In this document: piece by piece, positions 1 to 64,000 of the stretch
Position numbering within the stretch: position 1 is the stretch's first letter
Layout of the letters: each line of letters begins with the position of its first letter
IMG/VR virus record: IMGVR_UViG_3300024999_000055
Location: 42,331 to 106,330 of that record
From: a virus
DNA length: 64,000 bases
Reading direction: 5' to 3' (one strand)
Position numbers and translations under genes: made by a program
The notes under the pieces: model-generated
Databases searched by the model: none
What the model was told of the DNA's origin: nothing
Seen by the model: the letters and a program-made list of their open reading frames with translations, nothing else

Positions 1-150
1 AAATAATTTCTCTTAAACTTTCTTTAATTTGCATTGTTAATTCTTCTAAATTTATACCTTTTCATCTATATGTTTCTTTCCTTTTTCTGTAATTTTAAAA
101 TTTAATTCAATATTAAATTTCATTTCTACTACAATTGTTTCATTTGTCAT
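1..150 (-). CDS. Small hypothetical protein, frameshifted, runs off the window edge
   Basis: No recognised family. ATG at 150 has a clear AGGAGG ribosome binding site. The first frame gives 32 residues and stops at 52. If one A is restored in the A4 run read on the minus strand (59-62), the frame stays open to the window edge, with sense-like sequence (INLEELTMQIKESLR). The gene is therefore probably longer and either truncated by a one-base loss or subject to -1 slippage. The C-terminal end lies outside the window. Confidence 0.5.
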
Positions 151-152
151 AA

Positions 153-386
153 TTAATTCCTCCTTTGATTAAATTTAATATATTTATTAATTTCAAATAA
201 TAATATTTCTAAAATATCTTCTCTGCCTTTCTTATAATTACTATTTTGAAATAATTCATTTTCTTTAATTAATTTATTTACTATTAATTTTATTCTATCT
301 TTTTCTGCAATTCTTCCTTCCTCAAATGCCTCTTTTCTATGTCTACCTAACATACAACTTAATTCACCATGACTAATTTCTGCCAT
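153..386 (-). CDS. Hypothetical protein, 77 aa
   Basis: ATG is preceded by GGAG. The protein is charged and mostly helical by composition, with Lys/Glu-rich stretches and an N-terminal ELSCMLGRHRKEAFEEGR segment. No recognised domain. It lies 2 nt upstream of the frameshifted gene at the window edge, so the two are probably co-transcribed. Confidence 0.7.
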   Translation of the reverse strand: MAEISHGELSCMLGRHRKEAFEEGRIAEKDRIKLIVNKLIKENELFQNSNYKKGREDILEILLFEINKYIKFNQRRN

Positions 387-417
387 TATTTACTCCTTTC
401 TTATATTTAAGATTAAA

Positions 418-684
418 TTAAACTGGTTTTAATGTTAACACTTCTCTATTCCAACACTCTTTACATTTATTTATATTATCTTCAAAATTATATTTACATT
501 CATCTTTTTGTTTCTTATATTTAGAATATGGATTTTCATATGGTGTATTTTTTAAACATTCAAAATATGATGGGCAATAACTATCAAATATATAATCTTT
601 TAATGTGATTTTATGATACTTTGCAAAAGATTTTATATCTTCAATTTCTTCGCTGGTTTGTATAATATAATCAATTAATTTCAT
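418..684 (-). CDS. Hypothetical Cys-containing protein, 88 aa
   Basis: GGAG precedes the ATG. The N-terminus looks helical. The second half carries scattered cysteines (CPSYFEC, a Cys in DECKY, CKECW) that could bind a metal. No family recognised. It ends 3 nt from the start side of the upstream neighbour, typical of the tight packing here. Confidence 0.7.
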   Translation of the reverse strand: MKLIDYIIQTSEEIEDIKSFAKYHKITLKDYIFDSYCPSYFECLKNTPYENPYSKYKKQKDECKYNFEDNINKCKECWNREVLTLKPV

Positions 685-687
685 GTA

Positions 688-1230
688 TTAATCTCCTTTA
701 ATTTCTACTTTCTTATTCCTTCTTTTACATTCATTTAAAGCATCTTGATATGAAAAATGTAAATATTTATCCATTTCATAAAAGAAAGAATCTTTATCCT
801 TCCAGTATCGCAATTCACCATCTTCATCTCGATCAATTTTATCTATTGAAACTAATTTCTTACTAACTTCCCATTTTTGCTTAGTTTTATTATGTATACC
901 TTTCCCACCACATTCAGAACATTTTTCATCTACTTGACCGTTTTTGTAGCATTTATTACAGACAACTTTTATTTTATAGTCTTGTAGTTTGATGTGATAC
1001 ATTTGAAGATTAGTATTATAATATAGATTATTTTTATATTCTTTTGCTATAATTTCTTTTTCTTTTACTATTTCGCAATCTTCTCTTAAAATAAAATGAC
1101 TATAATATTTAGATGCTTCATCAGTAATTATATAATCTACAGTACCACTTTCTTCTACTATAAATTCTTCATTAATATAATTGCTATACCAATAATCAAT
1201 ATATTTTGCTTTTATAATTTTAACTTTCAT
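688..1230 (-). CDS. Hypothetical protein with DnaJ-type zinc-finger repeat, 180 aa
   Basis: The first ~60 residues are beta-rich and end in an acidic EDCEIV motif, resembling the SH3-like small barrels seen elsewhere in this window (48933-49142). Around residues 90-113 lies CNKC...CSECGGKG, a paired CxxC arrangement like the DnaJ Cys-rich zinc domain, which in that family contacts unfolded protein. There is no J-domain. The role is unknown; a zinc-stabilised adaptor is a guess. Confidence 0.7.
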   Translation of the reverse strand: MKVKIIKAKYIDYWYSNYINEEFIVEESGTVDYIITDEASKYYSHFILREDCEIVKEKEIIAKEYKNNLYYNTNLQMYHIKLQDYKIKVVCNKCYKNGQVDEKCSECGGKGIHNKTKQKWEVSKKLVSIDKIDRDEDGELRYWKDKDSFFYEMDKYLHFSYQDALNECKRRNKKVEIKGD

Positions 1231-1257
1231 ATTAATTCTCCTTTTAGTTTATTATTT

Positions 1258-1461
1258 TTATTTACTTTCTGGAGATCTACTAAATCCTATTTGAAAGAAT
1301 AACCATCCGCAATGTACAGTATGTTTTTCATTTATAAATTTAGGAAACCACCATATATTCTTAAAATCAATTTCCCATATAATAGAATATTTTTTATTAT
1401 CGAACCAAGTAAACCATAGAAAATTAACACCATTTATTTTGATTAGTTTTATATTTTTCAT
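1258..1461 (-). CDS. Hypothetical Trp/Phe-rich protein, 67 aa
   Basis: The protein is small and unusually rich in Trp and Phe (FLWFTWFDNKKYSIIWEID), with no obvious transmembrane stretch. GGAT-type weak ribosome site before the ATG. A compact beta domain is plausible from the alternating hydrophobic pattern; no family recognised. Confidence 0.6.
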   Translation of the reverse strand: MKNIKLIKINGVNFLWFTWFDNKKYSIIWEIDFKNIWWFPKFINEKHTVHCGWLFFQIGFSRSPESK

Positions 1462-1505
1462 TTACTATCCTTTCTTAATTATTAAAAGAAACTTTGGAGT
1501 AAACT

Positions 1506-1796
1506 TTATTCCCAATTTATAATTCTTTCATCTGTGATTAAACTTGAAAATCTAACCATAGGATATATAATTTCTTTTATTGTATCCTCATCAATATTTT
1601 TATTTATATATAATTTATCACATCTACAACATCTTGAATTATCTTGAATAGACATAGTATGATAAGAATCTCCATTTTTCATAATTATTCTATTCTCAGT
1701 TCGTTCTTGAATTGCACTATCAATTAATAATTGACTTAATAATTCAAGGAATGTATTTGCTTCTTTTATTGTATTGCTTACAATTATTGCTTTCAT
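1506..1796 (-). CDS. Hypothetical protein, 96 aa
   Basis: Good AGGAG before the ATG. Begins MKAIIVSNTIKEANTFLELL, a beta-alpha opening, then a beta-hairpin-like NRIIMKNGDSY segment and a CCRC cluster near residue 57. The pattern resembles the N-terminal part of P-loop phage proteins but has no Walker motif. Function unknown. Confidence 0.65.
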   Translation of the reverse strand: MKAIIVSNTIKEANTFLELLSQLLIDSAIQERTENRIIMKNGDSYHTMSIQDNSRCCRCDKLYINKNIDEDTIKEIIYPMVRFSSLITDERIINWE

Positions 1797-1816
1797 AATA
1801 TTTTCTCCTTTTTATT

Positions 1817-2089
1817 TTATTTTATTGTTTTATAACCACTTAATAAACATTGTATAGTTCTGAATACTTTCTTTTTATCATTATTACATTCCCATGTTTC
1901 ATTAAATAAACCACATTTAGTATATGATTGTCTTTCTGGAGCACCAGCACCATGTACAGGATGATGCTCAAAATCAATACAACCATAGCATAATTTATCT
2001 TCTGTAGGAGTGTTTACCCATAAGTCTTTAATATCTGTGTTTATTTTTATTCTTAACTCTTGATGATTTTGATATTCTTCTAATGTCAT
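1817..2089 (-). CDS. Hypothetical Cys/His-containing protein, 90 aa
   Basis: Contains CYGC, HHPVH, a Cys in SYTKCGLF, WECNN and a terminal-region IQC, enough ligands for one zinc site. AGGAG precedes the ATG. No recognised family. Confidence 0.65.
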   Translation of the reverse strand: MTLEEYQNHQELRIKINTDIKDLWVNTPTEDKLCYGCIDFEHHPVHGAGAPERQSYTKCGLFNETWECNNDKKKVFRTIQCLLSGYKTIK

Positions 2090-2109
2090 ATGATTATTTC
2101 TCCTAAATA

Positions 2110-2670
2110 TTATTTAATATGCCATGCTTTTGCTTGCTTTTCTGCATTTATTCTATTTTTAATTTGTTTTGCAATAATTTCTGTACTTGCCTTTTCACCT
2201 TTAATAACTTGATATTTTACTTCAAATTCATCTAACATTTTTCTTAATTTAATATCGTCTTGTTTTGCTTCTTCTGCTGTTTGAAATCTACCAATAGGAT
2301 TAAAAGATTTAACTCTTTCAAGAAAGTAATTTATATTATTGAATTGATTAAATTTATTAAGTATATTTTTATTAAAATCTTTATCTATAGGATTATTATA
2401 AAATGCGGATAATAAGATTGGTGAATCTGTAATTATTACATCTAATTTTCCACAATCAACAAGACGTTTTATACTATATTTTTGTTTTCCAAAGATATAA
2501 TCTTGGTCTTTAAAAATAGCAGACCTTTCTTCATATAATTGGTGTTTGACATATTCACTACAATACTCTACATTAATTCCACCCATCCATTTTAATTCTG
2601 CTGATACATCCCAAGATATAGATGTTTTTCCACATCCACTTCCAGCAAAGAAATTAACTACAATTGTCAT
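2110..2670 (-). CDS. P-loop ATPase / kinase-like protein, 186 aa
   Basis: Walker A is near the N-terminus (AGSGCGKTS, residues ~9-17), and a Walker B-like strand DVIITDSPILLS lies near residue 80. The overall size and the TDSP motif match small phage ATP-binding proteins that resemble nucleoside or nucleotide kinases. The substrate cannot be told from the sequence. It sits just downstream of the adenine methylase gene in the same tight cluster, so a role in DNA or nucleotide metabolism is reasonable. GAGGAGG supports the ATG at 2670. Confidence 0.75.
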   Translation of the reverse strand: MTIVVNFFAGSGCGKTSISWDVSAELKWMGGINVEYCSEYVKHQLYEERSAIFKDQDYIFGKQKYSIKRLVDCGKLDVIITDSPILLSAFYNNPIDKDFNKNILNKFNQFNNINYFLERVKSFNPIGRFQTAEEAKQDDIKLRKMLDEFEVKYQVIKGEKASTEIIAKQIKNRINAEKQAKAWHIK

Positions 2671-2712
2671 ATGTATTTCCTCCTCTATTATAAAGTTTGA
2701 TCTAAACTAATT

Positions 2713-3219
2713 TTATTTTAACTTTCTAAAAACTACAATCATACTTGGGAATGGGGCAGAATCTTCACACCCACTAAATTTTAATCTACCTTCAATAAAT
2801 CTAATTTCCATCTTATTATATATGTATTTATGGAAAAATTTAGTATCTGTCCTTGATGGAAGTAAAGCAACTACTATTATATCTTTTTGACTTTCCTCAT
2901 ATGCTTTCTTAATCCAATCTTCTTGTCCTGGTTTATATTTATCAATATGATAACCACGTTTTTGGCATCCTTTTTTCTTACAATTGGGTTTACATGGTTT
3001 CTCTGGTTTAGAGTAAGGTGGATTCATAAATACTATTTCATTTGACCAATCTTTAGATAATCCATCATCTTCTATAGTATAATATTTATCACATTTATGA
3101 TTATCATGTGTGGCACATGGATCAAGTGTAAAATTAAATTCTTCATTAAGTTTATCAAAGAAATTTTGGGGTGTTTCCCAGGAATCTGATTCGCTAGAAA
3201 ACATTAATTCTTTATTCAT
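2713..3219 (-). CDS. dam: Phage N6-adenine DNA methyltransferase (Dam-type)
   Basis: Transfers a methyl group from S-adenosylmethionine to adenine in DNA. Seen: an opening typical of the phage family (SDSWETPQNFFDKLNEEFNF), the LDPCA motif, and the catalytic motif IV NPPY in FMNPPYSKP (about residues 66-69). The C-terminal RLKFSG strand is also usual for the family. At 168 aa it has the normal length, with no separate target-recognition domain. An inserted Cys cluster (CKPNCKKKGCQKRGYH) follows NPPY and may bind zinc. Likely protects phage DNA or alters gene control. Confidence 0.88.
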   Translation of the reverse strand: MNKELMFSSESDSWETPQNFFDKLNEEFNFTLDPCATHDNHKCDKYYTIEDDGLSKDWSNEIVFMNPPYSKPEKPCKPNCKKKGCQKRGYHIDKYKPGQEDWIKKAYEESQKDIIVVALLPSRTDTKFFHKYIYNKMEIRFIEGRLKFSGCEDSAPFPSMIVVFRKLK

Positions 3220-3251
3220 GTATTATCTCCTTTATTTTTATAATTTATTAA

Positions 3252-3902
3252 TTAATTATTTTCCAATATTTCTTTATAATAATCAATCCAATCTTGATTT
3301 TCTAATTTTTTCTTAACAACAATATCAAAATATTCTTTTCTCATATCTTGTAATGAAAATTTAGTTATTCCTTTCTTTTTAAGATTCTTATTTACCATTT
3401 TAATTATTTCTGTTCTATTCATTGGATAAAGTTTAATCAATCTTTCCTTCTCTGCTTTTTCTTCTTCCTCTAATCTAATTTTCTCTTCTTCGATTCTTTT
3501 TCTTTCTTCTTCTTGTTCATCTACAATACTATCCAAATCAATCTCTAACCTATTCCATTTACTCTCCATATGAGCAGGTATAACTACTTCTGGCACTAAC
3601 ACTTCTTTAATTTCAAACATCTCATAAGGTTCATAATCATAATTATAGTCTGTGAAATATGAACCATTTCTTTGTACAGAACGAGAAATTCCAAAATTAA
3701 ATTCTTGTATTTCCTGATAATCTCCATCCATTTCTATTAATTGACCTTGCTCAGTTTTGTATTGATATTTTCCTTGATCATCCCAATTATCATCTCCGAC
3801 ATCTTTAAATCCATAGATTTTACCATTGTGTGTATATGCAAAATTTTCTAAATCTTCTTTTCCTAGTTTCTTTACTATTTTTGCAAATAGGGTAATATTC
3901 AT
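3252..3902 (-). CDS. Hypothetical protein with central coiled coil, 216 aa
   Basis: The N-terminal ~115 residues are mixed and acidic/aromatic. Residues ~125-160 form a Glu/Arg/Lys-rich continuous helix (EEERKRIEEEKIRLEEEEK), and a C-terminal helical domain (~165-216) ends in DWIDYYKEILENN. No enzyme motif. AGGAG supports the ATG. A structural or scaffolding role is possible but unproven. Confidence 0.75.
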   Translation of the reverse strand: MNITLFAKIVKKLGKEDLENFAYTHNGKIYGFKDVGDDNWDDQGKYQYKTEQGQLIEMDGDYQEIQEFNFGISRSVQRNGSYFTDYNYDYEPYEMFEIKEVLVPEVVIPAHMESKWNRLEIDLDSIVDEQEEERKRIEEEKIRLEEEEKAEKERLIKLYPMNRTEIIKMVNKNLKKKGITKFSLQDMRKEYFDIVVKKKLENQDWIDYYKEILENN

Positions 3903-3920
3903 ATTTGAATTCTCCTTTTA

Positions 3921-4130
3921 TTATTTATTTTTAAATCTACACCATTTAGGACTAAATATTGCTTGTAATTTTGGAATGCCTCTACCATAAATTTGTGCGA
4001 ATGAATTAAAATCAGGGTTTATAGTATCCATACAATGACCATATACTCCAAATATTTTTTGTTCTAAATTACCATTTGACCAATCATCTTTTTCAAAATA
4101 TTCACATTTACTACATTTAAAAATTTTCAT
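3921..4130 (-). CDS. Cys-containing miniprotein, 69 aa
   Basis: Starts MKIFKCSKCEYF with a CxxC pair and has further Cys in GHCMDT and KWCRFK, so a single zinc site C2-C-C is possible. No named family. It is the last gene before the 140-nt spacer with the repeat element at 4170-4255. Confidence 0.65.
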   Translation of the reverse strand: MKIFKCSKCEYFEKDDWSNGNLEQKIFGVYGHCMDTINPDFNSFAQIYGRGIPKLQAIFSPKWCRFKNK

Positions 4131-4271
4131 AATATCCTCCTTTTAATTTAATATTGTAAATCAACACCAAATTTCTCTTTGGTTCAAATATTGAGTGTCA
4201 CAAACACAGTAATATCAATGGTTTGTGAATTGGTGATTTTATGATTTTTATACTTTATAAGCTAATTTTTT
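4131..4271. repeat. Intergenic spacer with GGTTTGTGAATTGG-type element
   Basis: No gene in 140 nt. It contains CTTTGGTT followed by ATATCAATGGTTTGTGAATTGG and a run ending TTTTATGATTTTTA. This matches the layout of the elements at 33001-33110 (GGGGTTTGTGATTTGG), 36299-36385 and 63779-63821. Probably a copy of the same dispersed intergenic element; the function (operator, recombination or origin site) is unknown. Confidence 0.45.
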
Positions 4272-4532
4272 TCATTTCCAACCTATACAATTATAAACAT
4301 CACATAATAAATGTAAATTGTCATAAATAAGATTTTCTACTCTTGATTGTTTAGGTATTGTACAACCACTTAAACATCCTAAAATTGATTTTCTAAAAAC
4401 TGAAATACCTTCTTTAATCTCATTAATATAATCTTCCCAACTTTCTACTTGTATCACTCTTGATTGATGGTCTATTATATTATCATTATCATTATCATCT
4501 AATGATAAATTTGTTTCTATTATTTTAATCAT
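4272..4532 (-). CDS. Hypothetical protein, 86 aa
   Basis: The start at 4532 is chosen because GGAGAG precedes it; a longer frame to 4580 would overlap the neighbour and lacks a site. Asp/Asn-rich N-terminal patch (DDNDNDNI), then a helical segment and a Cys pair (CLSGC) near the middle. No family recognised. Confidence 0.6.
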   Translation of the reverse strand: MIKIIETNLSLDDNDNDNIIDHQSRVIQVESWEDYINEIKEGISVFRKSILGCLSGCTIPKQSRVENLIYDNLHLLCDVYNCIGWK

Positions 4533-4533
4533 A

Positions 4534-5286
4534 TTACTTACTCTCCTTTTCCTCAAATATTTCTTTATATTTATCCACATTTATTTTACATTTATAATAT
4601 ATTTCATAATCTTTCCATTCACATTCCATAATATCTCTAATAGAAGTTATTCTTTCTTGAAAATATTCACATCCATAACAATTATCATCAGAACCTTTAT
4701 CATAGCATTTTTGATTGTATTCTCCAATAGCACCAAATGGACACCAACTATTTTTTGATTCATCATCATAAATTCTATTAGCAGGATGTTCACATTTAGG
4801 GAATCTCTCTTGATATGCTTGAATTTCTTGCAGTGAGTAGTAACCGTATTCTTTACATTTTTCATGTGGTAGAATTCCTAGTGTATAATCAATCCAATCC
4901 TGACTACGCATAAGATCTGAACGAGCACCTTGACCAAATCTAGCATAGAATAATTCTTGACCTGCTAATGGCATTTTGTTAATGAAATCTAATATTTCTT
5001 TTTCGTATTTGTAATTTAATTGCATCATATTATCTTCTGAATATGATTTTATAATTTCTAGTTTCCACCATTCTTGATTTGTTAAGGATAGGCAATTATC
5101 GCATAAATTTAGTCTACTTGAAAAGTTCGTAAATATAGAATTATGATTAAGTGTAGGAATGAGTATTTCATGTATTTGAGGGTATGATTGTAGACAATTG
5201 AAACATATAGAATCTGGATTTTCTATTGCAATGTGGTGAGGATTGATTGAATTGGTTGTTTCAATTAATTTTGTTGATTCATGCAT
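4534..5286 (-). CDS. Cys-rich hypothetical protein, 250 aa
   Basis: Many paired cysteines: CFNC near residue 28, CDNC near 58, then C, C and CYGCEYF in the last third, plus CEW and KC near the end. At least two zinc sites are likely. The middle is helical. Good GGAG before the ATG. It ends 2 nt before the downstream start at 4532, suggesting translational coupling. Function unknown. Confidence 0.7.
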   Translation of the reverse strand: MHESTKLIETTNSINPHHIAIENPDSICFNCLQSYPQIHEILIPTLNHNSIFTNFSSRLNLCDNCLSLTNQEWWKLEIIKSYSEDNMMQLNYKYEKEILDFINKMPLAGQELFYARFGQGARSDLMRSQDWIDYTLGILPHEKCKEYGYYSLQEIQAYQERFPKCEHPANRIYDDESKNSWCPFGAIGEYNQKCYDKGSDDNCYGCEYFQERITSIRDIMECEWKDYEIYYKCKINVDKYKEIFEEKESK

Positions 5287-5324
5287 ATTTTATCTCCTTT
5301 CTAAATATATTATTATTGTATTAA

Positions 5325-6020
5325 CTATTTAATTAGTTTTAAAGTTCCAAATTCTTTAAATTTTTCACTTTCTAATTCTTCTAATTCTAATTTATCAAGT
5401 TCTTCTTGTAATTCATTAATTCTATTTCTTAAAAATTGCTTCTCTTGCTCTAGTTTAAATTTTTCAATCTCTTTATTTATATTTTGTTCATTTGATTCAA
5501 ACTGTTCTTGATATTTCCAATAATCTCTCTCTTGCCCTTCCCATGCATAACTGCCTAAACTAATAACTTTTTTTATTCTAAATGCAGAAGCCGTAAAATC
5601 ACAACCATTACCACAACATCTATATTTTTCATTATATCCTTTATCTTCAGGTTCACATTCACAATATCCCCAATGTCTTTCATCTTTAGTAAATTCTATA
5701 TAATAACAATAATCATAATAAACATCTACCATATATTCACTTTCTTTTTCATTGTCTGGTTTTTCAATTAATATTCTAATTTTGCCATTTGTATAACCTC
5801 CAGAGTAATCTTCGTCATAACCGTTAATATAATATGTATGCTTTGTAATATCGTCTAAGAATTCTTTACAATTTTCAATTTGTTGGTCTATTACTGAAAT
5901 TATATATGGGATATCTAAGATTTTTTTGTTATAATTAATTCTGTTTTCATTTTCATTGTTTAAAGTGCTAATTAGATTTTGGATAAATTGGTCTTTGGTT
6001 GAAAGGTTAGATGTAGTCAT
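5325..6020 (-). CDS. Hypothetical protein with C-terminal coiled coil, 231 aa
   Basis: The first ~140 residues are Tyr/Asp-rich with a Cys cluster (CECEP, CCGNGCDF). From ~170 on there is a long charged helix (QFLRNRINELQEELDKLELEE) predicted as coiled coil. No recognised domain. AGGAG lies 12 nt before the ATG, somewhat far. Confidence 0.7.
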   Translation of the reverse strand: MTTSNLSTKDQFIQNLISTLNNENENRINYNKKILDIPYIISVIDQQIENCKEFLDDITKHTYYINGYDEDYSGGYTNGKIRILIEKPDNEKESEYMVDVYYDYCYYIEFTKDERHWGYCECEPEDKGYNEKYRCCGNGCDFTASAFRIKKVISLGSYAWEGQERDYWKYQEQFESNEQNINKEIEKFKLEQEKQFLRNRINELQEELDKLELEELESEKFKEFGTLKLIK

Positions 6021-6051
6021 AGGATAGTGTCTCTCCTTTTATTTTTTATTT

Positions 6052-6378
6052 TTATAATGTATTTTTAATTTCTTTCCATAAGAAATCACATAATTTATTT
6101 ACTCCATTAACTCTTACTAGTGGAGCATTATAATCATCTAATAATTCAATCATTTGTCCAATATTTAATAACGGATAATATTCATAATATACTTTTGTCC
6201 TTTCAAAACTTAATCCATTGCAATTATGTGTAAAACATTCAATACTTTCTTTTCCATTAACATTTAAATAATAAATATCACCCATTTTAATTCCTTTTGA
6301 TATCCACCATTTATATAGTTTTATTTTTTGCTCTTTTAATAATTCATTAAGTTGATTTATAGTAATTATTTGTTTCAT
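6052..6378 (-). CDS. Hypothetical protein, 108 aa
   Basis: AAGGAG supports the ATG. The sequence starts MKQIITINQLNELLKEQKIK and is rich in beta and aromatic residues, with one lone cysteine pair far apart. No family recognised. Sits between two other unknown genes in the transcript started at 6688-6716. Confidence 0.65.
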   Translation of the reverse strand: MKQIITINQLNELLKEQKIKLYKWWISKGIKMGDIYYLNVNGKESIECFTHNCNGLSFERTKVYYEYYPLLNIGQMIELLDDYNAPLVRVNGVNKLCDFLWKEIKNTL

Positions 6379-6403
6379 AGAAAAACTCCTTATTTATATT
6401 AGT

Positions 6404-6661
6404 TTATTGAATATCTTGATTATTTCTTATTAATTCTTCCAATCCATTTAAACATTCTAATTCTTCAACTAAGTTTGCAATTTTACAAACAATTATTTCT
6501 TTTTTGTTAGGTATTTCAGATAATCCATAGCAATTGTCTAATAGAACATATTTACTGACTAGTTGGCAAATTTCAAAATAATTATCGCTTTCATGGTAAA
6601 ATCTACAATTCCATTTTATACATTTTAATTTTGTTGAATCTTTTTGTTCTTTTATTTCCAT
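6404..6661 (-). CDS. Cys-containing hypothetical protein, 85 aa, first gene after a strong promoter
   Basis: First gene downstream of the perfect promoter at 6688-6716. Contains CIKWNC, CQL, NCYG, a Cys in IVCK and ECLNG, which could form a zinc site. AAGGGA precedes the ATG. Function unknown; as the promoter-proximal gene it should be well expressed. Confidence 0.7.
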   Translation of the reverse strand: MEIKEQKDSTKLKCIKWNCRFYHESDNYFEICQLVSKYVLLDNCYGLSEIPNKKEIIVCKIANLVEELECLNGLEELIRNNQDIQ

Positions 6662-6687
6662 ATAGTTTGTCCCTTCTCTTATGGTTA

Positions 6688-6716
6688 ATTATACATTTAT
6701 TTTTTTATTCTGTCAA
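6688..6716 (-). promoter_or_regulatory. Sigma-A-type promoter (TTGACA-17-TATAAT)
   Basis: Read on the minus strand: TTGACA (6711-6716), 17-nt spacer, TATAAT (6688-6693), both perfect consensus. It drives the cluster from 6661 leftwards. One of nine such promoters here, all with a 17-nt spacer. Confidence 0.85.
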
Positions 6717-6762
6717 TGATAATTTTCATTATTTTTCATTATATTTCTATTTTTATTTGATT

Positions 6763-6791
6763 TTTAGCAGGAATGGTTAGTCCCTGCTAAA
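6763..6791 (-). terminator. Hairpin after dUTPase gene, possible terminator
   Basis: Nine-base inverted repeat TTTAGCAGG / CCTGCTAAA with an 11-nt loop, between the dUTPase stop and the promoter at 6688-6716. It lacks a U-tract on the minus strand, so it may be a weak terminator or an RNA-stabilising hairpin rather than a classic intrinsic terminator. Confidence 0.5.
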
Positions 6792-6804
6792 TAGAGTAAA
6801 TTAA

Positions 6805-7266
6805 TTAATTCGTACTTCCTATGCCACCTTTACGTTCTTCCTCTGTATTTCCATTATCAGAAACTAAAAATGGAATAAAAATACCTTGTGCGATTCTTTC
6901 AAATTGTTCAATATGTACTGGTTCATCTGTCATATTATATAAACAAATTCCAATATTCCCATCATTATTTATATTGGAAAAATAATCCTGATCTACAATA
7001 CCTATTGTATTTGCCAACATTAAACCTTTTTTAATTCCAATTGAACTTCTTACGTCAAGTATAAGAACTTCACCTTCTTGCATGTATGATTTTACATCCG
7101 TCCAAATTATTTCTTTTGATTTTGGTTGAATAGTTATAGAAATTGGAGATGAAAAATCATATCCTGCGGAAATTTTAGTTGCTCTAATGGGAAGTTTAAT
7201 TTCTACATCTTTGTGCTTTCTGAATGAATCAGATACTACTTCAAAACCTCTAATTTTTGTTTGCAT
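6805..7266 (-). CDS. dut: dUTP diphosphatase (trimeric dUTPase)
   Basis: Hydrolyses dUTP to dUMP and pyrophosphate, keeping uracil out of DNA and supplying dTMP synthesis. All five family motifs are visible: AGYDF (motif I), RSSIG (II), GIVDQDY with the catalytic Asp (III), RIAQG (IV) and the C-terminal RKGGIGSTN arm (V, Phe replaced by Ile). 153 aa is normal for the homotrimeric class. It is the last gene of the nucleotide block with nrdG and nrdD, and a hairpin follows it. The ATG has AGGAG 11 nt upstream. Confidence 0.93.
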   Translation of the reverse strand: MQTKIRGFEVVSDSFRKHKDVEIKLPIRATKISAGYDFSSPISITIQPKSKEIIWTDVKSYMQEGEVLILDVRSSIGIKKGLMLANTIGIVDQDYFSNINNDGNIGICLYNMTDEPVHIEQFERIAQGIFIPFLVSDNGNTEEERKGGIGSTN

Positions 7267-7299
7267 AATATTTTATTCTCCTTTTGTTTTTATTATATT

Positions 7300-7962
7300 T
7301 TATACTTCTTTCATAATAAATTCATTTAATATATATGGTGTATTTTTTTTATATTTAATATTTAATTCCTCTATATAATTTTTATTATCTTCAAATACAC
7401 TTTTATCCAAGAAAGGATATTTCACTGTTCTTATTTGATTCAATCCTTTATCAAATTGAATGGTATACTGCAAAGATAATAATATATTTTTAATTATTTT
7501 TTTTGAAATATTTACACCAAGAGTTTTTAATATGATATTTTTATCAATATCATGTTGCATATATTGAAAAGGCAATTTCATATCTATATGTACACCATCT
7601 ATAATATTACATTGCAATATATTTTTTATTTTAAGTGGGAATGTACCATTTGTGTATATTATTATTGGTAAATTTGTTGTATTTTTAATTTGTTGTATAT
7701 CATGTAATATATCTACTATATTATTAATTAAATATTCACCACCACTTATAACTATATAATCATAAAGAAAAGAGTTTAATTTTAATAATTTAACAATTTC
7801 TTTAATGTCATAAAAATTATTATGTTTTTTTATTATCAATTCGTCATAATTAATGCAGTTGTAACATTTTAAGTTACAACCACACAAACTATGGATTAAT
7901 AATGTTGGTGAATTATTTATTTCAGATACAGATGTGATAAATTTATTATAATATTTTATCAT
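7300..7962 (-). CDS. nrdG: Anaerobic ribonucleotide reductase activase (radical SAM)
   Basis: Generates the glycyl radical on NrdD by reductive cleavage of S-adenosylmethionine with a [4Fe-4S] cluster. The cluster motif CxxxCxxC is at C29-C33-C36 (CNLKCYNC), and ISGGEYL matches the SAM-binding GGE motif. At 220 aa it is longer than the usual ~155-175 aa; the extra part is C-terminal. The ATG abuts the nrdD stop (TAA then ATG) without an evident ribosome site, so translation is probably coupled to nrdD. Confidence 0.9.
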   Translation of the reverse strand: MIKYYNKFITSVSEINNSPTLLIHSLCGCNLKCYNCINYDELIIKKHNNFYDIKEIVKLLKLNSFLYDYIVISGGEYLINNIVDILHDIQQIKNTTNLPIIIYTNGTFPLKIKNILQCNIIDGVHIDMKLPFQYMQHDIDKNIILKTLGVNISKKIIKNILLSLQYTIQFDKGLNQIRTVKYPFLDKSVFEDNKNYIEELNIKYKKNTPYILNEFIMKEV

Positions 7963-9891
7963 TTATAAATCTAATTCCGTAAATTTTTTTCTTATATTCC
8001 AATCATATCTTCTTGCTTTACTCCAAAAATTATATTTCCCTTCATATATTTTAGATTTATTTAATTTTATATTTTTTCTAGAAATCATTTTAACATATCC
8101 TATAACTCTTGAAAAAGTAGCTATATCATCACTACCACATACATTGCATTTTTCAATATTTTTACCGTCAGTTGCTTTAAATTTTTGTCCACAATTCATA
8201 CAACTTGTTAATGTTGGTGTAAAAGTAATATAGTTAATTGGTTTATCAAATAATTTATTTAAATACTTTGCTAATTTTAATGGTTCAATTTTTGATTCGA
8301 TAAAATGGTGTAGAATTGAACCACTTGTTGCATAACCTTGGTATTCTGCTGCGTTTTCTATTTGTTGAGTAAAATCTTCTTCACTAAATGGCAACATACA
8401 TCCAGAAGTTAAATATATATCTTTACCAATTCCTTGAACAAATATTTTTCTATTATTTTCTTTTGCCCATTTTAGATCATTTCTGGCTAATTTAATACCA
8501 GCATTTTCTGCTGGTGCATATTCGATCCCACAAGCAACTTTATCTCTTACAATAAATTCATTTACAATTTCTGTAATATATTGCATTATTTCATGAGCAA
8601 ATAATTTACCTTCTGTATTTTTAAGTCCATCTTCATATCCTATATTAATCAATGCTTCATGCATACCAGTAACCGCAAATACATTAAAATAATTTTTTAA
8701 ATCTTCATTAAATGAGAAAAACGTAGGGAATAAATCTTTATTTTGTTCAATAAATTTTCTTTTAGCCATATGCCCTTCTTGCATTATTTCAAAATATTCA
8801 CGAATTTTTGATTTTAATAATTCTTTATCATGCCCAAACTCAATGAATACTCTATTTAAGTTTAAATTAAGAACTTGAATAGCACCTGTATTGCCAATTG
8901 ATGAACCAAATATTCCTCCTCCTACTTTTGATAATAAAGAAAGATCAATTTGTAAGCGACAGCATAGACTTCTTGATACTTCTGGATCTTTTGGTTTAAT
9001 ATTAGGATTTAGTTTTCTGTAATATTCATTTTTAAAAGGTTTAGTTTTGAAATTTTCAAAATAAACTCCACCCCAAGAATACATTTTATTTAATAAATAT
9101 AAAAACAATTCATTTTCATAGTTAAAATTATCATCAATTTGCACAGTAATTAATGGAAAAGTAAATGGAATACCTGCTCTTGTTCCTTCTGCCATTACAT
9201 CAATAATAGCATTATTAATTCTATCGAAATATTTTGATGGTATTTCTGAATATGTAAAATCACAAACATCGCCACTAATTATAACTAATTCATCTTTAAT
9301 TTCTTCTGAAGGTTTCCCAAATTCCATTGTAATATTAGAAAAAGCGCTTTCACTACCAGAACGAAGTGGTAGGTTTAATTCGTAGATTAAAGATTTAAAC
9401 ATTCTTCTAAGTTGTTTATCTGAATATTTTATATCATTAATTTCTTCATTATATAAATAAGAAGCAGAAATTGTTGTCATTTGAGATAACATTACTGCAC
9501 CTGATACTTGTTGAGACATTAAAACAACTATATTACTAAAATGTCTTAGCAGTACATCTAAACTAGAACATGGTTCTGATTCTAACATATTTTTTGCACG
9601 ACTTGGGATACCTAATGTGGCAATATCTTTACAAGAAACTGATTGACAATATGAACTTAATTGTTTGTCATGTATGTATATAACTCCATCTTTATATAAA
9701 TCAACAAGTTTTTTAGGAAATATTTTTGTCATTAAATATTCTTCTTCAGATTTATTACAAATATTCTTTCTTAATAAAGGTAAGGAATATACGAAATTAC
9801 TATTTTCCCTTTTTAAATAATCTGTTTTTATATCATCGTCATTTGCAATAAATTTACTAATTAATTCATTTGTATTCTTAAACATTCCCAT
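7963..9891 (-). CDS. nrdD: Anaerobic (class III) ribonucleoside-triphosphate reductase
   Basis: Reduces NTPs to dNTPs with a glycyl radical and works only without oxygen. Seen: the SRSLCCRLQ segment in the active-site Cys region, GSSIGNTGAIQVLNLN typical of the barrel, a C-terminal zinc site (CMNC...CNVC) and RVIGYV carrying the likely radical glycine, about G598 of 642. Length is slightly above T4 NrdD. No N-terminal ATP cone is obvious. AGGAG precedes the ATG, and the glutaredoxin gene ends 5 nt upstream. Indicates an anaerobic host. Confidence 0.94.
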   Translation of the reverse strand: MGMFKNTNELISKFIANDDDIKTDYLKRENSNFVYSLPLLRKNICNKSEEEYLMTKIFPKKLVDLYKDGVIYIHDKQLSSYCQSVSCKDIATLGIPSRAKNMLESEPCSSLDVLLRHFSNIVVLMSQQVSGAVMLSQMTTISASYLYNEEINDIKYSDKQLRRMFKSLIYELNLPLRSGSESAFSNITMEFGKPSEEIKDELVIISGDVCDFTYSEIPSKYFDRINNAIIDVMAEGTRAGIPFTFPLITVQIDDNFNYENELFLYLLNKMYSWGGVYFENFKTKPFKNEYYRKLNPNIKPKDPEVSRSLCCRLQIDLSLLSKVGGGIFGSSIGNTGAIQVLNLNLNRVFIEFGHDKELLKSKIREYFEIMQEGHMAKRKFIEQNKDLFPTFFSFNEDLKNYFNVFAVTGMHEALINIGYEDGLKNTEGKLFAHEIMQYITEIVNEFIVRDKVACGIEYAPAENAGIKLARNDLKWAKENNRKIFVQGIGKDIYLTSGCMLPFSEEDFTQQIENAAEYQGYATSGSILHHFIESKIEPLKLAKYLNKLFDKPINYITFTPTLTSCMNCGQKFKATDGKNIEKCNVCGSDDIATFSRVIGYVKMISRKNIKLNKSKIYEGKYNFWSKARRYDWNIRKKFTELDL

Positions 9892-9896
9892 ATATA

Positions 9897-10094
9897 TTAT
9901 ATCTCCTTTACATATTTAATTGCTTCATTGAATTTCATAATTTTTCCATCTACTTGTAACATAGGCATACTTAAAAAACCCTTCTCCATCATAATATTTA
10001 TATCATTACATTCCTTATATGTAACTTGTTTTTGGTCTAATTTTTGTTTTAATATTTTACATTTGGAACAGTTATTAGAGTAAAGTAATATCAG
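9897..10094 (-). CDS. Glutaredoxin / NrdH-like redoxin with non-AUG (CUG) start
   Basis: Reads LILLYSNNCSKCKILKQKL..., then SMPMLQVDGKIMKFNEAI: a CxxC active site (CSKC) at the end of strand one and the cis-Pro region MPML, both typical of the thioredoxin fold. About 65 aa. There is no ATG, GTG or TTG; AGGAGG is followed after 8 nt by CTG (10092-10094), with ATT just before it. It ends 5 nt before nrdD, so it is most likely the electron donor for the reductase, as glutaredoxin-like donors are for some NrdD subtypes. Confidence 0.8.
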   Translation of the reverse strand: MILLYSNNCSKCKILKQKLDQKQVTYKECNDINIMMEKGFLSMPMLQVDGKIMKFNEAIKYVKEI

Positions 10095-10140
10095 AATAAA
10101 ACCCTCCTTTTGATAAATTTATTTTAAATTTATTTTAAAA

Positions 10141-10341
10141 CTAACCACTAACTTTGCTTAATTTTTTATTTAATTTATCTCCTTTCTTCACCTTAATAAA
10201 CTCTCCATAGTCATTATTCCTATTACAAATCTTCTCCATTCTCATATTATAAAGTTGTTCAGCATCAGGTTTTGCCAAATATCTAAAACACTCATTAATT
10301 TTCACACAACTACTATTTAGACAAAGAGCAATACTAGGCAA
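10141..10341 (-). CDS. Cys-containing miniprotein, 66 aa (paralogue of next gene)
   Basis: TTG start with GGTGAG upstream. N-terminal pattern ALCLNSSCVKINECFRYLAKPD closely parallels TLCKNDNCKKAQNCLRFLARPD in the adjacent 10374-10544 gene, so the two are tandem duplicates. The shared C-x5-C-x5-C spacing suggests metal binding. The C-terminal part is basic. No named family. Confidence 0.65.
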   Translation of the reverse strand: MPSIALCLNSSCVKINECFRYLAKPDAEQLYNMRMEKICNRNNDYGEFIKVKKGDKLNKKLSKVSG

Positions 10342-10373
10342 AATCTCACCACCATTATATTTATTTTATTATT

Positions 10374-10544
10374 CTAACATCTTTTCAACATTTTCACCTC
10401 TAAATAATACTCATAACCATTATTTTCATCACAATCATCATTTTCATTTATATATTTTTGATATTTGTCTGGTCTTGCCAGAAACCTAAGACAATTCTGT
10501 GCTTTCTTGCAATTATCATTCTTACATAATGTCAAATCACAGAT
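10374..10544 (-). CDS. Cys-containing miniprotein with non-AUG start, ~56 aa
   Basis: No ATG-type start. AGGAGG is followed after 8 nt by ATC (10542-10544), preceded in frame by ATT. Reads ICDLTLCKNDNCKKAQNCLR and ends in a Glu/Asp/Tyr-rich tail and KRC. It is a tandem paralogue of 10141-10341, and this similarity starts right after the proposed start, which supports both the frame and the start. Promoter at 10586-10614 lies 40 nt upstream. Confidence 0.65.
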   Translation of the reverse strand: MCDLTLCKNDNCKKAQNCLRFLARPDKYQKYINENDDCDENNGYEYYLEVKMLKRC

Positions 10545-10585
10545 AATTTTCACCTCCTTTATTTAATACTTTTTAATTTATATTT

Positions 10586-10614
10586 ATTTTAACATTTTGT
10601 TACTCAATTGTCAA
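10586..10614 (-). promoter_or_regulatory. Sigma-A-type promoter with extended -10 (TTGACA-17-TAAAAT)
   Basis: TTGACA (10609-10614), 17 nt, TAAAAT (10586-10591) preceded by TGT, an extended -10. The last 20 bases to the left (AACAAAATGTTAAAATAAAT) are identical to the promoter at 38537-38565, so the two promoters look duplicated. Drives the Cys miniproteins, glutaredoxin and nrdDG block. Confidence 0.8.
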
Positions 10615-10626
10615 CAATTATTTTTA

Positions 10627-10743
10627 TTATTTCCAAAATAATTCATGAAATATATACATGTCAATCCATCCAAAAGGGGTTACTAATAAAACTAATAGAA
10701 AACTAACAATTAAAAATACTACATTTGATATTATTTTGCCCAA
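10627..10743 (-). CDS. Small membrane protein, 38 aa (TTG start)
   Basis: TTG at 10741-10743 opens a frame reading MGKIISNVVFLIVSFLLVLL then TPFGWIDMYIFHELFWK: one clear N-terminal transmembrane helix with a positive charge before it and a Trp-rich tail. The ribosome site is poor, so expression is uncertain. Lies between the upstream gene stop (10760) and the promoter at 10586. Confidence 0.45.
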   Translation of the reverse strand: MGKIISNVVFLIVSFLLVLLVTPFGWIDMYIFHELFWK

Positions 10744-10759
10744 AATACATCAATCATTT

Positions 10760-11182
10760 CTATTCTTCTTTCGGTCTACAACAACCACATTCAGGATTAT
10801 GCCAATCACAACACCATTCACCATTAAAACGCCAATAATTATCTTCACCTAAATAAAAATCATCTTTGTTACCAATATAACATTTATTATTTCTTAATAA
10901 TTCACATTCATAATTTATATACTCACCTTCTGTATATGTACATTTCCCTAATTTTTCTTCATCTTGTACATCTACTTTAAAATAATTTCTAAAATTTTCA
11001 ATAGGATAATCAGTAAAATTTAAGTCTATTTTATCATGCCAATTAACTTCAACCTCTTGTGCATTAAAAGGAACAAGACTACAATCTGTAGAATTCCCTA
11101 TGTCATGCATAATTTCGTTTAAATTGCTATAGTTATCATTTATATCTATAATATATAACTCTACTTTGTGTAACTTTGCCAT
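10760..11182 (-). CDS. Hypothetical protein with Cys-rich tail, 140 aa
   Basis: The first ~60 residues look like a beta-alpha domain (MAKLHKVELYIIDINDNYSN). The end is a Cys/Trp-rich segment (EWCCDWHNPECGCCRP) that may bind zinc; further Cys near residues 90-105. AGGAG before the ATG. No recognised family. Confidence 0.68.
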   Translation of the reverse strand: MAKLHKVELYIIDINDNYSNLNEIMHDIGNSTDCSLVPFNAQEVEVNWHDKIDLNFTDYPIENFRNYFKVDVQDEEKLGKCTYTEGEYINYECELLRNNKCYIGNKDDFYLGEDNYWRFNGEWCCDWHNPECGCCRPKEE

Positions 11183-11218
11183 AATAATTCTCCTTTTTAT
11201 TTTTTTAATAATCTACTA

Positions 11219-11314
11219 TTAAAAACCCCCAGTGTCAAATAATGTATCTTCATTTTTATTTATTATTAATCGTTTGGTTATTTTTCTTAATATAGTTTTA
11301 TTAATATCGTCCAT
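11219..11314 (-). CDS. Very small hypothetical protein, 31 aa
   Basis: MDDINKTILRKITKRLIINK then NEDTLFDTGGF. Good GGAG upstream of ATG and packed between real genes, so probably translated. Basic helix followed by an acidic tail. Unknown role. Confidence 0.5.
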   Translation of the reverse strand: MDDINKTILRKITKRLIINKNEDTLFDTGGF

Positions 11315-11360
11315 AATTTTCTCCTTCAATGCATTTCATTACAATAATATTTTTATTTAA

Positions 11361-11486
11361 TTATTCCCATCCCCAACCACAATGATCAAATGTACATCTC
11401 CAATTTTCATAAAAACTAATCCATACCACTTTACTTCCACATACAGGACATCTTTTTTCACCATTAATAATTTTAGGTTCTGCCAT
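11361..11486 (-). CDS. Zinc-ribbon miniprotein, 41 aa
   Basis: MAEPKIINGEKRCPVCGSKV, then a single Cys and HCGWGWE. The CPVCG knuckle plus a later C..HC gives one complete zinc ribbon and almost nothing else. GGAGG supports the ATG. Such minimal ribbons often act as nucleic-acid or protein adaptors; the target is unknown. Confidence 0.62.
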   Translation of the reverse strand: MAEPKIINGEKRCPVCGSKVVWISFYENWRCTFDHCGWGWE

Positions 11487-11500
11487 AATTAAACTCCTCC

Positions 11501-11742
11501 TTAAATTTTATATATCTTCATATTTTCTTCATAATTTATTCTACCCCATAAACATCTAGCAATACTATAAAGTTTATTATTATGAGTGTCCCTGTCAATT
11601 TTCTTATCAATTAAATCAATATATAATTTTTTACATACATTAATTCATTTTTACATTCTGGACATTCAATATTAGTATTCATTAATTGTGCCTTTTGTAT
11701 AAGTTTCAATATATTATCATTGTGTTCATTTATTGTTTTCAT
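11501..11742 (-). CDS. Small CxxC protein, apparently frameshifted
   Basis: Starts at ATG 11742 after GAGGAGG. The first frame ends at 11611 (43 aa, with CPEC). Adding one base to the A6 run (11627-11632) continues it as KLYIDLIDKKIDRDTHNN... to a stop at 11501, giving about 80 aa. The run with its context (A AAA AAT) could also serve as a -1 slippery site, so sequencing error, mutation or programmed shift are all possible. Confidence 0.55.
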
Positions 11743-11743
11743 A

Positions 11744-11890
11744 TTAATTTTCCTCCTCGCAAACGTATATAGGATGATACTCTATATTTAAACAATATAT
11801 ACATATATTACATTTATTTTTCTTTTTACAGTTATAACATAAGCAACCTTCGCATTCTATTGGAATATTTTTATTTATAATATAACTCAT
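11744..11890 (-). CDS. Cys-rich miniprotein, 48 aa, 8 Cys
   Basis: Eight cysteines in 48 residues (ECEGCLCYNCKKKNKCNICI, then YC and VC), enough for two zinc sites. It ends 1 nt before the ATG of the next gene, and its last codons (GAG GAG GAA) provide that gene's ribosome site. A clear overlap-coupled pair. No family recognised. Confidence 0.58.
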   Translation of the reverse strand: MSYIINKNIPIECEGCLCYNCKKKNKCNICIYCLNIEYHPIYVCEEEN

Positions 11891-11896
11891 TATCCC

Positions 11897-12211
11897 TTAC
11901 AAAAATTCAATAACATCTTTTAAAGCAAAATTTCTTTCTGCACATTTTTCTATATCATAAGCACGAAATAACCATTGTTCTTTTGGATGATATTCCGTAC
12001 TTCCAAACCAAATATCATAAGGGATTACAATTCTATTATTTGTTTCACCTTTATAGTTTTTATATACAAATTGTAATATAGGTGTATATTCTGTATTTTT
12101 GGGTTCCCAAATTTCATATTCAATACATTCATTTTTATCTCTGCAATTTTCACAATTAAAACCTTTACTTTTACACCTTAATCCATGATCATACATTGCT
12201 TGTGTTGTCAT
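11897..12211 (-). CDS. Hypothetical Cys-containing protein, 104 aa
   Basis: N-terminal CKSKGFNCENCRDKNEC gives four Cys in a short span, like a zinc knuckle. The rest is beta-rich with conserved-looking aromatic residues. GGAG supports the ATG. Function unknown. Confidence 0.65.
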   Translation of the reverse strand: MTTQAMYDHGLRCKSKGFNCENCRDKNECIEYEIWEPKNTEYTPILQFVYKNYKGETNNRIVIPYDIWFGSTEYHPKEQWLFRAYDIEKCAERNFALKDVIEFL

Positions 12212-12227
12212 GTTTTATTTCTCTCCT

Positions 12228-12485
12228 TTAATGTACTATATAATCCAACTCTAATATATATCCTTTAGATTTTACTTGTGCTACAATTCCAATTAATTTA
12301 ACATAATCACCATTAGGTTTAATACTATTTTTATTACAATTAGGTGAAGCAAAATATAATTTATCTACTATTTTCGTACTAGATACTTTATATAAATAAT
12401 AACATTTATTTCCATGTATCCATTGTACTTCATCTCCGGGGTTTAAATCAATATTAGGATATGTGTTTTGTTTTACTATTAGCAT
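12228..12485 (-). CDS. SH3-like small protein, 85 aa
   Basis: Start set at ATG 12485 because GGAGAA precedes it; a longer frame to 12548 overlaps the neighbour and has no site. The sequence (DLNPGDEVQWIHGNKCYYLY ... YVKLIGIVAQV) reads like a small beta barrel with a PGD turn. No named family. Confidence 0.6.
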   Translation of the reverse strand: MLIVKQNTYPNIDLNPGDEVQWIHGNKCYYLYKVSSTKIVDKLYFASPNCNKNSIKPNGDYVKLIGIVAQVKSKGYILELDYIVH

Positions 12486-12486
12486 G

Positions 12487-12795
12487 TTATTTAATATTCT
12501 CCTTATGCTCAATTTTTCTAATAAAAACACCTTTCTCATATATCTCAATTCCTTCTTTAGTCCATATATTAAAATCCATTTCCATTGTTTTCATATATTC
12601 TAATTGTCCTTTATATAGTATTGTTTTCCCATATCTATAAGGAGTGAAATATGAAACAATTTTATCTTTTGCAATTATAGTTTTTAAATATAATCTTTGC
12701 CATGATTGTAGTTTAACATTGTAAAATTTTTCAATAAAAGCAATAGGATTGTTTTGATACTTTTCTTTAAAATTTAATTTTTCTTTATTTGTCAT
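12487..12795 (-). CDS. Terminase-large-subunit N-terminal-like fragment, 102 aa
   Basis: Reads NPIAFIEKFYNVKLQSWQRL, then YRYGKT. The pattern NP..F....Y.V.L..WQ followed by a basic Walker-A-like loop is the start of phage terminase large subunits and related helicases. Here the protein stops after 102 aa, with no Walker B or nuclease domain. It has its own ribosome site and stop, so it is either a standalone adaptor that kept the fold or a relic of a lost terminase. Resemblance judged by eye. Confidence 0.5.
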   Translation of the reverse strand: MTNKEKLNFKEKYQNNPIAFIEKFYNVKLQSWQRLYLKTIIAKDKIVSYFTPYRYGKTILYKGQLEYMKTMEMDFNIWTKEGIEIYEKGVFIRKIEHKENIK

Positions 12796-12807
12796 ATTTA
12801 TTACCTC

Positions 12808-12924
12808 TTAACTTTTTTCGTCATATTCCCATTTTAATCCTAATTCACATTCATTACATATTTCTTTACTAAATTTATGTTTACAATTACTGCAACTACT
12901 ATATAGGTTATTATAATCTTTCAT
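12808..12924 (-). CDS. Cys4 zinc miniprotein, 38 aa
   Basis: MKDYNNLYSSCSNCKHKF then CNECELGLKWEYDEKS: two CxxC pairs nine residues apart, i.e. one zinc ribbon and little else. No strong ribosome site before the ATG. One of about twenty such proteins in the window. Confidence 0.5.
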   Translation of the reverse strand: MKDYNNLYSSCSNCKHKFSKEICNECELGLKWEYDEKS

Positions 12925-12946
12925 ATTAAATTGACTTCACTCTAAT

Positions 12947-13189
12947 TTATTTATTATAAGGACATTTATGTAGTTTACATCCACAAATATCATGTGATAT
13001 GCATACATTATGTAAAAAAGGATATTCAGGATGATATGTTTTTAAATCATTGAGTACTTGCGAATAACATCTAGATATCATGCGCATTCCGCATTCAGAA
13101 CAATAATAACCTGCATTACCATTTCCTTCTGCTTCTAAATTATAATTAGTAAATTCGTGACAATTTAAACAATAATATTCATTATGAAT
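12947..13189 (-). CDS. Zinc-ribbon protein, ~80 aa, possible AUU start
   Basis: CLNC, CSEC and a C-terminal C..CGCKLHKC give two likely zinc sites. The only conventional start (GTG at 13198) is itself part of the AAGGTGA ribosome site. ATT at 13189 lies at the normal distance, matching the other non-AUG starts here, so it is chosen; GTG remains possible. Function unknown. Confidence 0.6.
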   Translation of the reverse strand: MHNEYYCLNCHEFTNYNLEAEGNGNAGYYCSECGMRMISRCYSQVLNDLKTYHPEYPFLHNVCISHDICGCKLHKCPYNK

Positions 13190-13212
13190 TTTAATCACCT
13201 TCTTTACTTATT

Positions 13213-13542
13213 TTATTTAAATAAATGTTCATGATTACAATATTTCCAATCTAAATTTATATTGTGCATTAAATTCTTTAAATAATCATCTAATTGCTTA
13301 TGACTTTTAATAGGTGGTGATATTCTAATATTAGGATTACAAATAAATAACATTGTTCTTCTTAGATATAATAAATAATTTAAATGGAATTTATCATCCT
13401 TTCTTGCATCTTTATGATGAAAATCAAATATACCAGCACATTCATTATCAAATATAAAACCATTTTTATTAATTATATTTACTATTTTATCTCCATTCCA
13501 TTTTTTAAAAGGTGAATTAAGATAATGTCCTATTGGTTTCAT
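13213..13542 (-). CDS. Hypothetical protein, 109 aa
   Basis: ATG at 13542 follows AAAGGAGG by 5 nt, so it is preferred over an in-frame ATG 24 nt upstream. Contains DFHHKDARKDDKFH and NHEHLFK, a His/Asp-rich composition that could hold metal but matches no known motif. Unknown. Confidence 0.62.
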   Translation of the reverse strand: MKPIGHYLNSPFKKWNGDKIVNIINKNGFIFDNECAGIFDFHHKDARKDDKFHLNYLLYLRRTMLFICNPNIRISPPIKSHKQLDDYLKNLMHNINLDWKYCNHEHLFK

Positions 13543-13578
13543 ATATTCCTCCTTTGAATAATACAAACAAACAATTCA

Positions 13579-13764
13579 TTATATCTTTCCTAAATAAGAA
13601 TAATTAATTAAATATAATTTACTCGTATCTATATAATTAATATGATGTTTAGATTTTAAATACTCAATAAATTTATCTTTTGCCTCATCAACATTATTTG
13701 CTTTAGTTCTTACACAATGATTCATTATCCATTCTTCATCATAAATACAAACATATTCATCCAT
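13579..13764 (-). CDS. Hypothetical protein, 61 aa
   Basis: Short alpha/beta protein with the segment VRTKANNVDEAKDKFIEYLKS, a pattern common in small phage proteins of the 'modified base or product-binding' size class but not identified. AGGAG supports the ATG. An ATCATGAT element lies just upstream. Confidence 0.58.
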   Translation of the reverse strand: MDEYVCIYDEEWIMNHCVRTKANNVDEAKDKFIEYLKSKHHINYIDTSKLYLINYSYLGKI

Positions 13765-13800
13765 ACAGTTAATCTCCTTTCTTTATAAAATGAAAGTTTT

Positions 13801-13860
13801 ATCATGATTTAATTACTAGATGTAGTATATAATTAATTTTAATATACAAGATATAGTATT
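13801..13860. repeat. ATCATGAT element with degenerate inverted repeat
   Basis: ATCATGAT (13801-13808) is followed by a degraded form of the ACTACATATAGTAT inverted repeat (TAGATGTAGTATAT ... ATATACAAGATATAG). The repeat overlaps the 3' end of the upstream gene. The arrangement is the same as at 44593-44652. Confidence 0.45.
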
Positions 13861-14163
13861 TATAAATTTTGATACATTGTGGGTGGTTATACATAATTCA
13901 CTATTTTTATTATCTTGTAAATATTTTTTTATATTCTTATTTATTATTTCTTTATTAGTTTTATAATCATCACTTGAATAACAGCAATATGTTATTATTG
14001 CCTTCCCACAATTTTCACATGATTTTTCATGTGCTCCTTTATAGCAAGCGACACATTCAGAATTTTCTGCACCACATTCACTTTTATCATTATGTTTAAA
14101 ACATTCTCCATAATAATTTAAATTAACATCTTTTCCACATAAAAAACATTTACTATATTTCAT
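13816..14163 (-). CDS. Cys-rich zinc-binding protein, 115 aa
   Basis: Ordered Cys pairs: CFLCGKD, ECF..H, CGAENSECVACYKGAH, CENCGK, CC. This is enough for two or three zinc sites in the first 70 residues. The last 30 residues are hydrophobic and overlap the repeat element at 13801-13860. Weak ribosome site. Function unknown. Confidence 0.62.
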   Translation of the reverse strand: MKYSKCFLCGKDVNLNYYGECFKHNDKSECGAENSECVACYKGAHEKSCENCGKAIITYCCYSSDDYKTNKEIINKNIKKYLQDNKNSELCITTHNVSKFINTISCILKLIIYYI

Positions 14164-14201
14164 AATATTTTATCTACTTTTTATTTAATATTACTTAAGT
14201 A

Positions 14202-14579
14202 TTACTTAAATCTTTTCTTCATTTCACTACCAACTAATTCACCAACAATATCTTTCAACTCATTCTTAATCTCTGTATCTGATAAAATATTAAATTGCTC
14301 TTTTACTTCTTTGTATTGTTTAGTTTTAACATATTTCTTACTTAAATCATCAACTAAACTATTTTTAACTTCTTCCTTGAAATCAGTATCCATAATATCT
14401 AACATCATTCTCTTTACTTCATCTTGTAGTTTTTCTTTAAATGATCTACCATAATGTTCATATCTATTATTCATAACTTCATTAATTAATTGTTTTGCTG
14501 ATTCATAAATTATTGCAGATTCTATGTCACTAATATTATCATTATAGTCTAATTCTACTGTGAAATTTAATTTTATGAT
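14202..14579 (-). CDS. Helical hypothetical protein with non-AUG start, ~125 aa
   Basis: The frame is open upstream of the first ATG (14474), which has no ribosome site. It continues to a TGA at 14583-14585. AGGAG lies 7 nt before ATC (14577-14579) and 10 nt before ATA (14574-14576), so start is AUC or AUA. The added N-terminus reads KLNFTVELDYNDNISDIESA. The remainder is a long charged helical protein (KYVKTKQYKEVKEQF). Overlaps the stop of the upstream gene's ribosome site region, suggesting coupled translation. Confidence 0.68.
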   Translation of the reverse strand: MIKLNFTVELDYNDNISDIESAIIYESAKQLINEVMNNRYEHYGRSFKEKLQDEVKRMMLDIMDTDFKEEVKNSLVDDLSKKYVKTKQYKEVKEQFNILSDTEIKNELKDIVGELVGSEMKKRFK

Positions 14580-14582
14580 TAT

Positions 14583-14762
14583 TCATCTCCTTTTGTTTAT
14601 ATTATATTTTATATTTCTTAATAATGGACATTCGATCACTTCTTCACGTTCATTGAAATATGTATCAACTATTTCTGAAATTTTATTATTGTATAATTTA
14701 CATCCGTATTCAACCCAATATCTTATCCAAGTTCTAGTAGAATATTCACATTCAAAGCACAT
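14583..14762 (-). CDS. Hypothetical protein, 59 aa
   Basis: MCFECEYSTRTWIRYWVEYG followed by a CKLY, an acidic helix and ECPLL, ending in KRR-stop; the last codons (AAA AGG AGA TGA) are the ribosome site of the next gene. AAGGAG supports its own ATG. Two early and two late Cys may bind metal. Confidence 0.6.
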   Translation of the reverse strand: MCFECEYSTRTWIRYWVEYGCKLYNNKISEIVDTYFNEREEVIECPLLRNIKYNINKRR

Positions 14763-14774
14763 TTTTTATTCTCC

Positions 14775-15482
14775 TTATAATTTATCATAAGTCTTATCTC
14801 TTTCTTTAACAATTTTATATAGATAACTAGGTTTATTAATCGTATCCATAATTATTTCTTCTGTGATTTCTATTTCATTATCACATTCAGAACAATATTC
14901 ATAAGAGTAATTTAATATAGGTTGTAAACTATCAAATTCTGCTTCTTCACTATCTGATAATTTTTCCTTTTTATTTAATTCAAAATATCTAAGATACCTA
15001 TTTATCTTTTTTTCATCCATAATAATATAATTACAGCATATATACATTTTGTAGTATCTTTCTAATATTTGTTTTGATACTAAAAATTCTAATATTTTAT
15101 TTATATTCACAATCTCTTTTGACCAATTTTTAAATATTTTAGTTAATTTAGGTGTGTATTCATGTAAATAAGAATGAAATCCCCATTCCACTAAAAATTT
15201 ATCTAATTTAATCTTATCTCCTTCAGATATAAAGTTTAATTCTTTAATCTCAGGATAATGATGTACACCTAATAGTTCTGAATATTCTTGTAATTTTTTA
15301 TTGTCTATAATATCATTGATTTCTGATGTTAAATATCTGAATGAAAAATATGAAGGTAGTATTTTAGTAAAATCAGTCAATTCTTCTCTTGAGAATTGCT
15401 TAAATTCTTCAATGTTAATTTGTTTTAAATATGTATTAAATTCAGTGTATTTATTTATAATTGTTTGTAGATAATTATTCAT
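14775..15482 (-). CDS. Hypothetical helical protein, 235 aa
   Basis: Almost entirely helical in composition with many Glu, Lys, Tyr and Leu; one CSEC near residue 198. AAGGAG precedes the ATG. No enzyme motif or named domain recognised. Confidence 0.7.
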   Translation of the reverse strand: MNNYLQTIINKYTEFNTYLKQINIEEFKQFSREELTDFTKILPSYFSFRYLTSEINDIIDNKKLQEYSELLGVHHYPEIKELNFISEGDKIKLDKFLVEWGFHSYLHEYTPKLTKIFKNWSKEIVNINKILEFLVSKQILERYYKMYICCNYIIMDEKKINRYLRYFELNKKEKLSDSEEAEFDSLQPILNYSYEYCSECDNEIEITEEIIMDTINKPSYLYKIVKERDKTYDKL

Positions 15483-15485
15483 ATT

Positions 15486-15839
15486 TTAATCTCCTTTATC
15501 CTTTTCTTTCTGTTTCTTCTTAACTTTCTTAATTTCTAATGCTAATTTACTATCTCCTTCACCATTGTCTTCCTTTTTATCTTTCTTTAACTTTTTATCA
15601 CACCATTTTAATACTCCACAACAACCTACATAACCTTTTACAGTTTTATCTTTACATGTTGATCTAGGGAATTCCATATACATGTCATAACCTTCTTTTG
15701 CTGTCCAATTCATTTTAACAATTTCTGTGATTAGATTTGGACAATTGTTTTGGTTAGTTGTGGATTCTGTGGGGTATGTAGAGTCTATATTTTCTATTGT
15801 ATTGTCATTATTTTCGTTTTCTTCTTCGATATTATGTAT
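15486..15839 (-). CDS. Hypothetical protein with AUA start and basic tail, 117 aa
   Basis: The first ATG (15713) has no ribosome site. The frame is open upstream to ATA (15837-15839), which sits exactly 8 nt after AGGAGG. The extension is an acidic, Asn/Thr-rich linker (NIEEENENNDNTIENID). The middle has CKDK, CCGVLKWC, and the end is strongly Lys-rich (KKVKKKQKEKDKG), so nucleic-acid contact is possible. No family. Confidence 0.62.
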   Translation of the reverse strand: MHNIEEENENNDNTIENIDSTYPTESTTNQNNCPNLITEIVKMNWTAKEGYDMYMEFPRSTCKDKTVKGYVGCCGVLKWCDKKLKKDKKEDNGEGDSKLALEIKKVKKKQKEKDKGD

Positions 15840-15852
15840 GAAAGATACCTCC

Positions 15853-16044
15853 TTAAACTTCTATTCTATCAATTATCTCTTTTGGTTTACAATATCCTAT
15901 TTGACATTTACCACATAACCATTTCTTATCTAATTGATGCTCCCAACACCATGTACCATTATCTCTTCCTTCTTTTTCATCTGTAATATATCCGCAATGA
16001 GTACATGGATGAAATGATATTCTGTATCTTGTTCTTTTTAACAT
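15853..16044 (-). CDS. Zinc-binding miniprotein, 63 aa
   Basis: ATG at 16044 follows AAGGAG; an upstream ATG in frame lacks a site. CTHCGYITDEKEGRDNGTWC then CGKCQIGYC: four or more Cys forming a treble-clef-like zinc site with W.H between pairs. Unknown function. Confidence 0.6.
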   Translation of the reverse strand: MLKRTRYRISFHPCTHCGYITDEKEGRDNGTWCWEHQLDKKWLCGKCQIGYCKPKEIIDRIEV

Positions 16045-16061
16045 GATTTTAATCTCCTTTA

Positions 16062-16247
16062 TTAATCTGCACACCTATCACATTTACCTGAATCAGTATA
16101 ATCAGCAAACAATACTCCGCATACTGGACAATGCTCTAAACAATCATCACAAAAAACATCATTATATTGTTCATATTTATTGTGTGGTTTTAATTCTGAT
16201 AACTTTAATAGTTTACCACAATCAGCACATTGTTTGTATTCGTCCAT
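16062..16247 (-). CDS. Double zinc-ribbon miniprotein, 61 aa
   Basis: Three CxxC pairs (CADCGK, CDDC..CPVCG, CDRC) in 61 aa, typical of rubredoxin-like or double zinc ribbons. Good AGGAG before the ATG. No name can be assigned. Confidence 0.62.
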   Translation of the reverse strand: MDEYKQCADCGKLLKLSELKPHNKYEQYNDVFCDDCLEHCPVCGVLFADYTDSGKCDRCAD

Positions 16248-16272
16248 AATTTTATTCTCCTTTTTATTCTTA

Positions 16273-16476
16273 TTATTTTATTAATTCATATTTTGCATTT
16301 AAATTGCTAAATGTTAAAGGGATAACTCCATTAACTATACCAAATTGATCACAATACCATATAACCCCATTCATTTTAGTTATATACCAATATTCATTTA
16401 TTGCATAATTTGCTTTAAATATTTGTCCTTCTTGAATTATATTGATAACTTCACTTAAACTAATAGGGTGATACAT
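16273..16476 (-). CDS. Hypothetical protein, 67 aa
   Basis: Beta-rich small protein (EGQIFKANYAINEYWYITKM) that resembles other single-domain phage proteins with paired aromatic strands. GGAAG precedes the ATG. It is the gene directly downstream of the TnpB element. Confidence 0.6.
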   Translation of the reverse strand: MYHPISLSEVINIIQEGQIFKANYAINEYWYITKMNGVIWYCDQFGIVNGVIPLTFSNLNAKYELIK

Positions 16477-16489
16477 ATTTATTCTTCCT

Positions 16490-16600
16490 TTCTTTTTTAT
16501 TTTAATTTCATCACCAATCCTCGAATTTATTCAAATATTCCTATTTGATTTGTTAGATTATATTAACTCTAACTGGATGTAAACCTACACCCTCTATTCC
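16490..16600 (-). ncRNA. Probable TnpB guide-RNA scaffold / element right end
   Basis: TnpB proteins use an RNA made from the 3' end of their gene and the element end. Here the last codons form a 7-bp hairpin GGGTGTA/TACATCC, and 25-60 nt past the stop is a second imperfect palindrome GAATATTTGAATAAATTC. Both are typical of IS200/IS605 right ends. The exact border and guide start cannot be fixed without an empty-site comparison. Confidence 0.4.
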
Positions 16601-17767
16601 CTCTGCAAAAGCATCAGGAAATACTTTTTTAATAATCTGGTATGCACCATTTAAGTCTGCATTAATAAATTCACCTCCATTACTTTGAAATAATCCTCTT
16701 GCCACTCTTCTACTTTTATTATAATTTTCTTTACATGGTATTTCACCATCAAGAAAACTTGTACCAGAAGTATATGATTCTTCTGTTTCAATAAAATTAA
16801 TACCAACATTCTCACATTTGTATTTAATCTTTTCAATAAATAAACTATGTGGAATACCAACAAAATTCTGATTAACTTTCCTACTCATATTACTTTCTTG
16901 TTTCCAATCTTTATTTTTACCTACTACCACAGTATCGATATTATTCTCAATGCACCAATTAATTATGTATTTACTTGTTTTATGTATATAATCAGTTATT
17001 TTATTATTTCGTTTATTAGTTAATTGCTGTAGTTTATTACTCCAATTTTTATCATGTTTTAATTTTAAATCAGATTGTTTTTTAGATTTTTCTTTATTAT
17101 AATACTGATTTATAGATTTCAATGGTTTACCATTAATTATGAATGATTGTAATCCAATATTATTCCCTACAGTCGCCAAATTATCTATTCCAATATCTAT
17201 CCCTATTATATTGTTATTATAACTTATTTTTTCTGGAACATCAATTTCGTAAACAATTTCCATTATATATGTATCACTTTTTGGTATAAATCTCACTTGC
17301 ATAAGTTTACCATTTACATTAGTTCTTATTTTATTATTTAATGGTTTTAATTTACTCCAACTAAATCTTAAATAACCATCACTTATACTGAATTTAATAT
17401 TATCAATTATTAAATTATATCTTCCTTCTTTTTCTTTATAATTAGGAAGTTTAGGTTTACCTAAAAATTTATCTTTGTTTTTATTCCATTCTTTAATACC
17501 TGCAAAAAATGACCTCCAATTTTGATCAAGTAATTTTAAAGTTTGTTGACCTACATTGCTCCCTATTTCTTTATATGGTTCAGATTCTTTACACAACTGA
17601 AATAATTCATTATATCTAATCCATTTTTTATTATTTATAAATTCTTGACGAATTATATAATTAGCATAATTATAAAGATTTTTAGATTTAAAACATAACT
17701 CATCTATTAATTTCCATTGTGGATTATTCTTTTTAATGATATGTTGTTCAACTCTATTTGTTTTCAT
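16553..17767 (-). CDS. tnpB: TnpB-like (OrfB, IS200/IS605) RNA-guided nuclease
   Basis: 404 aa. Full OrfB layout: helical N-terminal half and a RuvC fold with D191 in GIDIGIDNLAT and D371 in NADLNGAYQI. The usual RuvC-II Glu position is G283 (VVVGKNKDW); the nearest acidic pair is E329/E330 in EESYTS, the arrangement seen in one large OrfB subgroup. The four-Cys zinc finger between motifs II and III is missing (only one Cys). No tnpA transposase gene lies nearby, so the element is not self-mobile. It has a long leader and its own promoter (17958-17986). Confidence 0.85.
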   Translation of the reverse strand: MKTNRVEQHIIKKNNPQWKLIDELCFKSKNLYNYANYIIRQEFINNKKWIRYNELFQLCKESEPYKEIGSNVGQQTLKLLDQNWRSFFAGIKEWNKNKDKFLGKPKLPNYKEKEGRYNLIIDNIKFSISDGYLRFSWSKLKPLNNKIRTNVNGKLMQVRFIPKSDTYIMEIVYEIDVPEKISYNNNIIGIDIGIDNLATVGNNIGLQSFIINGKPLKSINQYYNKEKSKKQSDLKLKHDKNWSNKLQQLTNKRNNKITDYIHKTSKYIINWCIENNIDTVVVGKNKDWKQESNMSRKVNQNFVGIPHSLFIEKIKYKCENVGINFIETEESYTSGTSFLDGEIPCKENYNKSRRVARGLFQSNGGEFINADLNGAYQIIKKVFPDAFAEGIEGVGLHPVRVNII

Positions 17768-17957
17768 TTATATGTCCTTATATAATTATTTTAATTTACC
17801 ACGTTTAGGTCATATTTTATAGTTAATTATTCTAAAATTTAATCTATAAATTTTAATAAGATATAATCTTCTTTGGGTAAGACCCATACCCTCTATCTTC
17901 TTATAATAATTGAAGATTACTTTTTGTTTTAACTACCACCCTCTTCCCTTGGATATT
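17768..17957 (-). promoter_or_regulatory. Structured leader of tnpB (possible element left end)
   Basis: A 190-nt untranslated region between promoter and tnpB. On the minus strand TAATCTTC can pair with either GAAGAT nearby or GAAGATTA farther on, with GGGTATGGGTCTTACCC between them. Competing hairpins suggest an attenuator or the folded left end of an IS605-type element. No reading frame is convincing here. Confidence 0.4.
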
Positions 17958-17986
17958 ATTATAATTGTTTTCAGTTTGATTGTCAA
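17958..17986 (-). promoter_or_regulatory. Sigma-A-type promoter (TTGACA-17-TATAAT)
   Basis: Perfect TTGACA (17981-17986) and TATAAT (17958-17963), 17-nt spacer. It drives tnpB and sits between it and the 3' end of the RecD2-like gene, so tnpB is expressed independently of the replication genes. Confidence 0.85.
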
Positions 17987-18029
17987 TATTTATTTTTATA
18001 TTTTGTTAATATTAATTTATTTAATTTAT

Positions 18030-21000
18030 TTAATTTAAACATTTTATTAACATATCTTTTAAATGTGTTTGTTTGGTCGAAACACTGGTTTGTTTAATTG
18101 CATATCTCAATGCTCTATTTTCAGCACATAATACACAATATTCTTTTGCTCTAGTTAACATTGTATACACCATTTCCTTAGTTAATAATTTATAGTGAGA
18201 GTAATCCAACGCTGCTATTACATATTTTATTCCAGAACCCTGTGCCTTATGACAAGTCATTACATAGCCAAGAGATATTTTAGGTAAATGAGACTTAGGA
18301 ATATATATATTACCTTTATTATTAAAATTAACAATTAGAGTATTTCTTATATAATCAATATCAACTACAATTCCTAAATCTCCATTGAATATTGGAATTT
18401 CATCTCCATATTCATTTACTGTTTTATAATTATTTTTATTATTTAAGACTTTATCACCTATATAAATTGTGAAAGGATATTTTGAGTTATCTCCAACAAT
18501 TAACCCTTTTTTATTTTTAGTATCAATAACAATTTCCTGCAATAAATTATTTAAGTAGTAAGCACTTGCTTTTCCTCTTTCTTTCATTGGTACAATGACT
18601 TGAATATCAAATATGCTTTCAGTTTTTGGTAATAATTCTTTAAAGTGTTCTACAACCTTTGTATGAGTATTATTTTTGTCTTTATATATATCTAATTTTA
18701 AGTCTTGTAATTCTCCTCTAATTTCTATACCTGTGAAATCTTTATCAATAATTTGTTCTTGATTTTTAATTTTAATACTTTCTGTAATAATTGCTGATTT
18801 TTCTGCTTGTCTATGAATTTTTGTAAGTTTTACAATTTTTATATATCCACTTTGAATCATATCAAACATAATATTTCCGACACCAATAGATTCCAATTGA
18901 TGCTCGTCACCTAACATGATTAATTTTGATCCAGTTTCTATAGCTTGAATTAATTTATAAAAAATATCTGCCCCATCCATAGATATCTCATCATGAATAA
19001 TTATTTTTACAGGAAGTTTATTGTTTTTATTATATGTAAAACCAGTTTCAGGATTATATCCTAATAATCTATGAATTGTATAACCATCTTCACCAGTTAT
19101 TTCACTTAAATTACACGAAGCTCTACCTGATAATGCGGTTTGGGCAAAAGAATAGTTTTTCTTAAACACTTCTAATTCCCCTGCTACTGTGCTACTCTTT
19201 CCACAATTTCCAGTAATAAATATTTTATTATTCCTTCTTAATATTAACATTCCTGAAGGTACAGTGAAACAATATTTATATCCATCTAATGTTTTATATT
19301 TAGTTATTGGTGTTTTTGTGTGAGGATTAACAATAGTGATGTCTATATTATTTGTTGGTAAAACGCAATAACAAGGATTATCATATCTTTCGTCAATATA
19401 TATTGTCGCTCTAATACCACAAGCAGAAAATGCAAACTGCATAAAATCTGCACTTTCTTTTTCTATTGTAATAAATCTAGGCAGTGAATTTTTTGGACTT
19501 GAACTATCCCAATATTTATATTCATCAATTATTATTTTTAATTGATTATTTGAACATTTATACCAGTAACTATCAAATATTTTACTTCTTTTAGGAGCAT
19601 CAAAATAAATATATGTAAGATTATCTTTTGTAGTAATAGAATAATTAATATTACAATCATTTAATAATTGTAATGCTCTTTTTATTTTTCTTTCTTTTGA
19701 AAAACATAACCTACATCTATTTGTTGAGGTAGTATCGTGAAAATAACCGTCAGCATGTATACAAACCATTAGTCTAATTTCATTATCTGTTAAATCTATA
19801 CCATTTGATGAATAATTAAATGTTGTAATAAATTTACCGTCAAAACCATTTTTCTTTTTATTGTGCTTTTGAATCATCTCAGACATTTTAATATTTATAA
19901 TATTATTTTTATAATTTTTATATATTACTTTGTGTTCATCACATAAACACTGATTTGCCCCTCTTGTTTCAAAATGCCATAGGTATTCAGAAGGATATTT
20001 ATGATATTTTAACGGATTAACTAATTCAGAATTTCCATTTTTATTATATTGTAATACTTTATCACTCTCTTTATAATTTGATATTTTCGCCCATTTTACA
20101 CCATTGAAATATTCTGTATCACAATCTACACAACCTGCCGATCCCGTAATCATTACCACTTGATTTTCAAGAATAGTTTTAATCCCTTCTATTTGTTCTT
20201 CTGTAAATTCCCATCCTTGTCTTTGTTCTAGTTTTTGAATTCTATCTTCCCAATCTTTAAATTCAAAATAATTTTCTACTTCATTTAGCCTTTTTAACTC
20301 TTTGGCAATATTTTCTTCCAAGTTATAATATTTCATTAAGCTAATTTTATCTTGGTTTTCACTTGTCCAAATTATGTTTTGATTCTTCATTTCACGCAAT
20401 GCCTGTGTTAGAGTTTCTTGTGGTAATTCACATCCAATTGTCCCATCTACAGCATCTAGAAGATTATCTATATCCACCCATGTATTACCAATATATGCTT
20501 CCTGATGTAAATAGTATTTAACATACGCTTTTACTCTATTAATTGAATATTCCCCTAATCCACTATTTAAAGCCATTTCATCTGCTTTATCCCATCCAAT
20601 TCCATCAATTTCATCAATTAATATATATGGATTTTCCTCTATTTTTGCAATTACTGTATTTGGACTTCCATAAAAATCAACTAATTTTTCGATTGTATTG
20701 TTACTTAACCCATATTTATCTAATTTTACATATGCTTCTGAATAATCTTTACTGTTTTCATATTTTTCTATTAGTTTTAAAGCAGTTGGAACACCAATCC
20801 CTTTTACTGTGCATAATGCTTTAATATCATTATCTTCCAATACTTCAATAGGATTTTCAAAAGTTTTAAACAATTCAATACATTGTTTTTCAGGTAATAT
20901 TTTTTCTAAAAATTTATATTGATCTTCTTTATTATTTAATTTTATATCTATACACATGAAAATTATTTTATATTGTATGCCAAATCTTTCATTTTCTACT

Positions 21001-21227
21001 TCTTTGCCAATAATTACATAAATTTCATCATCATTTATTTCACACATACATCCAGTTAATGTAATAGTTCCCCATTTATTTATTCGTGGTTCTCCTTGCA
21101 ATGTATCTAAGATAGTAACGGAAATTATACCAAAATCTCCGTTACCAATAATCTTATTTTTAGGAAACATTTGTTTAGATAAACGACATTTGCATTTAAT
21201 CATTATATCGTCTTGATTTTGTTCCAA
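18030..21227 (-). CDS. recD2: RecD2-like SF1 DNA helicase containing an intein
   Basis: 1065 codons; 756 aa after removing a 309-aa intein. Seen: N-terminal OB/helix-hairpin-helix region (VKGIGVPTALKLIEKY, about 141-156), split Walker A (GSAG / CGKSST), Walker B (IIHDEISM), motif III (LGDEHQLESIG), motif V (TCHKAQGSG) and motif VI (YTMLTRAKEY). RecD2 proteins are 5'-3' helicases with roles in replication and recombination; the phage version probably works at forks with the adjacent polymerase. TTG start at 21227, 7 nt after AGGAGG. Ends the replication operon. Confidence 0.88.
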   Translation of the reverse strand: MEQNQDDIMIKCKCRLSKQMFPKNKIIGNGDFGIISVTILDTLQGEPRINKWGTITLTGCMCEINDDEIYVIIGKEVENERFGIQYKIIFMCIDIKLNNKEDQYKFLEKILPEKQCIELFKTFENPIEVLEDNDIKALCTVKGIGVPTALKLIEKYENSKDYSEAYVKLDKYGLSNNTIEKLVDFYGSPNTVIAKIEENPYILIDEIDGIGWDKADEMALNSGLGEYSINRVKAYVKYYLHQEAYIGNTWVDIDNLLDAVDGTIGCELPQETLTQALREMKNQNIIWTSENQDKISLMKYYNLEENIAKELKRLNEVENYFEFKDWEDRIQKLEQRQGWEFTEEQIEGIKTILENQVVMITGSAGCVDCDTEYFNGVKWAKISNYKESDKVLQYNKNGNSELVNPLKYHKYPSEYLWHFETRGANQCLCDEHKVIYKNYKNNIINIKMSEMIQKHNKKKNGFDGKFITTFNYSSNGIDLTDNEIRLMVCIHADGYFHDTTSTNRCRLCFSKERKIKRALQLLNDCNINYSITTKDNLTYIYFDAPKRSKIFDSYWYKCSNNQLKIIIDEYKYWDSSSPKNSLPRFITIEKESADFMQFAFSACGIRATIYIDERYDNPCYCVLPTNNIDITIVNPHTKTPITKYKTLDGYKYCFTVPSGMLILRRNNKIFITGNCGKSSTVAGELEVFKKNYSFAQTALSGRASCNLSEITGEDGYTIHRLLGYNPETGFTYNKNNKLPVKIIIHDEISMDGADIFYKLIQAIETGSKLIMLGDEHQLESIGVGNIMFDMIQSGYIKIVKLTKIHRQAEKSAIITESIKIKNQEQIIDKDFTGIEIRGELQDLKLDIYKDKNNTHTKVVEHFKELLPKTESIFDIQVIVPMKERGKASAYYLNNLLQEIVIDTKNKKGLIVGDNSKYPFTIYIGDKVLNNKNNYKTVNEYGDEIPIFNGDLGIVVDIDYIRNTLIVNFNNKGNIYIPKSHLPKISLGYVMTCHKAQGSGIKYVIAALDYSHYKLLTKEMVYTMLTRAKEYCVLCAENRALRYAIKQTSVSTKQTHLKDMLIKCLN
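19206..20132 (-). mobile_element. Intein in the Walker A motif of RecD2
   Basis: Residues C366-N674 interrupt GSAG-CGKSS exactly. First residue Cys in CVDCDTEYFNG (block A), block-B-like CLCDEHKV, a LAGLIDADG-type motif LMVCIHADGYF (about 487-497), block F-like region and terminal ITGN followed by Cys. The penultimate residue is Gly rather than the usual His. The length allows a homing endonuclease domain. Until spliced, the helicase cannot bind ATP. Confidence 0.88.
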
Positions 21228-21241
21228 AACTCTACCTCCTT

Positions 21242-24200
21242 TTATTCTACTAATTGAACTCTATCACTTTGTAAAATCAATGTTCCGTCTTCTTTAACTT
21301 CTATTATTCTTTGAATACTATGTTGATAAATAGAATTTTTATATCTTTTTGGTTTGAATATATCTCCTCTTCTGAAACCAGTTACCAATAATAATTCTGA
21401 TCTTTTAAACCATCCGTTTTCTAAAATTATTTTTTTAGTTTTTCCTTTATCATCTATACCATTGTCTTTAGAAATTGTTTTATCATAAAAAGAAAATTGT
21501 CCTGAATAAAACTTCAAGGTTACAACACCTTCGGGAGTTAGGATAGTTACTGAATGTTTATTTTTATCTCTATCTAAAACAGTTCCTATAATTCTATCCA
21601 ATTGAAACTTGGGATATTGTAATCCTTTATATTTTGTAAACCCAATTACTATGGGTTCTTCAGGTAAAGAATAAAAATCGACTATTCCATATTTTTCTTT
21701 ATTAACATTTGCTAATTCATGTCCAGATTCTTTACTATAAAAACTCATACTTTCCATTTCCCATGAACTGATATTACCTTTCATATATTGATTTTTGATA
21801 TTTTGAAAAATAATATTAGTATATGTTTTTATACATTCCTCCGTAGTTATCCACTTATTTAATTGAACAACTTTATTTTTGTAAACAGATTCAAATGAAC
21901 CTTTACGTGATGTTCCCAATGCTACAAGCAAATATCCTTCATCATCATATTTATAATCTTTATCTTCCTGCATATCATTTGCAAAATGTTCCAAGAAAAA
22001 ATTATTTGCATGTTCTGTATCTTCATCATTATATATATCTTTTATTTTGTGCCAAGCAATTGTTTTTGATTGTTCATCTGTTATTTTCTTCATACTTATT
22101 AAATATTCTCTAAAATTATAAAATCTTAATTCGTCTTTTAGTTCAATTGGTATAATTCCTAACTCAGCAATTTTACTAATATCTTTAGAATTTAGTTTCG
22201 TTTTAGATGGATTTAATAATCGCAAATAATCCTCTAATATTTCTTCTCTTGGTTTATTTTCAATTTTATCAAATGATCCTGCTTTAATTAACATTATAGT
22301 CTGACCTTCTGCTACTAATGATCTCATTTGTGATTTACCAGTCTTTAATGTTGTTTCCTTTTTTATCAATACTAATCGTTCATGAAAATCTTTTAAATTT
22401 TTGTATGGTCTATTCTGCATAATGGTTTGTGCTGTTTCGTTATTAATTTTCATAATTCCTTTGAATCCAAAAATAATTTCATTATTTTGTTCATCAGGTA
22501 AAAAACCTTGTTCTGCTTTATTTATATATGGTAATGATACATTGATATCTTTAGATTGTAATTTACCTATTGCTTTTGCAATTTCTCCGTAATTTGTTGT
22601 TCTTTCTTTTGCTTCTATATCAGAATCTTCACATGTTTCTCTATCAACTGCACCTGATTCAACCATTAATACTGCTGTATTCCAATAAATAGGAGGATAA
22701 TAATAAACTAGATTTAATTGTTGAATGAGAATAATAGTATAGGCCACGGCATGTAAAATACTAAAACTGTACCCTAACTGCAATGCTATTTGTTCATTCC
22801 AAATATAATCCAATAAAATTTGCGGTGCATTTGCTTTTTTGCCCCATTCAAAGAACATTGTTTTAGCATCGTCAATTAATTTTTGTTGTTTTTTTGCTAC
22901 ACCTTTTCTTAATTTATTACTTTCTATTACTCCAAATCCTGCAATATTACTGTCCATAGTCAATAACATCATCCGTTCTTGACTTGAACATACTCCATTA
23001 TCTTGAAGTAAATGTCTTTCCATTATTTTAATTTGTTCTTTATTTAATCCAAACTTTTTCATATCCCTATACCATTCAGAAATATTATTTTTATATCTAA
23101 CAAATTTTTCTAATGGTTGCTCTCCACTATCTACCATTAATCTCATAACTGTATTTCCATTAGAAGCATCAATTAAATTTTGTGGTTGAATTAATTTAAT
23201 TGCTTGTTCACCTACACTTGATTCAAACTGAAATGCTGAAAGTATTTCTCCTTTACATAAAATAGCCCACATTTCTTTTGATTTGAAATCTATAACGTCT
23301 GGATGTAAATATTTATTATATGTTTTTCTTAAACTACCTTGCCATTCTATTTTATTATTTTTTACTAACATTTCCATAGTTAATTGAAGCATTGATTCTG
23401 TTTTAGTATTTAGAAAATCATATTTTAGATTTGATACTTGTTCTGAATCGTGTAATTCATAGGCAGATATTAATTCTCCACTTGGACTTCTCATTACTGA
23501 ATTATGTTTTGTGATTGGTTCATTTAAAATAATTACTCCACAAGCATGTGTTGATCTTTTATTAATTAATCCTTCAATACCTAATATAATATTTAATAAA
23601 TTTTTATCCGCATATTCACTGACCATATTTCTAAATTCAGTTACTTGTTTTCTTCCATTATCTAAATCTCCATAAAAACAATCATGAATACTCCATACTT
23701 TTCCTCTTTCTATAGGTACTAAAGAACTTAAATATAACGCAACATCATTGTTGATATGCAAACCTCTACAGCCAGTAAGGATTGCTGACTTAGAAGTTTC
23801 TGTTCCAAAGGTACATACTCTTATTGCATCTCCACCAATACTTTGATAATATTTTACTATTTTATCCATTACTACATCTTTTTTATGAGAACTGTAATCA
23901 ATATCAATATCAAAAATATCTGGTCTTTCTGCTGACATAAATCTCCAATGAGGCATTTCTACACCTTGTTCTAAAGGATTTACTTGAGTAATGCCCAATA
24001 AATAATTGATAATATATCCATTAGCACTACCACGACCTGGGCCGACGAATGATTCGGCTTCTTCCCAGATAATATCTATATTTTTTTGCATAGTATTTAA
24101 ATATGCTCCCATTGGTTGATGTTTAACTTTACTTGCTCCTGTAATTTCTTTACATTCAATATTAACTCTTTCTAATACATCGTCTAATTTTTCTTTTTTA

Positions 24201-25339
24201 ATTTCTCTTTCTTCTATTCCTTTAAATATTTGAGTAATCAAGAAAGTATGTTGATTCTCAATGTCTTCATAAAGTTCTTTTATATATGGATATTTGTCTA
24301 ATATTTTTTGATTAACTGAATACCACTCTGATTTTTTGGGTAATTTTCTCAAAGGAATAATAGATTCTGCAAAAAAATCATATCCTTTAACTTTATCAGT
24401 AATTTCTTTAGTGTTTAATATTGCTTTTTCAATATCCTCAATTTCTAAATAATCCATATTTTTAAATATTTCATCAACGGTGAAGAAATGAGTTGTACTA
24501 TAAAACATATCTACTTCACGATTACCATTGGAATCTTCTTCTGATGTTAAGAACGCTTTATGAATTTCTCTATCTTTAGATGTAAGATAATGTGCATCAG
24601 TTGTTACTATCCATTTAATCCCATATGCTTTTGCTATTTTAATAGCCATTATATTAAAATCTATTTGTTCCTGTTGAAGAGATGGTTGTAATTCAATATA
24701 AAAATCTTCACCAAATAAATCCAAACACCAATTTATAAAATAATCTATCTCGTCTTTTATTTGCTCTTGTTTTTCCTTATTTTCTTCTTGTAATAAATTT
24801 AATATTAAATTTGGCAGTCTACCTCCTAAACAGGCAGAAGACACGATTAAATGTCCTCTGCATTCATTAATAATCTCTTCTATATCACTATAAAATGTAG
24901 GAACTCTTTCTATACCTTTATAATTAAACATTCTTTTCCATGCTTTTGTAGATAATTTCCTAATTTGTTCATGACCTTCATTGTCTTTAGCCAACAAAAT
25001 AAAATGATAAAATTGAGTTTTTCCTTGTTCTTTCATTTCTTCATACATTGTTTCTTCATCAACTAAATAAATTTCATTTCCCAATATTGGTTTAAAATCT
25101 TTATGTATTTTTTCTTTAGATTTTAATTTTTCTACTGTATTTAAAAATTTTACATGAGAACTAAGACATTCATGATCTGTAATAGCCATTGCAAGATTAC
25201 CTAATTTATTTACATATGTAATCATATCCTCAATTTTATTAATTGAGTCCAAAATTCTTATATTTGAGTATTCGCTATGAACATGTAAATGTACAAATAT
25301 TTCATTTAATTTATTTAAATATTCTTGGGAGTAAGGCAA
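21242..25339 (-). CDS. dnaE: DNA polymerase III alpha subunit (DnaE type)
   Basis: 1365 aa replicative polymerase. N-terminal PHP domain (FVHLHVHSEYS, MAITDHECLS, TTDAHYLTS). Catalytic palm acids in RPDIFDIDIDYSS (family PDxDxD) after the GPGRGSANGYIINYLLG motif. Fingers region KQQKLIDDAKT, C-terminal OB-like part. Longer than typical bacterial DnaE (~1160). No 3'-5' exonuclease insertion like PolC was seen. TTG start with GAGTGA upstream. Intact over 4.1 kb, between RecJ and RecD2 genes. Confidence 0.93.
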   Translation of the reverse strand: MPYSQEYLNKLNEIFVHLHVHSEYSNIRILDSINKIEDMITYVNKLGNLAMAITDHECLSSHVKFLNTVEKLKSKEKIHKDFKPILGNEIYLVDEETMYEEMKEQGKTQFYHFILLAKDNEGHEQIRKLSTKAWKRMFNYKGIERVPTFYSDIEEIINECRGHLIVSSACLGGRLPNLILNLLQEENKEKQEQIKDEIDYFINWCLDLFGEDFYIELQPSLQQEQIDFNIMAIKIAKAYGIKWIVTTDAHYLTSKDREIHKAFLTSEEDSNGNREVDMFYSTTHFFTVDEIFKNMDYLEIEDIEKAILNTKEITDKVKGYDFFAESIIPLRKLPKKSEWYSVNQKILDKYPYIKELYEDIENQHTFLITQIFKGIEEREIKKEKLDDVLERVNIECKEITGASKVKHQPMGAYLNTMQKNIDIIWEEAESFVGPGRGSANGYIINYLLGITQVNPLEQGVEMPHWRFMSAERPDIFDIDIDYSSHKKDVVMDKIVKYYQSIGGDAIRVCTFGTETSKSAILTGCRGLHINNDVALYLSSLVPIERGKVWSIHDCFYGDLDNGRKQVTEFRNMVSEYADKNLLNIILGIEGLINKRSTHACGVIILNEPITKHNSVMRSPSGELISAYELHDSEQVSNLKYDFLNTKTESMLQLTMEMLVKNNKIEWQGSLRKTYNKYLHPDVIDFKSKEMWAILCKGEILSAFQFESSVGEQAIKLIQPQNLIDASNGNTVMRLMVDSGEQPLEKFVRYKNNISEWYRDMKKFGLNKEQIKIMERHLLQDNGVCSSQERMMLLTMDSNIAGFGVIESNKLRKGVAKKQQKLIDDAKTMFFEWGKKANAPQILLDYIWNEQIALQLGYSFSILHAVAYTIILIQQLNLVYYYPPIYWNTAVLMVESGAVDRETCEDSDIEAKERTTNYGEIAKAIGKLQSKDINVSLPYINKAEQGFLPDEQNNEIIFGFKGIMKINNETAQTIMQNRPYKNLKDFHERLVLIKKETTLKTGKSQMRSLVAEGQTIMLIKAGSFDKIENKPREEILEDYLRLLNPSKTKLNSKDISKIAELGIIPIELKDELRFYNFREYLISMKKITDEQSKTIAWHKIKDIYNDEDTEHANNFFLEHFANDMQEDKDYKYDDEGYLLVALGTSRKGSFESVYKNKVVQLNKWITTEECIKTYTNIIFQNIKNQYMKGNISSWEMESMSFYSKESGHELANVNKEKYGIVDFYSLPEEPIVIGFTKYKGLQYPKFQLDRIIGTVLDRDKNKHSVTILTPEGVVTLKFYSGQFSFYDKTISKDNGIDDKGKTKKIILENGWFKRSELLLVTGFRRGDIFKPKRYKNSIYQHSIQRIIEVKEDGTLILQSDRVQLVE

Positions 25340-25357
25340 TATATCATCACTCTTTCT

Positions 25358-27172
25358 TTAAAATCTAAATTCTTTAGCATTTTCCACATTAAAATCAATA
25401 ATATTTATTTGTGGAAAATCATTATTATTCCATTTATTAATTTCAAATTCACCAATAACATCTATTTTTACCTTGTTAGTTTTTGATTTGGATAATCCTT
25501 TATGTGATTTCATAATCATTTGATTATATGTATTTTCACCAGAAAACTTTTTAATAAATGAAATTTTATTAGTACCAATAATCTTTTCAAATTTTATTAA
25601 GTTTCTTTTTTCTCCAAGTAATTGTATATCTTCAATTTTCAATACTATATTTGTAATTGCAAAAATAGGTTTTCTCAATGTATTGCCCCAAATATCTGCC
25701 CATTGACCAACTTGAAGAATATGTTTTTCTTTTAATTTTCCTACAGGTATTTCATAATCAACTAAATATACATCTTCAATATCTACATCTTTAAACATCT
25801 CGTTTAACTTATTTTGTGTCTCTTGAATTTTACTTTCTTTAATTTGAAATCCACCTGCATTTGGATGTCCACCTAACATTATAAAAGTATCAATTTCTTT
25901 TAATATATCCATAAAAGATATTATGGGAAATAAATTATAACTTCTAAAACTCCCTCCAAATATTGTTTCTTGTTCTTTATTCTTTAATTCATTTTTTTTC
26001 ATTTGTTTTAAGATAATAATGGGACGTTTATAAATACTTGCTAATTTATTTGCAACTAATCCAGAGAATGATTTTTCTAATATATCTGTAGCATTTATTA
26101 TAATTACTTTATTATCATTTAATTTTTGTGTTTCAATTATCTCAACCAATTCTTCCATTGATTTTTTGACTATTTTATCTTGTCTAGCTTTGATATTGGT
26201 AGTTTCTCGAATCATACATTCTTGTAAGGTTTGTATTATAATTTCTGGTTTGGGATCTTCTTTGTGTTTCCTTCTTGGTTGATATTCTTTTGTCTCTTTT
26301 TTCCCTAGAAAAGCATTTATTAAATCCATTCTTTCTTTGGCATTCCCTATTCTTGTAGTTGCATTAATAAAAGGAGCAATCTTCCATCCAACAAATGTAA
26401 AATTAATATTTTCTTCATCTACAATTTTATTTTTTATTAAAAATTGATTTATAAATTTATTATTAATAGTTTTTAAACCTTCGATGGCTAAATACCTTGT
26501 TTCGTAATTTCTCAAATCCATAGAATCTGCTATCATACCTATTGCTACTAAATCTAGATAATTATCTGCAAAATTATATTTATATTTTTTATCATATTCT
26601 TTAATAAATTTATAAACCACTCCTGCACCAGATAATGTAGTATTGGGGTATTGTCCATCTTGGCAATTGATAACCACAGCGTAAGGATTATCTTCTTCTA
26701 TCTCATGATGATCAAGAATTAATATATCCACATCTCTAGTCTCTACTAATTCCTTGCATTGTTTTACATCTGATGTTCCAGCATCAGGAACTATTAATAA
26801 ATTAAAATTATATTCTTCTAAATTTTTTACTATAATTCCATGTATTTTATTGCTATTCATTGAATGAGTAATAATTATATTTGGATTTATATTTAATATA
26901 TAATTATCAATTTCCGTAGCAGATGTTAATCCATCAACATCAACATCATCTATAATATGTATTTTACTATTATTTTCTATATGCCAATTAAGCATATTTA
27001 AACCTCTGTCCATATTTTTAAGTAACATTCCATCATGTAAAACTGATTTATTGATATTTAACATCTCTTTTGGATTCTCAACGCCTCTATTTTTTAATAA
27101 AATATCCAATAATTCATTCTCACTAATTAATTCATAACCTTTATTTAAAACTCGATACTTTATTACAAACAT
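25358..27172 (-). CDS. recJ: RecJ-like single-strand DNA exonuclease (DHH/DHHA1)
   Basis: 604 aa. DHH-family metal motifs: DDVDVDGLTS, VPDAGTSD, ILDHHEIEED, GAGVVYKFI, VAIGMIADSMDLR; DHHA1 motif GGHPNAGGFQI; a C-terminal OB-like domain. RecJ degrades single-stranded DNA 5'-3' in repair and replication. The annotated ATG overlaps the ribosome site (AAGGAGATG), so the true start may be ATA at 27163, 9 nt later, giving MKYRVLNKGYE, a normal RecJ opening. Lies between primase and polymerase. Confidence 0.9.
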   Translation of the reverse strand: MFVIKYRVLNKGYELISENELLDILLKNRGVENPKEMLNINKSVLHDGMLLKNMDRGLNMLNWHIENNSKIHIIDDVDVDGLTSATEIDNYILNINPNIIITHSMNSNKIHGIIVKNLEEYNFNLLIVPDAGTSDVKQCKELVETRDVDILILDHHEIEEDNPYAVVINCQDGQYPNTTLSGAGVVYKFIKEYDKKYKYNFADNYLDLVAIGMIADSMDLRNYETRYLAIEGLKTINNKFINQFLIKNKIVDEENINFTFVGWKIAPFINATTRIGNAKERMDLINAFLGKKETKEYQPRRKHKEDPKPEIIIQTLQECMIRETTNIKARQDKIVKKSMEELVEIIETQKLNDNKVIIINATDILEKSFSGLVANKLASIYKRPIIILKQMKKNELKNKEQETIFGGSFRSYNLFPIISFMDILKEIDTFIMLGGHPNAGGFQIKESKIQETQNKLNEMFKDVDIEDVYLVDYEIPVGKLKEKHILQVGQWADIWGNTLRKPIFAITNIVLKIEDIQLLGEKRNLIKFEKIIGTNKISFIKKFSGENTYNQMIMKSHKGLSKSKTNKVKIDVIGEFEINKWNNNDFPQINIIDFNVENAKEFRF

Positions 27173-27177
27173 CTCCT

Positions 27178-28314
27178 TTATTTTATCATCTCTTTTAATT
27201 CTTCTATATCATCTATGTAATACCGTTCTCTATATAATTCTTCAAATGTATTTTTTCCAAAATCTAGAGGCGAGTCCTTGTATCTAATGCGATTATCCCA
27301 ACAAACTACTATTGATACATTACAATATGACATAAACATTTCTGAGATTTTTATTAATCTTTTTATATAATTTTCATATTCTTTCCATGCTTTTGAATTT
27401 TTATCTATATTCTCATTGTCTATCAATTCAATTTGATATTGTTTGTCAAATGCAATTGCAATCTCTTCTATTCCTAAAGACAATAATAAATCTCTTTGAT
27501 AAAGACTTAAACTCATCCCACATAGTGCAACAGTAATGTTATTTTTTTGACCATAATAACTTCCATATAACATTACTGCCTTTTCTGATTCAACGATAAT
27601 TACTTTTTTAAATTGCTTTATGTTATTTTGATTTTGAAATATTCCATAAAGATTAAAGGACATTGGATATTTATAAGTTAATCTTTGAATAGTAATTGGC
27701 ATATATTTCTTACCACTTTCAGTTTCATGTTTAAAAAATGCTCTTCCTCTTATACCTACTAGATTGCCATTAATATCATAATGAGGAATTATTGTTTTGT
27801 TTTGGCTTATATAAAATTTAATTTGAAAGAATGAGGCAATTTCATCATTTATACCTTCTGTATACCAAGATAAAGGAATATAATCATCAAACATATTTAA
27901 TATATATTTATCATAGGTAGGAAGTTGTATTATCCTATTTTCTTTTTTATAAAGATGAAATTTCAAAAAATCTAAATCCTTATTTTGTATCTCTCGTTTC
28001 TGTAATCCTATTTTTAATTTTTTAAATCTTGAAATCCCTTTAAAATTACAAATGTAGTTATAAGATTCAATGAAATCAATTCCTTTAGCAGACATAACAA
28101 CATCAAACAAACTTAATGATCCACAACAAGTAAAACATTGAAAAAATTTAGTATCTGAAAAATAATATAATTTATTACTATCTCCATTATGACAAACTGT
28201 ATTAAAATATATATTCCCTTTATCATCTAATTTATAATTATTTGAACCTAAATCTTTTAATATTTCAATAATGTCTTCAGTAGTAATTAAATTAATTAAT
28301 TCATCTCTGTCCAT
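27178..28314 (-). CDS. dnaG: DnaG-like DNA primase
   Basis: 378 aa, shorter than bacterial DnaG (~600) because the C-terminal helicase-binding domain is absent or reduced. Zinc site CH...CFTC (VCHNGDSNKLYYF ... FQCFTCCG, about residues 41-66). TOPRIM domain with VIIVESEKAVMLYG (catalytic Glu) and AIAFDKQY in place of the usual DxD. Makes RNA primers with the neighbouring DnaB-like helicase; their genes are 1 nt apart. Confidence 0.9.
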   Translation of the reverse strand: MDRDELINLITTEDIIEILKDLGSNNYKLDDKGNIYFNTVCHNGDSNKLYYFSDTKFFQCFTCCGSLSLFDVVMSAKGIDFIESYNYICNFKGISRFKKLKIGLQKREIQNKDLDFLKFHLYKKENRIIQLPTYDKYILNMFDDYIPLSWYTEGINDEIASFFQIKFYISQNKTIIPHYDINGNLVGIRGRAFFKHETESGKKYMPITIQRLTYKYPMSFNLYGIFQNQNNIKQFKKVIIVESEKAVMLYGSYYGQKNNITVALCGMSLSLYQRDLLLSLGIEEIAIAFDKQYQIELIDNENIDKNSKAWKEYENYIKRLIKISEMFMSYCNVSIVVCWDNRIRYKDSPLDFGKNTFEELYRERYYIDDIEELKEMIK

Positions 28315-28315
28315 A

Positions 28316-29902
28316 TTAAATCACTCTTTCGGTGATCTTATCTTCTAACTCTATAATCGTTTTATCTATAGATATTGGTTCATATTCTCTATTTGTACAA
28401 AACATATCTATCGTTCTCATATTTCCTAAGTTTTGATGACACCATATTTTAACTTCTTCTGTAATTTCACCGAATCTATTTTTATATATTGAATAACACA
28501 TATTAGGTAATAATGTTTTATTTAATCCTTTCGCCTTTTGAATTAATGGTTGTATATAATCAAGTTCTTTTTTTGTAGGAGCAAAAACAACAATTCCTAC
28601 ATCAGCTTTATTTGGTAATGATCTAGCTCCTTTTACTGCTCTTTGATCTCTAACACTGTCTCTACGTGCTTCATCTGTTGTTTGTGTGAAACCGAAAATT
28701 ACAATATCATAATCTGTAGCTAATTTTTTAGTATTAGCAGAAAGATTTAACAATACTTGATCTTCTCTTGCTGACATTCCTTTAGTTAATTGAACATATT
28801 CTGCAATCAATGCTTGTGTTAATTCAAGGTAATCAATTGCAAGAACATCTAATCCTTCTTTAAATTTATATCTATCTACAGTATTTCTTAGATATGCTAA
28901 GTCATAATTAGATTCGTCTTCTAAAAAGATTTTTGCTTGTTTTACATATTCTATTGCTTTATCAATTCTTTTTTCTTCTTCTTCAGTTAAAGTATTTTTT
29001 TTGATTTTATATTCTTCCACTCCACTAACAAATGCCCACATCATAGGTTCTAACTCTTCATATATTTTCATTTCTGTTCCTATATATAATCCTACATTAT
29101 TTTGACCATTAGGATTAGGTAAAAAATTTTCCTTGTCATGATCCCATAAATAGGGACTACAAACTAATAATAATCTTTCAATTGCAATTCTTGTTTTGCC
29201 TTTCCCACTATCCCTTGTTTCAAGAAAAAATCCTCCTTTTAATGCACCTCTTGTAAGAGTATTTAAATACTTACTTTCAATTCCATATCCATAGCATGGA
29301 GATTCCTTCATTTTAATTCTTAATTCTTCTGCATTATCTCCAGATTTTCTTCTTTTAGATGAATCTTTTATAAAGAATTTCTCTTTAACATTGAAATTTT
29401 TTCTATCGAAATGTTGTTGTATTTCATTTAATGTCATAGATTCAAATTTTTCTTGTTGTTGCTTAATGATTATATGATCTATTTCTTCCATGTCTAAAAT
29501 TTCAGATACATTTATACCTTCACTTATGTAACTTCTTAATAAAGATAATTTTCTAATTTTATTATAGTAATATTCATAGTTAAGAATATTAGCATCTTCA
29601 TATACTTGAGATAACCATTCAAGATTCTTTTCATTTTCAAATAACAAGATATATCCTTTTGGATCATTTGTATTTAAATATGTTTCAATATCTGAGATTC
29701 TAATTTCTTTTAATTCCTGAAGATATAGATTATAAATACAAGTGAAAGTTAACTTATGTATGCCATTTGGAAAATCTTCATCTACATTCAGTATAAATTT
29801 TTTATCTTTTAATAAATAAGGATCTTTCATTAAACATCCTAATACTTGACAAGATGCTCGTTTATCAAAATATTTCTCTATTTGTTTTTTAGTTATTCTC
29901 AT
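28316..29902 (-). CDS. dnaB: DnaB-like replicative helicase
   Basis: 528 aa. N-terminal DnaB domain (ASCQVLGCLMKDPYLL), RecA-like core with Walker A SGKGKTR, Walker B LDVLAIDYLEL, QTT sensor and a final arginine-finger region near KGARSLPNKAD. The hexameric ring unwinds DNA ahead of the polymerase and recruits primase. GGGAGGTAGGTA supports the ATG; the upstream zinc protein overlaps it by 14 nt. Confidence 0.92.
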   Translation of the reverse strand: MRITKKQIEKYFDKRASCQVLGCLMKDPYLLKDKKFILNVDEDFPNGIHKLTFTCIYNLYLQELKEIRISDIETYLNTNDPKGYILLFENEKNLEWLSQVYEDANILNYEYYYNKIRKLSLLRSYISEGINVSEILDMEEIDHIIIKQQQEKFESMTLNEIQQHFDRKNFNVKEKFFIKDSSKRRKSGDNAEELRIKMKESPCYGYGIESKYLNTLTRGALKGGFFLETRDSGKGKTRIAIERLLLVCSPYLWDHDKENFLPNPNGQNNVGLYIGTEMKIYEELEPMMWAFVSGVEEYKIKKNTLTEEEEKRIDKAIEYVKQAKIFLEDESNYDLAYLRNTVDRYKFKEGLDVLAIDYLELTQALIAEYVQLTKGMSAREDQVLLNLSANTKKLATDYDIVIFGFTQTTDEARRDSVRDQRAVKGARSLPNKADVGIVVFAPTKKELDYIQPLIQKAKGLNKTLLPNMCYSIYKNRFGEITEEVKIWCHQNLGNMRTIDMFCTNREYEPISIDKTIIELEDKITERVI

Positions 29903-30407
29903 TACCTACCTCCCAATTTTTTTGCAATGGTAAAGGTTTTTTGATATTAATTTGTTTACTTGATATTTGTGTTTTTATATTTATAATTTGTTCATTATTA
30001 ATAAATTCTTCAGATTTATCTTCTAAATTAAATACCTTATTATAATGATTTTTTGCTTTCTCATAATAATAAGGTATAATACCTAATCCAGTTTCATCTA
30101 AAACTTTATTTTCTAATACATCATAGTAATATAATAATGTATAATACATCCCTATATTAGTATAATTATAATTATCTCTATAGGTTTTTAATTGTTGAAA
30201 CATCATACCCGTTGGAACTTTTATATTGTATATCTTACATATGTATTGAAATAATAAATCCCAGTCATTTTTATATTTATCAGATTCTATTTCTTTTGTT
30301 TCTAAGCATTTACTACAGTATTTTTTATTACTTTTAACAGTTAAATCTTCTTTATTGAAAGATTCTTTGCATATATAACATTTTAATTGTCTTTGTTTTT
30401 TTTCCAT
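29889..30407 (-). CDS. Zinc-finger protein of the primosome operon, possible helicase loader, 172 aa
   Basis: Starts with a Cys4 zinc site (CYICKESF ... YCSKCLE), then a helical region WDLLFQYICKIYNIKVP...YYTLLYYYDV...GIGIIPYYYEKAK. The helical part has a pattern I associate with small phage/Gram-positive replication accessory proteins, without a firm name. It overlaps the helicase gene start by 14 nt, so tight coupling supports a helicase-loading or scaffold role (inference). Confidence 0.65.
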   Translation of the reverse strand: MEKKQRQLKCYICKESFNKEDLTVKSNKKYCSKCLETKEIESDKYKNDWDLLFQYICKIYNIKVPTGMMFQQLKTYRDNYNYTNIGMYYTLLYYYDVLENKVLDETGLGIIPYYYEKAKNHYNKVFNLEDKSEEFINNEQIINIKTQISSKQINIKKPLPLQKNWEVGNENN

Positions 30408-30428
30408 AAATCAACCTACCTTTTAATA

Positions 30429-30458
30429 AATAAAGAGGTAGTTTCCTACCCCTTTATT
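30429..30458 (-). terminator. GAAA-loop hairpin, terminator-like
   Basis: On the minus strand AATAAAGGGGTAG-GAAA-CTACCTCTTTATT forms 13 pairs (one G-U), followed by TATTTATT. It lies between the ATPase gene (30474) and the zinc protein, and probably reduces read-through from the upstream genes. Confidence 0.55.
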
Positions 30459-30473
30459 CTTTTTATAATATTA

Positions 30474-31499
30474 TTAATCTTCCATTTCTTCTAATAATTC
30501 TTCTAAATCTTGTTTAATCCGCATTAAAGGTTGAATTTGTTTTTTAGTAGATTCACTAACAGTAACATCTTCCCCAAGATGTTCAGCAACAATATCTGCA
30601 TATTCTTCAAGTTTATCAATTTCTTCAAATCGTGTAAATAATTCTCCGATGGATTCTTTTAATTCTTCATGTGTAGGTTCTTCACCTTCATAAATTTCTC
30701 TTTGTGCTTTATAATCAATATCATCTTTTTGACCAGACATTTCCTTTTCTTTAATTAAACCTGCAATAATAACTTTTTCTAAATTTTCTGCTGTAAAATC
30801 TTCAATATAACGCTCAGTATAAATATTTCTGCATCGAGCAAAAAACTCATCTGTTTCTGCTAAATAACCACTAGAATGAATAGGATTCCCTTCTTCATCT
30901 ACACCATTTGATTTTAGATATACAATATAATCAGAATTATTTCGGATAGGTGCAATGTTTCTTTCGTCACCTTCAATAACAAATTTTTCTTTATCTTTAT
31001 CAAATTTTTCATGACCAAGAAAGACTACTGTAAACCCAAGTTTTAATAATTTATTAACTTGATTAAACATTTCATCTTGATATTCTTGCCACAGACCATA
31101 ACCTTTATTTCCTGTTTTGATACTTGTTGAGCCAAATTTCTCAATTATATAATCTCTACACCATCTACCCATAGTTTCCATACCATCACATATAATAGTA
31201 ACTTGTTCTTGTTCAAGAATTTTACACCATTTCTTACCACCTAAAGTTCTTAAATGTCCTGTAAAATCACTCCATTTATTTGCTTTTAAAACAATAGCAC
31301 CACTAATACCATTTAAACCTTCTTCAAAAGGAATAAAAACTGGATTTTTAAATTTAGATGCTTGATAGGTTTTCCCCAAATCATTATATCCATATATTGT
31401 AATAATTTTTCCTCTTAAATCAGTAGTAATTTTACTTACTTTAGCTTTGTCTCTAAAAGTTGTTTCAACCAAACTTAATAAATCACTTGAAATTGCCAT
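30474..31499 (-). CDS. RecA-like AAA ATPase of the phage nucleotide-binding family (Sak4-like)
   Basis: 341 aa. P-loop GYNDLGKTYQASKF near residue 37, Walker B TIICDGMETM, sensor VVFLGHEK. The core matches the phage AAA_24/Sak4 type ATPases, which partner single-strand binding proteins in recombination. The last ~100 residues are acidic and helical, likely an interaction tail. It is followed on the same strand by the helicase and preceded by the OB-fold-like protein at 31594, the usual recombination-module order. Confidence 0.8.
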   Translation of the reverse strand: MAISSDLLSLVETTFRDKAKVSKITTDLRGKIITIYGYNDLGKTYQASKFKNPVFIPFEEGLNGISGAIVLKANKWSDFTGHLRTLGGKKWCKILEQEQVTIICDGMETMGRWCRDYIIEKFGSTSIKTGNKGYGLWQEYQDEMFNQVNKLLKLGFTVVFLGHEKFDKDKEKFVIEGDERNIAPIRNNSDYIVYLKSNGVDEEGNPIHSSGYLAETDEFFARCRNIYTERYIEDFTAENLEKVIIAGLIKEKEMSGQKDDIDYKAQREIYEGEEPTHEELKESIGELFTRFEEIDKLEEYADIVAEHLGEDVTVSESTKKQIQPLMRIKQDLEELLEEMED

Positions 31500-31556
31500 A
31501 AAATATATTCCTCCAATTTATATTTATTTTATATTTATGTAATAAGCAAATGAGGA

Positions 31557-31572
31557 AGGGGATTTCTCCCCT
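31557..31572 (-). promoter_or_regulatory. Short GC-rich hairpin with GAAA loop
   Basis: AGGGGA-GAAA-TCCCCT on the minus strand, between the OB-fold-like gene and the ATPase gene. No U-tract follows, so an mRNA-processing or stabilising hairpin is likelier than a terminator. Confidence 0.45.
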
Positions 31573-31593
31573 ATCACTCAATTAAATATCAGA

Positions 31594-32547
31594 TTAGAAT
31601 TTAGGGCGTTCCCTCTTAGTTGTATTTGCTCCTGTCCCTTTTAATCCTTTTCCTTTTTTATCAGTATATTCTTCATTCTTTTTATTTTCAATTTCATTGT
31701 CTCTTTCGATCTTAGCCTTTTTTACAAGTTCTGGATCGAATTCTTTTTCTTCATCTTCTTGAATATCTGCACCAAGAACAATTAACTCATTAACATACTC
31801 TCTATGTTCTTCAATTTTTGCTTTACCTAAAGTTCCACCTTTTTTAGTTTTAACAATTTTACTTTGGTAATTGATGTTGCCCCATAAATTTAATGTCATA
31901 CCTTCTTCAACAGAATTCAAAACATCTGCACCAAAGTCATATTCTTCACCTTCATCATCAATAATTGTCCCTGCAACAAATTCCATAGGAATAACTTTCC
32001 CACCATACACAGGAATCCATCCTGAAATTATTGTCCTACCAGTTTCTTCATCATTTTTTATTTCCTCTTTAATTGACGTAACATACATTTCTACATCAAA
32101 ATCAGCTTTATAATCTTCAGGTTTAATACTATTATCAATTGAAATCGTACCAAAACCTAATTCAATAGTAATTTTAGTTTTTACTTCCTCAGATTCTTTA
32201 ATTTTAAATATTTCTTCTTTGAAATGTGGTACAAAATCTTTATTGCCAAAAACTCTTACCTTAGTTACATTTTCTCGATCTTCATCATTTTTACAATCTG
32301 CAAGTGTTAACTGTTCTTTTTCAATGAATTTATTTAAAGTTTCAAAAACTTTTTTAGCTTTACCATCTTTATTTTTTTCTTTTACAAAAACCTTTACTTC
32401 TAATTCTGAAAACTCACCAGTTTTAACTATCAATGAACCATTTATGTAGTTACCCTCTTTATCTTTGTTAAATTTTAATTTGTGTTCTTTAACTTCACCT
32501 GTTAATGTAACATTGTTAACCGCTTGTCTCAATTCATTATTTGCCAT
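31594..32547 (-). CDS. Putative OB-fold single-stranded DNA-binding protein, 317 aa
   Basis: Opens NNVTLTGEVKEHKLKFNKD, a strand-turn pattern like SSB-type OB folds, with a second similar unit near residues 150-240 (SGWIPVYGGKVIPMEF). Ends in a Lys-rich, disordered tail (KKGKGLKGTGANTTKRERPKF), not the acidic tip of bacterial SSB. Next to the RecA-like ATPase, ligase and helicase, ssDNA binding is the likely role; not proven by motif. Confidence 0.65.
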   Translation of the reverse strand: MANNELRQAVNNVTLTGEVKEHKLKFNKDKEGNYINGSLIVKTGEFSELEVKVFVKEKNKDGKAKKVFETLNKFIEKEQLTLADCKNDEDRENVTKVRVFGNKDFVPHFKEEIFKIKESEEVKTKITIELGFGTISIDNSIKPEDYKADFDVEMYVTSIKEEIKNDEETGRTIISGWIPVYGGKVIPMEFVAGTIIDDEGEEYDFGADVLNSVEEGMTLNLWGNINYQSKIVKTKKGGTLGKAKIEEHREYVNELIVLGADIQEDEEKEFDPELVKKAKIERDNEIENKKNEEYTDKKGKGLKGTGANTTKRERPKF

Positions 32548-32638
32548 ATGTAATATTAGTCTCCTTTAAATTTTAATTTTTATTTTTACAATCTATATAC
32601 TTATTTAATAACTAAACTATCAATCGACTAATTAAATC

Positions 32639-32923
32639 CTACTCTTCATCCTCTTTCTCATCATCTTCAACATATAATCTCAGACTTCCTTCTTGCATTT
32701 CAACTACATTCCATCTTTCATTATGTTTTCCACCATCAGGAATAAATTCAATTTCAACTTTCTCTGGTTTTGTACCTTTGAATCCAGTTACATTTCCTAC
32801 TTTTAATTCTCCGTTGTCTTCTGAAATAAATCTAATTTTGTTTCCTGTAGAAATGGTTTGCAATTCTCCTGTATTAATTTCTACTTCAATTGATTTGTAC
32901 GGAACTTTTTCAACATTGACCAT
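32639..32923 (-). CDS. Small beta-rich protein, 94 aa
   Basis: Start set at ATG 32923 with AGGAG 13 nt upstream; an ATG at 32947 has no site. Mostly beta strands (KSIEVEINTGELQTISTGNK) and a strongly acidic tail (DDEKEDEE), as in SSB-interacting proteins. First gene after the promoter at 33194-33222, with a ~260-nt leader. Function unknown. Confidence 0.6.
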   Translation of the reverse strand: MVNVEKVPYKSIEVEINTGELQTISTGNKIRFISEDNGELKVGNVTGFKGTKPEKVEIEFIPDGGKHNERWNVVEMQEGSLRLYVEDDEKEDEE

Positions 32924-33000
32924 AAATAAATCATTTCTCCTTTTCATTATAGATTTTATCTTATTTTACACTTTAAAATCTTAGAAGCCTAACTTTTTAC

Positions 33001-33110
33001 AAATCATGACCAAATATTCCTTTTATCATGATTTTCTGAAAATTGACATGCTCTAAACCATTATTTTATAGGGGTTTGTGATTTGGTATATTTTGTAAAT
33101 CACCCTTTCT
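33001..33110. repeat. ATCATGAT element with AAACC/GGGTTT inverted repeat
   Basis: AAATCATGA (33001-33009) and TCATGATTT (33026-33034) are 9-base inverted copies; then AAACC ... GGGGTTTGTGATTTGG and GTGATTT/AAATCAC arms. Lies in the 5' leader downstream of the promoter at 33194. Same composition as 63779-63821 and 36299-36385. The 32924-33275 gap holds no gene. Confidence 0.55.
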
Positions 33111-33193
33111 TTGAAATATTTTCTTACCTTTTCGATTTTTTGATGAAATTTGAATCATTTTTGATATTTTTCTTAATTCCTTCCTACATCACT

Positions 33194-33222
33194 ATTATAT
33201 TCCCATTCTGTATAATTGTCAA
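33194..33222 (-). promoter_or_regulatory. Sigma-A-type promoter (TTGACA-17-TATAAT)
   Basis: TTGACA (33217-33222), 17 nt, TATAAT (33194-33199), both perfect. The -35 box overlaps the outer end of the ligase hairpin (33219-33267). Drives the recombination/replication operon starting at 32923. Confidence 0.85.
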
Positions 33223-33267
33223 GAGAGAATTTAATTTATTTTTTGTTTTAGTTAAATTCTCTCTTGA
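33219..33267 (-). terminator. 16-bp inverted repeat after ligase gene
   Basis: TCAAGAGAGAATTTAA / TTAAATTCTCTCTTGA, perfect over 16 bases with a 17-nt loop, 8 nt past the ligase stop. It lacks a U-run but is long enough to halt or stabilise transcripts. Its end supplies part of the next promoter's -35 box. Confidence 0.55.
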
Positions 33268-33275
33268 ATAGGAAA

Positions 33276-35240
33276 CTAAATCATCTTAATAAATTCATCT
33301 TCGGAAAGCACATAAATACCATCTTTAATTGCTTTATCTACTTTACTACTACCTTTTACACTTCCAACTACAAGATAATCTAAACTCTTAGCATATCCTG
33401 AAGTAAATTCAGCACCCAAACCTTCAAGTAATGATTTTAATTCTTCTTTCTTGTAATTTGCAAACGTCCCAGTACAGTAAATCTTCTTAGAATGAAAAAA
33501 TCCATCTTTATTTGTTGTATTTTCCAACTTAATTTCCTCCTTCTTAACACTCACAACATCTAATAATTCCTTAATTTGTTTCATATTATCTTCATCTTGA
33601 AAATATGAATAAATACTCATTGCAGTAGTTTCGCCAAAATCTTTAATAGTCATAAATTTATAACCTGAATAAGATTCTGTTGCATCTAAAAAAGCATTAA
33701 TATCACTATTAAAATGTTTCTCTAATCTCTTAGAACTACCAAATCCAACATTTTTAATCCCTAAAGATGCAATTAGTGAACACATTTTAATACTCTTAGA
33801 ATTTTCAATCGCTTTAATCATCTTATTATAAGATTTCAAAGCAAAACCAGGAAGTGATATAATATCTTTTTTATATCTTTCTAGTTTAAAAATATCCATA
33901 TAACAATTAATAAAACCTTTGTCAATAAATACTTCTAATGATGCTTCACCAATATCACTAATATTAAAGCATTGTTTACTAACAAAGTGTTTTAATTTCT
34001 TAAGTAACTTTGCATCACAATCAGGATTAAGACAGAATAAATCATGAGTATTTACAACTTTTCTAACTTCTACTTTACCTTTACAAGTAGGACATTCTTT
34101 AGGAATTTCTTCAGTTCCACTTCTTGTAATATTATTTTCAATTGCAGGAATAATTTTGTTCCTCTTCGATATCTCAATCACATCATCTTTACCAAGTTTT
34201 AATTGCCAAAATCTATCTAAATTATGTGTTGTTGCTCTGGTTACTTCTGTACCTTCAATTTGAACTGGTTGGAAGATACCTGTACCTACAATTTTCCCAA
34301 ATCTACTTGTATTCCATTCAGTATATAGATATTTTGATTTATGCCAACTATCCTCGAATTTGAAAGAAATTGATCCATTATAATGATGATTGGTTTTGCC
34401 TAATGATTCTGCATATTTAATATCATTGAATGTTAGCACTAGGCCATCAATTGGATAATCAAAAGTAGGAATATCTTCTATAATTTGATTAATTGTTTCT
34501 TCAAGATTATTTTTATCAACAATCCAATATTGAACAGTATCAAATCCTTGTGATTTTAACCATTCTAATTGTTCAATTTTTGTATTAAATTTATTTCCTT
34601 TAAGAATATTAAAAGCACAAAATTCAATATTCCTATCTTTGCATACTTTAGAATCAAGCAAACCAACTGAACCATTCGCTAAATTCCTTGGATTTGCATA
34701 TCTATCATCTGGATTTTTAATTTTAGAGTTTAATTCATTGAATGAAGAATATTTCATATAATTCTCACCAATAATTTGAATCTCTTGTTCATCATCAATT
34801 GTTAATGGAATATTTTTAATACTATTACCATTATGAGAAATATCTTCTCCAATATTTGTTTCTGAATCTCCTCTAGTTACCAATTGTTTAAATTCTTTTT
34901 GATAAGTTATTTTACCTGTCCCACCATCAATTTTTAACATTAACACACCTTGTTTATCACCTAACCATTTTACCAATTTAGGAATTTCTTTGATCTTGTT
35001 AAGTGACAATAGAGGAATATCATGGTGTACTTTTGGTAGATTAGATACTACTTTATAACCTGCTCTTTGTGTAGGTGAATTAGATAATATGATATTAGTA
35101 GATTCTTCTAATGATTTAAGTTCGTCAAATAGAATGTTGTATTCACGATTCTCCATTATAGGAGTATTTAGATTGTAGTATGCATCACATGCTTTGTTTA
35201 ATTCTTTCACCAAATCTTGAATTCTCTTAATCTTATCCAT
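33276..35240 (-). CDS. ligA: NAD-dependent DNA ligase
   Basis: 654 aa, near the bacterial length (~670). Adenylation motif KIDG at K103, OB domain, Cys4 zinc finger (CPTC ... CLNPDC, about 395-420), helix-hairpin-helix region, and a C-terminal BRCT domain (YCTGTFANYKKEELKSLLEG, SLDYLVVG). Seals nicks using NAD rather than ATP, so phage replication depends on host NAD. AAAGGAGG supports the ATG. Adjacent to the operon carrying the other replication genes but on a separate transcript. Confidence 0.94.
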   Translation of the reverse strand: MDKIKRIQDLVKELNKACDAYYNLNTPIMENREYNILFDELKSLEESTNIILSNSPTQRAGYKVVSNLPKVHHDIPLLSLNKIKEIPKLVKWLGDKQGVLMLKIDGGTGKITYQKEFKQLVTRGDSETNIGEDISHNGNSIKNIPLTIDDEQEIQIIGENYMKYSSFNELNSKIKNPDDRYANPRNLANGSVGLLDSKVCKDRNIEFCAFNILKGNKFNTKIEQLEWLKSQGFDTVQYWIVDKNNLEETINQIIEDIPTFDYPIDGLVLTFNDIKYAESLGKTNHHYNGSISFKFEDSWHKSKYLYTEWNTSRFGKIVGTGIFQPVQIEGTEVTRATTHNLDRFWQLKLGKDDVIEISKRNKIIPAIENNITRSGTEEIPKECPTCKGKVEVRKVVNTHDLFCLNPDCDAKLLKKLKHFVSKQCFNISDIGEASLEVFIDKGFINCYMDIFKLERYKKDIISLPGFALKSYNKMIKAIENSKSIKMCSLIASLGIKNVGFGSSKRLEKHFNSDINAFLDATESYSGYKFMTIKDFGETTAMSIYSYFQDEDNMKQIKELLDVVSVKKEEIKLENTTNKDGFFHSKKIYCTGTFANYKKEELKSLLEGLGAEFTSGYAKSLDYLVVGSVKGSSKVDKAIKDGIYVLSEDEFIKMI

Positions 35241-35269
35241 ATGTAGCCTCCTTTAAATTTCTATTCCCA

Positions 35270-35512
35270 TTATATTATCATTCTGTCAAGATTTTTTTTC
35301 ATTTTATAACATTCTGGATTATCTTCTGTAACATAAATACATCTAGGAAACTTAAAATATTTACATCCTTTTAGACTTGTATCACATTCCATATATAATC
35401 TTTCTCCACATCTTGTACAACGATAATGTTTTTCTAATTCGGAACCACAACTACGAATTGCTGTTGCTTCATATTTCCAATCATGAATACCAAGTAAACA
35501 ACGTATATTCAT
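35270..35512 (-). CDS. Zinc protein resembling DUF1660-type phage proteins, 80 aa
   Basis: ATG at 35512 follows GGAGAA; a longer frame to 35554 lacks a site. MNIRCLLGIHDWKYE...YRCTRCGERLY fits the C-x-LG-H-x-W plus CxxCG pattern of small prophage zinc proteins (by eye). Additional Cys in the C-terminal half. Function unknown. Confidence 0.6.
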   Translation of the reverse strand: MNIRCLLGIHDWKYEATAIRSCGSELEKHYRCTRCGERLYMECDTSLKGCKYFKFPRCIYVTEDNPECYKMKKNLDRMII

Positions 35513-35563
35513 TTTATAATTTTTTCTCCTTTCAACACAAAAGAGGAATATCAAAGCAATATT

Positions 35564-35932
35564 TTACTCCCTATTCTCTAACATCCATTCTAAACAATAT
35601 TCTTCAGAAATCAAAGTTAAATCATCCAACACATCTGGTAAAAACGGCCCAGTTTGTGGATTATAAATTTCATATACCTTTCCATCTTTAATAATATATC
35701 CTTGTTCTTTAAGATATTTTAAATCCTTTTTATTATTTAAAATAAATTCCCTTAATTCACAAGGATATTCTAAATACCAATTATCACCTTTAATATTTGA
35801 CTTTCCTAAATTAGCTAAATAAATAGCTTTAGTATAATTATTATAAGTTACAAGTGCATAACAACCAATATCTTTTTCTTTGATATGATAATCTAAATAT
35901 TTTTGTTTTTCTTGTTTGTTTTTGATTTCCAT
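35564..35932 (-). CDS. Hypothetical protein, 122 aa
   Basis: AGGAG precedes the ATG. Alpha/beta composition with GCYALVTYNNYTKAIYLANL. Overlaps the end of the next gene upstream (35893-36213) by 40 nt in another frame, a tight coupling. No known family. Confidence 0.62.
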   Translation of the reverse strand: MEIKNKQEKQKYLDYHIKEKDIGCYALVTYNNYTKAIYLANLGKSNIKGDNWYLEYPCELREFILNNKKDLKYLKEQGYIIKDGKVYEIYNPQTGPFLPDVLDDLTLISEEYCLEWMLENRE

Positions 35933-36213
35933 AAGTTATCTCCTTTACTTATTTTATCAATTAAAACACTTAAATAATTTGCATCTTTTATTCCTGCTAT
36001 ACTCATACAAATCCATTTATTAATAAATTTATTTTCTTCCGTAGATAATTCATCCCATTTATCAGATATTTTTTTAAGTATTTCTGATAATGATTTCAAT
36101 TCATATTTATCTTTTCTTATATTAATTCCAACATTTAATAATACTTTTTCAATATGTTCTAAATTATTTTGATATGTATTATCTATTCTTTCTAATGTTT
36201 TATCATTTTCCAT
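35893..36213 (-). CDS. Hypothetical helical protein, 106 aa
   Basis: Starts after AGGAGG. Mostly helical: LERIDNTYQNNLEHIEKVLL, KKISDKWDELSTEENKFI, ISKGDNLWKSKTN. The pattern resembles domains from phage tape-measure or transition proteins but is too short to assign. Its stop lies inside the downstream gene. Confidence 0.6.
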   Translation of the reverse strand: MENDKTLERIDNTYQNNLEHIEKVLLNVGINIRKDKYELKSLSEILKKISDKWDELSTEENKFINKWICMSIAGIKDANYLSVLIDKISKGDNLWKSKTNKKNKNI

Positions 36214-36298
36214 ATTAATTCCTCCTATTTCATTACAAAATCTTTCTTTGGTGTTAATATTATTTTACTTTATTTATTTTATGTAAATAATCACTCAT

Positions 36299-36385
36299 AA
36301 ATGCTTATATATCAAGGGTTTGCAGGTATTGATATGAGTAAAATCATAAATATACCTATTTTACGTATTTTACCCATATCATGAT
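36299..36385. repeat. AATGCTTATATATCAAGGGTTT element with ATCATGAT
   Basis: AATGCTTATATATCAAGGGTTT (36299-36320 region) matches AATCCTTATAAATCAAGGGTTT at 63800. An inverted repeat GATATGAGTAAAAT (36331-36344) / ATTTTACCCATATC (36367-36380) follows, then ATCATGAT (36378-36385). The 36214-36463 gap has no gene. Confidence 0.55.
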
Positions 36386-36463
36386 AAAACAGAATTTTTA
36401 TATTAACTAAAATTAACTCAAAATACAATATTAAGATTTATCAACTTTTTTATTAATTATTTA

Positions 36464-36679
36464 CTACCAACTACAAGCACCACATAATGATCCACGATCT
36501 ATGCGACAACCGCATTTTGAGCATCTAGGACTACTGGATGAATTATAGGATGATCTAACTCCACCACAAAATTCACCAATAGTTTGCCCACCATTGCGAT
36601 GTACTTCTCGTCTATTTGCTTCATTAATCCTCCTTTTTTCTTCTTGAATTTTTCTCTCTACATCTTCAAATAAACCCAT
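36464..36679 (-). CDS. Zinc-ribbon protein with helical N-terminus, 71 aa
   Basis: N-terminal charged helix (GLFEDVERKIQEEKRRINEAN), a Ser/Asn-rich linker and a C-terminal ribbon CSKCGCRIDRGSLCGACSW. AGGAG precedes the ATG. Looks like a helix-plus-ribbon adaptor; the partner is unknown. Confidence 0.65.
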   Translation of the reverse strand: MGLFEDVERKIQEEKRRINEANRREVHRNGGQTIGEFCGGVRSSYNSSSSPRCSKCGCRIDRGSLCGACSW

Positions 36680-36693
36680 AATTAATCTCTCCT

Positions 36694-37050
36694 TTAAATT
36701 AATTTTAATTTTTTTAATATAGGCATTATATTTTCTTTTTCTTGTGGATAATATTTTGTCATAGTTTCATAAGCGTTTAATGGTTTATCTAGTTTTGTAT
36801 ATCTGGCACACTCCCAATCTATAATCATTTCTAAATAATTCTTCTTTCTTTTAGATTCTACATGATGTCTTGAGTATTTACGATGAATATTTCTAATTGT
36901 TTTCTTATTTAATGGTAATAAATATAGAATTAATTTATCAACATCATGTAAATATCCCGATATAGTATTTTTACCTAATAATTGTTTTTCTACTTTCAAA
37001 AATGCTTTTTTATGATTCCATGTGTAAAATATTAATTTTAAATTAAACAT
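36694..37050 (-). CDS. Possible HD-like (DUF5662-type) hydrolase, 118 aa
   Basis: Contains YLHDVDKLILYL and KYSRHHVESKRKK followed by WECAR, i.e. an H-D pair and a later H-H in helical context, reminiscent of the DUF5662 branch of the HD fold. The catalytic pattern is only partly kept, so activity is uncertain. GGGAG supports the ATG. Confidence 0.5.
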   Translation of the reverse strand: MFNLKLIFYTWNHKKAFLKVEKQLLGKNTISGYLHDVDKLILYLLPLNKKTIRNIHRKYSRHHVESKRKKNYLEMIIDWECARYTKLDKPLNAYETMTKYYPQEKENIMPILKKLKLI

Positions 37051-37066
37051 TTTTATACTCCCACAT

Positions 37067-38506
37067 TTAATTAATCTCTAATGCATTAAATCTTTTTGCT
37101 ATCTCTTTAAAAGATGAATTATAAGCATTTATAAATCTTTCGTTATTATTTAAGTCATCTTCATTAAGATATTTTTTATTACGTCCATCATAATCATCAC
37201 AAACTACTGGTTCAATAACACTCCTATCATATGAATTTTGTATAGTAATAGTTTTAATCATTCTTGGTTCATTGTTTTCTTTCTCATATTCAAAAATTAG
37301 ATTTAAATTATTTGATAATTCTATAGGGAATATAGTATTATATCTTCTGTTCCAATACTTATTATATCTTCTATTATTTAATTCCTGTATATTCTTTTTA
37401 ATAATTTCTAAAATATACTTATATCTATCCATAATTTTATTATAATCCAATGTAAAATTTTCTTTTAACATTTTAGATTCTATATTTATAGGATTAATTT
37501 TTTTAAAATCATCTTGTATTATTAAAGTATTCTTCATTTCAAATATAATTTCATCAATATCCTTTCCCCAACATAATCCAACTACAGAAGTTATATCATC
37601 ATTAGTAATGTCAATATTTTCTGGTACAGCAAATAAAATAGGATCTAATCTGCAATATAAATATTCTATTTGTTTTTGTTGTTTAAGAATAGTATTTTGT
37701 AATTGTTGGTTTTGTGATTCTAAATTCATTTGTACTTGTCTATTTCTATATTTTTCATTTATGAATTCTGTTTCTAATTTATTTAATTTGTTTGAAATTG
37801 AATTTATTTTATCACTTAATGTTTTTATATTTATATCAAATGATTGTGCTAGTGATTTTAAATTTTCATCATTGGTTTTCGTTGCCATATATAAATTTTT
37901 CTGTGTAGGAATTATTAAATCTAATGTTTGAAATATATTTTCAAAGTAATCAGAATAATAAATACCTTTAATTACATCACTTTTAATTTGTTCCCATACA
38001 TTATAATAGTCTATAGGGCATAATAAATAACATTGATAATTGGTTGTTGTATCCTGTCTTAATAATTCATTAAAATATTTATACCCTTTCTTTAATTCAT
38101 ATGAATTATCCTCTATATCAAATAGTTTATCAATTTCAGTATATTCAACAGGAATTATTACCATATTAAAAATATTTGCAAGCGTTCTATATTCAGATAT
38201 TTTAACTTTGGGTAGATGATTTAATGCTGTTAAAATATCTGAATATTCTCCATCACAACTAGGAATCTTTTTTAATTTAGGAGGTAATCTTCTTTCCGTT
38301 ATCCAACTATTTTTTCTTATTTCTAAACTTTCATTTTTTAATTTATTATTTATTTTATTTTTTAATTCTGGTGTTTCTCCTAGATATTCTAATGATTGTT
38401 TATATAAATCAATCACTTTTCCAAAATTGTTTATAATGTCATTATCTTTTTCTAATAACTTAACAGGTTTATTTTCAAATTTAACTGCCTGTAATAAATT
38501 AGGCAT
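37067..38506 (-). CDS. Hypothetical coiled-coil protein, 479 aa
   Basis: First gene after the promoter at 38537-38565, AGGAGG-supported. The N-terminal half is mixed; residues ~215-285 form a coiled coil (SDKINSISNKLNKLETEF...QNQQLQNTILKQQKQIEYL), and the C-terminal half is alpha/beta, ending KEIAKRFNALEIN. No enzymatic motif. Its strong promoter and size suggest an important early protein, but it is unrecognised. Confidence 0.72.
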   Translation of the reverse strand: MPNLLQAVKFENKPVKLLEKDNDIINNFGKVIDLYKQSLEYLGETPELKNKINNKLKNESLEIRKNSWITERRLPPKLKKIPSCDGEYSDILTALNHLPKVKISEYRTLANIFNMVIIPVEYTEIDKLFDIEDNSYELKKGYKYFNELLRQDTTTNYQCYLLCPIDYYNVWEQIKSDVIKGIYYSDYFENIFQTLDLIIPTQKNLYMATKTNDENLKSLAQSFDINIKTLSDKINSISNKLNKLETEFINEKYRNRQVQMNLESQNQQLQNTILKQQKQIEYLYCRLDPILFAVPENIDITNDDITSVVGLCWGKDIDEIIFEMKNTLIIQDDFKKINPINIESKMLKENFTLDYNKIMDRYKYILEIIKKNIQELNNRRYNKYWNRRYNTIFPIELSNNLNLIFEYEKENNEPRMIKTITIQNSYDRSVIEPVVCDDYDGRNKKYLNEDDLNNNERFINAYNSSFKEIAKRFNALEIN

Positions 38507-38536
38507 TATATCGCCCTCCTTTTAATTGTTGTATTT

Positions 38537-38565
38537 ATTTTAACATTTTGTTGTTAGTTTGTCAA
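38537..38565 (-). promoter_or_regulatory. Sigma-A-type promoter with extended -10 (TTGACA-17-TAAAAT)
   Basis: TTGACA (38560-38565), 17 nt, TAAAAT (38537-38542) preceded by TGT. Nearly identical to the promoter at 10586-10614 across the -10 side, so one was copied from the other. Drives the gene ending at 37067 and those below. Confidence 0.8.
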
Positions 38566-38606
38566 CTATTATTTCTTAACGAAATGCGTCTTTGGTAATG
38601 ATATTT

Positions 38607-38652
38607 ATACTACATATAGTATATTGTAATAATTATATACTATATGTAGTAT
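38607..38652. repeat. 17-bp perfect inverted repeat ATACTACATATAGTATA
   Basis: ATACTACATATAGTATA (38607-38623) and TATACTATATGTAGTAT (38636-38652) are perfectly inverted with a 12-nt spacer. It is the best copy of a family also at 39782, 44604 and 48882. No U-run, so a DNA-binding site or RNA hairpin. It sits between the 38658 gene stop and the promoter at 38537. Confidence 0.65.
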
Positions 38653-38657
38653 TTATT

Positions 38658-38915
38658 CTATAATTCATTCAATGTATTTCTAACTCTTCTTACCAACCAA
38701 AACCATTTTTCTGTTTCATATTTTTGTCTAAGCAAATCATCAATATCAAACCAATAACTTTTAAAATTACCACTATTCATAAATTTAATCATTGCTAAAT
38801 ATGCTTCACTCTCTGTTAATTCTTTGTTTTCAAATTGTTTATTAATAATTATTGCACTATTCATTACTATTGGTGCTTTTCTAGCAACAATTTTTACTTT
38901 ATCTCTTCTTGGCAT
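38658..38915 (-). CDS. Hypothetical protein, 85 aa
   Basis: ATG at 38915 follows GAGGTG; a TTG at 38936 is less likely. Starts basic (MPRRDKVKIVARKAPIVMNS), then helical (NKQFENKELTESEAYLAMIKF). Ends next to the 17-bp inverted repeat. No known family. Confidence 0.6.
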   Translation of the reverse strand: MPRRDKVKIVARKAPIVMNSAIIINKQFENKELTESEAYLAMIKFMNSGNFKSYWFDIDDLLRQKYETEKWFWLVRRVRNTLNEL

Positions 38916-38991
38916 AATAATCACCTCTTTAGGCAATTATATCACTTATTATTATATTTATCAATATATATTTTTCTCATATGTATAATAT

Positions 38992-39717
38992 TTATATTAC
39001 TATTTTATAATTCATTTTTAAATATAATTCATCTAATTCTTTTTTAAATCTATTTTCTAGATCCTGAACACTTTCTTTTGCTCTAAATTGATTCCAAGAC
39101 CTATTATCCATATCTTTAAGTTGTCCCCATAAATCAGGATAATATATGTATAAATTTCTTAATTCTCTTAAACTAGAGAAAGGACAACACCAACAACTTA
39201 CTCTATTAAATTTAGTATATAGTCCACCCCAATCAAAACCTTTATCATAACAATATTTTAATGCTTCCCCTTCTGTCATTTTCCAATCAATTAATGGATA
39301 TCTTTTAAATTGATTATCATCTACTCTATTTAATTCATCCATACCAATTCCTATATATTGAATATAACTACCATTTCCATATTTTTTATTTAAATATGAT
39401 TTTATTAAATCTCTTTTTAATACTGAAGTACACCATCTATTTTGACCTTGAGATGCCCATGCATATCCTTTTTGTCCTTTATTTTTACCTCTCGTTTTTT
39501 CATGATCAAACATCCAATAATCAAATGTCTTATTCTGAAGAATTGTAATTGGCATACTTGTATATTGTTTTATTTTTTCAATGTGTTCATAAAGTTGAGG
39601 AAACTCTTTTGTTGTATCTGCACAAACAATTTCGTCTATTCGCATATCTTTTTCCTTCATTAATAGGAAAAGTGCTGTTGAATCTTTCCCACCAGAAAAA
39701 CTAACTATATGGTTCAA
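38992..39717 (-). CDS. PAPS-reductase-like PP-loop enzyme (adenine-nucleotide alpha hydrolase)
   Basis: 241 aa. PP-loop SFSGGKDSTALFLLM near the N-terminus binds ATP or an adenylated substrate. The middle has NRWCTSVLKRDLIKSYL, and near residue 180 CWCCPF, giving Cys positions like those of the CysH/DndC-type phosphoadenylyl-sulfate reductase family, some of which carry an Fe-S cluster. In phages such enzymes have been linked to sulfur or nucleotide chemistry on DNA/RNA, but the substrate here is unknown. TTG start with GGAGG ~12 nt upstream. Confidence 0.82.
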   Translation of the reverse strand: MNHIVSFSGGKDSTALFLLMKEKDMRIDEIVCADTTKEFPQLYEHIEKIKQYTSMPITILQNKTFDYWMFDHEKTRGKNKGQKGYAWASQGQNRWCTSVLKRDLIKSYLNKKYGNGSYIQYIGIGMDELNRVDDNQFKRYPLIDWKMTEGEALKYCYDKGFDWGGLYTKFNRVSCWCCPFSSLRELRNLYIYYPDLWGQLKDMDNRSWNQFRAKESVQDLENRFKKELDELYLKMNYKIVI

Positions 39718-39781
39718 ATAAATTAATCCTCCATTTATTATATTTTAAGTTGTGATAAATTTTATGTTTTGTTGTGATTTT

Positions 39782-39828
39782 TATACTACATATAGTATTC
39801 ACAATCTATATCTATATTATATGTAGTA
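39782..39828. repeat. 16-bp inverted repeat ATACTACATATAGTAT
   Basis: ATACTACATATAGTAT (39782-39797) and ATATTATATGTAGTAT (39813-39828), one mismatch, 15-nt spacer. Lies between the PP-loop gene start and the upstream gene's stop. Same family as 38607-38652. Confidence 0.6.
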
Positions 39829-39848
39829 TCGTAAAAACATTAAACCTA

Positions 39849-40265
39849 CTAAATCATTGACTCAATTTCTTCAATTGCTAAAGATACTTGTCTTTCGCTA
39901 GAGAGAAGAACATGAAGTTTACTTTCAAGTAATTTCAATTTCCTATCTTCTTCTTCATATTTCAAAATCTCTAATTTTAATTTAATATCCGTAATCCATT
40001 GATCAAATACATAACCGGAAATAACATATTCTTCATCTAGTCCCAAATCAACGGCAGATAATAAATATGAATTTAATTTAACTAGTAAATGAGTTAAACC
40101 TTCTCTATTTAATACTTGTAAATTCAATCTTACTCCATCCAATTCAATACTACAATTTGTTAATGGTGAAAATTTCTTTTTAGTTTTTAAACCTTTCTTC
40201 TTCTCTGCAATCTGCGATTTTAACAACATAATCTTATCATCATTTGTCATTTGTTTTTCACTCAT
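39849..40265 (-). CDS. Hypothetical helical protein, 138 aa
   Basis: ATG 40265 has GGAGG 8 nt upstream and the stop codon of the previous gene overlaps it; a further in-frame ATG upstream lacks a site. Contains a basic loop (KKKGLKTKKKFSP) and a C-terminal coiled-coil-like helix (KLKLEILKYEEEDRKLKLLESK). Unknown. Confidence 0.65.
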   Translation of the reverse strand: MSEKQMTNDDKIMLLKSQIAEKKKGLKTKKKFSPLTNCSIELDGVRLNLQVLNREGLTHLLVKLNSYLLSAVDLGLDEEYVISGYVFDQWITDIKLKLEILKYEEEDRKLKLLESKLHVLLSSERQVSLAIEEIESMI

Positions 40266-40266
40266 A

Positions 40267-41361
40267 TTATTTTCCCTCCGAATATAATTTTCCATTTGTT
40301 AGATATGTGTTTTTATACATTGGTTTATATTTATTGTATATTTCCTCCAAAGTATACTCTACATATATTCTATTATTATTAAGAAAACCATAAGTGTTAC
40401 CATCTCTAAGATAATATTTACCTGTATTATTATACATTTTTTCTACAGAAATATATCTTTTATCTGTATCATAAAAATATGTCCCTCTATTTGTTGCCTT
40501 TTTACTAAATTCTTCAAAAGTATATTCTATATATTCATCCTTACTATCATCAACAGGAGAATAGTGTTCGTTACATTCAAGTTTATCAAATAATTCTGCG
40601 TAATTATCGACACATTCTGAAGATATAATTGATATAAATCTTTCTCCTAGACTTTTTAATGTTAATAAACTAATCCATTTACTATTATATTTATCATTAT
40701 CATCATACTTTCTGATAAAATAATGATGTTTGCCTTTGTTTATTTTATTCGTTACCCATTCATAATCATAACGACTGTTTGATTTATATATTCTTTCATT
40801 TTTAGTATCATAATAATCAAATCTACCCATATAAATATATTCTTCATCTGATTTAGTTTTATATGTACCACCTAATACTAAATCTTTTACTTTAACATAA
40901 TTCTTCTCATGTAATATTTCATTATATTGGATGATTTCTTTATAGTCTGGTGAATCTATAGGCAATAATAATAAATCCTTGCCTGAGTAAGCATAAAGAA
41001 ATTGCCCTTCTAACCCTTTTCCTTTAATACTGTTATTATTTTCCAAAATATATAATAAATTCTCTATTGATATTTCTATTTCAAAATTACGAGGATCGTA
41101 TACTCTGCAATATGCATGTCTATAATTCCAATTACTCTGATAATCCCCAACTTTCTTATTTAATACAAATCCTGATGTTGGCTCATTTACAAATTCTTGT
41201 GGTTCGATATTTTTATCGCGCCAGCCGTTCCAGGATTTTTCTTTACGCAATACATTTTTTTGATCATAATAAATTACATATGCTAATTTTTGAGTATATG
41301 TATCAGAACGATTTTGATAACCTACTTTAATAGTTTTGGGAATGAAGATATTTGTTTTTAT
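40267..41361 (-). CDS. Hypothetical protein with AUA start, 364 aa
   Basis: The TTG at 41250 has no ribosome site. The frame is open upstream to ATA (41359-41361), exactly 8 nt after AGGAGG. The added N-terminus KTNIFIPKTIKVGYQNRSD continues seamlessly into YTQKLAYVIYYDQKNVLRKEKSW, a run of alternating hydrophobics typical of a folded domain. The rest repeats short Tyr-rich units (e.g. KGKHHYFIRKYDD, EYTFEEF, EYTLEEI), suggesting internal duplication. Strong case for an AUA start. Function unknown. Confidence 0.72.
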   Translation of the reverse strand: MKTNIFIPKTIKVGYQNRSDTYTQKLAYVIYYDQKNVLRKEKSWNGWRDKNIEPQEFVNEPTSGFVLNKKVGDYQSNWNYRHAYCRVYDPRNFEIEISIENLLYILENNNSIKGKGLEGQFLYAYSGKDLLLLPIDSPDYKEIIQYNEILHEKNYVKVKDLVLGGTYKTKSDEEYIYMGRFDYYDTKNERIYKSNSRYDYEWVTNKINKGKHHYFIRKYDDNDKYNSKWISLLTLKSLGERFISIISSECVDNYAELFDKLECNEHYSPVDDSKDEYIEYTFEEFSKKATNRGTYFYDTDKRYISVEKMYNNTGKYYLRDGNTYGFLNNNRIYVEYTLEEIYNKYKPMYKNTYLTNGKLYSEGK

Positions 41362-41384
41362 AAGATTAACCTCCTTTCTTATTT

Positions 41385-41546
41385 TTAAGAATTAATTATT
41401 TCATCAAATTTTTCACCGCAATTACTACAATATTTATTCATTGAACTTTGATTACTACTATTACAATTAGTACAATAATACACAGTTATCTTTTTCCCTT
41501 CAAAAGTATCATAACAACATTCTTCTTTAATTAGTATTTTTGCCAT
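41385..41546 (-). CDS. Zinc-ribbon miniprotein, 53 aa
   Basis: MAKILIKEECCYDTFEGKK, then CTNC and CSNCGEKFDE: one Cys4 ribbon plus an N-terminal CC. GGAG precedes the ATG. Lies between the AUA-start gene and RtcB. Confidence 0.6.
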   Translation of the reverse strand: MAKILIKEECCYDTFEGKKITVYYCTNCNSSNQSSMNKYCSNCGEKFDEIINS

Positions 41547-41581
41547 AATATGATTGCTCCTTTATTAATTTATTTTATTTA

Positions 41582-42823
41582 TCATTCTCCTGCCTTATAA
41601 TTATAAATAGGTTTAATAATATCTAATATTTCAACAGTATTATTAATATTATTAATAATTTCTTCTATAGGTTTATAAGCCATAGGTGCTTCATCAAGCG
41701 TATGTGTACTTACAGAATTAGTAAAAATATCTTTCATAGATTCTTGATAATCTTCCATAGATATATTTTCTTTTGCCTTACTTCTACTCATTAATCTACC
41801 AGCACCATGAGGAGCAGAATAATTCCAATCTGCATTTCCTTTGCCTACAGCTAATATTGATCCATCACGCATATTAATAGGAATTAAAACTTTTTCACCT
41901 TCATAAGCAGAAATAGCACCTTTACGAATAATATTATCTTTAAAATTAATGTAGTTATGAATTGTTTCAAATATTTTAATATTATGATATTCTTTTGCAG
42001 TTATTTCTCCTATTTTTATAAGTTTTAATAAAATAATATCTGCTATGATATATCTATTTAAAGTAGCATATTCTTGGCAAAGTTTCATATCATGTAAATA
42101 TTTATCTCTCCATTCACCAGAAAGAAAACATAAATCTTTTGGATAAGATGGATGTAAATTATTATACCTTTTCTCTAATTCTTTTAATGCACTATGAATT
42201 TCATTTCTCTTTCCTTGTTGCTTATAATCAGCAATTAACTTTTCTTTTTGTTCATAAAAATCACTTTTGCCACTACATAAATCTATAGCAATGTTTTGAT
42301 AATATTCTGCTACTTGTTTTCCTAAACTTCTACTTCCTGAGTGAATTACAAGATATAAATTATCATTGCTATCTTTATTTACTTCAATAAAGTGATTTCC
42401 TCCACCAAGAGTACCTATACTTTTTTCTATTCTTTTTGTATCTTTAAGTGACCTATAGCAATGTAATTCTCTCATTTCATCAAAGTCAGATATTCTATTT
42501 TTATGTGTATTTCTTCCTAATGGGACAAATTCACGAATAATATCATCTAATTTTTGTAAATCAATATTTACTTTTCCTAATTCAAAAACTCCCATACCAC
42601 AACCGATATCTACCCCTACAATATTAGGAATTACTTTATCTCTTAAATCAGCAGTAAATCCTATTACACAGCCTGACCCATAATGACAATCTGGCATAAT
42701 ACGAATTTTACCACCTTCTACAAAAGGTTGATTACATAATTCAATTATCTGAGATATAGCAGTTTGTTCAATATTATCAGTAAAAACTTTTGCAGTATTG
42801 TATTTTCCTTTTAATTCTAACAA
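41582..42823 (-). CDS. rtcB: RNA-splicing ligase RtcB
   Basis: Joins 2',3'-cyclic phosphate (or 3'-phosphate) RNA ends to 5'-OH ends using GTP and Mn. Seen: IRIMPDCHYGSGCVIGFTADL, VGVDIGCGMG, GTLGGGNHFIE, HSGSRSLGK, SAPHGAGRLMSRSKA (guanylated-His region) and the conserved C-terminal KAGE. 413 aa. TTG 42823 chosen because AAGGAGG is 7-8 nt upstream and gives MLELKGKYNTAKVF, the family start. Phage RtcB can undo host tRNA cleavage. Driven by its own promoter. Confidence 0.93.
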   Translation of the reverse strand: MLELKGKYNTAKVFTDNIEQTAISQIIELCNQPFVEGGKIRIMPDCHYGSGCVIGFTADLRDKVIPNIVGVDIGCGMGVFELGKVNIDLQKLDDIIREFVPLGRNTHKNRISDFDEMRELHCYRSLKDTKRIEKSIGTLGGGNHFIEVNKDSNDNLYLVIHSGSRSLGKQVAEYYQNIAIDLCSGKSDFYEQKEKLIADYKQQGKRNEIHSALKELEKRYNNLHPSYPKDLCFLSGEWRDKYLHDMKLCQEYATLNRYIIADIILLKLIKIGEITAKEYHNIKIFETIHNYINFKDNIIRKGAISAYEGEKVLIPINMRDGSILAVGKGNADWNYSAPHGAGRLMSRSKAKENISMEDYQESMKDIFTNSVSTHTLDEAPMAYKPIEEIINNINNTVEILDIIKPIYNYKAGE

Positions 42824-42850
42824 GTTTTCAACCTCCTTTATCTTAATGAC

Positions 42851-42879
42851 ATTATACAATTATTTTTATATTGTGTCAA
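42851..42879 (-). promoter_or_regulatory. Sigma-A-type promoter (TTGACA-17-TATAAT)
   Basis: TTGACA (42874-42879), 17 nt, TATAAT (42851-42856), perfect consensus. Just 28 nt before the rtcB start codon, so a very short leader. rtcB is therefore independently expressed. Confidence 0.85.
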
Positions 42880-42920
42880 TACCTAAAATCGTTACCAATC
42901 TAATTATTTGACATGATTTA

Positions 42921-43130
42921 TTAATCCACTTTAATAAAATACTCAATACTAGATATTTCACTTCCTATAATTGCAACATTCTTTTCTGCACAATCTATTA
43001 ATTCAAAATGTGATAATTTAATTTCATTAGTTTGTTTAGGCATTATATTCATAATTAATTCCTCAAATTTAAGTTGTGTTTTAATCTTATATTCCTTACC
43101 GCTTTTCATGCAAATGATATAATCATACAT
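42921..43130 (-). CDS. Hypothetical protein, 69 aa
   Basis: MYDYIICMKSGKEYKIKTQL then ELIDCAEKNVAIIGSEISSI: small antiparallel beta fold with one central helix, like other phage 'single-strand' proteins. AGGAG before the ATG. Not recognised. Confidence 0.6.
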   Translation of the reverse strand: MYDYIICMKSGKEYKIKTQLKFEELIMNIMPKQTNEIKLSHFELIDCAEKNVAIIGSEISSIEYFIKVD

Positions 43131-43148
43131 AATATATTTTCTCCTTTT

Positions 43149-43394
43149 TTAACTATTTATAGAGTAATCTAACCTAACTTTTTTAACTTTATATTTATCC
43201 ATACTATCTCTTTCTATCCATTCTCTTACATATTCATTTGCTTCTGCTCTGGTATCAAAAGTAATTGCTTCACTAATTAACTTATTAATTTCATATTCAG
43301 TTTTAAAATCATTCATAGATTCAATTCTTGAGTAATATCCATCTTGGGTTATATTATATATAACATAATAAATATATGTTTCTGCTATTTTCAT
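43149..43394 (-). CDS. Hypothetical protein, 81 aa
   Basis: Alpha/beta, with an amphipathic helix SEAITFDTRAEANEYVREWI, close to the pattern of short phage proteins with a conserved DTxxxA motif. AAGGA before the ATG. Preceded by a large hairpin (43458-43537) in its leader. Confidence 0.6.
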   Translation of the reverse strand: MKIAETYIYYVIYNITQDGYYSRIESMNDFKTEYEINKLISEAITFDTRAEANEYVREWIERDSMDKYKVKKVRLDYSINS

Positions 43395-43457
43395 ATATTA
43401 TCCTTTCTTAGATATTGTGTATGTATATTTAATATTATTTTTGAGTATAATCTTATT

Positions 43458-43537
43458 AGAGAAGTTGGTAGCAAGTTTAATATATAGTAATATTACCTCC
43501 TATGTTTTATTGCATATATTACACTACCAAATTCTCT
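43458..43537 (-). ncRNA. Leader hairpin with ribosome-site-like sequence in the loop
   Basis: Minus strand: AGAGAATTTGGTAG pairs with CTACCAACTTCTCT (13 of 14), enclosing GTAATAT/ATATTAC and an isolated AGGAGG with no gene after it at the right distance. Lies between the AUA-start gene 43544 and the gene starting at 43394. Structure suggests an RNA switch or processing site. By eye only. Confidence 0.45.
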
Positions 43538-43543
43538 TTTTGT

Positions 43544-43783
43544 TTATCTAAACTTATTCTTCAATTCTTTCTTATACAAATCCAATACTTCTTCTTGATT
43601 ACTATCAATATAATCATAAATAATTTCTTCAATTTGAGATGAAAAATTAATTCGTTTAAGTTGATCTCTCATTTCATCTTTAATTAATGATTTAATTTCA
43701 TCATCTATGATAGAGTTTGCAATCTTATTAAATCTTTCAGCGATAGATTTTAAGATTATGTAATTTTCTGTTTGATTTTTTAT
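43544..43783 (-). CDS. Hypothetical helical protein with AUA start, 79 aa (no AUG in frame at its start)
   Basis: The 80-codon frame has no ATG, GTG or TTG near its start: ATA (43781-43783) lies 9 nt after AGGAG and opens KNQTENYIILKSIAERFNKI, then EIKSLIKDEMRDQLKRI, ending KKELKNKFR. Composition and packing are those of the neighbouring genes. This gene would be missed by ordinary start rules. Similar helical style to 14202-14579, which also has a non-AUG start. Function unknown. Confidence 0.68.
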   Translation of the reverse strand: MKNQTENYIILKSIAERFNKIANSIIDDEIKSLIKDEMRDQLKRINFSSQIEEIIYDYIDSNQEEVLDLYKKELKNKFR

Positions 43784-43787
43784 GGTT

Positions 43788-43988
43788 TCATTCTCCTTTA
43801 TATTTATAATTTCTTCTCATATGAAATGGTCTACTATCTTCAGGATCATATGGATAACATTTTTCACATATAATTGGCGTATTACTTTCATTTACAATAC
43901 TTTTTATTAATTTATCTCCATATTTACATTCAGTACAATAAACATGTTCAAACATAATATTTATTTCTCCACATTTAATATCTTGCAT
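43788..43988 (-). CDS. Cys-containing protein, 66 aa
   Basis: CTECKYGD and CEKCYPYD give a Cys4 site. ATG 43988 has AAGGAG; a second ATG at 43955 also has GGAG, so either start, or both, may be used. Ends 4 nt before the AUA-start gene. Function unknown. Confidence 0.55.
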   Translation of the reverse strand: MQDIKCGEINIMFEHVYCTECKYGDKLIKSIVNESNTPIICEKCYPYDPEDSRPFHMRRNYKYKGE

Positions 43989-44035
43989 ATATTAAATCTC
44001 CTTTATATTTTAATAAAATGTGTATGGTTATGATT

Positions 44036-44524
44036 TTATTCTATTACTTCAATTTTAACTTTCTTACCATTTAATCTTCTGCATAACTCCCATATACTTA
44101 TTCCATCTTTTCTTCCTAATAAAAACCATTGCCCTTCCATGTCATTATAAATTTCACCCTCATATGTAATATCAAGATATGGAATTATTAATTCATCTTC
44201 CACATATTTAATAAATATTTCTTTAGAATAATCTAAACCCCAATATGGGTCATCATAGTCAATTTTATGTCCATTATTTAGTATGCCATGTATACCAAAT
44301 TGAATATTTTCACTAACCCATCCATTACAATTAGAAGGATAAATGGTAGCATAATATTCAGTAATAGTTATAGAATATTTTTCTCTAATATATTCTATTG
44401 CTTTAGTTAAATTAATATTGATTATATCTTGCTTATTCATACATTCAATTTCATGTTGCACACAATTATAATGATCTGTAAATTCTTTATCACATTTTTC
44501 ACATTTATAAATTTCTTTTGGCAT
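44036..44524 (-). CDS. C2H2 zinc-finger protein, 162 aa
   Basis: N-terminal classic C2H2-like finger, YKCEKCDKEFTDHYNCVQHE (C-x2-C-x12-H pattern with a nearby His/Cys), which is rare in phages. The rest is alpha/beta with EYYATIYPSNCNGW and GQWFLLGRKDGISIWEL. A nucleic-acid-binding adaptor is plausible. GGAG precedes the ATG. Confidence 0.65.
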   Translation of the reverse strand: MPKEIYKCEKCDKEFTDHYNCVQHEIECMNKQDIININLTKAIEYIREKYSITITEYYATIYPSNCNGWVSENIQFGIHGILNNGHKIDYDDPYWGLDYSKEIFIKYVEDELIIPYLDITYEGEIYNDMEGQWFLLGRKDGISIWELCRRLNGKKVKIEVIE

Positions 44525-44592
44525 AATAATTTAGTCTCCTTTTTATTAATATGAAAGCAAAATTTGGCTCAAATATTACCAAAGATTCCTTT

Positions 44593-44652
44593 GATCATGA
44601 TTTCTATACTATATGTAGTAGATATATGGTTTTGTATCACTACATATAGTAT
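44593..44652. repeat. ATCATGAT plus 15-bp inverted repeat
   Basis: ATCATGAT (44593-44600), then TATACTATATGTAGT (44604-44618) and ACTACATATAGTATA (44638-44652), a perfect 15-base inverted repeat. Between the kinase stop and the zinc-finger gene start. The clearest case of the two elements in tandem. Confidence 0.62.
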
Positions 44653-44661
44653 ATTATTAAC

Positions 44662-46362
44662 TTATCCTACCTTATATATTTCTTTTTCATTAATAACTAT
44701 AAATTTACCACCTTCTCGCAATAATTTACTATCTTCATTTACAATATTACATTCAAAGTCTTTATAAATATTTTTTTCATAACTATAACCCTTAATACAT
44801 CCATCGCTTGGTTTAAATATTATATTATTATAGAAACATAAATTTCCTAAATCGTTAGTGTATTTTATTGCTTCACTTTCATATATTACATTATTTTTGT
44901 TTAAAACATAAGTATTAAATAATCCTTTTTGATTTTCAGTAATAAATAACCATCTCTTAGTTACTATATCATAATGCAAACCATAATTAATAATTTTATC
45001 AGTATTCATTAATGTGTAATTATATCCTGAAACATTAATGATTTTCATATTGTCATATATATTGCAAACAAAATATGTCTTATCATCAATAATTTCAAAA
45101 ATATTATTAAAAGAAACTTTACTAATATTTTTATTATAGTTTCCATTTTCATTAATGGTTAATTCAACCAAACTATTACTTAAATTAATATAATATACTT
45201 TATTATCAATTATTCTTACATCACTTTTATTAATCTTCTCAAATGTAAAAATATTATTTGATGTTTTAATCTGAATTTTATTATTAAATATTCCATAGAT
45301 AATACTTCCATCATTAGAAAAATAATATCTATTCTTCTTATTTTTCACCTTATATTTTGATTTAATATGAACGATATTATCATCATTATCTAAATATAAG
45401 TCTAAACTCAATATAGTTTTAATACTCTCATTTGTAAAATACAAAAATACTGGTATCCCATTACTACTTTCAATTTTAATAGGTTTATCTATTATCTTTG
45501 CTAAATTATTGCATATTGGACATTCCGTAAATTTACCATAGTAATATTCTTTATCTTTCTGACAATATTTTAAATTATTAAAATAGTCATCTAAACTATT
45601 ATCTATGATAAATCTTTTTTTATTTTCAAATACCTCTTTTAATTCTTCTAACATTTTAGGTGACATATAATTCCATTTATTTATTGTTTTAGGAATAGTA
45701 ACTTTATTATTATCAATAACTGATATACCTTTATTCATACGTTCTAATATATTTATATCTGGAGTAATTGTTCCTCCAAATGGATGTATCCTAGTTAAAG
45801 ATTTAAATATTAATATTCCAAAAGCATAATCATCTGTGTCAGAAGAAAAATTATTACTTGTTAATAACGGATCTTTAAATGAATCCATACATACTAAACC
45901 TTTGTATTTATCTATAGTCCAACTATCACAATCAATAAAATATATATTAAAATATTTATCAAATAAAATATTACAATCATTTAAGTCACTAATATATATA
46001 TTTTGATTGTGTAATTTTATTAGAGTATCTTTAATATTAACCAACATTTTAAGTATATCTTTTGATTTAATATTATTTGTTTGTAAATATTTCTTATTAG
46101 ATAGTCTTTTAAATTCTTCACCTTCAACTTTATCCATTAAATATCCTACAAACTTACCTTTATTATAAACAATATCATTAGGAATGATTACGTTATCAGG
46201 TAGTGTTTTAGACATTAATAACTTTACTTTTTCTAATTTTTCATTTTTATCAATATTACTTTTGTATATTTTAATAATCTGATTTTGATATTCATAAATT
46301 ATTCCTTCTCCACCTTCGGCTAGTGGATTTTGTTTTAAGAACTTATCATCTACCTGAATCAT
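44662..46362 (-). CDS. Protein kinase-like protein of a TerY/PP2C/kinase triad, 566 aa
   Basis: N-terminal ~300 residues are a Ser/Thr kinase fold: Gly loop EGGEGIIYEY, Lys in IIKIYK, catalytic-loop SDLNDCNILF (D and N kept, usual H-R replaced), metal motif IDCDSW in place of DFG. A Cys pair CPICNN follows near 280, then a beta-strand-rich C-terminal half (possible sensor/propeller). Adjacent to a PP2C and a vWA gene, the known 'TerY-phosphorylation triad' layout. Target unknown. Confidence 0.8.
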   Translation of the reverse strand: MIQVDDKFLKQNPLAEGGEGIIYEYQNQIIKIYKSNIDKNEKLEKVKLLMSKTLPDNVIIPNDIVYNKGKFVGYLMDKVEGEEFKRLSNKKYLQTNNIKSKDILKMLVNIKDTLIKLHNQNIYISDLNDCNILFDKYFNIYFIDCDSWTIDKYKGLVCMDSFKDPLLTSNNFSSDTDDYAFGILIFKSLTRIHPFGGTITPDINILERMNKGISVIDNNKVTIPKTINKWNYMSPKMLEELKEVFENKKRFIIDNSLDDYFNNLKYCQKDKEYYYGKFTECPICNNLAKIIDKPIKIESSNGIPVFLYFTNESIKTILSLDLYLDNDDNIVHIKSKYKVKNKKNRYYFSNDGSIIYGIFNNKIQIKTSNNIFTFEKINKSDVRIIDNKVYYINLSNSLVELTINENGNYNKNISKVSFNNIFEIIDDKTYFVCNIYDNMKIINVSGYNYTLMNTDKIINYGLHYDIVTKRWLFITENQKGLFNTYVLNKNNVIYESEAIKYTNDLGNLCFYNNIIFKPSDGCIKGYSYEKNIYKDFECNIVNEDSKLLREGGKFIVINEKEIYKVG

Positions 46363-46373
46363 TTAATCATCTC

Positions 46374-47018
46374 CTAAAATGCAATTGTAATATCATCTTT
46401 AAATAATTTATGTTCTCTATTTATTAATCTTTTAATAGCAAATTCTTTTCTGTTAATTAAACTTTTTTCAAATTCCTCTTTAAATTCACTATTTAAAATA
46501 TATTGCAAACCATCTGAAGCAATACCTATAGATTTATACTCGTCTTTTTTATAATATCTTAAATCAAAATTCACTCCATTTTTATAATCAGATAAATATT
46601 CTTCTGATATATAATTATAGGCATAATATTTAGGTTTATTATTTTGTTCTATTGTTTCATATTCTAAAATATCATCATATTTTTGTTTAATAATAATTCC
46701 GTCTCCACATGAATAAACAACAAAATGTTCTTCTAATTCTTCAACAAATAAAATAGTAAATAATAAGAAATCCTTAATATTATTTGGTTTATTATTTATA
46801 ATATTACTATTAAATATAACATTAAAAAAATCTTTTGTGCTAATAATAGGACATCCTAAATCTTCGTACATGTGACAAAACAATTTAACTCCCACTTCTG
46901 AATGTAACCCTTCCGAACAACCATCTACAACACATTTAATGTTATTATGTATAAATCCATAATCTTGATTATTTAAACCTTTTTCTAAATGACTATATCC
47001 TATTTTATTTATAAACAT
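46374..47018 (-). CDS. PP2C-like protein phosphatase
   Basis: 214 aa. Metal-binding Asp motifs of the PP2C fold: CVVDGCSEG (DG), SCGDGI, IASDGL and DDITIAF at the C-terminus. Shorter than average PP2C (~240-290), but the core motifs are in order. Removes phosphates placed by the adjacent kinase (inference from context). Lies 11 nt from the kinase gene and follows a hairpin after the vWA gene. Confidence 0.85.
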   Translation of the reverse strand: MFINKIGYSHLEKGLNNQDYGFIHNNIKCVVDGCSEGLHSEVGVKLFCHMYEDLGCPIISTKDFFNVIFNSNIINNKPNNIKDFLLFTILFVEELEEHFVVYSCGDGIIIKQKYDDILEYETIEQNNKPKYYAYNYISEEYLSDYKNGVNFDLRYYKKDEYKSIGIASDGLQYILNSEFKEEFEKSLINRKEFAIKRLINREHKLFKDDITIAF

Positions 47019-47036
47019 ATTATAATCTCCTTAATT

Positions 47037-47075
47037 TATACTAAGGTAAGAATTAATATATCTTACCTTAGTATA
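47037..47075 (-). promoter_or_regulatory. 15-bp inverted repeat between vWA and PP2C genes
   Basis: TATACTAAGGTAAGA (47037-47051) / TCTTACCTTAGTATA (47061-47075), perfect, 9-nt loop, inside an operon and without a U-run. Probably an RNA-processing or stability hairpin that adjusts expression of the genes on either side. Confidence 0.5.
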
Positions 47076-47091
47076 TTTATGTTTTTATTTA

Positions 47092-47766
47092 TTACATTGT
47101 AAAGAAATCATCTGTTTTATTTACTACATTTTTAGAACTTTCAATAACAGATTTTGATAAACAATTAAACGCCTTTCTTAATTCTGATGCAGAACTCTTA
47201 ACATCAAGTATATTTTTAAAATCTAATTGTTTAGCAATACTTGTTGCTCCTCCACCAAAACTTATAAATGCAGTTGTAATTTCTTCATTGTTAAGTGTCT
47301 GGATACTTCTTTTAGCATCTGATATTACATTTCTTGAAGAAGTATTATCACCATCACTAAATATTGCAAATACTGCTTTAACCCTCATTCCTTGATTTTT
47401 TAGAAATGTTATATAGTTAGTTAATTTCTCACTACCTTCTACGATTACATCATATAATGCCGTCATGCCATTTGAGGAATAAGCAATATCAAAATCTGAT
47501 ACTTTTTTATATCCTCCAACATTAATATAATCTGCAAAATCTGCTCTTGCTACAAGGATTTCGTCAATTTCTTTTGAATCTAATAGTGCATTTTTAAATT
47601 CATTTAATGAAAATTTCATGTCAGATACAAATGGATACATTGAACCAGAACCATCAATACCTACAAAGATAAGATTTACACTTTCATTATCAATTTCTTC
47701 TACAGAAGTATTCTCAATTTCAATTTCGTCCATACCTAAAATATCTAATTCGTTTGTCATAGTCAT
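47092..47766 (-). CDS. TerY-like von Willebrand A domain protein
   Basis: 224 aa. Complete MIDAS metal site: DGSGSM (DxSxS), a Thr in GMTALYDV and Asp in IFSDGDNTS. This is the TerY pattern of vWA proteins that appear with a PP2C and kinase, where it is thought to scaffold or be the target. GAGG precedes ATG 47766. Between the nicotinamidase and phosphatase genes. Confidence 0.85.
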   Translation of the reverse strand: MTMTNELDILGMDEIEIENTSVEEIDNESVNLIFVGIDGSGSMYPFVSDMKFSLNEFKNALLDSKEIDEILVARADFADYINVGGYKKVSDFDIAYSSNGMTALYDVIVEGSEKLTNYITFLKNQGMRVKAVFAIFSDGDNTSSRNVISDAKRSIQTLNNEEITTAFISFGGGATSIAKQLDFKNILDVKSSASELRKAFNCLSKSVIESSKNVVNKTDDFFTM

Positions 47767-47812
47767 AATATATTCCTCCTATTATTTTTATTATTTTATA
47801 TTTTTATTATCT

Positions 47813-48721
47813 TTAAAGTTTTAAGTCTGTTGATTTAAGTATATTTACTTTATATTGCTTTTTAAAAGATTTAAAAGCATTTTCTGTTGTTTGTTCAAAA
47901 CTTGGAATAGAAGACATACAATCTTCAAGAATGTAAATTTTCTTAGTTACTTCAGGTTTATTTTGATAATACTCAAGAATTTGTTTAATTGATTCTAAAC
48001 AACAGTGTGATTTTGCCTCACCCAAAACAACAATCTTATCAAACTTTTCAATCTTATTAAGAAAATCAATATTGATATAGTTTTTTGTATCATATTCTGG
48101 CTTAATCACCCCGTACATCTCGCTCAAAGGGTCTTGACCTTTAACAAGTCTAAGTGTCATACTTTTCTTTGCTACTGAATGAAAATAAACCATATTAGCA
48201 AATTGATTTTCTAATGCACAACCACTTGTACCTTGTAGGCAATGATATGTCCATATAACTAAAACCTTTTTACCTTGTTTTTCTAAATTCTCCACATATT
48301 CTCTACTTGCTTTAGGATTAACAACAGGCATCCATTTTCCAGAATCTAAATCTGCCAATGTAATTGCTGTAAATGGAGTAGGATTATTGCCTTTAGCATC
48401 TACCCACCAGCAAGGATGGAAAATTTGGAATGGGTTATGTGTATCAATTGATACAGCAATTTGTGAGATTTTATCCATATTATCATAAATAAATCTTGTG
48501 GAATTTTCAACATCTTTAATTGCTCCAGGTACACCCAACGCTCCATTATCCATAAAATCTTGTTGAACATCAATTCCGATTACTAATACACTTTCTGAAT
48601 TTTTACTTGCAGGAATCATTTGCTCATTGTTTGCTAATACTAACAAGTCATTCATCTTGATTGGATTTTCTGTTGCCCCGATAGATGATACATTTACGAT
48701 TTCCTCAAATTTTGTTTTCAT
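47813..48721 (-). CDS. Nicotinamidase-like cysteine hydrolase (isochorismatase family)
   Basis: 302 aa, longer than bacterial PncA (~190). Catalytic triad residues visible: Asp in GIDVQQDFMDN, Lys candidate in the middle, nucleophile Cys in GEAKSHCCLES, plus the cis-peptide GTSGC-like turn and DTHNPFQIFHP metal-site histidines. Converts nicotinamide to nicotinate in NAD salvage, if the family call is right. First gene of the operon with the vWA/PP2C/kinase triad; promoter at 48775-48803. Confidence 0.85.
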   Translation of the reverse strand: MKTKFEEIVNVSSIGATENPIKMNDLLVLANNEQMIPASKNSESVLVIGIDVQQDFMDNGALGVPGAIKDVENSTRFIYDNMDKISQIAVSIDTHNPFQIFHPCWWVDAKGNNPTPFTAITLADLDSGKWMPVVNPKASREYVENLEKQGKKVLVIWTYHCLQGTSGCALENQFANMVYFHSVAKKSMTLRLVKGQDPLSEMYGVIKPEYDTKNYINIDFLNKIEKFDKIVVLGEAKSHCCLESIKQILEYYQNKPEVTKKIYILEDCMSSIPSFEQTTENAFKSFKKQYKVNILKSTDLKL

Positions 48722-48774
48722 GTTTTTAATCTCCTTTTTATTTATATTTTTTATTTGTTTTATTTATTGATGTT

Positions 48775-48803
48775 ATTCTACCATACTAGTTAGTGACTGT
48801 CAA
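48775..48803 (-). promoter_or_regulatory. Sigma-A-type promoter (TTGACA-17-TAGAAT)
   Basis: TTGACA (48798-48803), 17 nt, TAGAAT (48775-48780), one base off consensus. It starts the nicotinamidase/vWA/PP2C/kinase transcript. An ATCATGAC/inverted-repeat element lies ~45 nt upstream. Confidence 0.78.
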
Positions 48804-48845
48804 CATATTTATTTTAATATTCTATTAATATTATACTTTATTTAG

Positions 48846-48922
48846 ATCATGACAAAACCAATATTTTATATTGAAATTTTCCTACATATAGTAGTATTTA
48901 ATTATTTAACCACTATATGTAG
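48846..48922. repeat. ATCATGAC plus 11-bp inverted repeat CTACATATAGT
   Basis: ATCATGAC (48846-48853), AAAACCAATATTTTATATTG, then CTACATATAGT (48882-48892) and ACTATATGTAG (48912-48922). Same family as 44593-44652, here upstream of the nicotinamidase promoter. Confidence 0.58.
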
Positions 48923-48932
48923 TATATAAAAA

Positions 48933-49142
48933 CTATTCTTCTACAATCTCATATTCATCATCAATTAAATATATCCATTCGTTTCCTTTATATTGAACAA
49001 ATACTCCCCTAATATTACCTTCCCAATTATAATCACCTATTGATTCTTTAGATTCTTCTATAGTTAACTCATTATATATTTTTGCTTCAACAATTTCTCC
49101 AACTTTCTCATTGAAATAATTAGATAATATTTTAACTTTCAT
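48933..49142 (-). CDS. SH3-like small protein, 69 aa
   Basis: MKVKILSNYFNEKVGEIVEA ... YLIDDEYEIVEE: five-strand small barrel pattern like the N-terminal part of 688-1230. The acidic tail is typical of these proteins. The start overlaps no ribosome site stronger than ATAATACATATG, so expression is uncertain. Unknown function. Confidence 0.6.
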   Translation of the reverse strand: MKVKILSNYFNEKVGEIVEAKIYNELTIEESKESIGDYNWEGNIRGVFVQYKGNEWIYLIDDEYEIVEE

Positions 49143-49147
49143 ATGTA

Positions 49148-49597
49148 TTATTCCTCCTCTTCATCCCATTCTTCTAACAATTCTATTGCTTCACTATAAC
49201 CTTTCCAGTTATCCACTCCTGCACATTTAAGTGCTTCTAAAAAATTACTATCTTTTAATAATTTATTATATTCTTCTAACGTAATATTTATAGTTTCATT
49301 ATTATATGTATTAAATTTCTCAATCAATTTAAAACATCTAGGTTCAATACTCTTATCAATATTAACACCAGGAACAAATGTTAATCCTTCGGCCACATTA
49401 TCTCCTTGTTGAGTAGAAACTTGAACTAAACAACCATTAGGTAAATTGCATACCTTTGTTGATTTCATCCATTTTTGATTTTTAGAACTTGCTTTACATA
49501 ATAATGCAAAAGTATCTCCGTCACCATAAACTTTAATATCATTAATTTTCTCTTTTGCTTGCTCAACGTTTTGAATGTTTAATGTTTTACTATTCAT
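49148..49597 (-). CDS. Hypothetical protein, 149 aa (start at internal AUG)
   Basis: ATG 49597 has GAGGAGG 8 nt upstream, the normal distance, so this is very likely the real start rather than ATG 49771 of the continuous 207-codon frame. Alpha/beta with GDGDTFALLCKASSK, GCLVQVSTQQGDNVAEGL and an acidic end (ELLEEWDEEEE). No family recognised. Confidence 0.65.
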   Translation of the reverse strand: MNSKTLNIQNVEQAKEKINDIKVYGDGDTFALLCKASSKNQKWMKSTKVCNLPNGCLVQVSTQQGDNVAEGLTFVPGVNIDKSIEPRCFKLIEKFNTYNNETINITLEEYNKLLKDSNFLEALKCAGVDNWKGYSEAIELLEEWDEEEE

Positions 49598-49771
49598 ATT
49601 ATTTTCCTCCTCTTTATTATTTGATATTTTTCTTTTAAATTCTTTACATCCACCAGGAGTGCAATCACCTTTGCCACAATTATTATCATTTCTACAATAA
49701 CCCATACATAAATTATCATTAAATTGCTTTGCACAATCAAAACAACAATCTACTTTATTATATTTATTCAT
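49598..49771 (-). CDS. Cys-rich miniprotein, probably fused by a one-base loss
   Basis: CCFDC, CMGYC, NCGKGDC, GGC: 8-9 Cys, a compact zinc or disulfide protein. Its frame runs on into the next gene with no stop. If one A is restored in the A5 run (49627-49631), it stops at TAATAA right before the ribosome site of 49148-49597, the normal layout. So the fused frame is probably an artefact or a real read-through. Confidence 0.5.
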
Positions 49772-49799
49772 ATGTATTCATTATCTCCTTTACATTTTT

Positions 49800-49949
49800 T
49801 TAAAATCTCAAATGCCATGCGTTCATCGCTCCACTTAACGCACCATTATCACCAAGCAATAAATATCCACAAAACATAATAAAAGTAGTAGTTACAATGT
49901 GACTTACCTCAATACTACCAATAACCTTTGTGTTTAATAATTCTTTCAT
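49800..49949 (-). CDS. Small membrane protein, 49 aa
   Basis: MKELLNTKVIGSIEVSHIVT then TTFIMFCGYLLLG: one transmembrane helix with short charged N-terminus and C-terminal WHLRF. GAGGAG precedes ATG 49949. Possible holin-like or toxin-like size, but no motif supports it. Confidence 0.55.
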   Translation of the reverse strand: MKELLNTKVIGSIEVSHIVTTTFIMFCGYLLLGDNGALSGAMNAWHLRF

Positions 49950-49979
49950 AATAATCTCTCCTCTTTATTTTTATATTTT

Positions 49980-50203
49980 TCAAATATCATAATATATTTT
50001 ATTATCTTTAACTGCACCATTAACATCTTTTATTTCTTTAATATAATATCTACTATCACAATCATTCTTACTACTAAAAGTATGAATAATTGTTGTTATA
50101 TAATATTTATTATTATCTATATCTTTAACTTTTATCTTATAAGTATGTGCCCAATAATTATTATTACCATAAATATAAATGATAATATTAATTTTATAAT
50201 CAA
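49980..50203 (-). CDS. Membrane-anchored small protein, apparently frameshifted
   Basis: TTG 50203 (7 nt after AGGAGGT) opens MIIKLILSFIFMVIIIIG, a signal-anchor helix, and stops after 23 codons. Adding one base at the GGG run (50150-50152) continues into AHTYKIKVKDIDNNKYYITT... to a stop at 49980, giving ~74 aa with an outer domain. A typical anchor-plus-domain protein split by a one-base loss. Confidence 0.5.
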
Positions 50204-50208
50204 AATTT

Positions 50209-50574
50209 TCACCTCCTATATGTTTTATTAATTTTAACTTTTTTATTAAAATCAGGATAATATACTTTTGCTAATTTCCTATGTTGTTTATTAACTATAT
50301 TAAAATCTTTTGTATTGAGTGAAAATTCTAATGTTTTATATTTATTTTTATTTAATGTAGATATTATAAATACTAATAGAAAATGAATTGCAAATATTGT
50401 TAACCACAATCTAAAAAGATTAATAATATCAATAAATAACATTCCTATAATTATAGCACAAATAAAATTTAAAAAACAAAATAAATTAATTTCTAAATAA
50501 TTATTATGAATAAATTTAACTCTATCATTATAATTAAGATATAAATAACTTAACCAAAATTCTAGTAATATCAT
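50209..50574 (-). CDS. Membrane protein with J-domain-like tail, 121 aa
   Basis: Start at ATG 50574 (AAAGGA upstream), not the GTG at 50610. Three hydrophobic segments (INLFCFLNFICAIIIGMLF, FRLWLTIFAIHFLLVFII). The tail KQHRKLAKVYYPDFNKK resembles the J-domain helix II and HPD loop (Y instead of H), i.e. a degenerate J-like motif. It overlaps the frameshifted gene's ribosome site. Function unknown. Confidence 0.55.
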   Translation of the reverse strand: MILLEFWLSYLYLNYNDRVKFIHNNYLEINLFCFLNFICAIIIGMLFIDIINLFRLWLTIFAIHFLLVFIISTLNKNKYKTLEFSLNTKDFNIVNKQHRKLAKVYYPDFNKKVKINKTYRR

Positions 50575-50625
50575 TGAATTATTCCTTTGTATTAAGTTTA
50601 ATATCGTCACGAAACATTCAATTGA

Positions 50626-50727
50626 TTAAATTTGCACCGTCCAAATATTTTCATCATTATCTTTTAAGCATTCTGCATCTAATTTATTTTCATTATTAAG
50701 TTGTAATAATTTATCAATTAATTTCAT
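50626..50727 (-). CDS. Very small hypothetical protein, 33 aa
   Basis: MKLIDKLLQLNNENKLDAEC then LKDNDENIWTVQI, AGGAG-supported, packed between two genes. Amphipathic helix. Could be a coupling peptide or a small regulator; no evidence. Confidence 0.5.
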   Translation of the reverse strand: MKLIDKLLQLNNENKLDAECLKDNDENIWTVQI

Positions 50728-50731
50728 AATC

Positions 50732-51013
50732 TTATTCTCCTTTCTCTTCTCTACATAAACTTTCATGAATACTACTTGCAATACTAATATACTCTGCCAT
50801 TTCATGTAATTCTTCTCTTAATTCTAATTGATCTGCTAATTCTTCGGCAAATCTTTTATATTCTTGCCATGTAATATTAGAAATAAAATTTTTAACTACT
50901 TCTTTATCATGTTCTAAATCAACTGCCATTTTTACAATGAATTCTTTAAATTCATCAATTGCAATATTAATATTTTCTTCTCTTTGTTCTTTAGACATCT
51001 CACTAAATTTCAT
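50732..51013 (-). CDS. Hypothetical helical protein, 93 aa
   Basis: ATG 51013 (AAAGGAT upstream) is preferred over an upstream ATG that overlaps the hairpin at 51053-51094. Helical throughout: MKFSEMSKEQREENINIAID ... WQEYKRFAEELADQLEL. No family recognised. Confidence 0.62.
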   Translation of the reverse strand: MKFSEMSKEQREENINIAIDEFKEFIVKMAVDLEHDKEVVKNFISNITWQEYKRFAEELADQLELREELHEMAEYISIASSIHESLCREEKGE

Positions 51014-51052
51014 AGTGTTTATCCTTTCTATTTCAATATTAAAGTTAGATAT

Positions 51053-51094
51053 TTCTATATATTGTGGTCGTGTATATAACCACAATATATAGAA
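51053..51094 (-). promoter_or_regulatory. 16-bp perfect inverted repeat
   Basis: TTCTATATATTGTGGT (51053-51068) / ACCACAATATATAGAA (51079-51094), 10-nt loop, in the gap before the gene starting at 51013. No U-tract. Hairpin or operator; distinct from the ACTACATATAGT family. Confidence 0.5.
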
Positions 51095-51117
51095 TACATA
51101 TACTTTTATGTATAATT

Positions 51118-51435
51118 TTACTTTTCCTTCTTACTCTTACTCCCTACACTATTTGTAACATTACTAATTGATTTTTTCATATTATCAATATCAGTAAGTA
51201 AAAATACCATAGCCTGCTCTTTGGTAAATCCAATTTCAACATAAGCGTCGAATTGATTCTTTCTTACTTTTGCTTTAGCAGTAAAATATTCAGTATTATT
51301 TGAAAAGTCCTTGTATACTTCTAATAATTCTTGACCAACCATATAAACTAATGGTTTAAATTGATCTACCTGCTCTTTAATCATCCCCTTTAATTCATCT
51401 GGATTCTCCAATAAATTGTATAATAATTTGTTCAT
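51118..51435 (-). CDS. Hypothetical protein, 105 aa
   Basis: Mostly helical: LLENPDELKGMIKEQVDQFK ... YVEIGFTKEQAMVFLLTD. The 'GFT-EQA-L' segment is common in small phage proteins of unknown role. Basic C-terminus (GSKSKKEK). AGGAGA precedes the ATG. Confidence 0.65.
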   Translation of the reverse strand: MNKLLYNLLENPDELKGMIKEQVDQFKPLVYMVGQELLEVYKDFSNNTEYFTAKAKVRKNQFDAYVEIGFTKEQAMVFLLTDIDNMKKSISNVTNSVGSKSKKEK

Positions 51436-51496
51436 ATTAACATTCTCCTTTTCGTTTTTATATTTTTATTTAATAGCAATACATTATAACGTATCA

Positions 51497-52063
51497 CTAT
51501 TTTACACACTCCATAAACACATCAATATTATCATCAATTATTTTAACTATCTGACACAATTCATCTAACATACTAGCAGTTAAATGATTATCCATTGTAT
51601 CCGTATCAATATAAGCATATTTTTCTTTAACATTGATTACAATAGAAATTTCAGTTTCATAGATATAAACACATATCTCACTAAAAGGCCAAATATGTAA
51701 TGACAATTTGCTACCTTCATAATCTCCAATTATATTTAATATTTGTTTAATTATGCTTTGTAGATTTGTATTGCTATTAGGTAAAATATTATTATTTACA
51801 TTTTCTTTAATTTTATCTTTTTCTTCATTTTTACCTATAAACTCCAAATTATCTATAGCAAAACATAATTTACCTTTTTGTGAATCAATGTCATTTACAT
51901 TTTTATCATAGAATTCTATGATAAATCTATTGTTAAACCCATAATTATGATCAATTTTAATTATTCCTATTTTACCTATGTACATTTCTAATTCAGTACT
52001 GTCTTGAAATTGAAATCCATCTGTATTTATTACTTTTACTACTTTATCTATGTATTTAGACAT
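51497..52063 (-). CDS. Hypothetical protein with paralogous N-terminal domain, 188 aa
   Basis: N-terminal ~75 residues (VKVINTDGF ... YIGKIGIIKID ... GKLCFAIDNLEFIG) match the N-terminal domain of the gene starting at 54985 (VRIINTKGF ... GRLCFRIDSVEFIE), so the two share a duplicated SH3/KOW-like domain. The second half is an alpha/beta unit. GGGAGAA precedes the ATG. Confidence 0.68.
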   Translation of the reverse strand: MSKYIDKVVKVINTDGFQFQDSTELEMYIGKIGIIKIDHNYGFNNRFIIEFYDKNVNDIDSQKGKLCFAIDNLEFIGKNEEKDKIKENVNNNILPNSNTNLQSIIKQILNIIGDYEGSKLSLHIWPFSEICVYIYETEISIVINVKEKYAYIDTDTMDNHLTASMLDELCQIVKIIDDNIDVFMECVK

Positions 52064-52078
52064 ATTGTATTCTCCCTT

Positions 52079-52810
52079 CTATTTATCTTTAATATTTCTA
52101 TTCAACCAATCGCAATATTTTTGACATTCTTCTTTACTTTTAAATCCTAGTCTCTCGCCATATGATTTATTTTTATGCAATTCAATAATACTTTCATCAA
52201 ATTCATCAACAACATTATAAATTTTAAATTCTTGATAATCATAATCATAACTATTTCTATCTTTACTAGGAGAATAACTTCTACTAAAATAAAATTTTCT
52301 TTCTGAAGAATATCTACTATCTCGTTTACTAAATTTAATCATTATAATTACACTTATAGCAGGAACATATTTACTTAACATTTTTGCACAAGCACATGCA
52401 GTTTTAGTGATTTCACCATTTGGAAATTTTGCAACTAATTTTCTCTCTTTATTACATAAGTTACATTTTTCATTTTGGTAACGCTCTATATCAGCAAACC
52501 ATACTTCACACTCTTCTATATATTGCTTTAAAGTATCACCGATATTACTTTGATAAAATTCATTAGTGACTTCTCTTTTAAGATTTTCTTCTTTATATTT
52601 TAGATCATTTTCTTTATTTAAAATATCTCTTTCACGTTGTTTATATTTATTATTTTCTTCTTTTAATCTTACATTTTCATCCTTGATATTCTCAATTTGT
52701 GACTTAACACTATCTAATAAAGCATCTTTCATTTTTTGTTGATATTCTATTAAAATTTCATCCGCTAAAGTTGGTTCATAATAAGGTGGTTCTTCATAAT
52801 AATCGTACAT
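52079..52810 (-). CDS. Coiled-coil protein with Cys cluster, 243 aa
   Basis: Residues ~15-95 are a long charged coiled coil (LKEENNKYKQRERDILNKEN). Then CNLCNKERKLVAKFPNGEIT and a CACAKML pair form a zinc-like site near residue 120-145. The C-terminal third is Ser/Tyr/Arg-rich. Looks like an elongated adaptor. GGAG precedes the ATG. Confidence 0.68.
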   Translation of the reverse strand: MYDYYEEPPYYEPTLADEILIEYQQKMKDALLDSVKSQIENIKDENVRLKEENNKYKQRERDILNKENDLKYKEENLKREVTNEFYQSNIGDTLKQYIEECEVWFADIERYQNEKCNLCNKERKLVAKFPNGEITKTACACAKMLSKYVPAISVIIMIKFSKRDSRYSSERKFYFSRSYSPSKDRNSYDYDYQEFKIYNVVDEFDESIIELHKNKSYGERLGFKSKEECQKYCDWLNRNIKDK

Positions 52811-52834
52811 ATTTTCAATCTCCTTTTTTATTTA

Positions 52835-53092
52835 TTAAATTATTACAATTTTAGATTCATGCAATATCCAAGTGCCATTATTTAAATTATTATAAACTTG
52901 TTTTCCTACATAATTATTATCATATGTAATTCCATTGTCAACAGCAGTTAATAAATATCTATCTTTATCTGAATTTTTTGAAACAATATAATAACTTTTA
53001 CCATCACAATGAGATAGAAAGAATGGTGTTTCTGGTATTTCTATTTTTTTAGAATTATTATTATTTTCTATTTTAATTTTATACATATTCAT
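52835..53092 (-). CDS. Hypothetical protein, 85 aa
   Basis: Beta-rich: MNMYKIKIENNNNSKKIEIP ... YIVSKNSDKDRYLLTAV ... GTWILHESKIVII. AGGAGA precedes the ATG. Not recognised. Confidence 0.6.
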   Translation of the reverse strand: MNMYKIKIENNNNSKKIEIPETPFFLSHCDGKSYYIVSKNSDKDRYLLTAVDNGITYDNNYVGKQVYNNLNNGTWILHESKIVII

Positions 53093-53161
53093 TTTCTCCT
53101 TTTTTTGTTTATTAAATTAAAACCAAAGATAAGTTTGATCATATATTAATTTATTTTTAAT

Positions 53162-53326
53162 TTAATCTATATAATCACATTGCAAATTATCTGTTTCCTT
53201 GCCACATATAGGACAATCAAATATCGCAACTTCTAATCCTTCATACTCTGTAGTTTCTTTTACAGCAATATCCATAGAATTAAATAAACCATTACACTTA
53301 TTACATTTCATATTAGGCAATTCCAT
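53162..53326 (-). CDS. Zinc-ribbon miniprotein, 54 aa
   Basis: MKCNKCNGLFNSMDIAVKET then DCPICGKETDNLQCDYID: two CxxC pairs at normal ribbon spacing with an extra Cys. AGGAG before the ATG. Function unknown. Confidence 0.62.
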   Translation of the reverse strand: MELPNMKCNKCNGLFNSMDIAVKETTEYEGLEVAIFDCPICGKETDNLQCDYID

Positions 53327-53351
53327 ATTTTCTCCTTTGTTCTATATTATT

Positions 53352-53570
53352 CTATTCTTCTACAATTTGAATCATTTCAACAGTATTAGGTGAGAATCCA
53401 ACACCCATTAAAAAACACTTAAACTCTTCTACTAATAACTCAATTTGAGTTTGAATCTCTGAATCTACTTTCATAAGTGTTTTGATAAGTCTACTTTCAT
53501 TATTAAATTCGTCAATGTAAGCAAAATCAATTTTAACTTTAGATTCATTTTTATGTTCTATATCAATCAT
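53352..53570 (-). CDS. Hypothetical protein, 72 aa
   Basis: First gene after the promoter at 53619-53647. Alpha/beta with a final helix ECFLMGVGFSPNTVEMI-like pattern (FLMGVGFSPNTVEMI), widespread in small phage proteins. AGGAG precedes the ATG. Function unknown. Confidence 0.65.
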   Translation of the reverse strand: MIDIEHKNESKVKIDFAYIDEFNNESRLIKTLMKVDSEIQTQIELLVEEFKCFLMGVGFSPNTVEMIQIVEE

Positions 53571-53618
53571 ATGTATTTTTTCTCCTTTCGTAAGTTTTAT
53601 TATTTAATAACTGATTAT

Positions 53619-53647
53619 ATTATACAATTATATTTATATTCTGTCAA
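53619..53647 (-). promoter_or_regulatory. Sigma-A-type promoter (TTGACA-17-TATAAT)
   Basis: TTGACA (53642-53647), 17 nt, TATAAT (53619-53624), perfect. It overlaps the end of the upstream gene's stop region (53652) and drives 53570 leftwards. Confidence 0.83.
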
Positions 53648-53651
53648 GTAC

Positions 53652-53894
53652 CTATCTAGGACAATCCCTATTCACTCCACCATTCTTTTCTACCTTAACT
53701 TCTTCTGGAGCAATACCATTTCCAATAATTTCAACTCTCCCTTCATCAAACCAGTTAGTGTCATTTACCTTACCATCTTTACTTTTTGGTGCTATTCCAT
53801 ATTGAGCACAGCCGAATAAATAATTAATTTTGCCAATAATGATACCTTCAAATCCTGTAATTTTGTCTTTCGCTTCTTTGCCTAAATTTTTCAT
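53652..53894 (-). CDS. Hypothetical phage protein of the 'KDKITGFEG' family, 80 aa
   Basis: LGKEAKDKITGFEGIIIGK ... YLFGCAQYGIAPK ... WFDEGRVEIIG is a pattern I recognise as a common single-domain family in phage genomes, without a known function. Complete. AGGAGA precedes the ATG. Confidence 0.72.
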   Translation of the reverse strand: MKNLGKEAKDKITGFEGIIIGKINYLFGCAQYGIAPKSKDGKVNDTNWFDEGRVEIIGNGIAPEEVKVEKNGGVNRDCPR

Positions 53895-53930
53895 GTAGTT
53901 TTATTCTCCTTTTTATTTTAATTAATTATT

Positions 53931-54985
53931 TTATCTAACCAATCCTTTTAACTTTTTCTGATAAGATTTAATCATCGCTTTGGTGTAAGCGATATCTACC
54001 CCTCTATCTAAGTCATACTCATCACTAGGCAGACACTTTGAAACACCCTTACATCCATCATCTAAAATCACAATGGTAGTATTTCCATTAGTTATTAATT
54101 TATATGATTCGCTACCAGAATCAATTACTTGATTAACAATTTCACCATTATGTGTAATTTTCCAATTGATTTTATGAGGCATCATTTCGTATGTATAAAT
54201 TTTATTTATTGGTTTTTGTTTTGTCTCTTTAATATCTTCGTTTTTAACTTCTTCATGTTTAATATTAATTATTTCAAATTCATCGGAACCATATCCCCAA
54301 ACTTTATTACCTATACAATATGTTTTTAAACTATGCTCTGATATTATTGTTGTTACATTTTCTTTTGTAGATATATCTACTGTTCTATAGTATTGTGGAT
54401 ATTTTTCATCTATACATATTTCCATTTTTAAACCATTAAATAATTCTACAATATCACCTAATTTAGCATGACTTTTAATTTCTTTTCTTCTTCTTTTTCT
54501 TTAATTAACTCAAGATTTTCTATTTCACATGTATGTTTAGTACCATCTTTAGATTTAATAGTTATATCTCCTTCATTAAATTCATTTATCCCACATATTT
54601 CCACTTCTTGACCTTCTATATTTATTATATCATCACATGAACCATAACAAGTATCTCTATTTTTTATTATTCTATATTTTTTACCAATTTTAATATCTTT
54701 TATATCCAGAGTTTTATTCTCTTTTTCTATAGGTTTTTCATATGTATCTTCAATAAATTCAACACTATCAATCCTAAAACATAATCTCCCATTACTATCA
54801 TTTATATTATCTAATACTTCATCATCAAATTTAATTGATAATCTATTATCGCTACCTTCAAAATCCCATCTAACAATTCCTGTTTGATCAACATACTTTT
54901 CTAAATTTTTATAATCATCTCTGATAAAACCTTTAGTGTTGATAATCCTTACTTTTTTACCTTTGTGATTTAAATTAATATTCAT
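53931..54985 (-). CDS. Hypothetical protein with duplicated N-terminal domain, split by an apparent one-base loss
   Basis: Two frames, 54458-54985 (175 aa) and 53931-54425 (164 aa), are read in turn. The second ATG has no ribosome site. Adding one A to the A4 run (54483-54486) joins them through EIKSHAKLGDIVELFNGLK into one ~351-aa protein. The N-terminal domain is paralogous to that of 51497-52063. A second beta domain (IIKNRDTCYGSCDDIINI) and a mixed C-terminal part follow. Function unknown. Confidence 0.6.
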
Positions 54986-55034
54986 ATTTATTCTCCTTTA
55001 TAATTATTTTAATAATAATTTTTACCTTATACTA

Positions 55035-55355
55035 TTACATTTTAACCTCAATCTCAATTGGTTCTTTAAGTTTCTTTAACATATCTTTTACTATTTTATC
55101 TTTATTATTATTTTTTGCCTTTTTCATTTTATCATTAATGACTTCTCTCATTAATTCTTCTCCAGACATTTTTATATTATTGATATCTGATAAATACTTA
55201 ATTACTTCATCATAAAATTCTTCATCTGTCTTATCCCAATGACTGACAACAATATCAGAATGCCGATAAAACCATTCGTCTTCCATTTTTAAATATATTT
55301 CTAACCATTCAGTATAATCTCTATCATGTAGTTTTAATTTAATTTTCCCTTTTAT
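55035..55355 (-). CDS. Hypothetical protein with AUA start, ~106 aa
   Basis: The first ATG (55286) has no ribosome site. The frame is open upstream to ATA (55353-55355), 9 nt after AAGGGG, giving KGKIKLKLHDRDYTEWLEIYLKM before the ATG. A TGA blocks further extension at 55362-55364. Helical, with basic C-terminus (DMLKKLKEPIEIEVKM). Function unknown. Confidence 0.64.
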   Translation of the reverse strand: MKGKIKLKLHDRDYTEWLEIYLKMEDEWFYRHSDIVVSHWDKTDEEFYDEVIKYLSDINNIKMSGEELMREVINDKMKKAKNNNKDKIVKDMLKKLKEPIEIEVKM

Positions 55356-55411
55356 AATTTTTCACCCCTTTTTAATATTATTACAAATGTAACAACTTGT
55401 AACAATTATTT

Positions 55412-55972
55412 TTAACCATTACCTGCAAATTCTCCGAATATTTCTTTCCTTTTTACTTCTGCAAAAGCACATGCCTCATCAAATTGGTCAAATGGGAATT
55501 TCCAATTGGATCTTTCTCCATTTCTGCAAAATTGAACCCAATATTCCTGTTCTCCACCATATGTTTTACATAAATTTACATTCCTAACACCAGTTTTGGA
55601 ATTCTTATTGGCTCCTTTTCTATGAGCCGAGTTTTCGCTGGATTCTGATACCCTTAGATTATAACGTCTATTATCCAATGTTTTCTTCATATTAATATGA
55701 TCAACTACTTGACCTTCTTTTGCTCTCATTATGTAATTATGCAAGTATGTTGTTTCCGAAATTGATTTTCCATTTTGAACACCTATATATTCACTATGAG
55801 CAACATAAAAATTGTCTATATTAGGTCTATAAACTACATTCCATATCGTATTTTTAATTCTTTCATAATCTTCTATATCAATTAAACACTCATATAAACC
55901 TTGAAACTTACCTCTGTTTCTTGGTATATAAAATTTTACATATTCATCTTCATATTTATAATCAACAATCAA
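55412..55972 (-). CDS. HNH homing-type endonuclease
   Basis: 186 aa. HNH core: YLHNYIM...VVDHINMKKTLDNRRYNLR with the DH..N..DNR..NL signature of phage HNH (AP2-associated) nucleases, followed by SKTGVRNV and an EYWVQFCRNGERSNWKF strand unit like an AP2-type DNA-binding domain. Cuts one or two strands of DNA at a target and spreads itself. TTG start 6 nt after AAGGAG. No intron is visible next to it. Confidence 0.88.
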   Translation of the reverse strand: MIVDYKYEDEYVKFYIPRNRGKFQGLYECLIDIEDYERIKNTIWNVVYRPNIDNFYVAHSEYIGVQNGKSISETTYLHNYIMRAKEGQVVDHINMKKTLDNRRYNLRVSESSENSAHRKGANKNSKTGVRNVNLCKTYGGEQEYWVQFCRNGERSNWKFPFDQFDEACAFAEVKRKEIFGEFAGNG

Positions 55973-55996
55973 TATTTACTCCTTTTTATATTAATA

Positions 55997-56260
55997 TTAT
56001 TTTGCTCCAATCTTATTCAACATTCCTATATATCTATTTCTTTCATTCATAACATAGTTTTTAAATCCACCTATTTTTACAATAAATTCTTCATCATAAT
56101 CTTCTGAATTATAAACTACATAATCATTAAATTTAACTATGTCAACAAATCCATCTGTTAAATAAATATATCCTAATCCATTCTCATATAATTCAGGACT
56201 ATCTTTATACAATTCATTATTTAATTCTGTAACTATATTTATAATTTCTTCTGGTTTCAT
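55997..56260 (-). CDS. Hypothetical protein, 87 aa
   Basis: Acidic alpha/beta protein (GYIYLTDGFVDIVKFNDYV ... IVKIGGFKNYVMNERNRY). AGGAGA precedes the ATG. No family recognised. Confidence 0.62.
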   Translation of the reverse strand: MKPEEIINIVTELNNELYKDSPELYENGLGYIYLTDGFVDIVKFNDYVVYNSEDYDEEFIVKIGGFKNYVMNERNRYIGMLNKIGAK

Positions 56261-56304
56261 GTGAATTCTCCTTTTAATTTTATTTATTTTAATATTTTAA
56301 TGTT

Positions 56305-56553
56305 TTATTTCTTCAACATTGCAAAACCAGGAATAACCAAAACAAATGCACTTAACCATCCTGCTAATCCTGCAAACATTATTTTTACTACATCAATAGC
56401 AACTACCATTCCACTAATTCCATGTCCTGCTACTGCTCCAACAACTACATTAATCAATCCTGCAATTCCACCTATGAACATTAACCATAAACCAACATAT
56501 AATCCTAAAACGATACCTGTTATAATCATTGCAATTCCTAAAATAGTTTTCAT
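56305..56553 (-). CDS. Membrane protein, 82 aa
   Basis: Starts at ATG 56553, 8 nt after AGGAGG (an ATG at 56571 would overlap the site). Three hydrophobic helices: TILGIAMIITGIVLGLYVGLW, FIGGIAGLINVVVGAVA, MVVAIDVVKIMFAGLAGWL. Gly-rich, like small holin-type or DUF-class membrane proteins, but no lysis partner lies nearby. Confidence 0.65.
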   Translation of the reverse strand: MKTILGIAMIITGIVLGLYVGLWLMFIGGIAGLINVVVGAVAGHGISGMVVAIDVVKIMFAGLAGWLSAFVLVIPGFAMLKK

Positions 56554-56593
56554 AATTTTCACCTCCTTCATTATTTAATAAATATTATAATTT

Positions 56594-56860
56594 TTATTTT
56601 ATCTTATCAATAACAAGAGTACCATCAGAATTATATATTGGAGTTAATGCTTTTCCATGACCTGAATTTACCCAATAATAATTAATCCCAGATTTTTTAT
56701 CTACAACTATAGTTACATTAGAACTAAGTACACCTAGACTTTTAGTTTCTTCTTTTACATAGAAATAATCTCCTAAAATATTATCATTTTGTTTTACTTT
56801 ATTGCAACCAGTTGTTAGAGCTATTAAAACAATAATTAAAAATGTTAATATTATTTTCAT
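56594..56860 (-). CDS. Lipoprotein (DUF6440-like), 88 aa
   Basis: ATG 56860 after AAGGTGA. Signal peptide with lipobox TTGC (MKIILTFLIIVLIALTTGCN), so lipid-anchored on the cell surface. The mature part GVLSSNVTIVVDKKSGINYYW ... LTPIYNSDGTLVID has the pattern of DUF6440 proteins. A surface lipoprotein in a phage suggests superinfection exclusion or host-surface change (inference). Confidence 0.7.
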   Translation of the reverse strand: MKIILTFLIIVLIALTTGCNKVKQNDNILGDYFYVKEETKSLGVLSSNVTIVVDKKSGINYYWVNSGHGKALTPIYNSDGTLVIDKIK

Positions 56861-56880
56861 AATTAATTTCACCTTCTCAA

Positions 56881-57189
56881 TTATAATTTATAATTTTTCT
56901 TACATTCTATTTTTACTTCTTCACATACTTCCTTTCTATACATATTTATTTTACTAATTTCATTCCTATTAACAATTAATAAACCACCGTTTGTATATCG
57001 TAAACAATATAATTCACTATCTCTACAAAAATACCAATTAAGCAATTTACGATAATCTAAAGGTAAAGTATCACCATCATCAATAAATGAATTCATTGTA
57101 TTATTATTATAATATATATCTAACACATATTTTTTTACGATAATAGTATTATCTAATTTGTTTCTTTTCTTCTTGAAAATATTAAACAT
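56881..57189 (-). CDS. Hypothetical protein, 102 aa
   Basis: Basic start (MFNIFKKKRNK), then YYNNNTMNSFIDDGDTLPLDY and a Cys-containing end (YCLRYTNGGLLIVNR ... CEEVKIECK). Its start is close to the stop of the upstream gene. Not recognised. Confidence 0.62.
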   Translation of the reverse strand: MFNIFKKKRNKLDNTIIVKKYVLDIYYNNNTMNSFIDDGDTLPLDYRKLLNWYFCRDSELYCLRYTNGGLLIVNRNEISKINMYRKEVCEEVKIECKKNYKL

Positions 57190-57194
57190 ATGTA

Positions 57195-57380
57195 TTATTC
57201 ATCCCTCCTAATCATATCCATTAATTGACTATAAAATTTATCATGACATTCACTACTGCACAATCTTCCCTCGCAACAATAGTCAATGAAATAAGTTTCT
57301 TCTTTGCACATAAAACATTGATCTAAATTTTTACTTTTGATTAATGTGTATTTGTCTAAATCACTATCTTGAAATTTCAT
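57195..57380 (-). CDS. Zinc-binding miniprotein, 61 aa
   Basis: CFMCKEETYFIDYCCEGRLC SSECH: a Cys-rich C-terminal half like a MYND- or RING-like miniature zinc fold. The start overlaps the stop of the previous gene by 4 nt (ATGA), a coupled pair. GAGGTG before the ATG. Confidence 0.62.
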   Translation of the reverse strand: MKFQDSDLDKYTLIKSKNLDQCFMCKEETYFIDYCCEGRLCSSECHDKFYSQLMDMIRRDE

Positions 57381-57553
57381 AATTTCACCTCATTTTTGTT
57401 TTTAAAATAATATTTTTGTGCTTGATGTAAATCCCATTTATTTTTACTTCTTAATTCTCTTATATCATTTATAATAGGTTTTAATTTTTCACATGGTTTT
57501 CTTTTACATTCGTCAATAATGTCACATTTTAAATAATCTTTACAAATATTCAT
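57377..57553 (-). CDS. Hypothetical Cys-containing protein, 58 aa
   Basis: MNICKDYLKCDIIDECKRKP then CEKLKPIINDIRELRSK: helical with four early Cys. AGGAGG is 12 nt before the ATG. The ATGA overlap with the next gene shows translational coupling. Confidence 0.58.
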   Translation of the reverse strand: MNICKDYLKCDIIDECKRKPCEKLKPIINDIRELRSKNKWDLHQAQKYYFKNKNEVKL

Positions 57554-57571
57554 TATATCTTATATCCTCCT

Positions 57572-58039
57572 TTAATTTAAATACTCATTATTACCACAAT
57601 CAAACATAACCATATTGAATTTTTCCATATCTTCAGGAGTTATTTTATTTTCTTTACCATCCTTTACTTTAGTATATTTATATCCGCAACATTCACCATT
57701 ATTAGTATTTATACTATTATTAATTATACTTAATATTTCTTTGTGTGATTTACCTTTTAACATATTAACATCCATATTGTAATAAATATTATAGTCGCTT
57801 GTTGTCCCAGTGATTTGTGACCAACTAACTACTATATTTTTATTTATGTTTAATTCATTGATCAAATATAAATATGCTTCATCTCTTATAGAACCACAAA
57901 CAGAATCAACAGTACAATTATCGTATGGACTAAATACTATAAGATTATTATTTATAGTGTTATGATAAACCGTATATTTTCTTTTCTTATCAAGTTTATA
58001 ATATGTATTTTTACATCCTCTTAGATATAATTTTTTCAT
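57572..58039 (-). CDS. Hypothetical protein, 155 aa
   Basis: Alpha/beta with early RKYTVYHNTINNNLIVFSPYDN and a late GECCGYKYTKVKDGK; ends CGNNEYLN. The stop of the upstream gene overlaps the ATG by 4 nt. A small folded enzyme is possible, but no catalytic signature is seen. Confidence 0.62.
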   Translation of the reverse strand: MKKLYLRGCKNTYYKLDKKRKYTVYHNTINNNLIVFSPYDNCTVDSVCGSIRDEAYLYLINELNINKNIVVSWSQITGTTSDYNIYYNMDVNMLKGKSHKEILSIINNSINTNNGECCGYKYTKVKDGKENKITPEDMEKFNMVMFDCGNNEYLN

Positions 58040-58317
58040 TTATTTACTCCTTTTCTCATTCTTCTTTTAATTTCATCTAGTAATTCTTCATCACTAAATT
58101 GTAATAAATTATTTTCCAATACCTCTTCCTCTTCTTCAACTTCTATTTTACTTAATTCTAATTGTCTTTCATATAATCTAATTTCTTCCTTACCTAACCA
58201 TTTAATCCACTTACCACATTTAGAACAATATAAACCAGTTTGTGTATTATTCTTTTTGATAAATGTATATGTCCCATTACACTTACTACAAATAAAATTG
58301 TTAATTAGATTATCCAT
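58036..58317 (-). CDS. Zinc-ribbon protein with acidic helix, 93 aa
   Basis: CSKCNGTYTFIKKNNTQTG then CSKCGKWIKWL: a complete zinc ribbon at residues ~10-35, followed by a Glu-rich helix (ELSKIEVEEEEEVLENN). Resembles transcription-factor-like ribbons; no partner known. AGGAG precedes the ATG. Confidence 0.66.
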   Translation of the reverse strand: MDNLINNFICSKCNGTYTFIKKNNTQTGLYCSKCGKWIKWLGKEEIRLYERQLELSKIEVEEEEEVLENNLLQFSDEELLDEIKRRMRKGVNK

Positions 58318-58346
58318 AATTTATTTTCTCCTTTCTGAATTAAATC

Positions 58347-58595
58347 CTAATTTTTTAAAATATTATTATTTTTAAATATAATTTTTTCATCTCTTACAAC
58401 TTCTTCAATAAACCATTTTCCCACATACTGTCTCCAACCATCCCCATAAACTTCTACACCATCTTTATAAATATTTTCTTCTTTAACTTCTCCTTGTTCA
58501 ATAAAATATTTCCCGTTTTCGTGGGTCAAATAATGAACTATATCGCCTATTTTCAATGTTGTTACGTCAAATGCTACATCAACTTTATTATCCAT
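58347..58595 (-). CDS. Hypothetical protein, 82 aa
   Basis: ATG 58595 chosen with AAGGTGAT upstream; the ATG at 58607 overlaps the site. Small beta barrel composition (TLKIGDIVHYLTHENGKYFI ... GDGWRQYVGKWFIEEV), reminiscent of the SH3-like set in this window. Function unknown. Confidence 0.6.
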   Translation of the reverse strand: MDNKVDVAFDVTTLKIGDIVHYLTHENGKYFIEQGEVKEENIYKDGVEVYGDGWRQYVGKWFIEEVVRDEKIIFKNNNILKN

Positions 58596-58636
58596 ATAAC
58601 ATATCACCTTTCTATTTTATAATAATCAAAACCAAT

Positions 58637-58920
58637 CTAAGATTTCAAATCAATATTCTTTAACATTCCTGCATACATTTCATCATCAGGTCTATTGTCC
58701 ATATGCCATTGTTCAAATTCTCTTAACTTAATAATATCTTTTTCAGTTGTTTCATCAAGATAAAAATACCAGTTCTAAGTACATTGCAAGAAGGAGTTGA
58801 AAATTGAACAATAGAATTTAATGTCCCATAATTTGCTTCCGTACCTTCTAAAGCAACAATTCTTCCATATACACTTTTATTAAGAACTACTGGTTGTCCT
58901 AAATATGTTTTATTTAACAT
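58637..58920 (-). CDS. SH3-like phage protein, apparently frameshifted, preceded by structured RNA
   Basis: ATG 58920 with GGAG. First frame 65 aa (VVLNKSVYGRIVALEGTEAN ...) and stop 58723. Adding one base to the T5 run read on the minus strand (58762-58766) continues as YLDETTEKDIIKLREFEQWH... to a stop at 58637, giving about 94 aa. The 5' leader holds the structured element 58965-59128, so this gene may be its regulated target. Confidence 0.55.
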
Positions 58921-58964
58921 TTATTTTCTGCTCCTTTTTTGTTTGTTATTATATTTAATTTTAA

Positions 58965-59128
58965 TGTATAGCAAAATACCCGATTACGTCCAGTAACTCA
59001 CGGTACGGTCTAATTTAGTTCTACCATGTCACCTTTCATCTATCGCATGGATTCCCTGGGAACAGGATACTTGTCTGTTGACCCTTACTAAATCAAATAA
59101 TCCCCACTGGTTTACCGTTTGCTATACA
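58965..59128 (-). ncRNA. Structured, GC-richer RNA candidate of unknown family
   Basis: About 44 percent G+C in the core by hand count, versus a strongly AT-rich surround. A perfect 11-bp terminal stem (58965-58975 with 59118-59128) encloses: AATTTAGT/ACTAAATC (59012-59019 with 59087-59094), hairpins CCATG/CATGG (59024-59028, 59046-59050) and GGG+AACAG/CTGTT+CCC (59058-59084), plus ACGGTA/TACCGT (59000-59005, 59113-59118) and CCAGT/ACTGG (58990-58994, 59106-59110) which interleave as a pseudoknot. One pair is G-U only if read on the minus strand. Sits in the leader of the 58920 gene. No known RNA family recognised; no ORF. Confidence 0.7.
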
Positions 59129-59155
59129 ATATTAATATCTTAAATTTTATTGAAA

Positions 59156-59367
59156 TTAACGATCTTCATTATTGCATTGGAATCCTTTTACTCTGTAATT
59201 ATCATTATCGTCTATATCCCATATAATCAACCATTTTAATTTACAATTATTACATATAGTTTCAGATTCCAAATAATCTGTTTCAATTATTTTTAATTTT
59301 TACCACAACTAGGACAAAAAGCAATTGGTATATTAGTTAAATTAAATTTAATTTTACTTAAATCCAT
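59156..59367 (-). CDS. Zinc-ribbon protein, apparently frameshifted
   Basis: ATG 59367. First frame MDLSKIKFNLTNIPIAFCPS-CGKN stops after 24 aa. Adding one A to the A5 run (59297-59301) continues KLKIIETDYLESETICNNCKL... to 59156, giving CPSC...CNNC, a complete zinc ribbon. That the second Cys pair appears only after the repair strongly supports one gene. First gene after the promoter at 59409-59437. Confidence 0.6.
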
Positions 59368-59408
59368 ATTTATTCCTTCTTATATTTATATTATATTTCT
59401 TAATCATT

Positions 59409-59437
59409 ATTATATTTATAATCTGTTCCATTGTCAA
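59409..59437 (-). promoter_or_regulatory. Sigma-A-type promoter (TTGACA-17-TATAAT)
   Basis: TTGACA (59432-59437), 17 nt, TATAAT (59409-59414), perfect. Upstream of the zinc-ribbon gene and the structured RNA region. Confidence 0.85.
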
Positions 59438-59455
59438 GCATTATTTTACTATATT

Positions 59456-59620
59456 TTAAAATTTATTATGCATATCAACCCGTTCTATTTTATAGCCAAG
59501 ACCACTATAATGCCGTTCAAAATAATCTGCATTCCAACCACCTTGAAAACTTATTTCCTCCCCATCAACTTCTAGTATCCATGAGAATTGTCCATTGATT
59601 ATTTTACATATTTTATCCAT
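59456..59620 (-). CDS. Hypothetical protein, 54 aa
   Basis: MDKICKIINGQFSWILEVDG then EEISFQGGWNADYFERHY and GLGYKIERVDMHNKF. Beta-rich small domain. AGGAGG supports the ATG. Unknown. Confidence 0.6.
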   Translation of the reverse strand: MDKICKIINGQFSWILEVDGEEISFQGGWNADYFERHYSGLGYKIERVDMHNKF

Positions 59621-59634
59621 AATATAATTCCTCC

Positions 59635-59778
59635 TTAAATATGTTTCTTTCCGCTAAAAGATATAAAATCAGGATGCTTTGAATTTTCTTCACATCTTTC
59701 ATACCATTTTTTATAACTCCACTTTGGATAAATGGCAGTTATAAATATTAAAAATATAATAGACAATATTATTTTCAT
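59635..59778 (-). CDS. Small membrane protein, 47 aa
   Basis: MKIILSIIFLIFITAIYP is one transmembrane helix (or uncleaved signal); the rest WSYKKWYERCEENSKHPD is polar. GGGAGG before the ATG. Function unknown. Confidence 0.58.
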   Translation of the reverse strand: MKIILSIIFLIFITAIYPKWSYKKWYERCEENSKHPDFISFSGKKHI

Positions 59779-59782
59779 AACA

Positions 59783-60115
59783 TTATTCCTCCCATTTCAA
59801 TTTCTGTCCACATTCACAAACCTTCAAATTATACCAATGTTTATAATATCCATCACCTAAATGTTCACTTAATTCTTTATCACATAACGAACATAAAGCA
59901 GGAGTCCAAGATTTAATTTTAGGACTTGTTGGTATTTGCTTGTTTAAAGATTTTACCGCTAATTCACACGCTTTAACTAAATGCTTTCTAGGTCTAAAAT
60001 CACCATTTGACTTCCCTAAATTTATTTGTTTTTGAATTAATTCTATTGCCTGTTCATATGTCATATTACTAATTTCTTCATCAGAACTTTTCCAATTAAT
60101 TTGTGTTTCTTTCAT
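59783..60115 (-). CDS. Hypothetical protein with C-terminal zinc ribbon, 110 aa
   Basis: N-terminal helices (MTYEQAIELIQKQINLGKSN), then CSLCDKELSEH ... KVCECGQKLKWEE, a Cys4 site with H. GGAGG before the ATG. Not recognised. Confidence 0.62.
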   Translation of the reverse strand: MKETQINWKSSDEEISNMTYEQAIELIQKQINLGKSNGDFRPRKHLVKACELAVKSLNKQIPTSPKIKSWTPALCSLCDKELSEHLGDGYYKHWYNLKVCECGQKLKWEE

Positions 60116-60157
60116 GATTTTATTCCTCCTTAAAGTTATGTTAAAATAATGTTCTTA

Positions 60158-60355
60158 TTAAAACTGTCCTTCAATATATTCCTTTGCCCATTCTATTGCC
60201 TCTATAACTTGTTCTTTTGTCAAATTAAACTCCTCACAAATTTCACTGATAGTCATTTCTCCTGCTAAATAACCAAGTATATTATATACTGTGATTCTTC
60301 TTCCATCAATTCTAGACGAACCTCCACATGTATCTTTAGTTATAACTATTGACAT
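60158..60355 (-). CDS. DUF433 domain protein (antitoxin-like), 65 aa
   Basis: VITKDTCGGSSRIDGRRITVYNILGYLAGEMT-type sequence is the DUF433 fold: CGG..RI.G.RITVY...L followed by the helix-turn-helix EICEEFNLTKEQVIEAIEWA. DUF433 proteins often pair with PIN-like toxins, but none is next to it. It could act as a DNA-binding regulator. AGGAG-supported. Confidence 0.8.
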   Translation of the reverse strand: MSIVITKDTCGGSSRIDGRRITVYNILGYLAGEMTISEICEEFNLTKEQVIEAIEWAKEYIEGQF

Positions 60356-60369
60356 ATTTATAATCCTCC

Positions 60370-60555
60370 TTAATACCCATATCCATTCCCAAATTGAATT
60401 CTCTCAAGAATATGATATGCTTCATTTTCAGAAACACCATGAACTATTATAATTTCTTTAATAGCACAATCTCCACATATTTTACAATTTCCACTTTGAA
60501 ATAATTCCCATTCTTGTTTTATAATTTTATCGCAACATTCGCATTTATTTTTCAT
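60370..60555 (-). CDS. Zinc-binding miniprotein, 61 aa
   Basis: CECCDKIIKQEWELFQSGNCKICGDC: three CxxC-type pairs in the first half, then a helical tail (VSENEAYHILERIQFG). AGGAG before the ATG. Function unknown. Confidence 0.62.
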   Translation of the reverse strand: MKNKCECCDKIIKQEWELFQSGNCKICGDCAIKEIIIVHGVSENEAYHILERIQFGNGYGY

Positions 60556-60558
60556 AAA

Positions 60559-60924
60559 TTAATCTCCTTTCTTTTTCCTATACCTTTCCATTCTCATATC
60601 CAAACATCTTCTACAATAACTCCTATCTTCTTCTGCTTTCTCTCCACATTGAACACATAAACCTAATATTCGTCTTTCAGCATTTCTTATCCTTGCTTTA
60701 AATCTAGAATTCTTACAACATTCTGAACAGAACAACTTTTCACGATCTAATGGTTTACCACATTGAGAACATAATGAATTTTTAATTAGAATTGTTCTAT
60801 ATTCATTTTTCCATGTATTATATTGATTATTGCAAGATGTACAGTGAATTCCTTCTCTATCTATTTTACTGCCACAATAAATACACAGACCTTTTTGTTT
60901 TCTTGATTCTCTAAGTTTTTGCAT
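60559..60924 (-). CDS. Triple zinc-ribbon protein, 121 aa
   Basis: Three tandem ribbons with C-x2-C ... C-x2-C: CIYCGSK...CTSC, CSQCGKP...CSEC, CVQCGEK...CRRC, joined by Arg/Lys-rich linkers (RFKARIRNAERR). The basic linkers suggest RNA or DNA binding. No name known. Four nucleotides from the next gene downstream. Confidence 0.7.
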   Translation of the reverse strand: MQKLRESRKQKGLCIYCGSKIDREGIHCTSCNNQYNTWKNEYRTILIKNSLCSQCGKPLDREKLFCSECCKNSRFKARIRNAERRILGLCVQCGEKAEEDRSYCRRCLDMRMERYRKKKGD

Positions 60925-60968
60925 GATGATAATTTCCTTTAATTATTATTCCTGATCGATCGTCTAAT

Positions 60969-61163
60969 TTATTTAAATTTAGGCACTTCAAAATATTCAC
61001 TTTCAGACCAAAACCAAATACCAAAATCATCTTCAATTTTAATTTTATATCCTATAACTTTTTTATCACCATTAATACATTTTTCTAAAATAGGATATCT
61101 CCATTTTTCTTTAAATATTAATTCTTTATTCATATGCCAATTTTTAATACATAAACAATTCAT
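60969..61163 (-). CDS. Hypothetical protein, 64 aa
   Basis: MNCLCIKNWHMNKELIFKEK then YKIKIEDDFGIWFWSESEYF. GGAGG before the ATG. Two early Cys, rich in aromatic residues. Unknown. Confidence 0.58.
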   Translation of the reverse strand: MNCLCIKNWHMNKELIFKEKWRYPILEKCINGDKKVIGYKIKIEDDFGIWFWSESEYFEVPKFK

Positions 61164-61191
61164 AATATTATTCCTCCTTTAATCAATAAAT

Positions 61192-61341
61192 CTATTTCAT
61201 TTTTTGAAAATCATGTTTACCTAACAAATACGCATCTATTACTTTTTCTTGTATTTTATTAATTATTTCTATATTAGCTGTAATACCATTTGCTATTAAT
61301 ATATCATCAATTTCATTTACTATTTCTATAATTGTTTTCAT
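61192..61341 (-). CDS. Hypothetical helical protein, 49 aa
   Basis: MKTIIEIVNEIDDILIANGI then TANIEIINKIQEKVIDAY: two helices with strong heptads and a short end. GGAGC-type site. Similar in style to small host-takeover proteins, without evidence. Confidence 0.5.
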   Translation of the reverse strand: MKTIIEIVNEIDDILIANGITANIEIINKIQEKVIDAYLLGKHDFQKMK

Positions 61342-61373
61342 ATTTCCTGCTCCTTTATTAGAAAATATCAAAA

Positions 61374-61562
61374 TTACCTAAATAATTTAATAATAAAATT
61401 TATTATCTTTTCTTTAAAACTTTTTTCTTTTTCATAACCAGTACATTCTTTACATCCAATTTCCCAAGTTTCATTGCCATTATTAATAAAAGGTCTCCTC
61501 ATACTTCCAAAATGAATACATCCAAAACATTTTTCACAATTAGGTGGGTACATATTTTTCAT
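61374..61562 (-). CDS. Cys-containing miniprotein, 62 aa
   Basis: CEKCFGCIHFGSMRRPF then GCKECTGYEKEK: a Cys-rich zinc-like site and a C-terminal helix. Start ATG with AGGAGA. Unknown role. Confidence 0.6.
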   Translation of the reverse strand: MKNMYPPNCEKCFGCIHFGSMRRPFINNGNETWEIGCKECTGYEKEKSFKEKIINFIIKLFR

Positions 61563-61622
61563 AAATCAATTCTCCTTAATTTCCTGTGATTATATAGTTA
61601 AAATAATTCATATTTTATCTCC

Positions 61623-61910
61623 TTATTTAATTATTCCTTTATTAACCCATACTCTATATTGTTGTTGAGAAATTCCTAAAAATTCATAAATAGTTATATC
61701 ACCTAAATATTCGCTATCATGCCAACAATCAATAAAATCATCAATACTATCTGCAATAATTAATCCCTTTTTATATAATTCATAAAACTTTTCTCTAGGA
61801 ACAAATTCACTACGCTCATCTATATTACAGACAGAACATGGTTCAGTTAAATCACCTTCTTCGTTAGTAGGATTATTTTCAAACCAACAATTATGACATG
61901 CTTTTTGCAT
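61623..61910 (-). CDS. Cys-containing protein with helix-turn-helix-like end, 95 aa
   Basis: ATG 61910 chosen after GAGGA. CHNCWFENN ... CSVCNIDE gives one zinc site; the C-terminal segment ITIYEFLGISQQQYRVWVNKG is like a helix-turn-helix, so DNA binding is possible. No firm family. Confidence 0.58.
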   Translation of the reverse strand: MQKACHNCWFENNPTNEEGDLTEPCSVCNIDERSEFVPREKFYELYKKGLIIADSIDDFIDCWHDSEYLGDITIYEFLGISQQQYRVWVNKGIIK

Positions 61911-61933
61911 TATAATTCCTCCTCTCACATATT

Positions 61934-62281
61934 TTAAAATAAAGAATTTAAATCTTTACTCAATCTCTTATATATTATTTCCCTCAAGAATTTCTGATCC
62001 CAGTCCATAAATCCTACTGGATATTTTGTCAATTCAAAATATTTATTCATAGTTATTTCATGTTCTTCAAATACAAAACAAATTTCATCAATAGACAATT
62101 TACCTCTAGACACCAATACTCTTAATGCTTGAATAATATTACTTGTAGAAACTTTAATGATTATATCCCTATTATTTTGTTTAATCTTCTCTTGATATTG
62201 ATCTATTATAAATTGTGCATTATTAAGAAGATTAAAATCTGAGTATGAATTTCCTTTTTCACAATAAATTATTTTAAGCAT
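61934..62281 (-). CDS. Hypothetical protein, 115 aa
   Basis: ATG 62281 with AAGGAGGAG upstream. Alpha/beta (MLKIIYCEKGNSYSDFNLLN ... NRDIIIKVSTSNIIQALRVLV). Lies between the triple HTH and the Cys/HTH-like gene, an apparent regulatory cluster. Unknown. Confidence 0.62.
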   Translation of the reverse strand: MLKIIYCEKGNSYSDFNLLNNAQFIIDQYQEKIKQNNRDIIIKVSTSNIIQALRVLVSRGKLSIDEICFVFEEHEITMNKYFELTKYPVGFMDWDQKFLREIIYKRLSKDLNSLF

Positions 62282-62295
62282 AAAATATCTCCTCC

Positions 62296-62907
62296 TTATC
62301 TCCATAAATGTTTACAAACTTCATCATACAACTCAAAATCCACATTTCTTATACTACTAATATAACTTTTTATAGTTTTTACATCTAACTCAAATATTTC
62401 ACTTGTTGCTTTTAAAGTTAATTTATCATTAACAATAGTCTTGCAAAGATTCAATCTTTCTTTAACATTTTTCATTTTTCTTATTCCAGAACGTATTTTG
62501 ATAGATTTAAGTTTATTTAATTCTATCATTTCTAATACCATAACATATAATTCAGGGTCATTATATTTAACATAGTTATGGAATAAATAATATATAGAGC
62601 GATTACTAGAATCAAAATGTATTCCAGTTTGTTTCATTGTACTTCCACAAATAAAATATTCACAAATTTCTTCATAGATACTGTTTAAGTTTTTCAATAA
62701 ATGATTTTGATGTTTTTCTTTTCTATCTTTTAAACAATTTTGGACTTTTGTATGTAATTCGGAATCAATATTTTCAATCATTTGTGTATAATTAAAAACA
62801 GTTTTAAAATTGATCCCGAATATATCTGCTGTTTTTCTATAAGAAAGATTGTGTTCTACTATATGTTCACATACTTTAATGATTAGTTCTTTGTTTATAG
62901 GTTTCAT
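62296..62907 (-). CDS. Triple SpoIIID-like helix-turn-helix protein, 203 aa
   Basis: Three similar units, each with a short helix pair and then the pattern D-x-E-L-Y/H: LSYRKTADIFGINFKTVFNY ... IDSELH, STMKQTGIHFDSSNRSIYYL ... NDPELY, LTLKATSEIFELDVKTIKSY ... VDFELYDEV. This is the layout of SpoIIID-type transcription factors, but in tandem triplicate. Likely a DNA-binding regulator of host or phage genes. The third unit keeps the best consensus. Confidence 0.78.
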   Translation of the reverse strand: MKPINKELIIKVCEHIVEHNLSYRKTADIFGINFKTVFNYTQMIENIDSELHTKVQNCLKDRKEKHQNHLLKNLNSIYEEICEYFICGSTMKQTGIHFDSSNRSIYYLFHNYVKYNDPELYVMVLEMIELNKLKSIKIRSGIRKMKNVKERLNLCKTIVNDKLTLKATSEIFELDVKTIKSYISSIRNVDFELYDEVCKHLWR

Positions 62908-62916
62908 TATATTATA

Positions 62917-63156
62917 TCACCTAAACTTACTTTTTAAATTCAATATATACTCGCAATAACCTTTCATTTTCATAATATCAAAATTTAATTTATCATTTTT
63001 AATTCCTAAAAAATATTCACATGTCTTGCCATTTAGTCTACAATCACCTTTTTTGATTACTTCTTTTGGACATCTATAATCTAATGTTTCAATGTTACCC
63101 AAATTATCTCCTGAACAGATAATATATGCTTTGGATTCATTGTTTTTTGTGGTCAT
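62917..63156 (-). CDS. Cys-containing hypothetical protein, 79 aa
   Basis: ATG 63156 after AAGGAA; ATG 63165 overlaps the site. CSGDNLG, CPKE, CRLNGKTCEYFLG, CEYIL: five Cys, maybe one zinc site. Alpha/beta. Function unknown. Confidence 0.6.
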   Translation of the reverse strand: MTTKNNESKAYIICSGDNLGNIETLDYRCPKEVIKKGDCRLNGKTCEYFLGIKNDKLNFDIMKMKGYCEYILNLKSKFR

Positions 63157-63186
63157 TTGAATCATTCCTTATCATATATTTTCCCA

Positions 63187-63432
63187 CTATTCTACCACAC
63201 CATAATGCCTTTTCGCAATTTCAAATGTTATTTCATTCACTGTAAATAAACATGGCATATCCCAATATTGATTATTAATTTCTTTTGCATATTCATCTCT
63301 GATATTTCTAACCAATGCATCTAAAGGAAGTGTACATTTCCTATTATATTCCATAATTTCATCAAATGCTTGCTTAATTTCTTCCTCTGTTAAATTTTTA
63401 ATTCTCTGTGCAATTGAACTTAGTTTTCTCAT
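63187..63432 (-). CDS. Hypothetical helical protein, 81 aa
   Basis: AAGGAGG before the ATG. Helical: MRKLSSIAQRIKNLTEEEIK ... LDALVRNIRDEYAKEI. No cysteines, no family recognised. Confidence 0.64.
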   Translation of the reverse strand: MRKLSSIAQRIKNLTEEEIKQAFDEIMEYNRKCTLPLDALVRNIRDEYAKEINNQYWDMPCLFTVNEITFEIAKRHYGVVE

Positions 63433-63488
63433 TATTAAAGTCCTCCTTAATTTTTAATTATTATGATAATATCTATTCTACAAATGTT

Positions 63489-63641
63489 TTATTTATCCTT
63501 CTTATAATTGCCTTTCTTTTTATTTGTGCATCCCTCAAGATATTTACAATCTTTACAATTTAAATTATGTAATCTCGGAGGATTCATACAAACACCTTTT
63601 GGTGGGATTAAAAGTTCAGGTCTGTCATGTATACTACTCAT
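63489..63641 (-). CDS. Cys-containing miniprotein, 50 aa
   Basis: MSSIHDRPELLIPPKGVCMN then NCKDCKYLEGCTNKKKG: Cys4-like cluster and a Lys-rich end. A GTG 12 nt upstream could also be the start. Last gene before the 359-nt spacer. Confidence 0.55.
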   Translation of the reverse strand: MSSIHDRPELLIPPKGVCMNPPRLHNLNCKDCKYLEGCTNKKKGNYKKDK

Positions 63642-64000
63642 TAAATCATTCACATTTCCTTAATATTTATTTCATTTACTTTTACCTTACGCATATAATA
63701 ACACAATGTAAAAATAAATACAAGCATTATTTTAAGTTTTTTTTGCAAAAATATAACTCAGCACAAAAGAGTTATTTTATCATGATTTCCGATCCCGCAA
63801 ATCCTTATAAATCAAGGGTTTCTGAATATAGGAAAATAAGATTTCTAATGTTTTTATTGATTTTTACCATATATTTCTATATATTATCATATATTACCAT
63901 CAAAACTACAATATCTCTTATAATATTCCCAAAATATTAACTTAATGATATAATATTAATTAATATTCAGCAAATTCTTATAAATATCGACAAAAAACAA
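63642..64000. other. Gene-free spacer with ATCATGAT / AAATCCTTATAAATCAAGGGTTT element
   Basis: No convincing gene on either strand. ATCATGAT at 63779-63786, then 13 nt and AAATCC ... GGGTTT arms at 63799-63821; near-identical to the element at 36299. A weak promoter (TTGTAT, 17 nt, TATTAT on the minus strand near 63690-63720) may drive the 63641 gene. Nothing else seen. Confidence 0.5.

Follow-up and report, generated by a model that had tools for sequence, protein, structure and literature searches.

Introduction

What might a nicotinamidase-type hydrolase do for a phage when its gene lies in one row with genes for a vWA-domain protein, a PP2C-type phosphatase and a Ser/Thr kinase? Depletion of NAD is a major weapon of bacteria against phages; in the literature that we searched, phages answer it by using nicotinamide or ADP-ribose directly. 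We analysed a window of 64,000 nt from the 106-kb viral record IMGVR_UViG_3300024999_000055 (record positions 42,331–106,330), in which these four genes had been read in a preliminary description as a phage unit combining NAD supply with a TerY-type signalling triad, a coupling that it took to be undescribed. The literature searched agrees on the last point, and contained no description of a nicotinamidase coupled to such a triad.

Results

Organization of the locus

The four open reading frames all lie on the minus strand of the window, downstream of one promoter, and encode the nicotinamidase-type protein NIC (302 aa, 47813–48721), the vWA protein (224 aa, 47092–47766), the PP2C-type phosphatase (214 aa, 46374–47018) and the kinase (566 aa, 44662–46362). 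A GGAG-type ribosome site precedes each gene, and the NIC/vWA, vWA/PP2C and PP2C/kinase gaps measure 46, 73 and 11 bases. The promoter (48775–48803, minus strand) has the form TTGACA-17-TAGAAT with an extended -10 TG, agrees with the consensus at 11 of 12 positions and is the best in the region. As a sequence pattern it is real and near-perfect, and the earlier reading of one promoter leading into four genes of the same direction stands in that sense; near-consensus sites number nine in the window against 1.5 expected, all of them on the coding (minus) strand. A search for intrinsic terminators from 44000 to 49900 found none, yet a strong hairpin lies between the vWA and PP2C genes (47031–47080, minus strand; 15-bp stem, z -4.6), so that a single uninterrupted four-gene transcript is plausible rather than assured. 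Strong hairpins occur at the same junction in all eight relatives that were folded, followed in some by a U-run; their position is conserved but their sequence is not.

Inverted pairs of the motif CTACATATAGT, to which no strand is assigned, lie upstream of the promoter (48882–48922; 14-bp stem, z -5.5) and, as a stem-loop, downstream of the kinase gene (44608–44650; z -4.6), and the motif has 11 matches in the window where 2.0 are expected. An Rfam scan of the window returned nothing at gathering scores, and hence no known NAD riboswitch.

The four proteins

NIC is a nicotinamidase-type cysteine hydrolase that, with profile A1, matches nicotinamidases of the PDB at 2.6e-15. Its match to the Pfam Isochorismatase family is weak (0.003), that to a nicotinamidase model is 4e-7, and profile searches place nicotinamidases far above isochorismatases. 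Six residues (numbered as the tool numbers the window protein) are invariant in 149 of 149 relatives: D51, K194 and C240, the catalytic Asp-Lys-Cys, and D93, H95 and H160, the nicotinamidase Asp/His/His metal site, which isochorismatases are not known to have; H102 is kept in 139 of the 149. With the metal site retained and nicotinamidases as the best PDB matches, identification as an isochorismatase was rejected. Compared with PncA, NIC possesses an N-terminal extension and an insertion, and because it reaches 30 bits against the PncA equivalog PRK11609, for which the cut-off is 174, we class it by sequence as a divergent nicotinamidase subfamily and not as canonical PncA. In Bacilli and Bacteroidota NIC occurs with no triad, and so needs none to work.

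The vWA protein has no Pfam match of its own and was recognized from its MIDAS metal site, a match to YegL and an AF2 model (pLDDT 84) that retrieves vWA domains from the PDB (E 8e-9); the MIDAS residues D38, S42, T102 and D138 are intact in 96/96 relatives. The phosphatase matches PF13672 (PP2C_2) at 6.8e-9, with its metal-binding and catalytic Asp residues invariant in 86/86 relatives. PDB profile searches with these two proteins gave nothing useful.

The kinase matches PF00069 (Pkinase) at 1.4e-8, and its AF2 model (pLDDT 93.6) matches the kinase fold in the PDB. A kinase domain (approximately residues 1–265) is followed by a partial CxxC zinc knuckle (~268–284) and a beta-strand-rich C-terminal domain (~295–566), which may be propeller-like, as judged from the strand count of the model, the listed fold-search matches all being kinases. 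The cysteines of the window kinase comprise one CxxC and one upstream Cys; CxxC is present in 28 of 80 kinases and gapped in 52, including those of huge phages. The altered motifs pointed out previously, ISDLND for HRD and IDCDSW for DFG, are indeed there, the former retaining the catalytic Asp D126 together with N131 and the latter the DFG Asp D144. D126 and D144 are kept in 80/80 relatives, and N131 and the catalytic Lys K31 in 78/80. With D126, N131 and D144 in place the kinase does not look dead, and that possibility was rejected. Nor are the altered motifs special to the window kinase, being common to E. coli YegI, which is reported to be able to autophosphorylate and is dephosphorylated by PphC (PMC13232886). 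Every active-site residue that was checked is in place, the four families show little or no variation at these sites, and the four gene identities first proposed are supported.

Conservation of the gene set

Among viral contigs found with NIC alone as seed, 60 of 72 also carry vWA, PP2C and kinase genes nearby, mostly in the same order. The exact NIC-VWA-PP2C-KIN order on one strand is present in 58 of 80 contigs, and both counts include near-identical contigs. Conservation of this order, one of the points on which the preliminary description had staked its reading, therefore holds. The set recurs across dozens of large phages that are only distantly related, on contigs of up to 619 kb; comparison of an 18-kb core stretch with phage records by megablast found no relative. 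The cassette is also chromosomal in Clostridia and in one Saccharibacterium, where it lies beside NadE or PncB. A phage-only origin is accordingly rejected, and the original notion of a phage unit was too narrow, the cassette not being exclusive to phages.

The NIC tree and the kinase tree (the latter built by a quick method) contain the same three deep clades, and the four proteins have correlated distances (r 0.45–0.83; 0 of 2000 permutations). Shared phage ancestry would also account for the agreement between the trees. Triads of vWA, PP2C and kinase also occur without NIC. Some phage kinases are known to act on proteins of the host, which they phosphorylate, T7 gp0.7 being an example, and many bacteria have NIC without the triad; the genes could share an operon and do separate jobs, NIC supplying NAD while the kinase, PP2C and vWA proteins re-programme host transcription, translation or assembly. 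We regard this as unlikely, given that the coupling has outlasted the deep divergence recorded by three clades in both trees, and that the cellular copies of the cassette have no host to re-programme.

Association with NAD synthesis

PncB lies within 15 kb of NIC in 18 of the 24 records that have PncB (4.0 expected), NadE in 21 of 26 (4.3 expected) and NMNAT in 14 of 24 (3.1 expected), and the probability of such proximity to NAD genes is about 1e-10. PncB and NMNAT are also common, each in 5/10 genome-wide, in a small vWA-only control set, so that proximity rather than presence is the signal. Large phages do carry many auxiliary genes in clusters, but for the cassette to be a hitch-hiking group of unrelated auxiliary genes, or an artefact, is scarcely credible beside this proximity and an order kept in 58 of 80 contigs, and we rejected chance clustering on both grounds.

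In four phages (L081, L086, L103 and L096) PncB and NadE sit inside the cassette itself; those of L081 include a TIGR01514 NAPRTase and an NAD synthase above curated equivalog cut-offs, and the phosphoribosyltransferases that were checked match nicotinate models best. Unbiased clustering of neighbours across 58 contigs left, besides the four, only PncB, NadE and a NadM/NUDIX/NrtR group as families present in at least 8. NrtR and NADAR proteins recur near the cassette, both confirmed by Pfam, and in cells that lack the triad NIC stands in NIC-PncB-NadE or NadE-NIC operons. From this gene context, a role of the module in NAD synthesis is well supported, and the NAD link initially suggested has gained substance. 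The window phage's own record contains no PncB, NadE or NMNAT. It encodes an NAD-dependent DNA ligase.

The same neighbourhoods bear on whether the triad is instead a TerY-P-like defence or superinfection-exclusion switch that mainly excludes competing phages, with NIC clearing nicotinamide or aiding survival. Antiphage action is known for TerY-P triads (PMC7699616, PMC11090510), and in PADLOC the kinase shows weak similarity to the defence kinases PD-T4-6 and MAD6. PADLOC gave nothing convincing for NIC, vWA and PP2C and no TerY-P match for the kinase, although it may contain no TerY-P model. In that search the vWA and PP2C proteins matched no TerY-P defence model either. The recurring neighbours are NAD-synthesis genes and not nucleases or toxins, no recurring ter, restriction or defence family appearing around the 58 contigs in a neighbour clustering that was general rather than ter-specific. 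Moreover, NAD genes are inserted within the triad, and the operon adjoins NadE in bacterial chromosomes. A defence switch is, on balance, quite improbable.

Discussion

A proposed phosphorylation-controlled salvage module

The explanation that we favour, and consider reasonably probable, is that the operon is a Preiss-Handler-type nicotinamide and NAD-salvage module under phosphorylation control, with the triad as its phospho-switch. Nicotinamide, released when NAD is consumed and by NADase defences, would be hydrolysed to nicotinate by NIC, a step well supported by NIC's sequence and gene context. PncB, an adenylyltransferase and NadE, the Preiss-Handler enzymes, would then turn nicotinate into NAD. 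Synthesis by encoded enzymes is well supported for the relatives; the window phage would presumably use host copies, or genes outside its 106-kb record. The apparently propeller-like domain of the kinase might serve for docking or sensing, and kinase and PP2C, acting against each other, might set the phosphorylation of the Mg-dependent vWA protein, of NIC, or of both, and turn salvage up or down; in this manner the triad may control NAD salvage. The phage would gain an NAD pool sustained while it replicates and in the face of host NADases, and the module may thus counter NAD-depleting defences.

Such a counter might even be its chief function, with NAD restored after attack by TIR, SIR2 and other NADase defences much as in the NARP pathways. 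NADase defences release nicotinamide, NADAR proteins lie near the cassette, and NARP1 is a precedent in which phage NAD reconstitution is established (PMC13232231, PMC12774641). The bacterial chromosomal copies rather suggest a housekeeping origin, and the NAD-dependent ligase of the window phage represents an ordinary demand for NAD; we therefore think this emphasis possible but doubtful. It is compatible with the salvage switch, of which it would be the purpose.

More tentatively than the salvage switch itself, though with less doubt than a chiefly counter-defensive function, we suggest a module, ancient, widespread and common to large phages, Clostridia and Saccharibacteria, by which Ser/Thr phosphorylation could directly control nicotinamide salvage and which could give phages a further, nicotinate-based route to NAD. 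If true, this route would be added in phages with contigs as long as 619 kb, and a candidate substrate pathway would be suggested for kinase switches of the YegL-PphC-YegI and TerY-P kind. The pairing with a nicotinamidase makes triad function directly testable, and in the Clostridia and Saccharibacteria counterparts such control may govern the ordinary balance of NAD.

Comparison with known systems

Each of E. coli YegL, PphC and YegI matches its counterpart family and no other (YegL to vWA, 5e-7; YegI to the kinase, 3e-25; PphC to PP2C), and their genes have the same order. These one-to-one matches make the triad a homologue of YegL-PphC-YegI and of the TerY-P kind, as its initial designation as TerY-type implied. 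The kinases of cassette and E. coli share GD-x-N and ID-x-DS motifs, whereas the C-terminal half of YegI differs, and no nicotinamidase or NAD genes are annotated in the E. coli stretch examined. TerY-P systems likewise join vWA, PP2C and Ser/Thr kinase in one operon, with MIDAS, PP2C and kinase residues intact. Their kinase ends in a zinc ribbon or OB fold. A partial CxxC knuckle is a point of resemblance in cassette kinases of Firmicutes type; those of huge phages have no zinc knuckle, and a long, apparently propeller-like C-terminal domain is predicted from the model; the cassette further departs from TerY-P in beginning with a nicotinamidase and in its NAD-synthesis neighbours. NIC resembles PncA of the Preiss-Handler pathway in its Asp-Lys-Cys triad, its Asp/His metal ligands and its linkage to PncB, NadE and NMNAT, and differs in being phage-borne and tied to a kinase and phosphatase pair. 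With NARP1 (Adps, Namat) and with NadV/NadM/NadR salvage the cassette has in common the rebuilding of NAD by phage-encoded functions; unlike these, its route would pass through nicotinate, by nicotinamidase, nicotinate phosphoribosyltransferase and NAD synthetase, and it includes a phospho-signalling triad.

Operon organization and gene content

The four minus-strand genes encoding a nicotinamidase-like protein (NIC), a vWA protein, a PP2C phosphatase and a kinase (KIN) lie exactly where the preliminary description placed them (44662-48803), within a window that spans positions 42331-106330 of the 106,330-base viral record. They are separated by 46, 73 and 11 bases and each is preceded by a ribosome site. 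An extended -10 promoter at 48803-48775 (minus strand) matches 11 of 12 consensus positions; near-consensus promoter sites number nine across the window, where 1.5 would be expected, and every one lies on the coding strand. No intrinsic terminator was detected across the operon region, and the vWA-PP2C junction contains a 15-bp hairpin (47031-47080, minus strand; z -4.6). A strong hairpin was found at this junction in all eight relatives folded, its position kept while the sequences mostly differ. Loci with such position-conserved, sequence-unrelated hairpins include L009, L010, L012-L014, L024 and L132; a U-run follows in L009, L024 and L132. The hairpin is possibly an attenuator, in which case NIC and vWA would be more abundant than PP2C and kinase; given its presence, a single transcript across the four genes is plausible but unproven.

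Four intergenic inverted pairs of CTACATATAGT occur at window positions 38610/38639, 39786/39816, 44608/44640 and 48882/48912; one copy carries a mismatch and two of the pairs flank the cassette. Just upstream of the operon is a gene for a Cys-rich protein with a C-terminal T7 gp5.9-like RecBCD-inhibitor domain (49148-49771). Elsewhere the window encodes a TnpB/OrfB-type protein (16553-17767; PF01385, 1e-26), an RtcB RNA ligase (41582-42859; PHROG, 3.8e-138) and a protein with an N-terminal SpoIIID-like DNA-binding domain (62296-62907; PF12116, 1e-12), a sporulation regulator fold that is here phage-borne; all four genes are on the minus strand.

Identity of the encoded proteins

NIC is, with strong support from its sequence, a nicotinamidase-type enzyme. 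A profile of 11 relatives matched nicotinamidases in the PDB at 2.6e-15 and 1.1e-13, with isochorismatases far behind, and all 149 sequences share the catalytic Asp-Lys-Cys as well as D93, H95 and H160 of the metal site. Its score is far under the canonical PncA cut-off (30 vs 174 bits), which makes it a divergent subfamily with extra segments. The vWA protein alone had no match in Pfam; a fold comparison of its structure model (pLDDT 84) hit vWA domains at E 8e-9, and 96 of 96 sequences retain the MIDAS. PP2C matches PF13672 (6.8e-9), with all metal-binding Asp residues invariant (86/86).

The kinase matches Pkinase (1.4e-8) and its structure model has a kinase fold. Its motifs ISDLND and IDCDSW are indeed altered, as was originally remarked, yet they keep the catalytic and metal-binding aspartates, since D126 and D144 are invariant (80/80); K31 and N131 are present in 78 of 80 sequences. 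E. coli YegI carries the same kinase motifs (GDVNQN, IDSDSF), and one paper reports that YegI autophosphorylates, its phosphate being removed by PphC (PMC13232886). The C-terminus comprises approximately 270 residues of strands in a high-confidence model and appears propeller-like; a fold search on the kinase did not confirm a propeller, the listed matches all being filled by kinases. Kinase, phosphatase and vWA protein all look active, an assessment that the sequences strongly support.

Conservation across phages

A viral-contig search seeded with NIC only returned 72 contigs, and a vWA search extended the set to 80, whose surroundings were profile-scanned. All four genes were present in 68 of the 80 and stood in the exact order NIC-VWA-PP2C-KIN on one strand in 58, counts that include near-identical contigs and are not independent events; the suggestion that the order is conserved among phages is thereby borne out. 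Because all 8 contigs contributed by the vWA search were complete, 60 of the 72 NIC-seeded contigs have the full set, and several of the incomplete ones are truncated by contig ends. Protein identity to the window drops to 17-40% in distant phages, with contigs of up to 619 kb, and in the public phage set the cassette is likewise carried by three huge phages. Stability of the four-gene coupling is strongly supported by these comparisons.

Linkage to NAD synthesis

Forty NIC-bearing phage records, this phage included, were searched for three salvage enzymes: the PncB family was present in 24, NadE in 26 and the adenylyltransferase family in 24. Within 15 kb of NIC the counts were 18, 21 and 14 respectively, against random expectations of 4.0, 4.3 and 3.1 (combined p for proximity ~1e-10, ~7e-12 and ~2e-6), nearly all on the same strand. 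Ten control records with vWA only also contained PncB (5), NMNAT (5) and NadE (2), so the presence of NAD genes is weak evidence and proximity is the signal. None of the three enzymes was found in this phage's own record, which may be a fragment.

In several phages the salvage genes interrupt the cassette: NIC-VWA-PncB-NadE-PP2C-KIN (L081, L086), NIC-VWA-PP2C-PncB-NadE-KIN (L103) and NIC-VWA-NadE-PncB-PP2C-KIN (L096). In others, PncB-NadE is immediately ahead of NIC (L072, L080, L083), PncB lies before the cassette and NadE after it (L066, L088), or an NMN-type adenylyltransferase lies ahead of NIC (L012-L014, L025-L027). The L081 route is nicotinate-specific, because its PncB and NadE clear curated equivalog cut-offs.

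Blind clustering of cassette neighbours in 58 contigs found only PncB, NadE and a NadM/NUDIX/NrtR group in at least 8 contigs beyond the cassette four, followed by calcineurin-like phosphoesterase and NADAR with 7 contigs each; Pfam confirmed the NADAR and NrtR neighbours. A further 7-contig cluster overlaps cassette genes from the opposite strand and looks like spurious frames. Linkage of the cassette to nicotinate-based NAD synthesis is strongly supported by this gene proximity. Salvage would be gated through phosphorylation of vWA and/or NIC, the state of which the kinase and PP2C would determine; what the phage would gain is a supply of NAD while it replicates and possibly in the face of NADase defence.

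NADAR proteins are encoded near the cassette in L036 (4826-5530; PF08719, 3.6e-30) and six other phage contigs. The window also encodes an NAD-dependent DNA ligase (33276-35240, minus strand; PF01653, 5e-40), and 5 further phage contigs have LigA-like ligases close to the cassette.

Cellular copies and evolutionary history

The cassette, at first presented as a phage unit, is not confined to phages: it is also complete in contigs of Clostridia and Lachnospiraceae and in one of Saccharibacteria. Locus L177 looks clearly chromosomal: as read from the proteins, one flank of the cassette carries UvrB, CoaE, RNase Y and NadE, and the opposite flank phosphotransacetylase and acetate kinase. L131, L167 and L160 look chromosomal too. 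At L160, the Saccharibacteria contig, NadE, PncB and an NrtR regulator adjoin the cassette; in this 0.8-Mb genome they form a compact NAD-salvage island with a probable PRPP synthetase. L125 matches a viral contig and is a prophage, and the L162 cassette sits between two serine recombinases. The cassette is rare in cells, since a full-length cassette kinase was found in 2 of 291 sampled genomes of L177's class. In a genome scan, NIC lacking the triad turned up in Bacilli, several of which have the arrangement NIC-PncB or NIC-PncB-NadE, and in Sphingobacterium, where the order is NadE-NIC.

NIC and kinase-domain trees recovered the same three deep clades: four phages (L003, L029, L030, L100); a large clade of huge phages; and a Firmicutes-type clade in which this phage groups with the cells. 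Outside all three are YegI and other kinase-vWA pairs. Over 45 loci from distant phages, the distances of each of the four proteins correlate with those of the others (r 0.45-0.83; 0/2000 permutations), which fits long joint inheritance of the four genes, though shared phage ancestry would give the same correlation. The clostridial locus L235 (1654-7188) pairs a vWA protein with a following protein of 1582 aa whose kinase domain is of the cassette type, and to which giant proteins at L206 and L207 are related.

Comparison with known systems

The coupling of NIC to the triad, thought at first to be new, is undescribed in the literature searched, most subscription journals lying outside its reach. 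NadV, NadM and NadR are the only names given where a survey of virus NAD systems deals with phage NAD synthesis (PMC9503650), and the words nicotinamidase, PP2C and TerY are absent both from that survey and from one of jumbo phages (PMC7824862). A gut phage paper tabulates a nicotinamidase and makes no mention of a vWA protein, a PP2C or a kinase (PMC10607447). Defence models (PADLOC) gave no convincing match to the cassette proteins. TerY-P systems comprise vWA, PP2C and a kinase-zinc ribbon, the OB-fold version being an antiphage defence (PMC11090510; PMC7699616); the window triad fits this kind in three of its parts; the zinc ribbon is only partial. A further survey describes, in Actinobacteria, a kinase with a zinc ribbon and beta-rich domain adjoining PP2C and vWA (PMC7159879), which is perhaps the same architecture.

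What the first reader, a model, noticed from the sequence alone, without database searches (positions are those of the whole stretch)
58965..59128. GC-richer, multi-branched RNA with an interleaved pseudoknot
A perfect 11-bp outer stem, an inner three-way junction with two hairpins, and two crossed pairings (ACGGTA/TACCGT and CCAGT/ACTGG) in 164 nt, in the leader of a gene, at about twice the surrounding G+C. A G-U pair that works only on the minus strand supports transcription in that direction. It does not match riboswitches, ribozymes, tRNA or tmRNA that I can recall. It could be a new riboswitch, a ribozyme, a mobile RNA or an intron remnant.
Basis: partly seen in the sequence, partly recalled or inferred. 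Interest (0 to 1): 0.82.

Follow-up and report, generated by a model that had tools for sequence, protein, structure and literature searches.

The report
Movable structured RNA of phages
A 164-letter RNA gene, kept almost unchanged in three related bacterial viruses but sitting at a different place in each genome, appears to be a small folded RNA of unknown job that the viruses shuffle around like a gene cassette.

Summary
The finding is a real structured RNA. The window lies in a 106-kb fragment of a 25% G+C phage. Window 58965-59128 (minus strand) is the most G+C-rich 150 nt in the window and codes for no protein. I found two other copies in related phages, all exactly 164 nt (6, 11 and 13 differences), with homology ending at the outer 11-bp stem. 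One helix (RNA 44-48/61-65) carries two fully compensatory pairs (simulation P = 0.006). Three pairs are G-U in some copies in a way that works only on the minus strand.

The crossed pairing was not confirmed. ACGGTA/TACCGT is broken in one copy, CCAGT/ACTGG survives, and a nested alternative fits as well.

The three copies lie at three different sites in these phages, and relatives show two of the sites without the RNA. In one copy the RNA has its own perfect sigma-70-type promoter, and the next gene has another. Downstream genes differ every time. That argues against a riboswitch and for a stand-alone RNA moved as a cassette, probably acting in trans. Rfam has no match. No further copies turned up in viral contigs, phages, plasmids or one genome scan. 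What the RNA does is not known.

The parts
58965..59128 (-). the 164-nt RNA element (RNA position p = window 59129 - p)
   Evidence: homology to two other phage copies of exactly 164 nt that starts and ends at the outer stem
59118..59128 (-). outer stem P1, 5' strand (RNA 1-11)
   Evidence: perfect 11 bp; C-G to U-G in copy G5
58965..58975 (-). outer stem P1, 3' strand (RNA 154-164)
59081..59085 (-). covarying hairpin, 5' strand (RNA 44-48)
   Evidence: GGGU/AUCC, GAGU/ACUC, GGAU/AUCC at RNA 45-48/61-64: two pairs changed on both sides; null P 0.006
59064..59068 (-). covarying hairpin, 3' strand (RNA 61-65)
   Evidence: RNA 62-66 can pair instead with RNA 71-75
59087..59096 (-). core helix 5' strand (RNA 33-42)
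   Evidence: 10 bp, invariant in all three, so no covariation evidence
59010..59019 (-). core helix 3' strand (RNA 110-119)
59046..59050 (-). second hairpin 5' strand (RNA 79-83)
   Evidence: CCAUG/CAUGG; last pair lost in G5
59024..59028 (-). second hairpin 3' strand (RNA 101-105)
59106..59110 (-). CCAGU strand of the proposed pseudoknot (RNA 19-23)
   Evidence: kept in all three, one U-A/U-G change; competes with a nested fold
58990..58994 (-). ACUGG strand of the proposed pseudoknot (RNA 135-139)
58981..58988 (-). mini hairpin CG-UAAU-CG (RNA 141-148)
   Evidence: C-G to A-U double change in G5, but only 2 bp
59409..59437 (-). promoter TTGACA-17-TATAAT upstream of the zinc-ribbon gene and the RNA
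   Evidence: 12 of 12 consensus match on the gene strand
59156..59366 (-). zinc-ribbon gene just upstream, frameshifted in the window and intact in G028 (L040:438-650)
58723..58920 (-). downstream 65-aa ORF, 44 nt after the RNA; unrelated to the downstream genes of the other copies

Best explanation
It is a small non-coding RNA gene of a group of phages, probably of Firmicutes. Shown by sequence: it is a conserved 164-nt unit with a selected secondary structure, read from the gene strand, and it occupies different intergenic sites in different phages. In one phage it stands alone between its own promoter and the promoter of the next gene. In two it follows a zinc-ribbon gene and would be made as the tail of that transcript. 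Inferred: the ends are held by the outer stem and the RNA folds into a compact multi-helix body that works in trans, by binding a protein or another RNA during infection. It spreads as a promoter-linked cassette through recombination at the recurrent promoter and leader sequences between the small genes.
For: Three copies of fixed length 164 nt, with homology ending at the outer stem. Window-G5 identity is 93% (11 differences of 164), against 87.5% in shared coding DNA and 82% in shared intergenic DNA. Two double-compensated pairs lie in one helix (null P 0.006). Three G-U/standard pair exchanges fit only the minus strand. All sense frames have stops in all copies; the antisense ORF is stopped in the window copy. 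There are three different sites: G5 upstream of MSDIFKVW and the ligase region; the window between two genes whose G028 counterparts (54.5-55.6 kb) have no RNA between them; G028 at 2.1 kb. G003 has both G5 flanking genes with a single promoter and no RNA. In G5 a 12/12 promoter ends 29 nt before the RNA, and a second 12/12 promoter lies between the RNA and the next gene.
Against: Only three sequences are known, so most helices are invariant and the fold is not settled. No expression data exist. In the window and G028 copies there is no separate strong promoter for the RNA. No intrinsic terminator was found. No target or partner is known. About a fifth of 164-column stretches of the shared W-G5 genes are nearly as conserved (14 or fewer differences), so the conservation level alone is not extreme.
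Confidence: 0.55

Rival explanations
1. A cis-acting leader element (riboswitch or attenuator) that controls the gene after it and has been reused in front of different genes.
For: In the window the RNA ends 44 nt before an ORF with a ribosome-binding site. Several alternative folds share the same segments, for example RNA 61-66 pairing with 44-48 or with 71-75, as expected of a switch.
Against: The three downstream genes are unrelated. In G5 a perfect promoter lies between the RNA and the next gene, and in G028 the next start is about 130 nt away. No terminator was found in 57-61 kb of the window, and no Rfam riboswitch was found.
Confidence: 0.17
2. An RNA-processing or stability element in polycistronic early mRNA, for example a 3' end or RNase site after the zinc-ribbon gene.
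For: It directly follows the zinc-ribbon gene in two of three phages, and the gene and RNA moved together as one block of about 400 bp.
Against: In G5 no ORF lies between the promoter and the RNA. The complexity and sequence conservation exceed what a simple processing hairpin needs (inference).
Confidence: 0.13
3. A self-mobilising nucleic acid: a small transposon-like element whose 11-bp terminal inverted repeats are the outer stem, or a ribozyme or intron relic.
For: Sharp ends at an 11-bp inverted repeat and three different insertion sites. A TnpB homologue is encoded in the same phage.
Against: No clear target-site duplication by eye; one copy per record. In the window and G028 the shared block includes the zinc-ribbon gene, so what moved exceeds the repeat. 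No reverse transcriptase domain found, and no Rfam intron, ribozyme or omega-RNA match.
Confidence: 0.1
4. A tiny open reading frame with its own ribosome-binding site: the invariant stretch AGGTGAC-ATG-GTA-GAA-CTA-AAT-TAG encodes MVELN.
For: Shine-Dalgarno-like AAGGTGA/GAGGTGA and ATG are kept in all three copies.
Against: Spacing to ATG is short, five codons is minimal, and other parts of the RNA are equally invariant.
Confidence: 0.04

Closest known systems
PeSL promoter/stem-loop cassettes of T4-type phages (Arbiol 2010 and Comeau 2014, as cited in PMC4503421)
   Same: short intergenic cassettes with a promoter that shuffle genes between related phages
   Different: PeSLs are promoter-terminator stem-loop motifs; this is a conserved multi-helix 164-nt RNA with no terminator found, and a promoter directly precedes it in only one copy
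ToxI-type antitoxin RNAs (type III toxin-antitoxin; PMC5772629)
   Same: small pseudoknot-capable RNA connected with phage biology
   Different: no tandem repeats in the element and no toxin-like gene recognised next to it
vrRNAs of phage VIPR systems (PMC13142463)
   Same: about 100-nt phage intergenic RNAs with a structured, sometimes pseudoknotted, part
   Different: no YNNGG repeat tract is seen here, no hypervariable guide segment, one copy per record
GOLLD/ROOL ornate RNAs (PMC12286853)
   Same: compact multi-helix bacterial RNA of unknown function
   Different: those are large RNAs; this one is 164 nt and matches no Rfam model

Membership tests
any Rfam 15 family | covariance-model match | tested here: not met
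   no hit at gathering score in the window, nor at E up to 10 around the element, nor at E up to 3 around the other copies
structured RNA gene (general) | compensatory base changes on the transcribed strand | tested here: met
   two double-changed pairs in helix 44-48/61-65, null P 0.006; the whole-structure shuffle test is not significant with three sequences (115 of 500)
riboswitch | constant place upstream of one class of regulated genes | tested here: not met
   three unrelated downstream genes, one with its own promoter
riboswitch | ligand binding | not testable with these tools
   needs in-line probing
type III antitoxin RNA | tandem repeats cleaved by a co-encoded toxin | tested here: not met
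   no tandem repeat inside 58965-59128
retron msr-msd | reverse transcriptase gene in the same genome | tested here: not met
   no RVT_1 in the three carriers (G000, G005, G028), all of them possibly fragments
TnpB omega-RNA | located at the 3' end of the tnpB gene | tested here: not met
   tnpB at 16553-17767 is 41 kb away; the only match in the record is the element itself
group I/II intron | intron core structure inside a gene | tested here: not met
   no Rfam intron hit; intergenic in all three phages
PeSL cassette | promoter present | tested here: met
   12/12 promoter directly before the RNA in G5
PeSL cassette | terminator-type stem-loop | tested here: not met
   no terminator-like site in window 57-61 kb
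self-cleaving ribozyme | self-cleavage | not testable with these tools
   needs an in vitro assay

The most novel reading that the evidence does not exclude
A new class of phage-encoded structured RNA that acts in trans on the host (for example on RNA polymerase, the ribosome or a defence system) and is exchanged between phages as a promoter-linked RNA cassette, the RNA counterpart of a moron gene.
Probability: 0.4. Interest if true: 0.75.

Novelty: new variant of a known kind. Interest (0 to 1): 0.52.

Why it matters
Few phage RNAs that are neither tRNAs nor riboswitches are known, and some of those that are (antitoxin RNAs, anti-CRISPR RNAs, RNA-guided systems) act at the centre of phage-host conflict; this is general knowledge. 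A short RNA that is kept almost unchanged while being moved to new genome sites is a clear target for a function test.

Tried and rejected
Exact-pattern scans of viral contigs with five different patterns gave only the same two extra copies. Two further contigs (L086, L087) were chance matches in G+C-richer sequence with no match to the RNA model. The two genome hits (L044, L045) are chance 19-mer matches with no similarity beyond the pattern. BLAST against phages and plasmids gave nothing. Protein searches with the downstream 65-aa ORF and the zinc-ribbon protein gave no new carriers. Coding on either strand was rejected: stops in all sense frames, and the antisense frame is stopped in the window copy. 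Complementarity of 11 nt to phage transcripts gave one weak, A+T-rich hit at about 6.76 kb, taken as chance.

Full report
Setting. The window is the last 64 kb of a 106-kb virus record of 25% G+C. Its genes include a DnaB-type helicase, a RecJ-like nuclease and a TnpB homologue. Its helicase resembles those of Geobacillus, Enterococcus and SPbeta-like Bacillus phages at about 31% identity, so a Firmicutes host is likely but not shown. Nearly all genes are on the minus strand.

Observation. The element is 41.5% G+C and the most G+C-rich 150-nt stretch of the window; two of the next richest, at 36.5 and 53.7 kb, lie in ORFs. Its folding energy alone is not remarkable (z = -1.7). Rfam finds nothing.

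Relatives. A BLAST search of 27 related phage records found a second copy, in G005, at 92% identity. A pattern scan of 2.9 million viral contigs found a third, in G028 (locus L040). All three are exactly 164 nt, and outside the element the flanks of G005 are unrelated to those of the window. Four other patterns gave no further copy, nor did one genome scan, blastn against phages and plasmids, or a covariance model run over all 29 held records.

Structure. The three sequences differ by 6, 11 and 13 positions. Helix RNA 45-48/61-64 reads GGGU/AUCC, GAGU/ACUC and GGAU/AUCC: two of its pairs changed on both sides and always pair. When the same substitutions were scattered at random, a conserved helix of four or more pairs with two such pairs arose in 0.6% of 5000 trials. 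On the opposite strand the best helix has one. The pairs 8-157, 47-62 and 23-135 are G-U in one or two copies, which would be A-C mismatches on the plus strand. The other helices hardly vary, so they are not tested. CGGT with the first ACCG, and CCAGT with ACTGG, are both intact and would make an H-type pseudoknot. A nested alternative that pairs RNA 12-17 with 133-138 has a good consensus energy. The shuffle test on the whole structure is weak with three sequences (115 of 500 shuffles do as well). I regard the outer stem and helix 44-48/61-65 as supported and the pseudoknot as open. A 2-bp hairpin at 141-148 also shows a C-G to A-U change.

Not a protein gene. All three sense frames carry stops in every copy. 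The one long antisense frame is open in two copies but stopped in the window copy, and it opposes the direction of the genes and promoters.

Position. In the window and G028 the RNA follows the same zinc-ribbon gene. The two share a block of about 410 bp running from that gene's start codon to the end of the RNA. This block sits at different places: the window's neighbours on either side have their counterparts at 54.5-55.6 kb of G028, without zinc-ribbon gene or RNA between them, while the G028 block lies at 2 kb. In G005 the RNA lies elsewhere again, upstream of the gene MSDIFKVW. Record G003 has the same two flanking genes with one promoter and no RNA between them. In G005 a perfect TTGACA-18-TATAAT promoter ends 29 nt before the RNA, and a second lies between the RNA and the next gene. 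Such promoters recur before other genes of these phages, on the gene strand.

Reading. The RNA is more conserved than the average of the shared genes of the same two phages (93% against 87.5%), is bounded by its outer stem, and changes place and neighbours. That pattern fits a stand-alone RNA gene which is moved as a cassette, most simply by recombination at the repeated promoter and leader sequences; this last step is inference. It does not fit a riboswitch tied to one regulated gene. That it acts in trans is inferred from the lack of a constant neighbour. Its target is unknown.

Known kinds. The movement resembles the promoter/stem-loop cassettes (PeSLs) of T4-type phages cited in PMC4503421, but the body is not a terminator loop. 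The primary PeSL papers were not held and not read. Antitoxin RNAs, vrRNAs, retrons, TnpB omega-RNAs and introns were each considered; a defining feature was looked for and not found (membership table; for vrRNAs by reading the sequence only).

Limits. Three sequences from fragmentary records, no expression data, and a fold that is only partly resolved.

Noticed in passing
window 59156-59366 and 58723-58920: Both ORFs flanking the RNA appear frameshifted; in the zinc-ribbon gene the window has five A where G028 has six. Sequencing error or real decay could not be told apart.
   Followed up: partly
window 16553-17767: A TnpB homologue (OrfB_IS605 plus Cas12f1-like TNB domain); no TnpA was looked for.
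   Followed up: no
window 55412-55972 and L040:2312-2875: HNH endonuclease-like ORFs lie 1.5-3.5 kb downstream of the RNA in two phages (the window match is below Pfam's cut-off); possible drivers of gene shuffling.
   Followed up: no
window 62296-62907: ORF with a SpoIIID-type (sporulation regulator) helix-turn-helix domain.
   Followed up: no
L039:8740, 11144, 11427, 11830 and window minus strand: Near-identical perfect sigma-70-type promoters (TTGACA-17/18-TATAAT) recur before small genes, all on the gene strand.
   Followed up: partly
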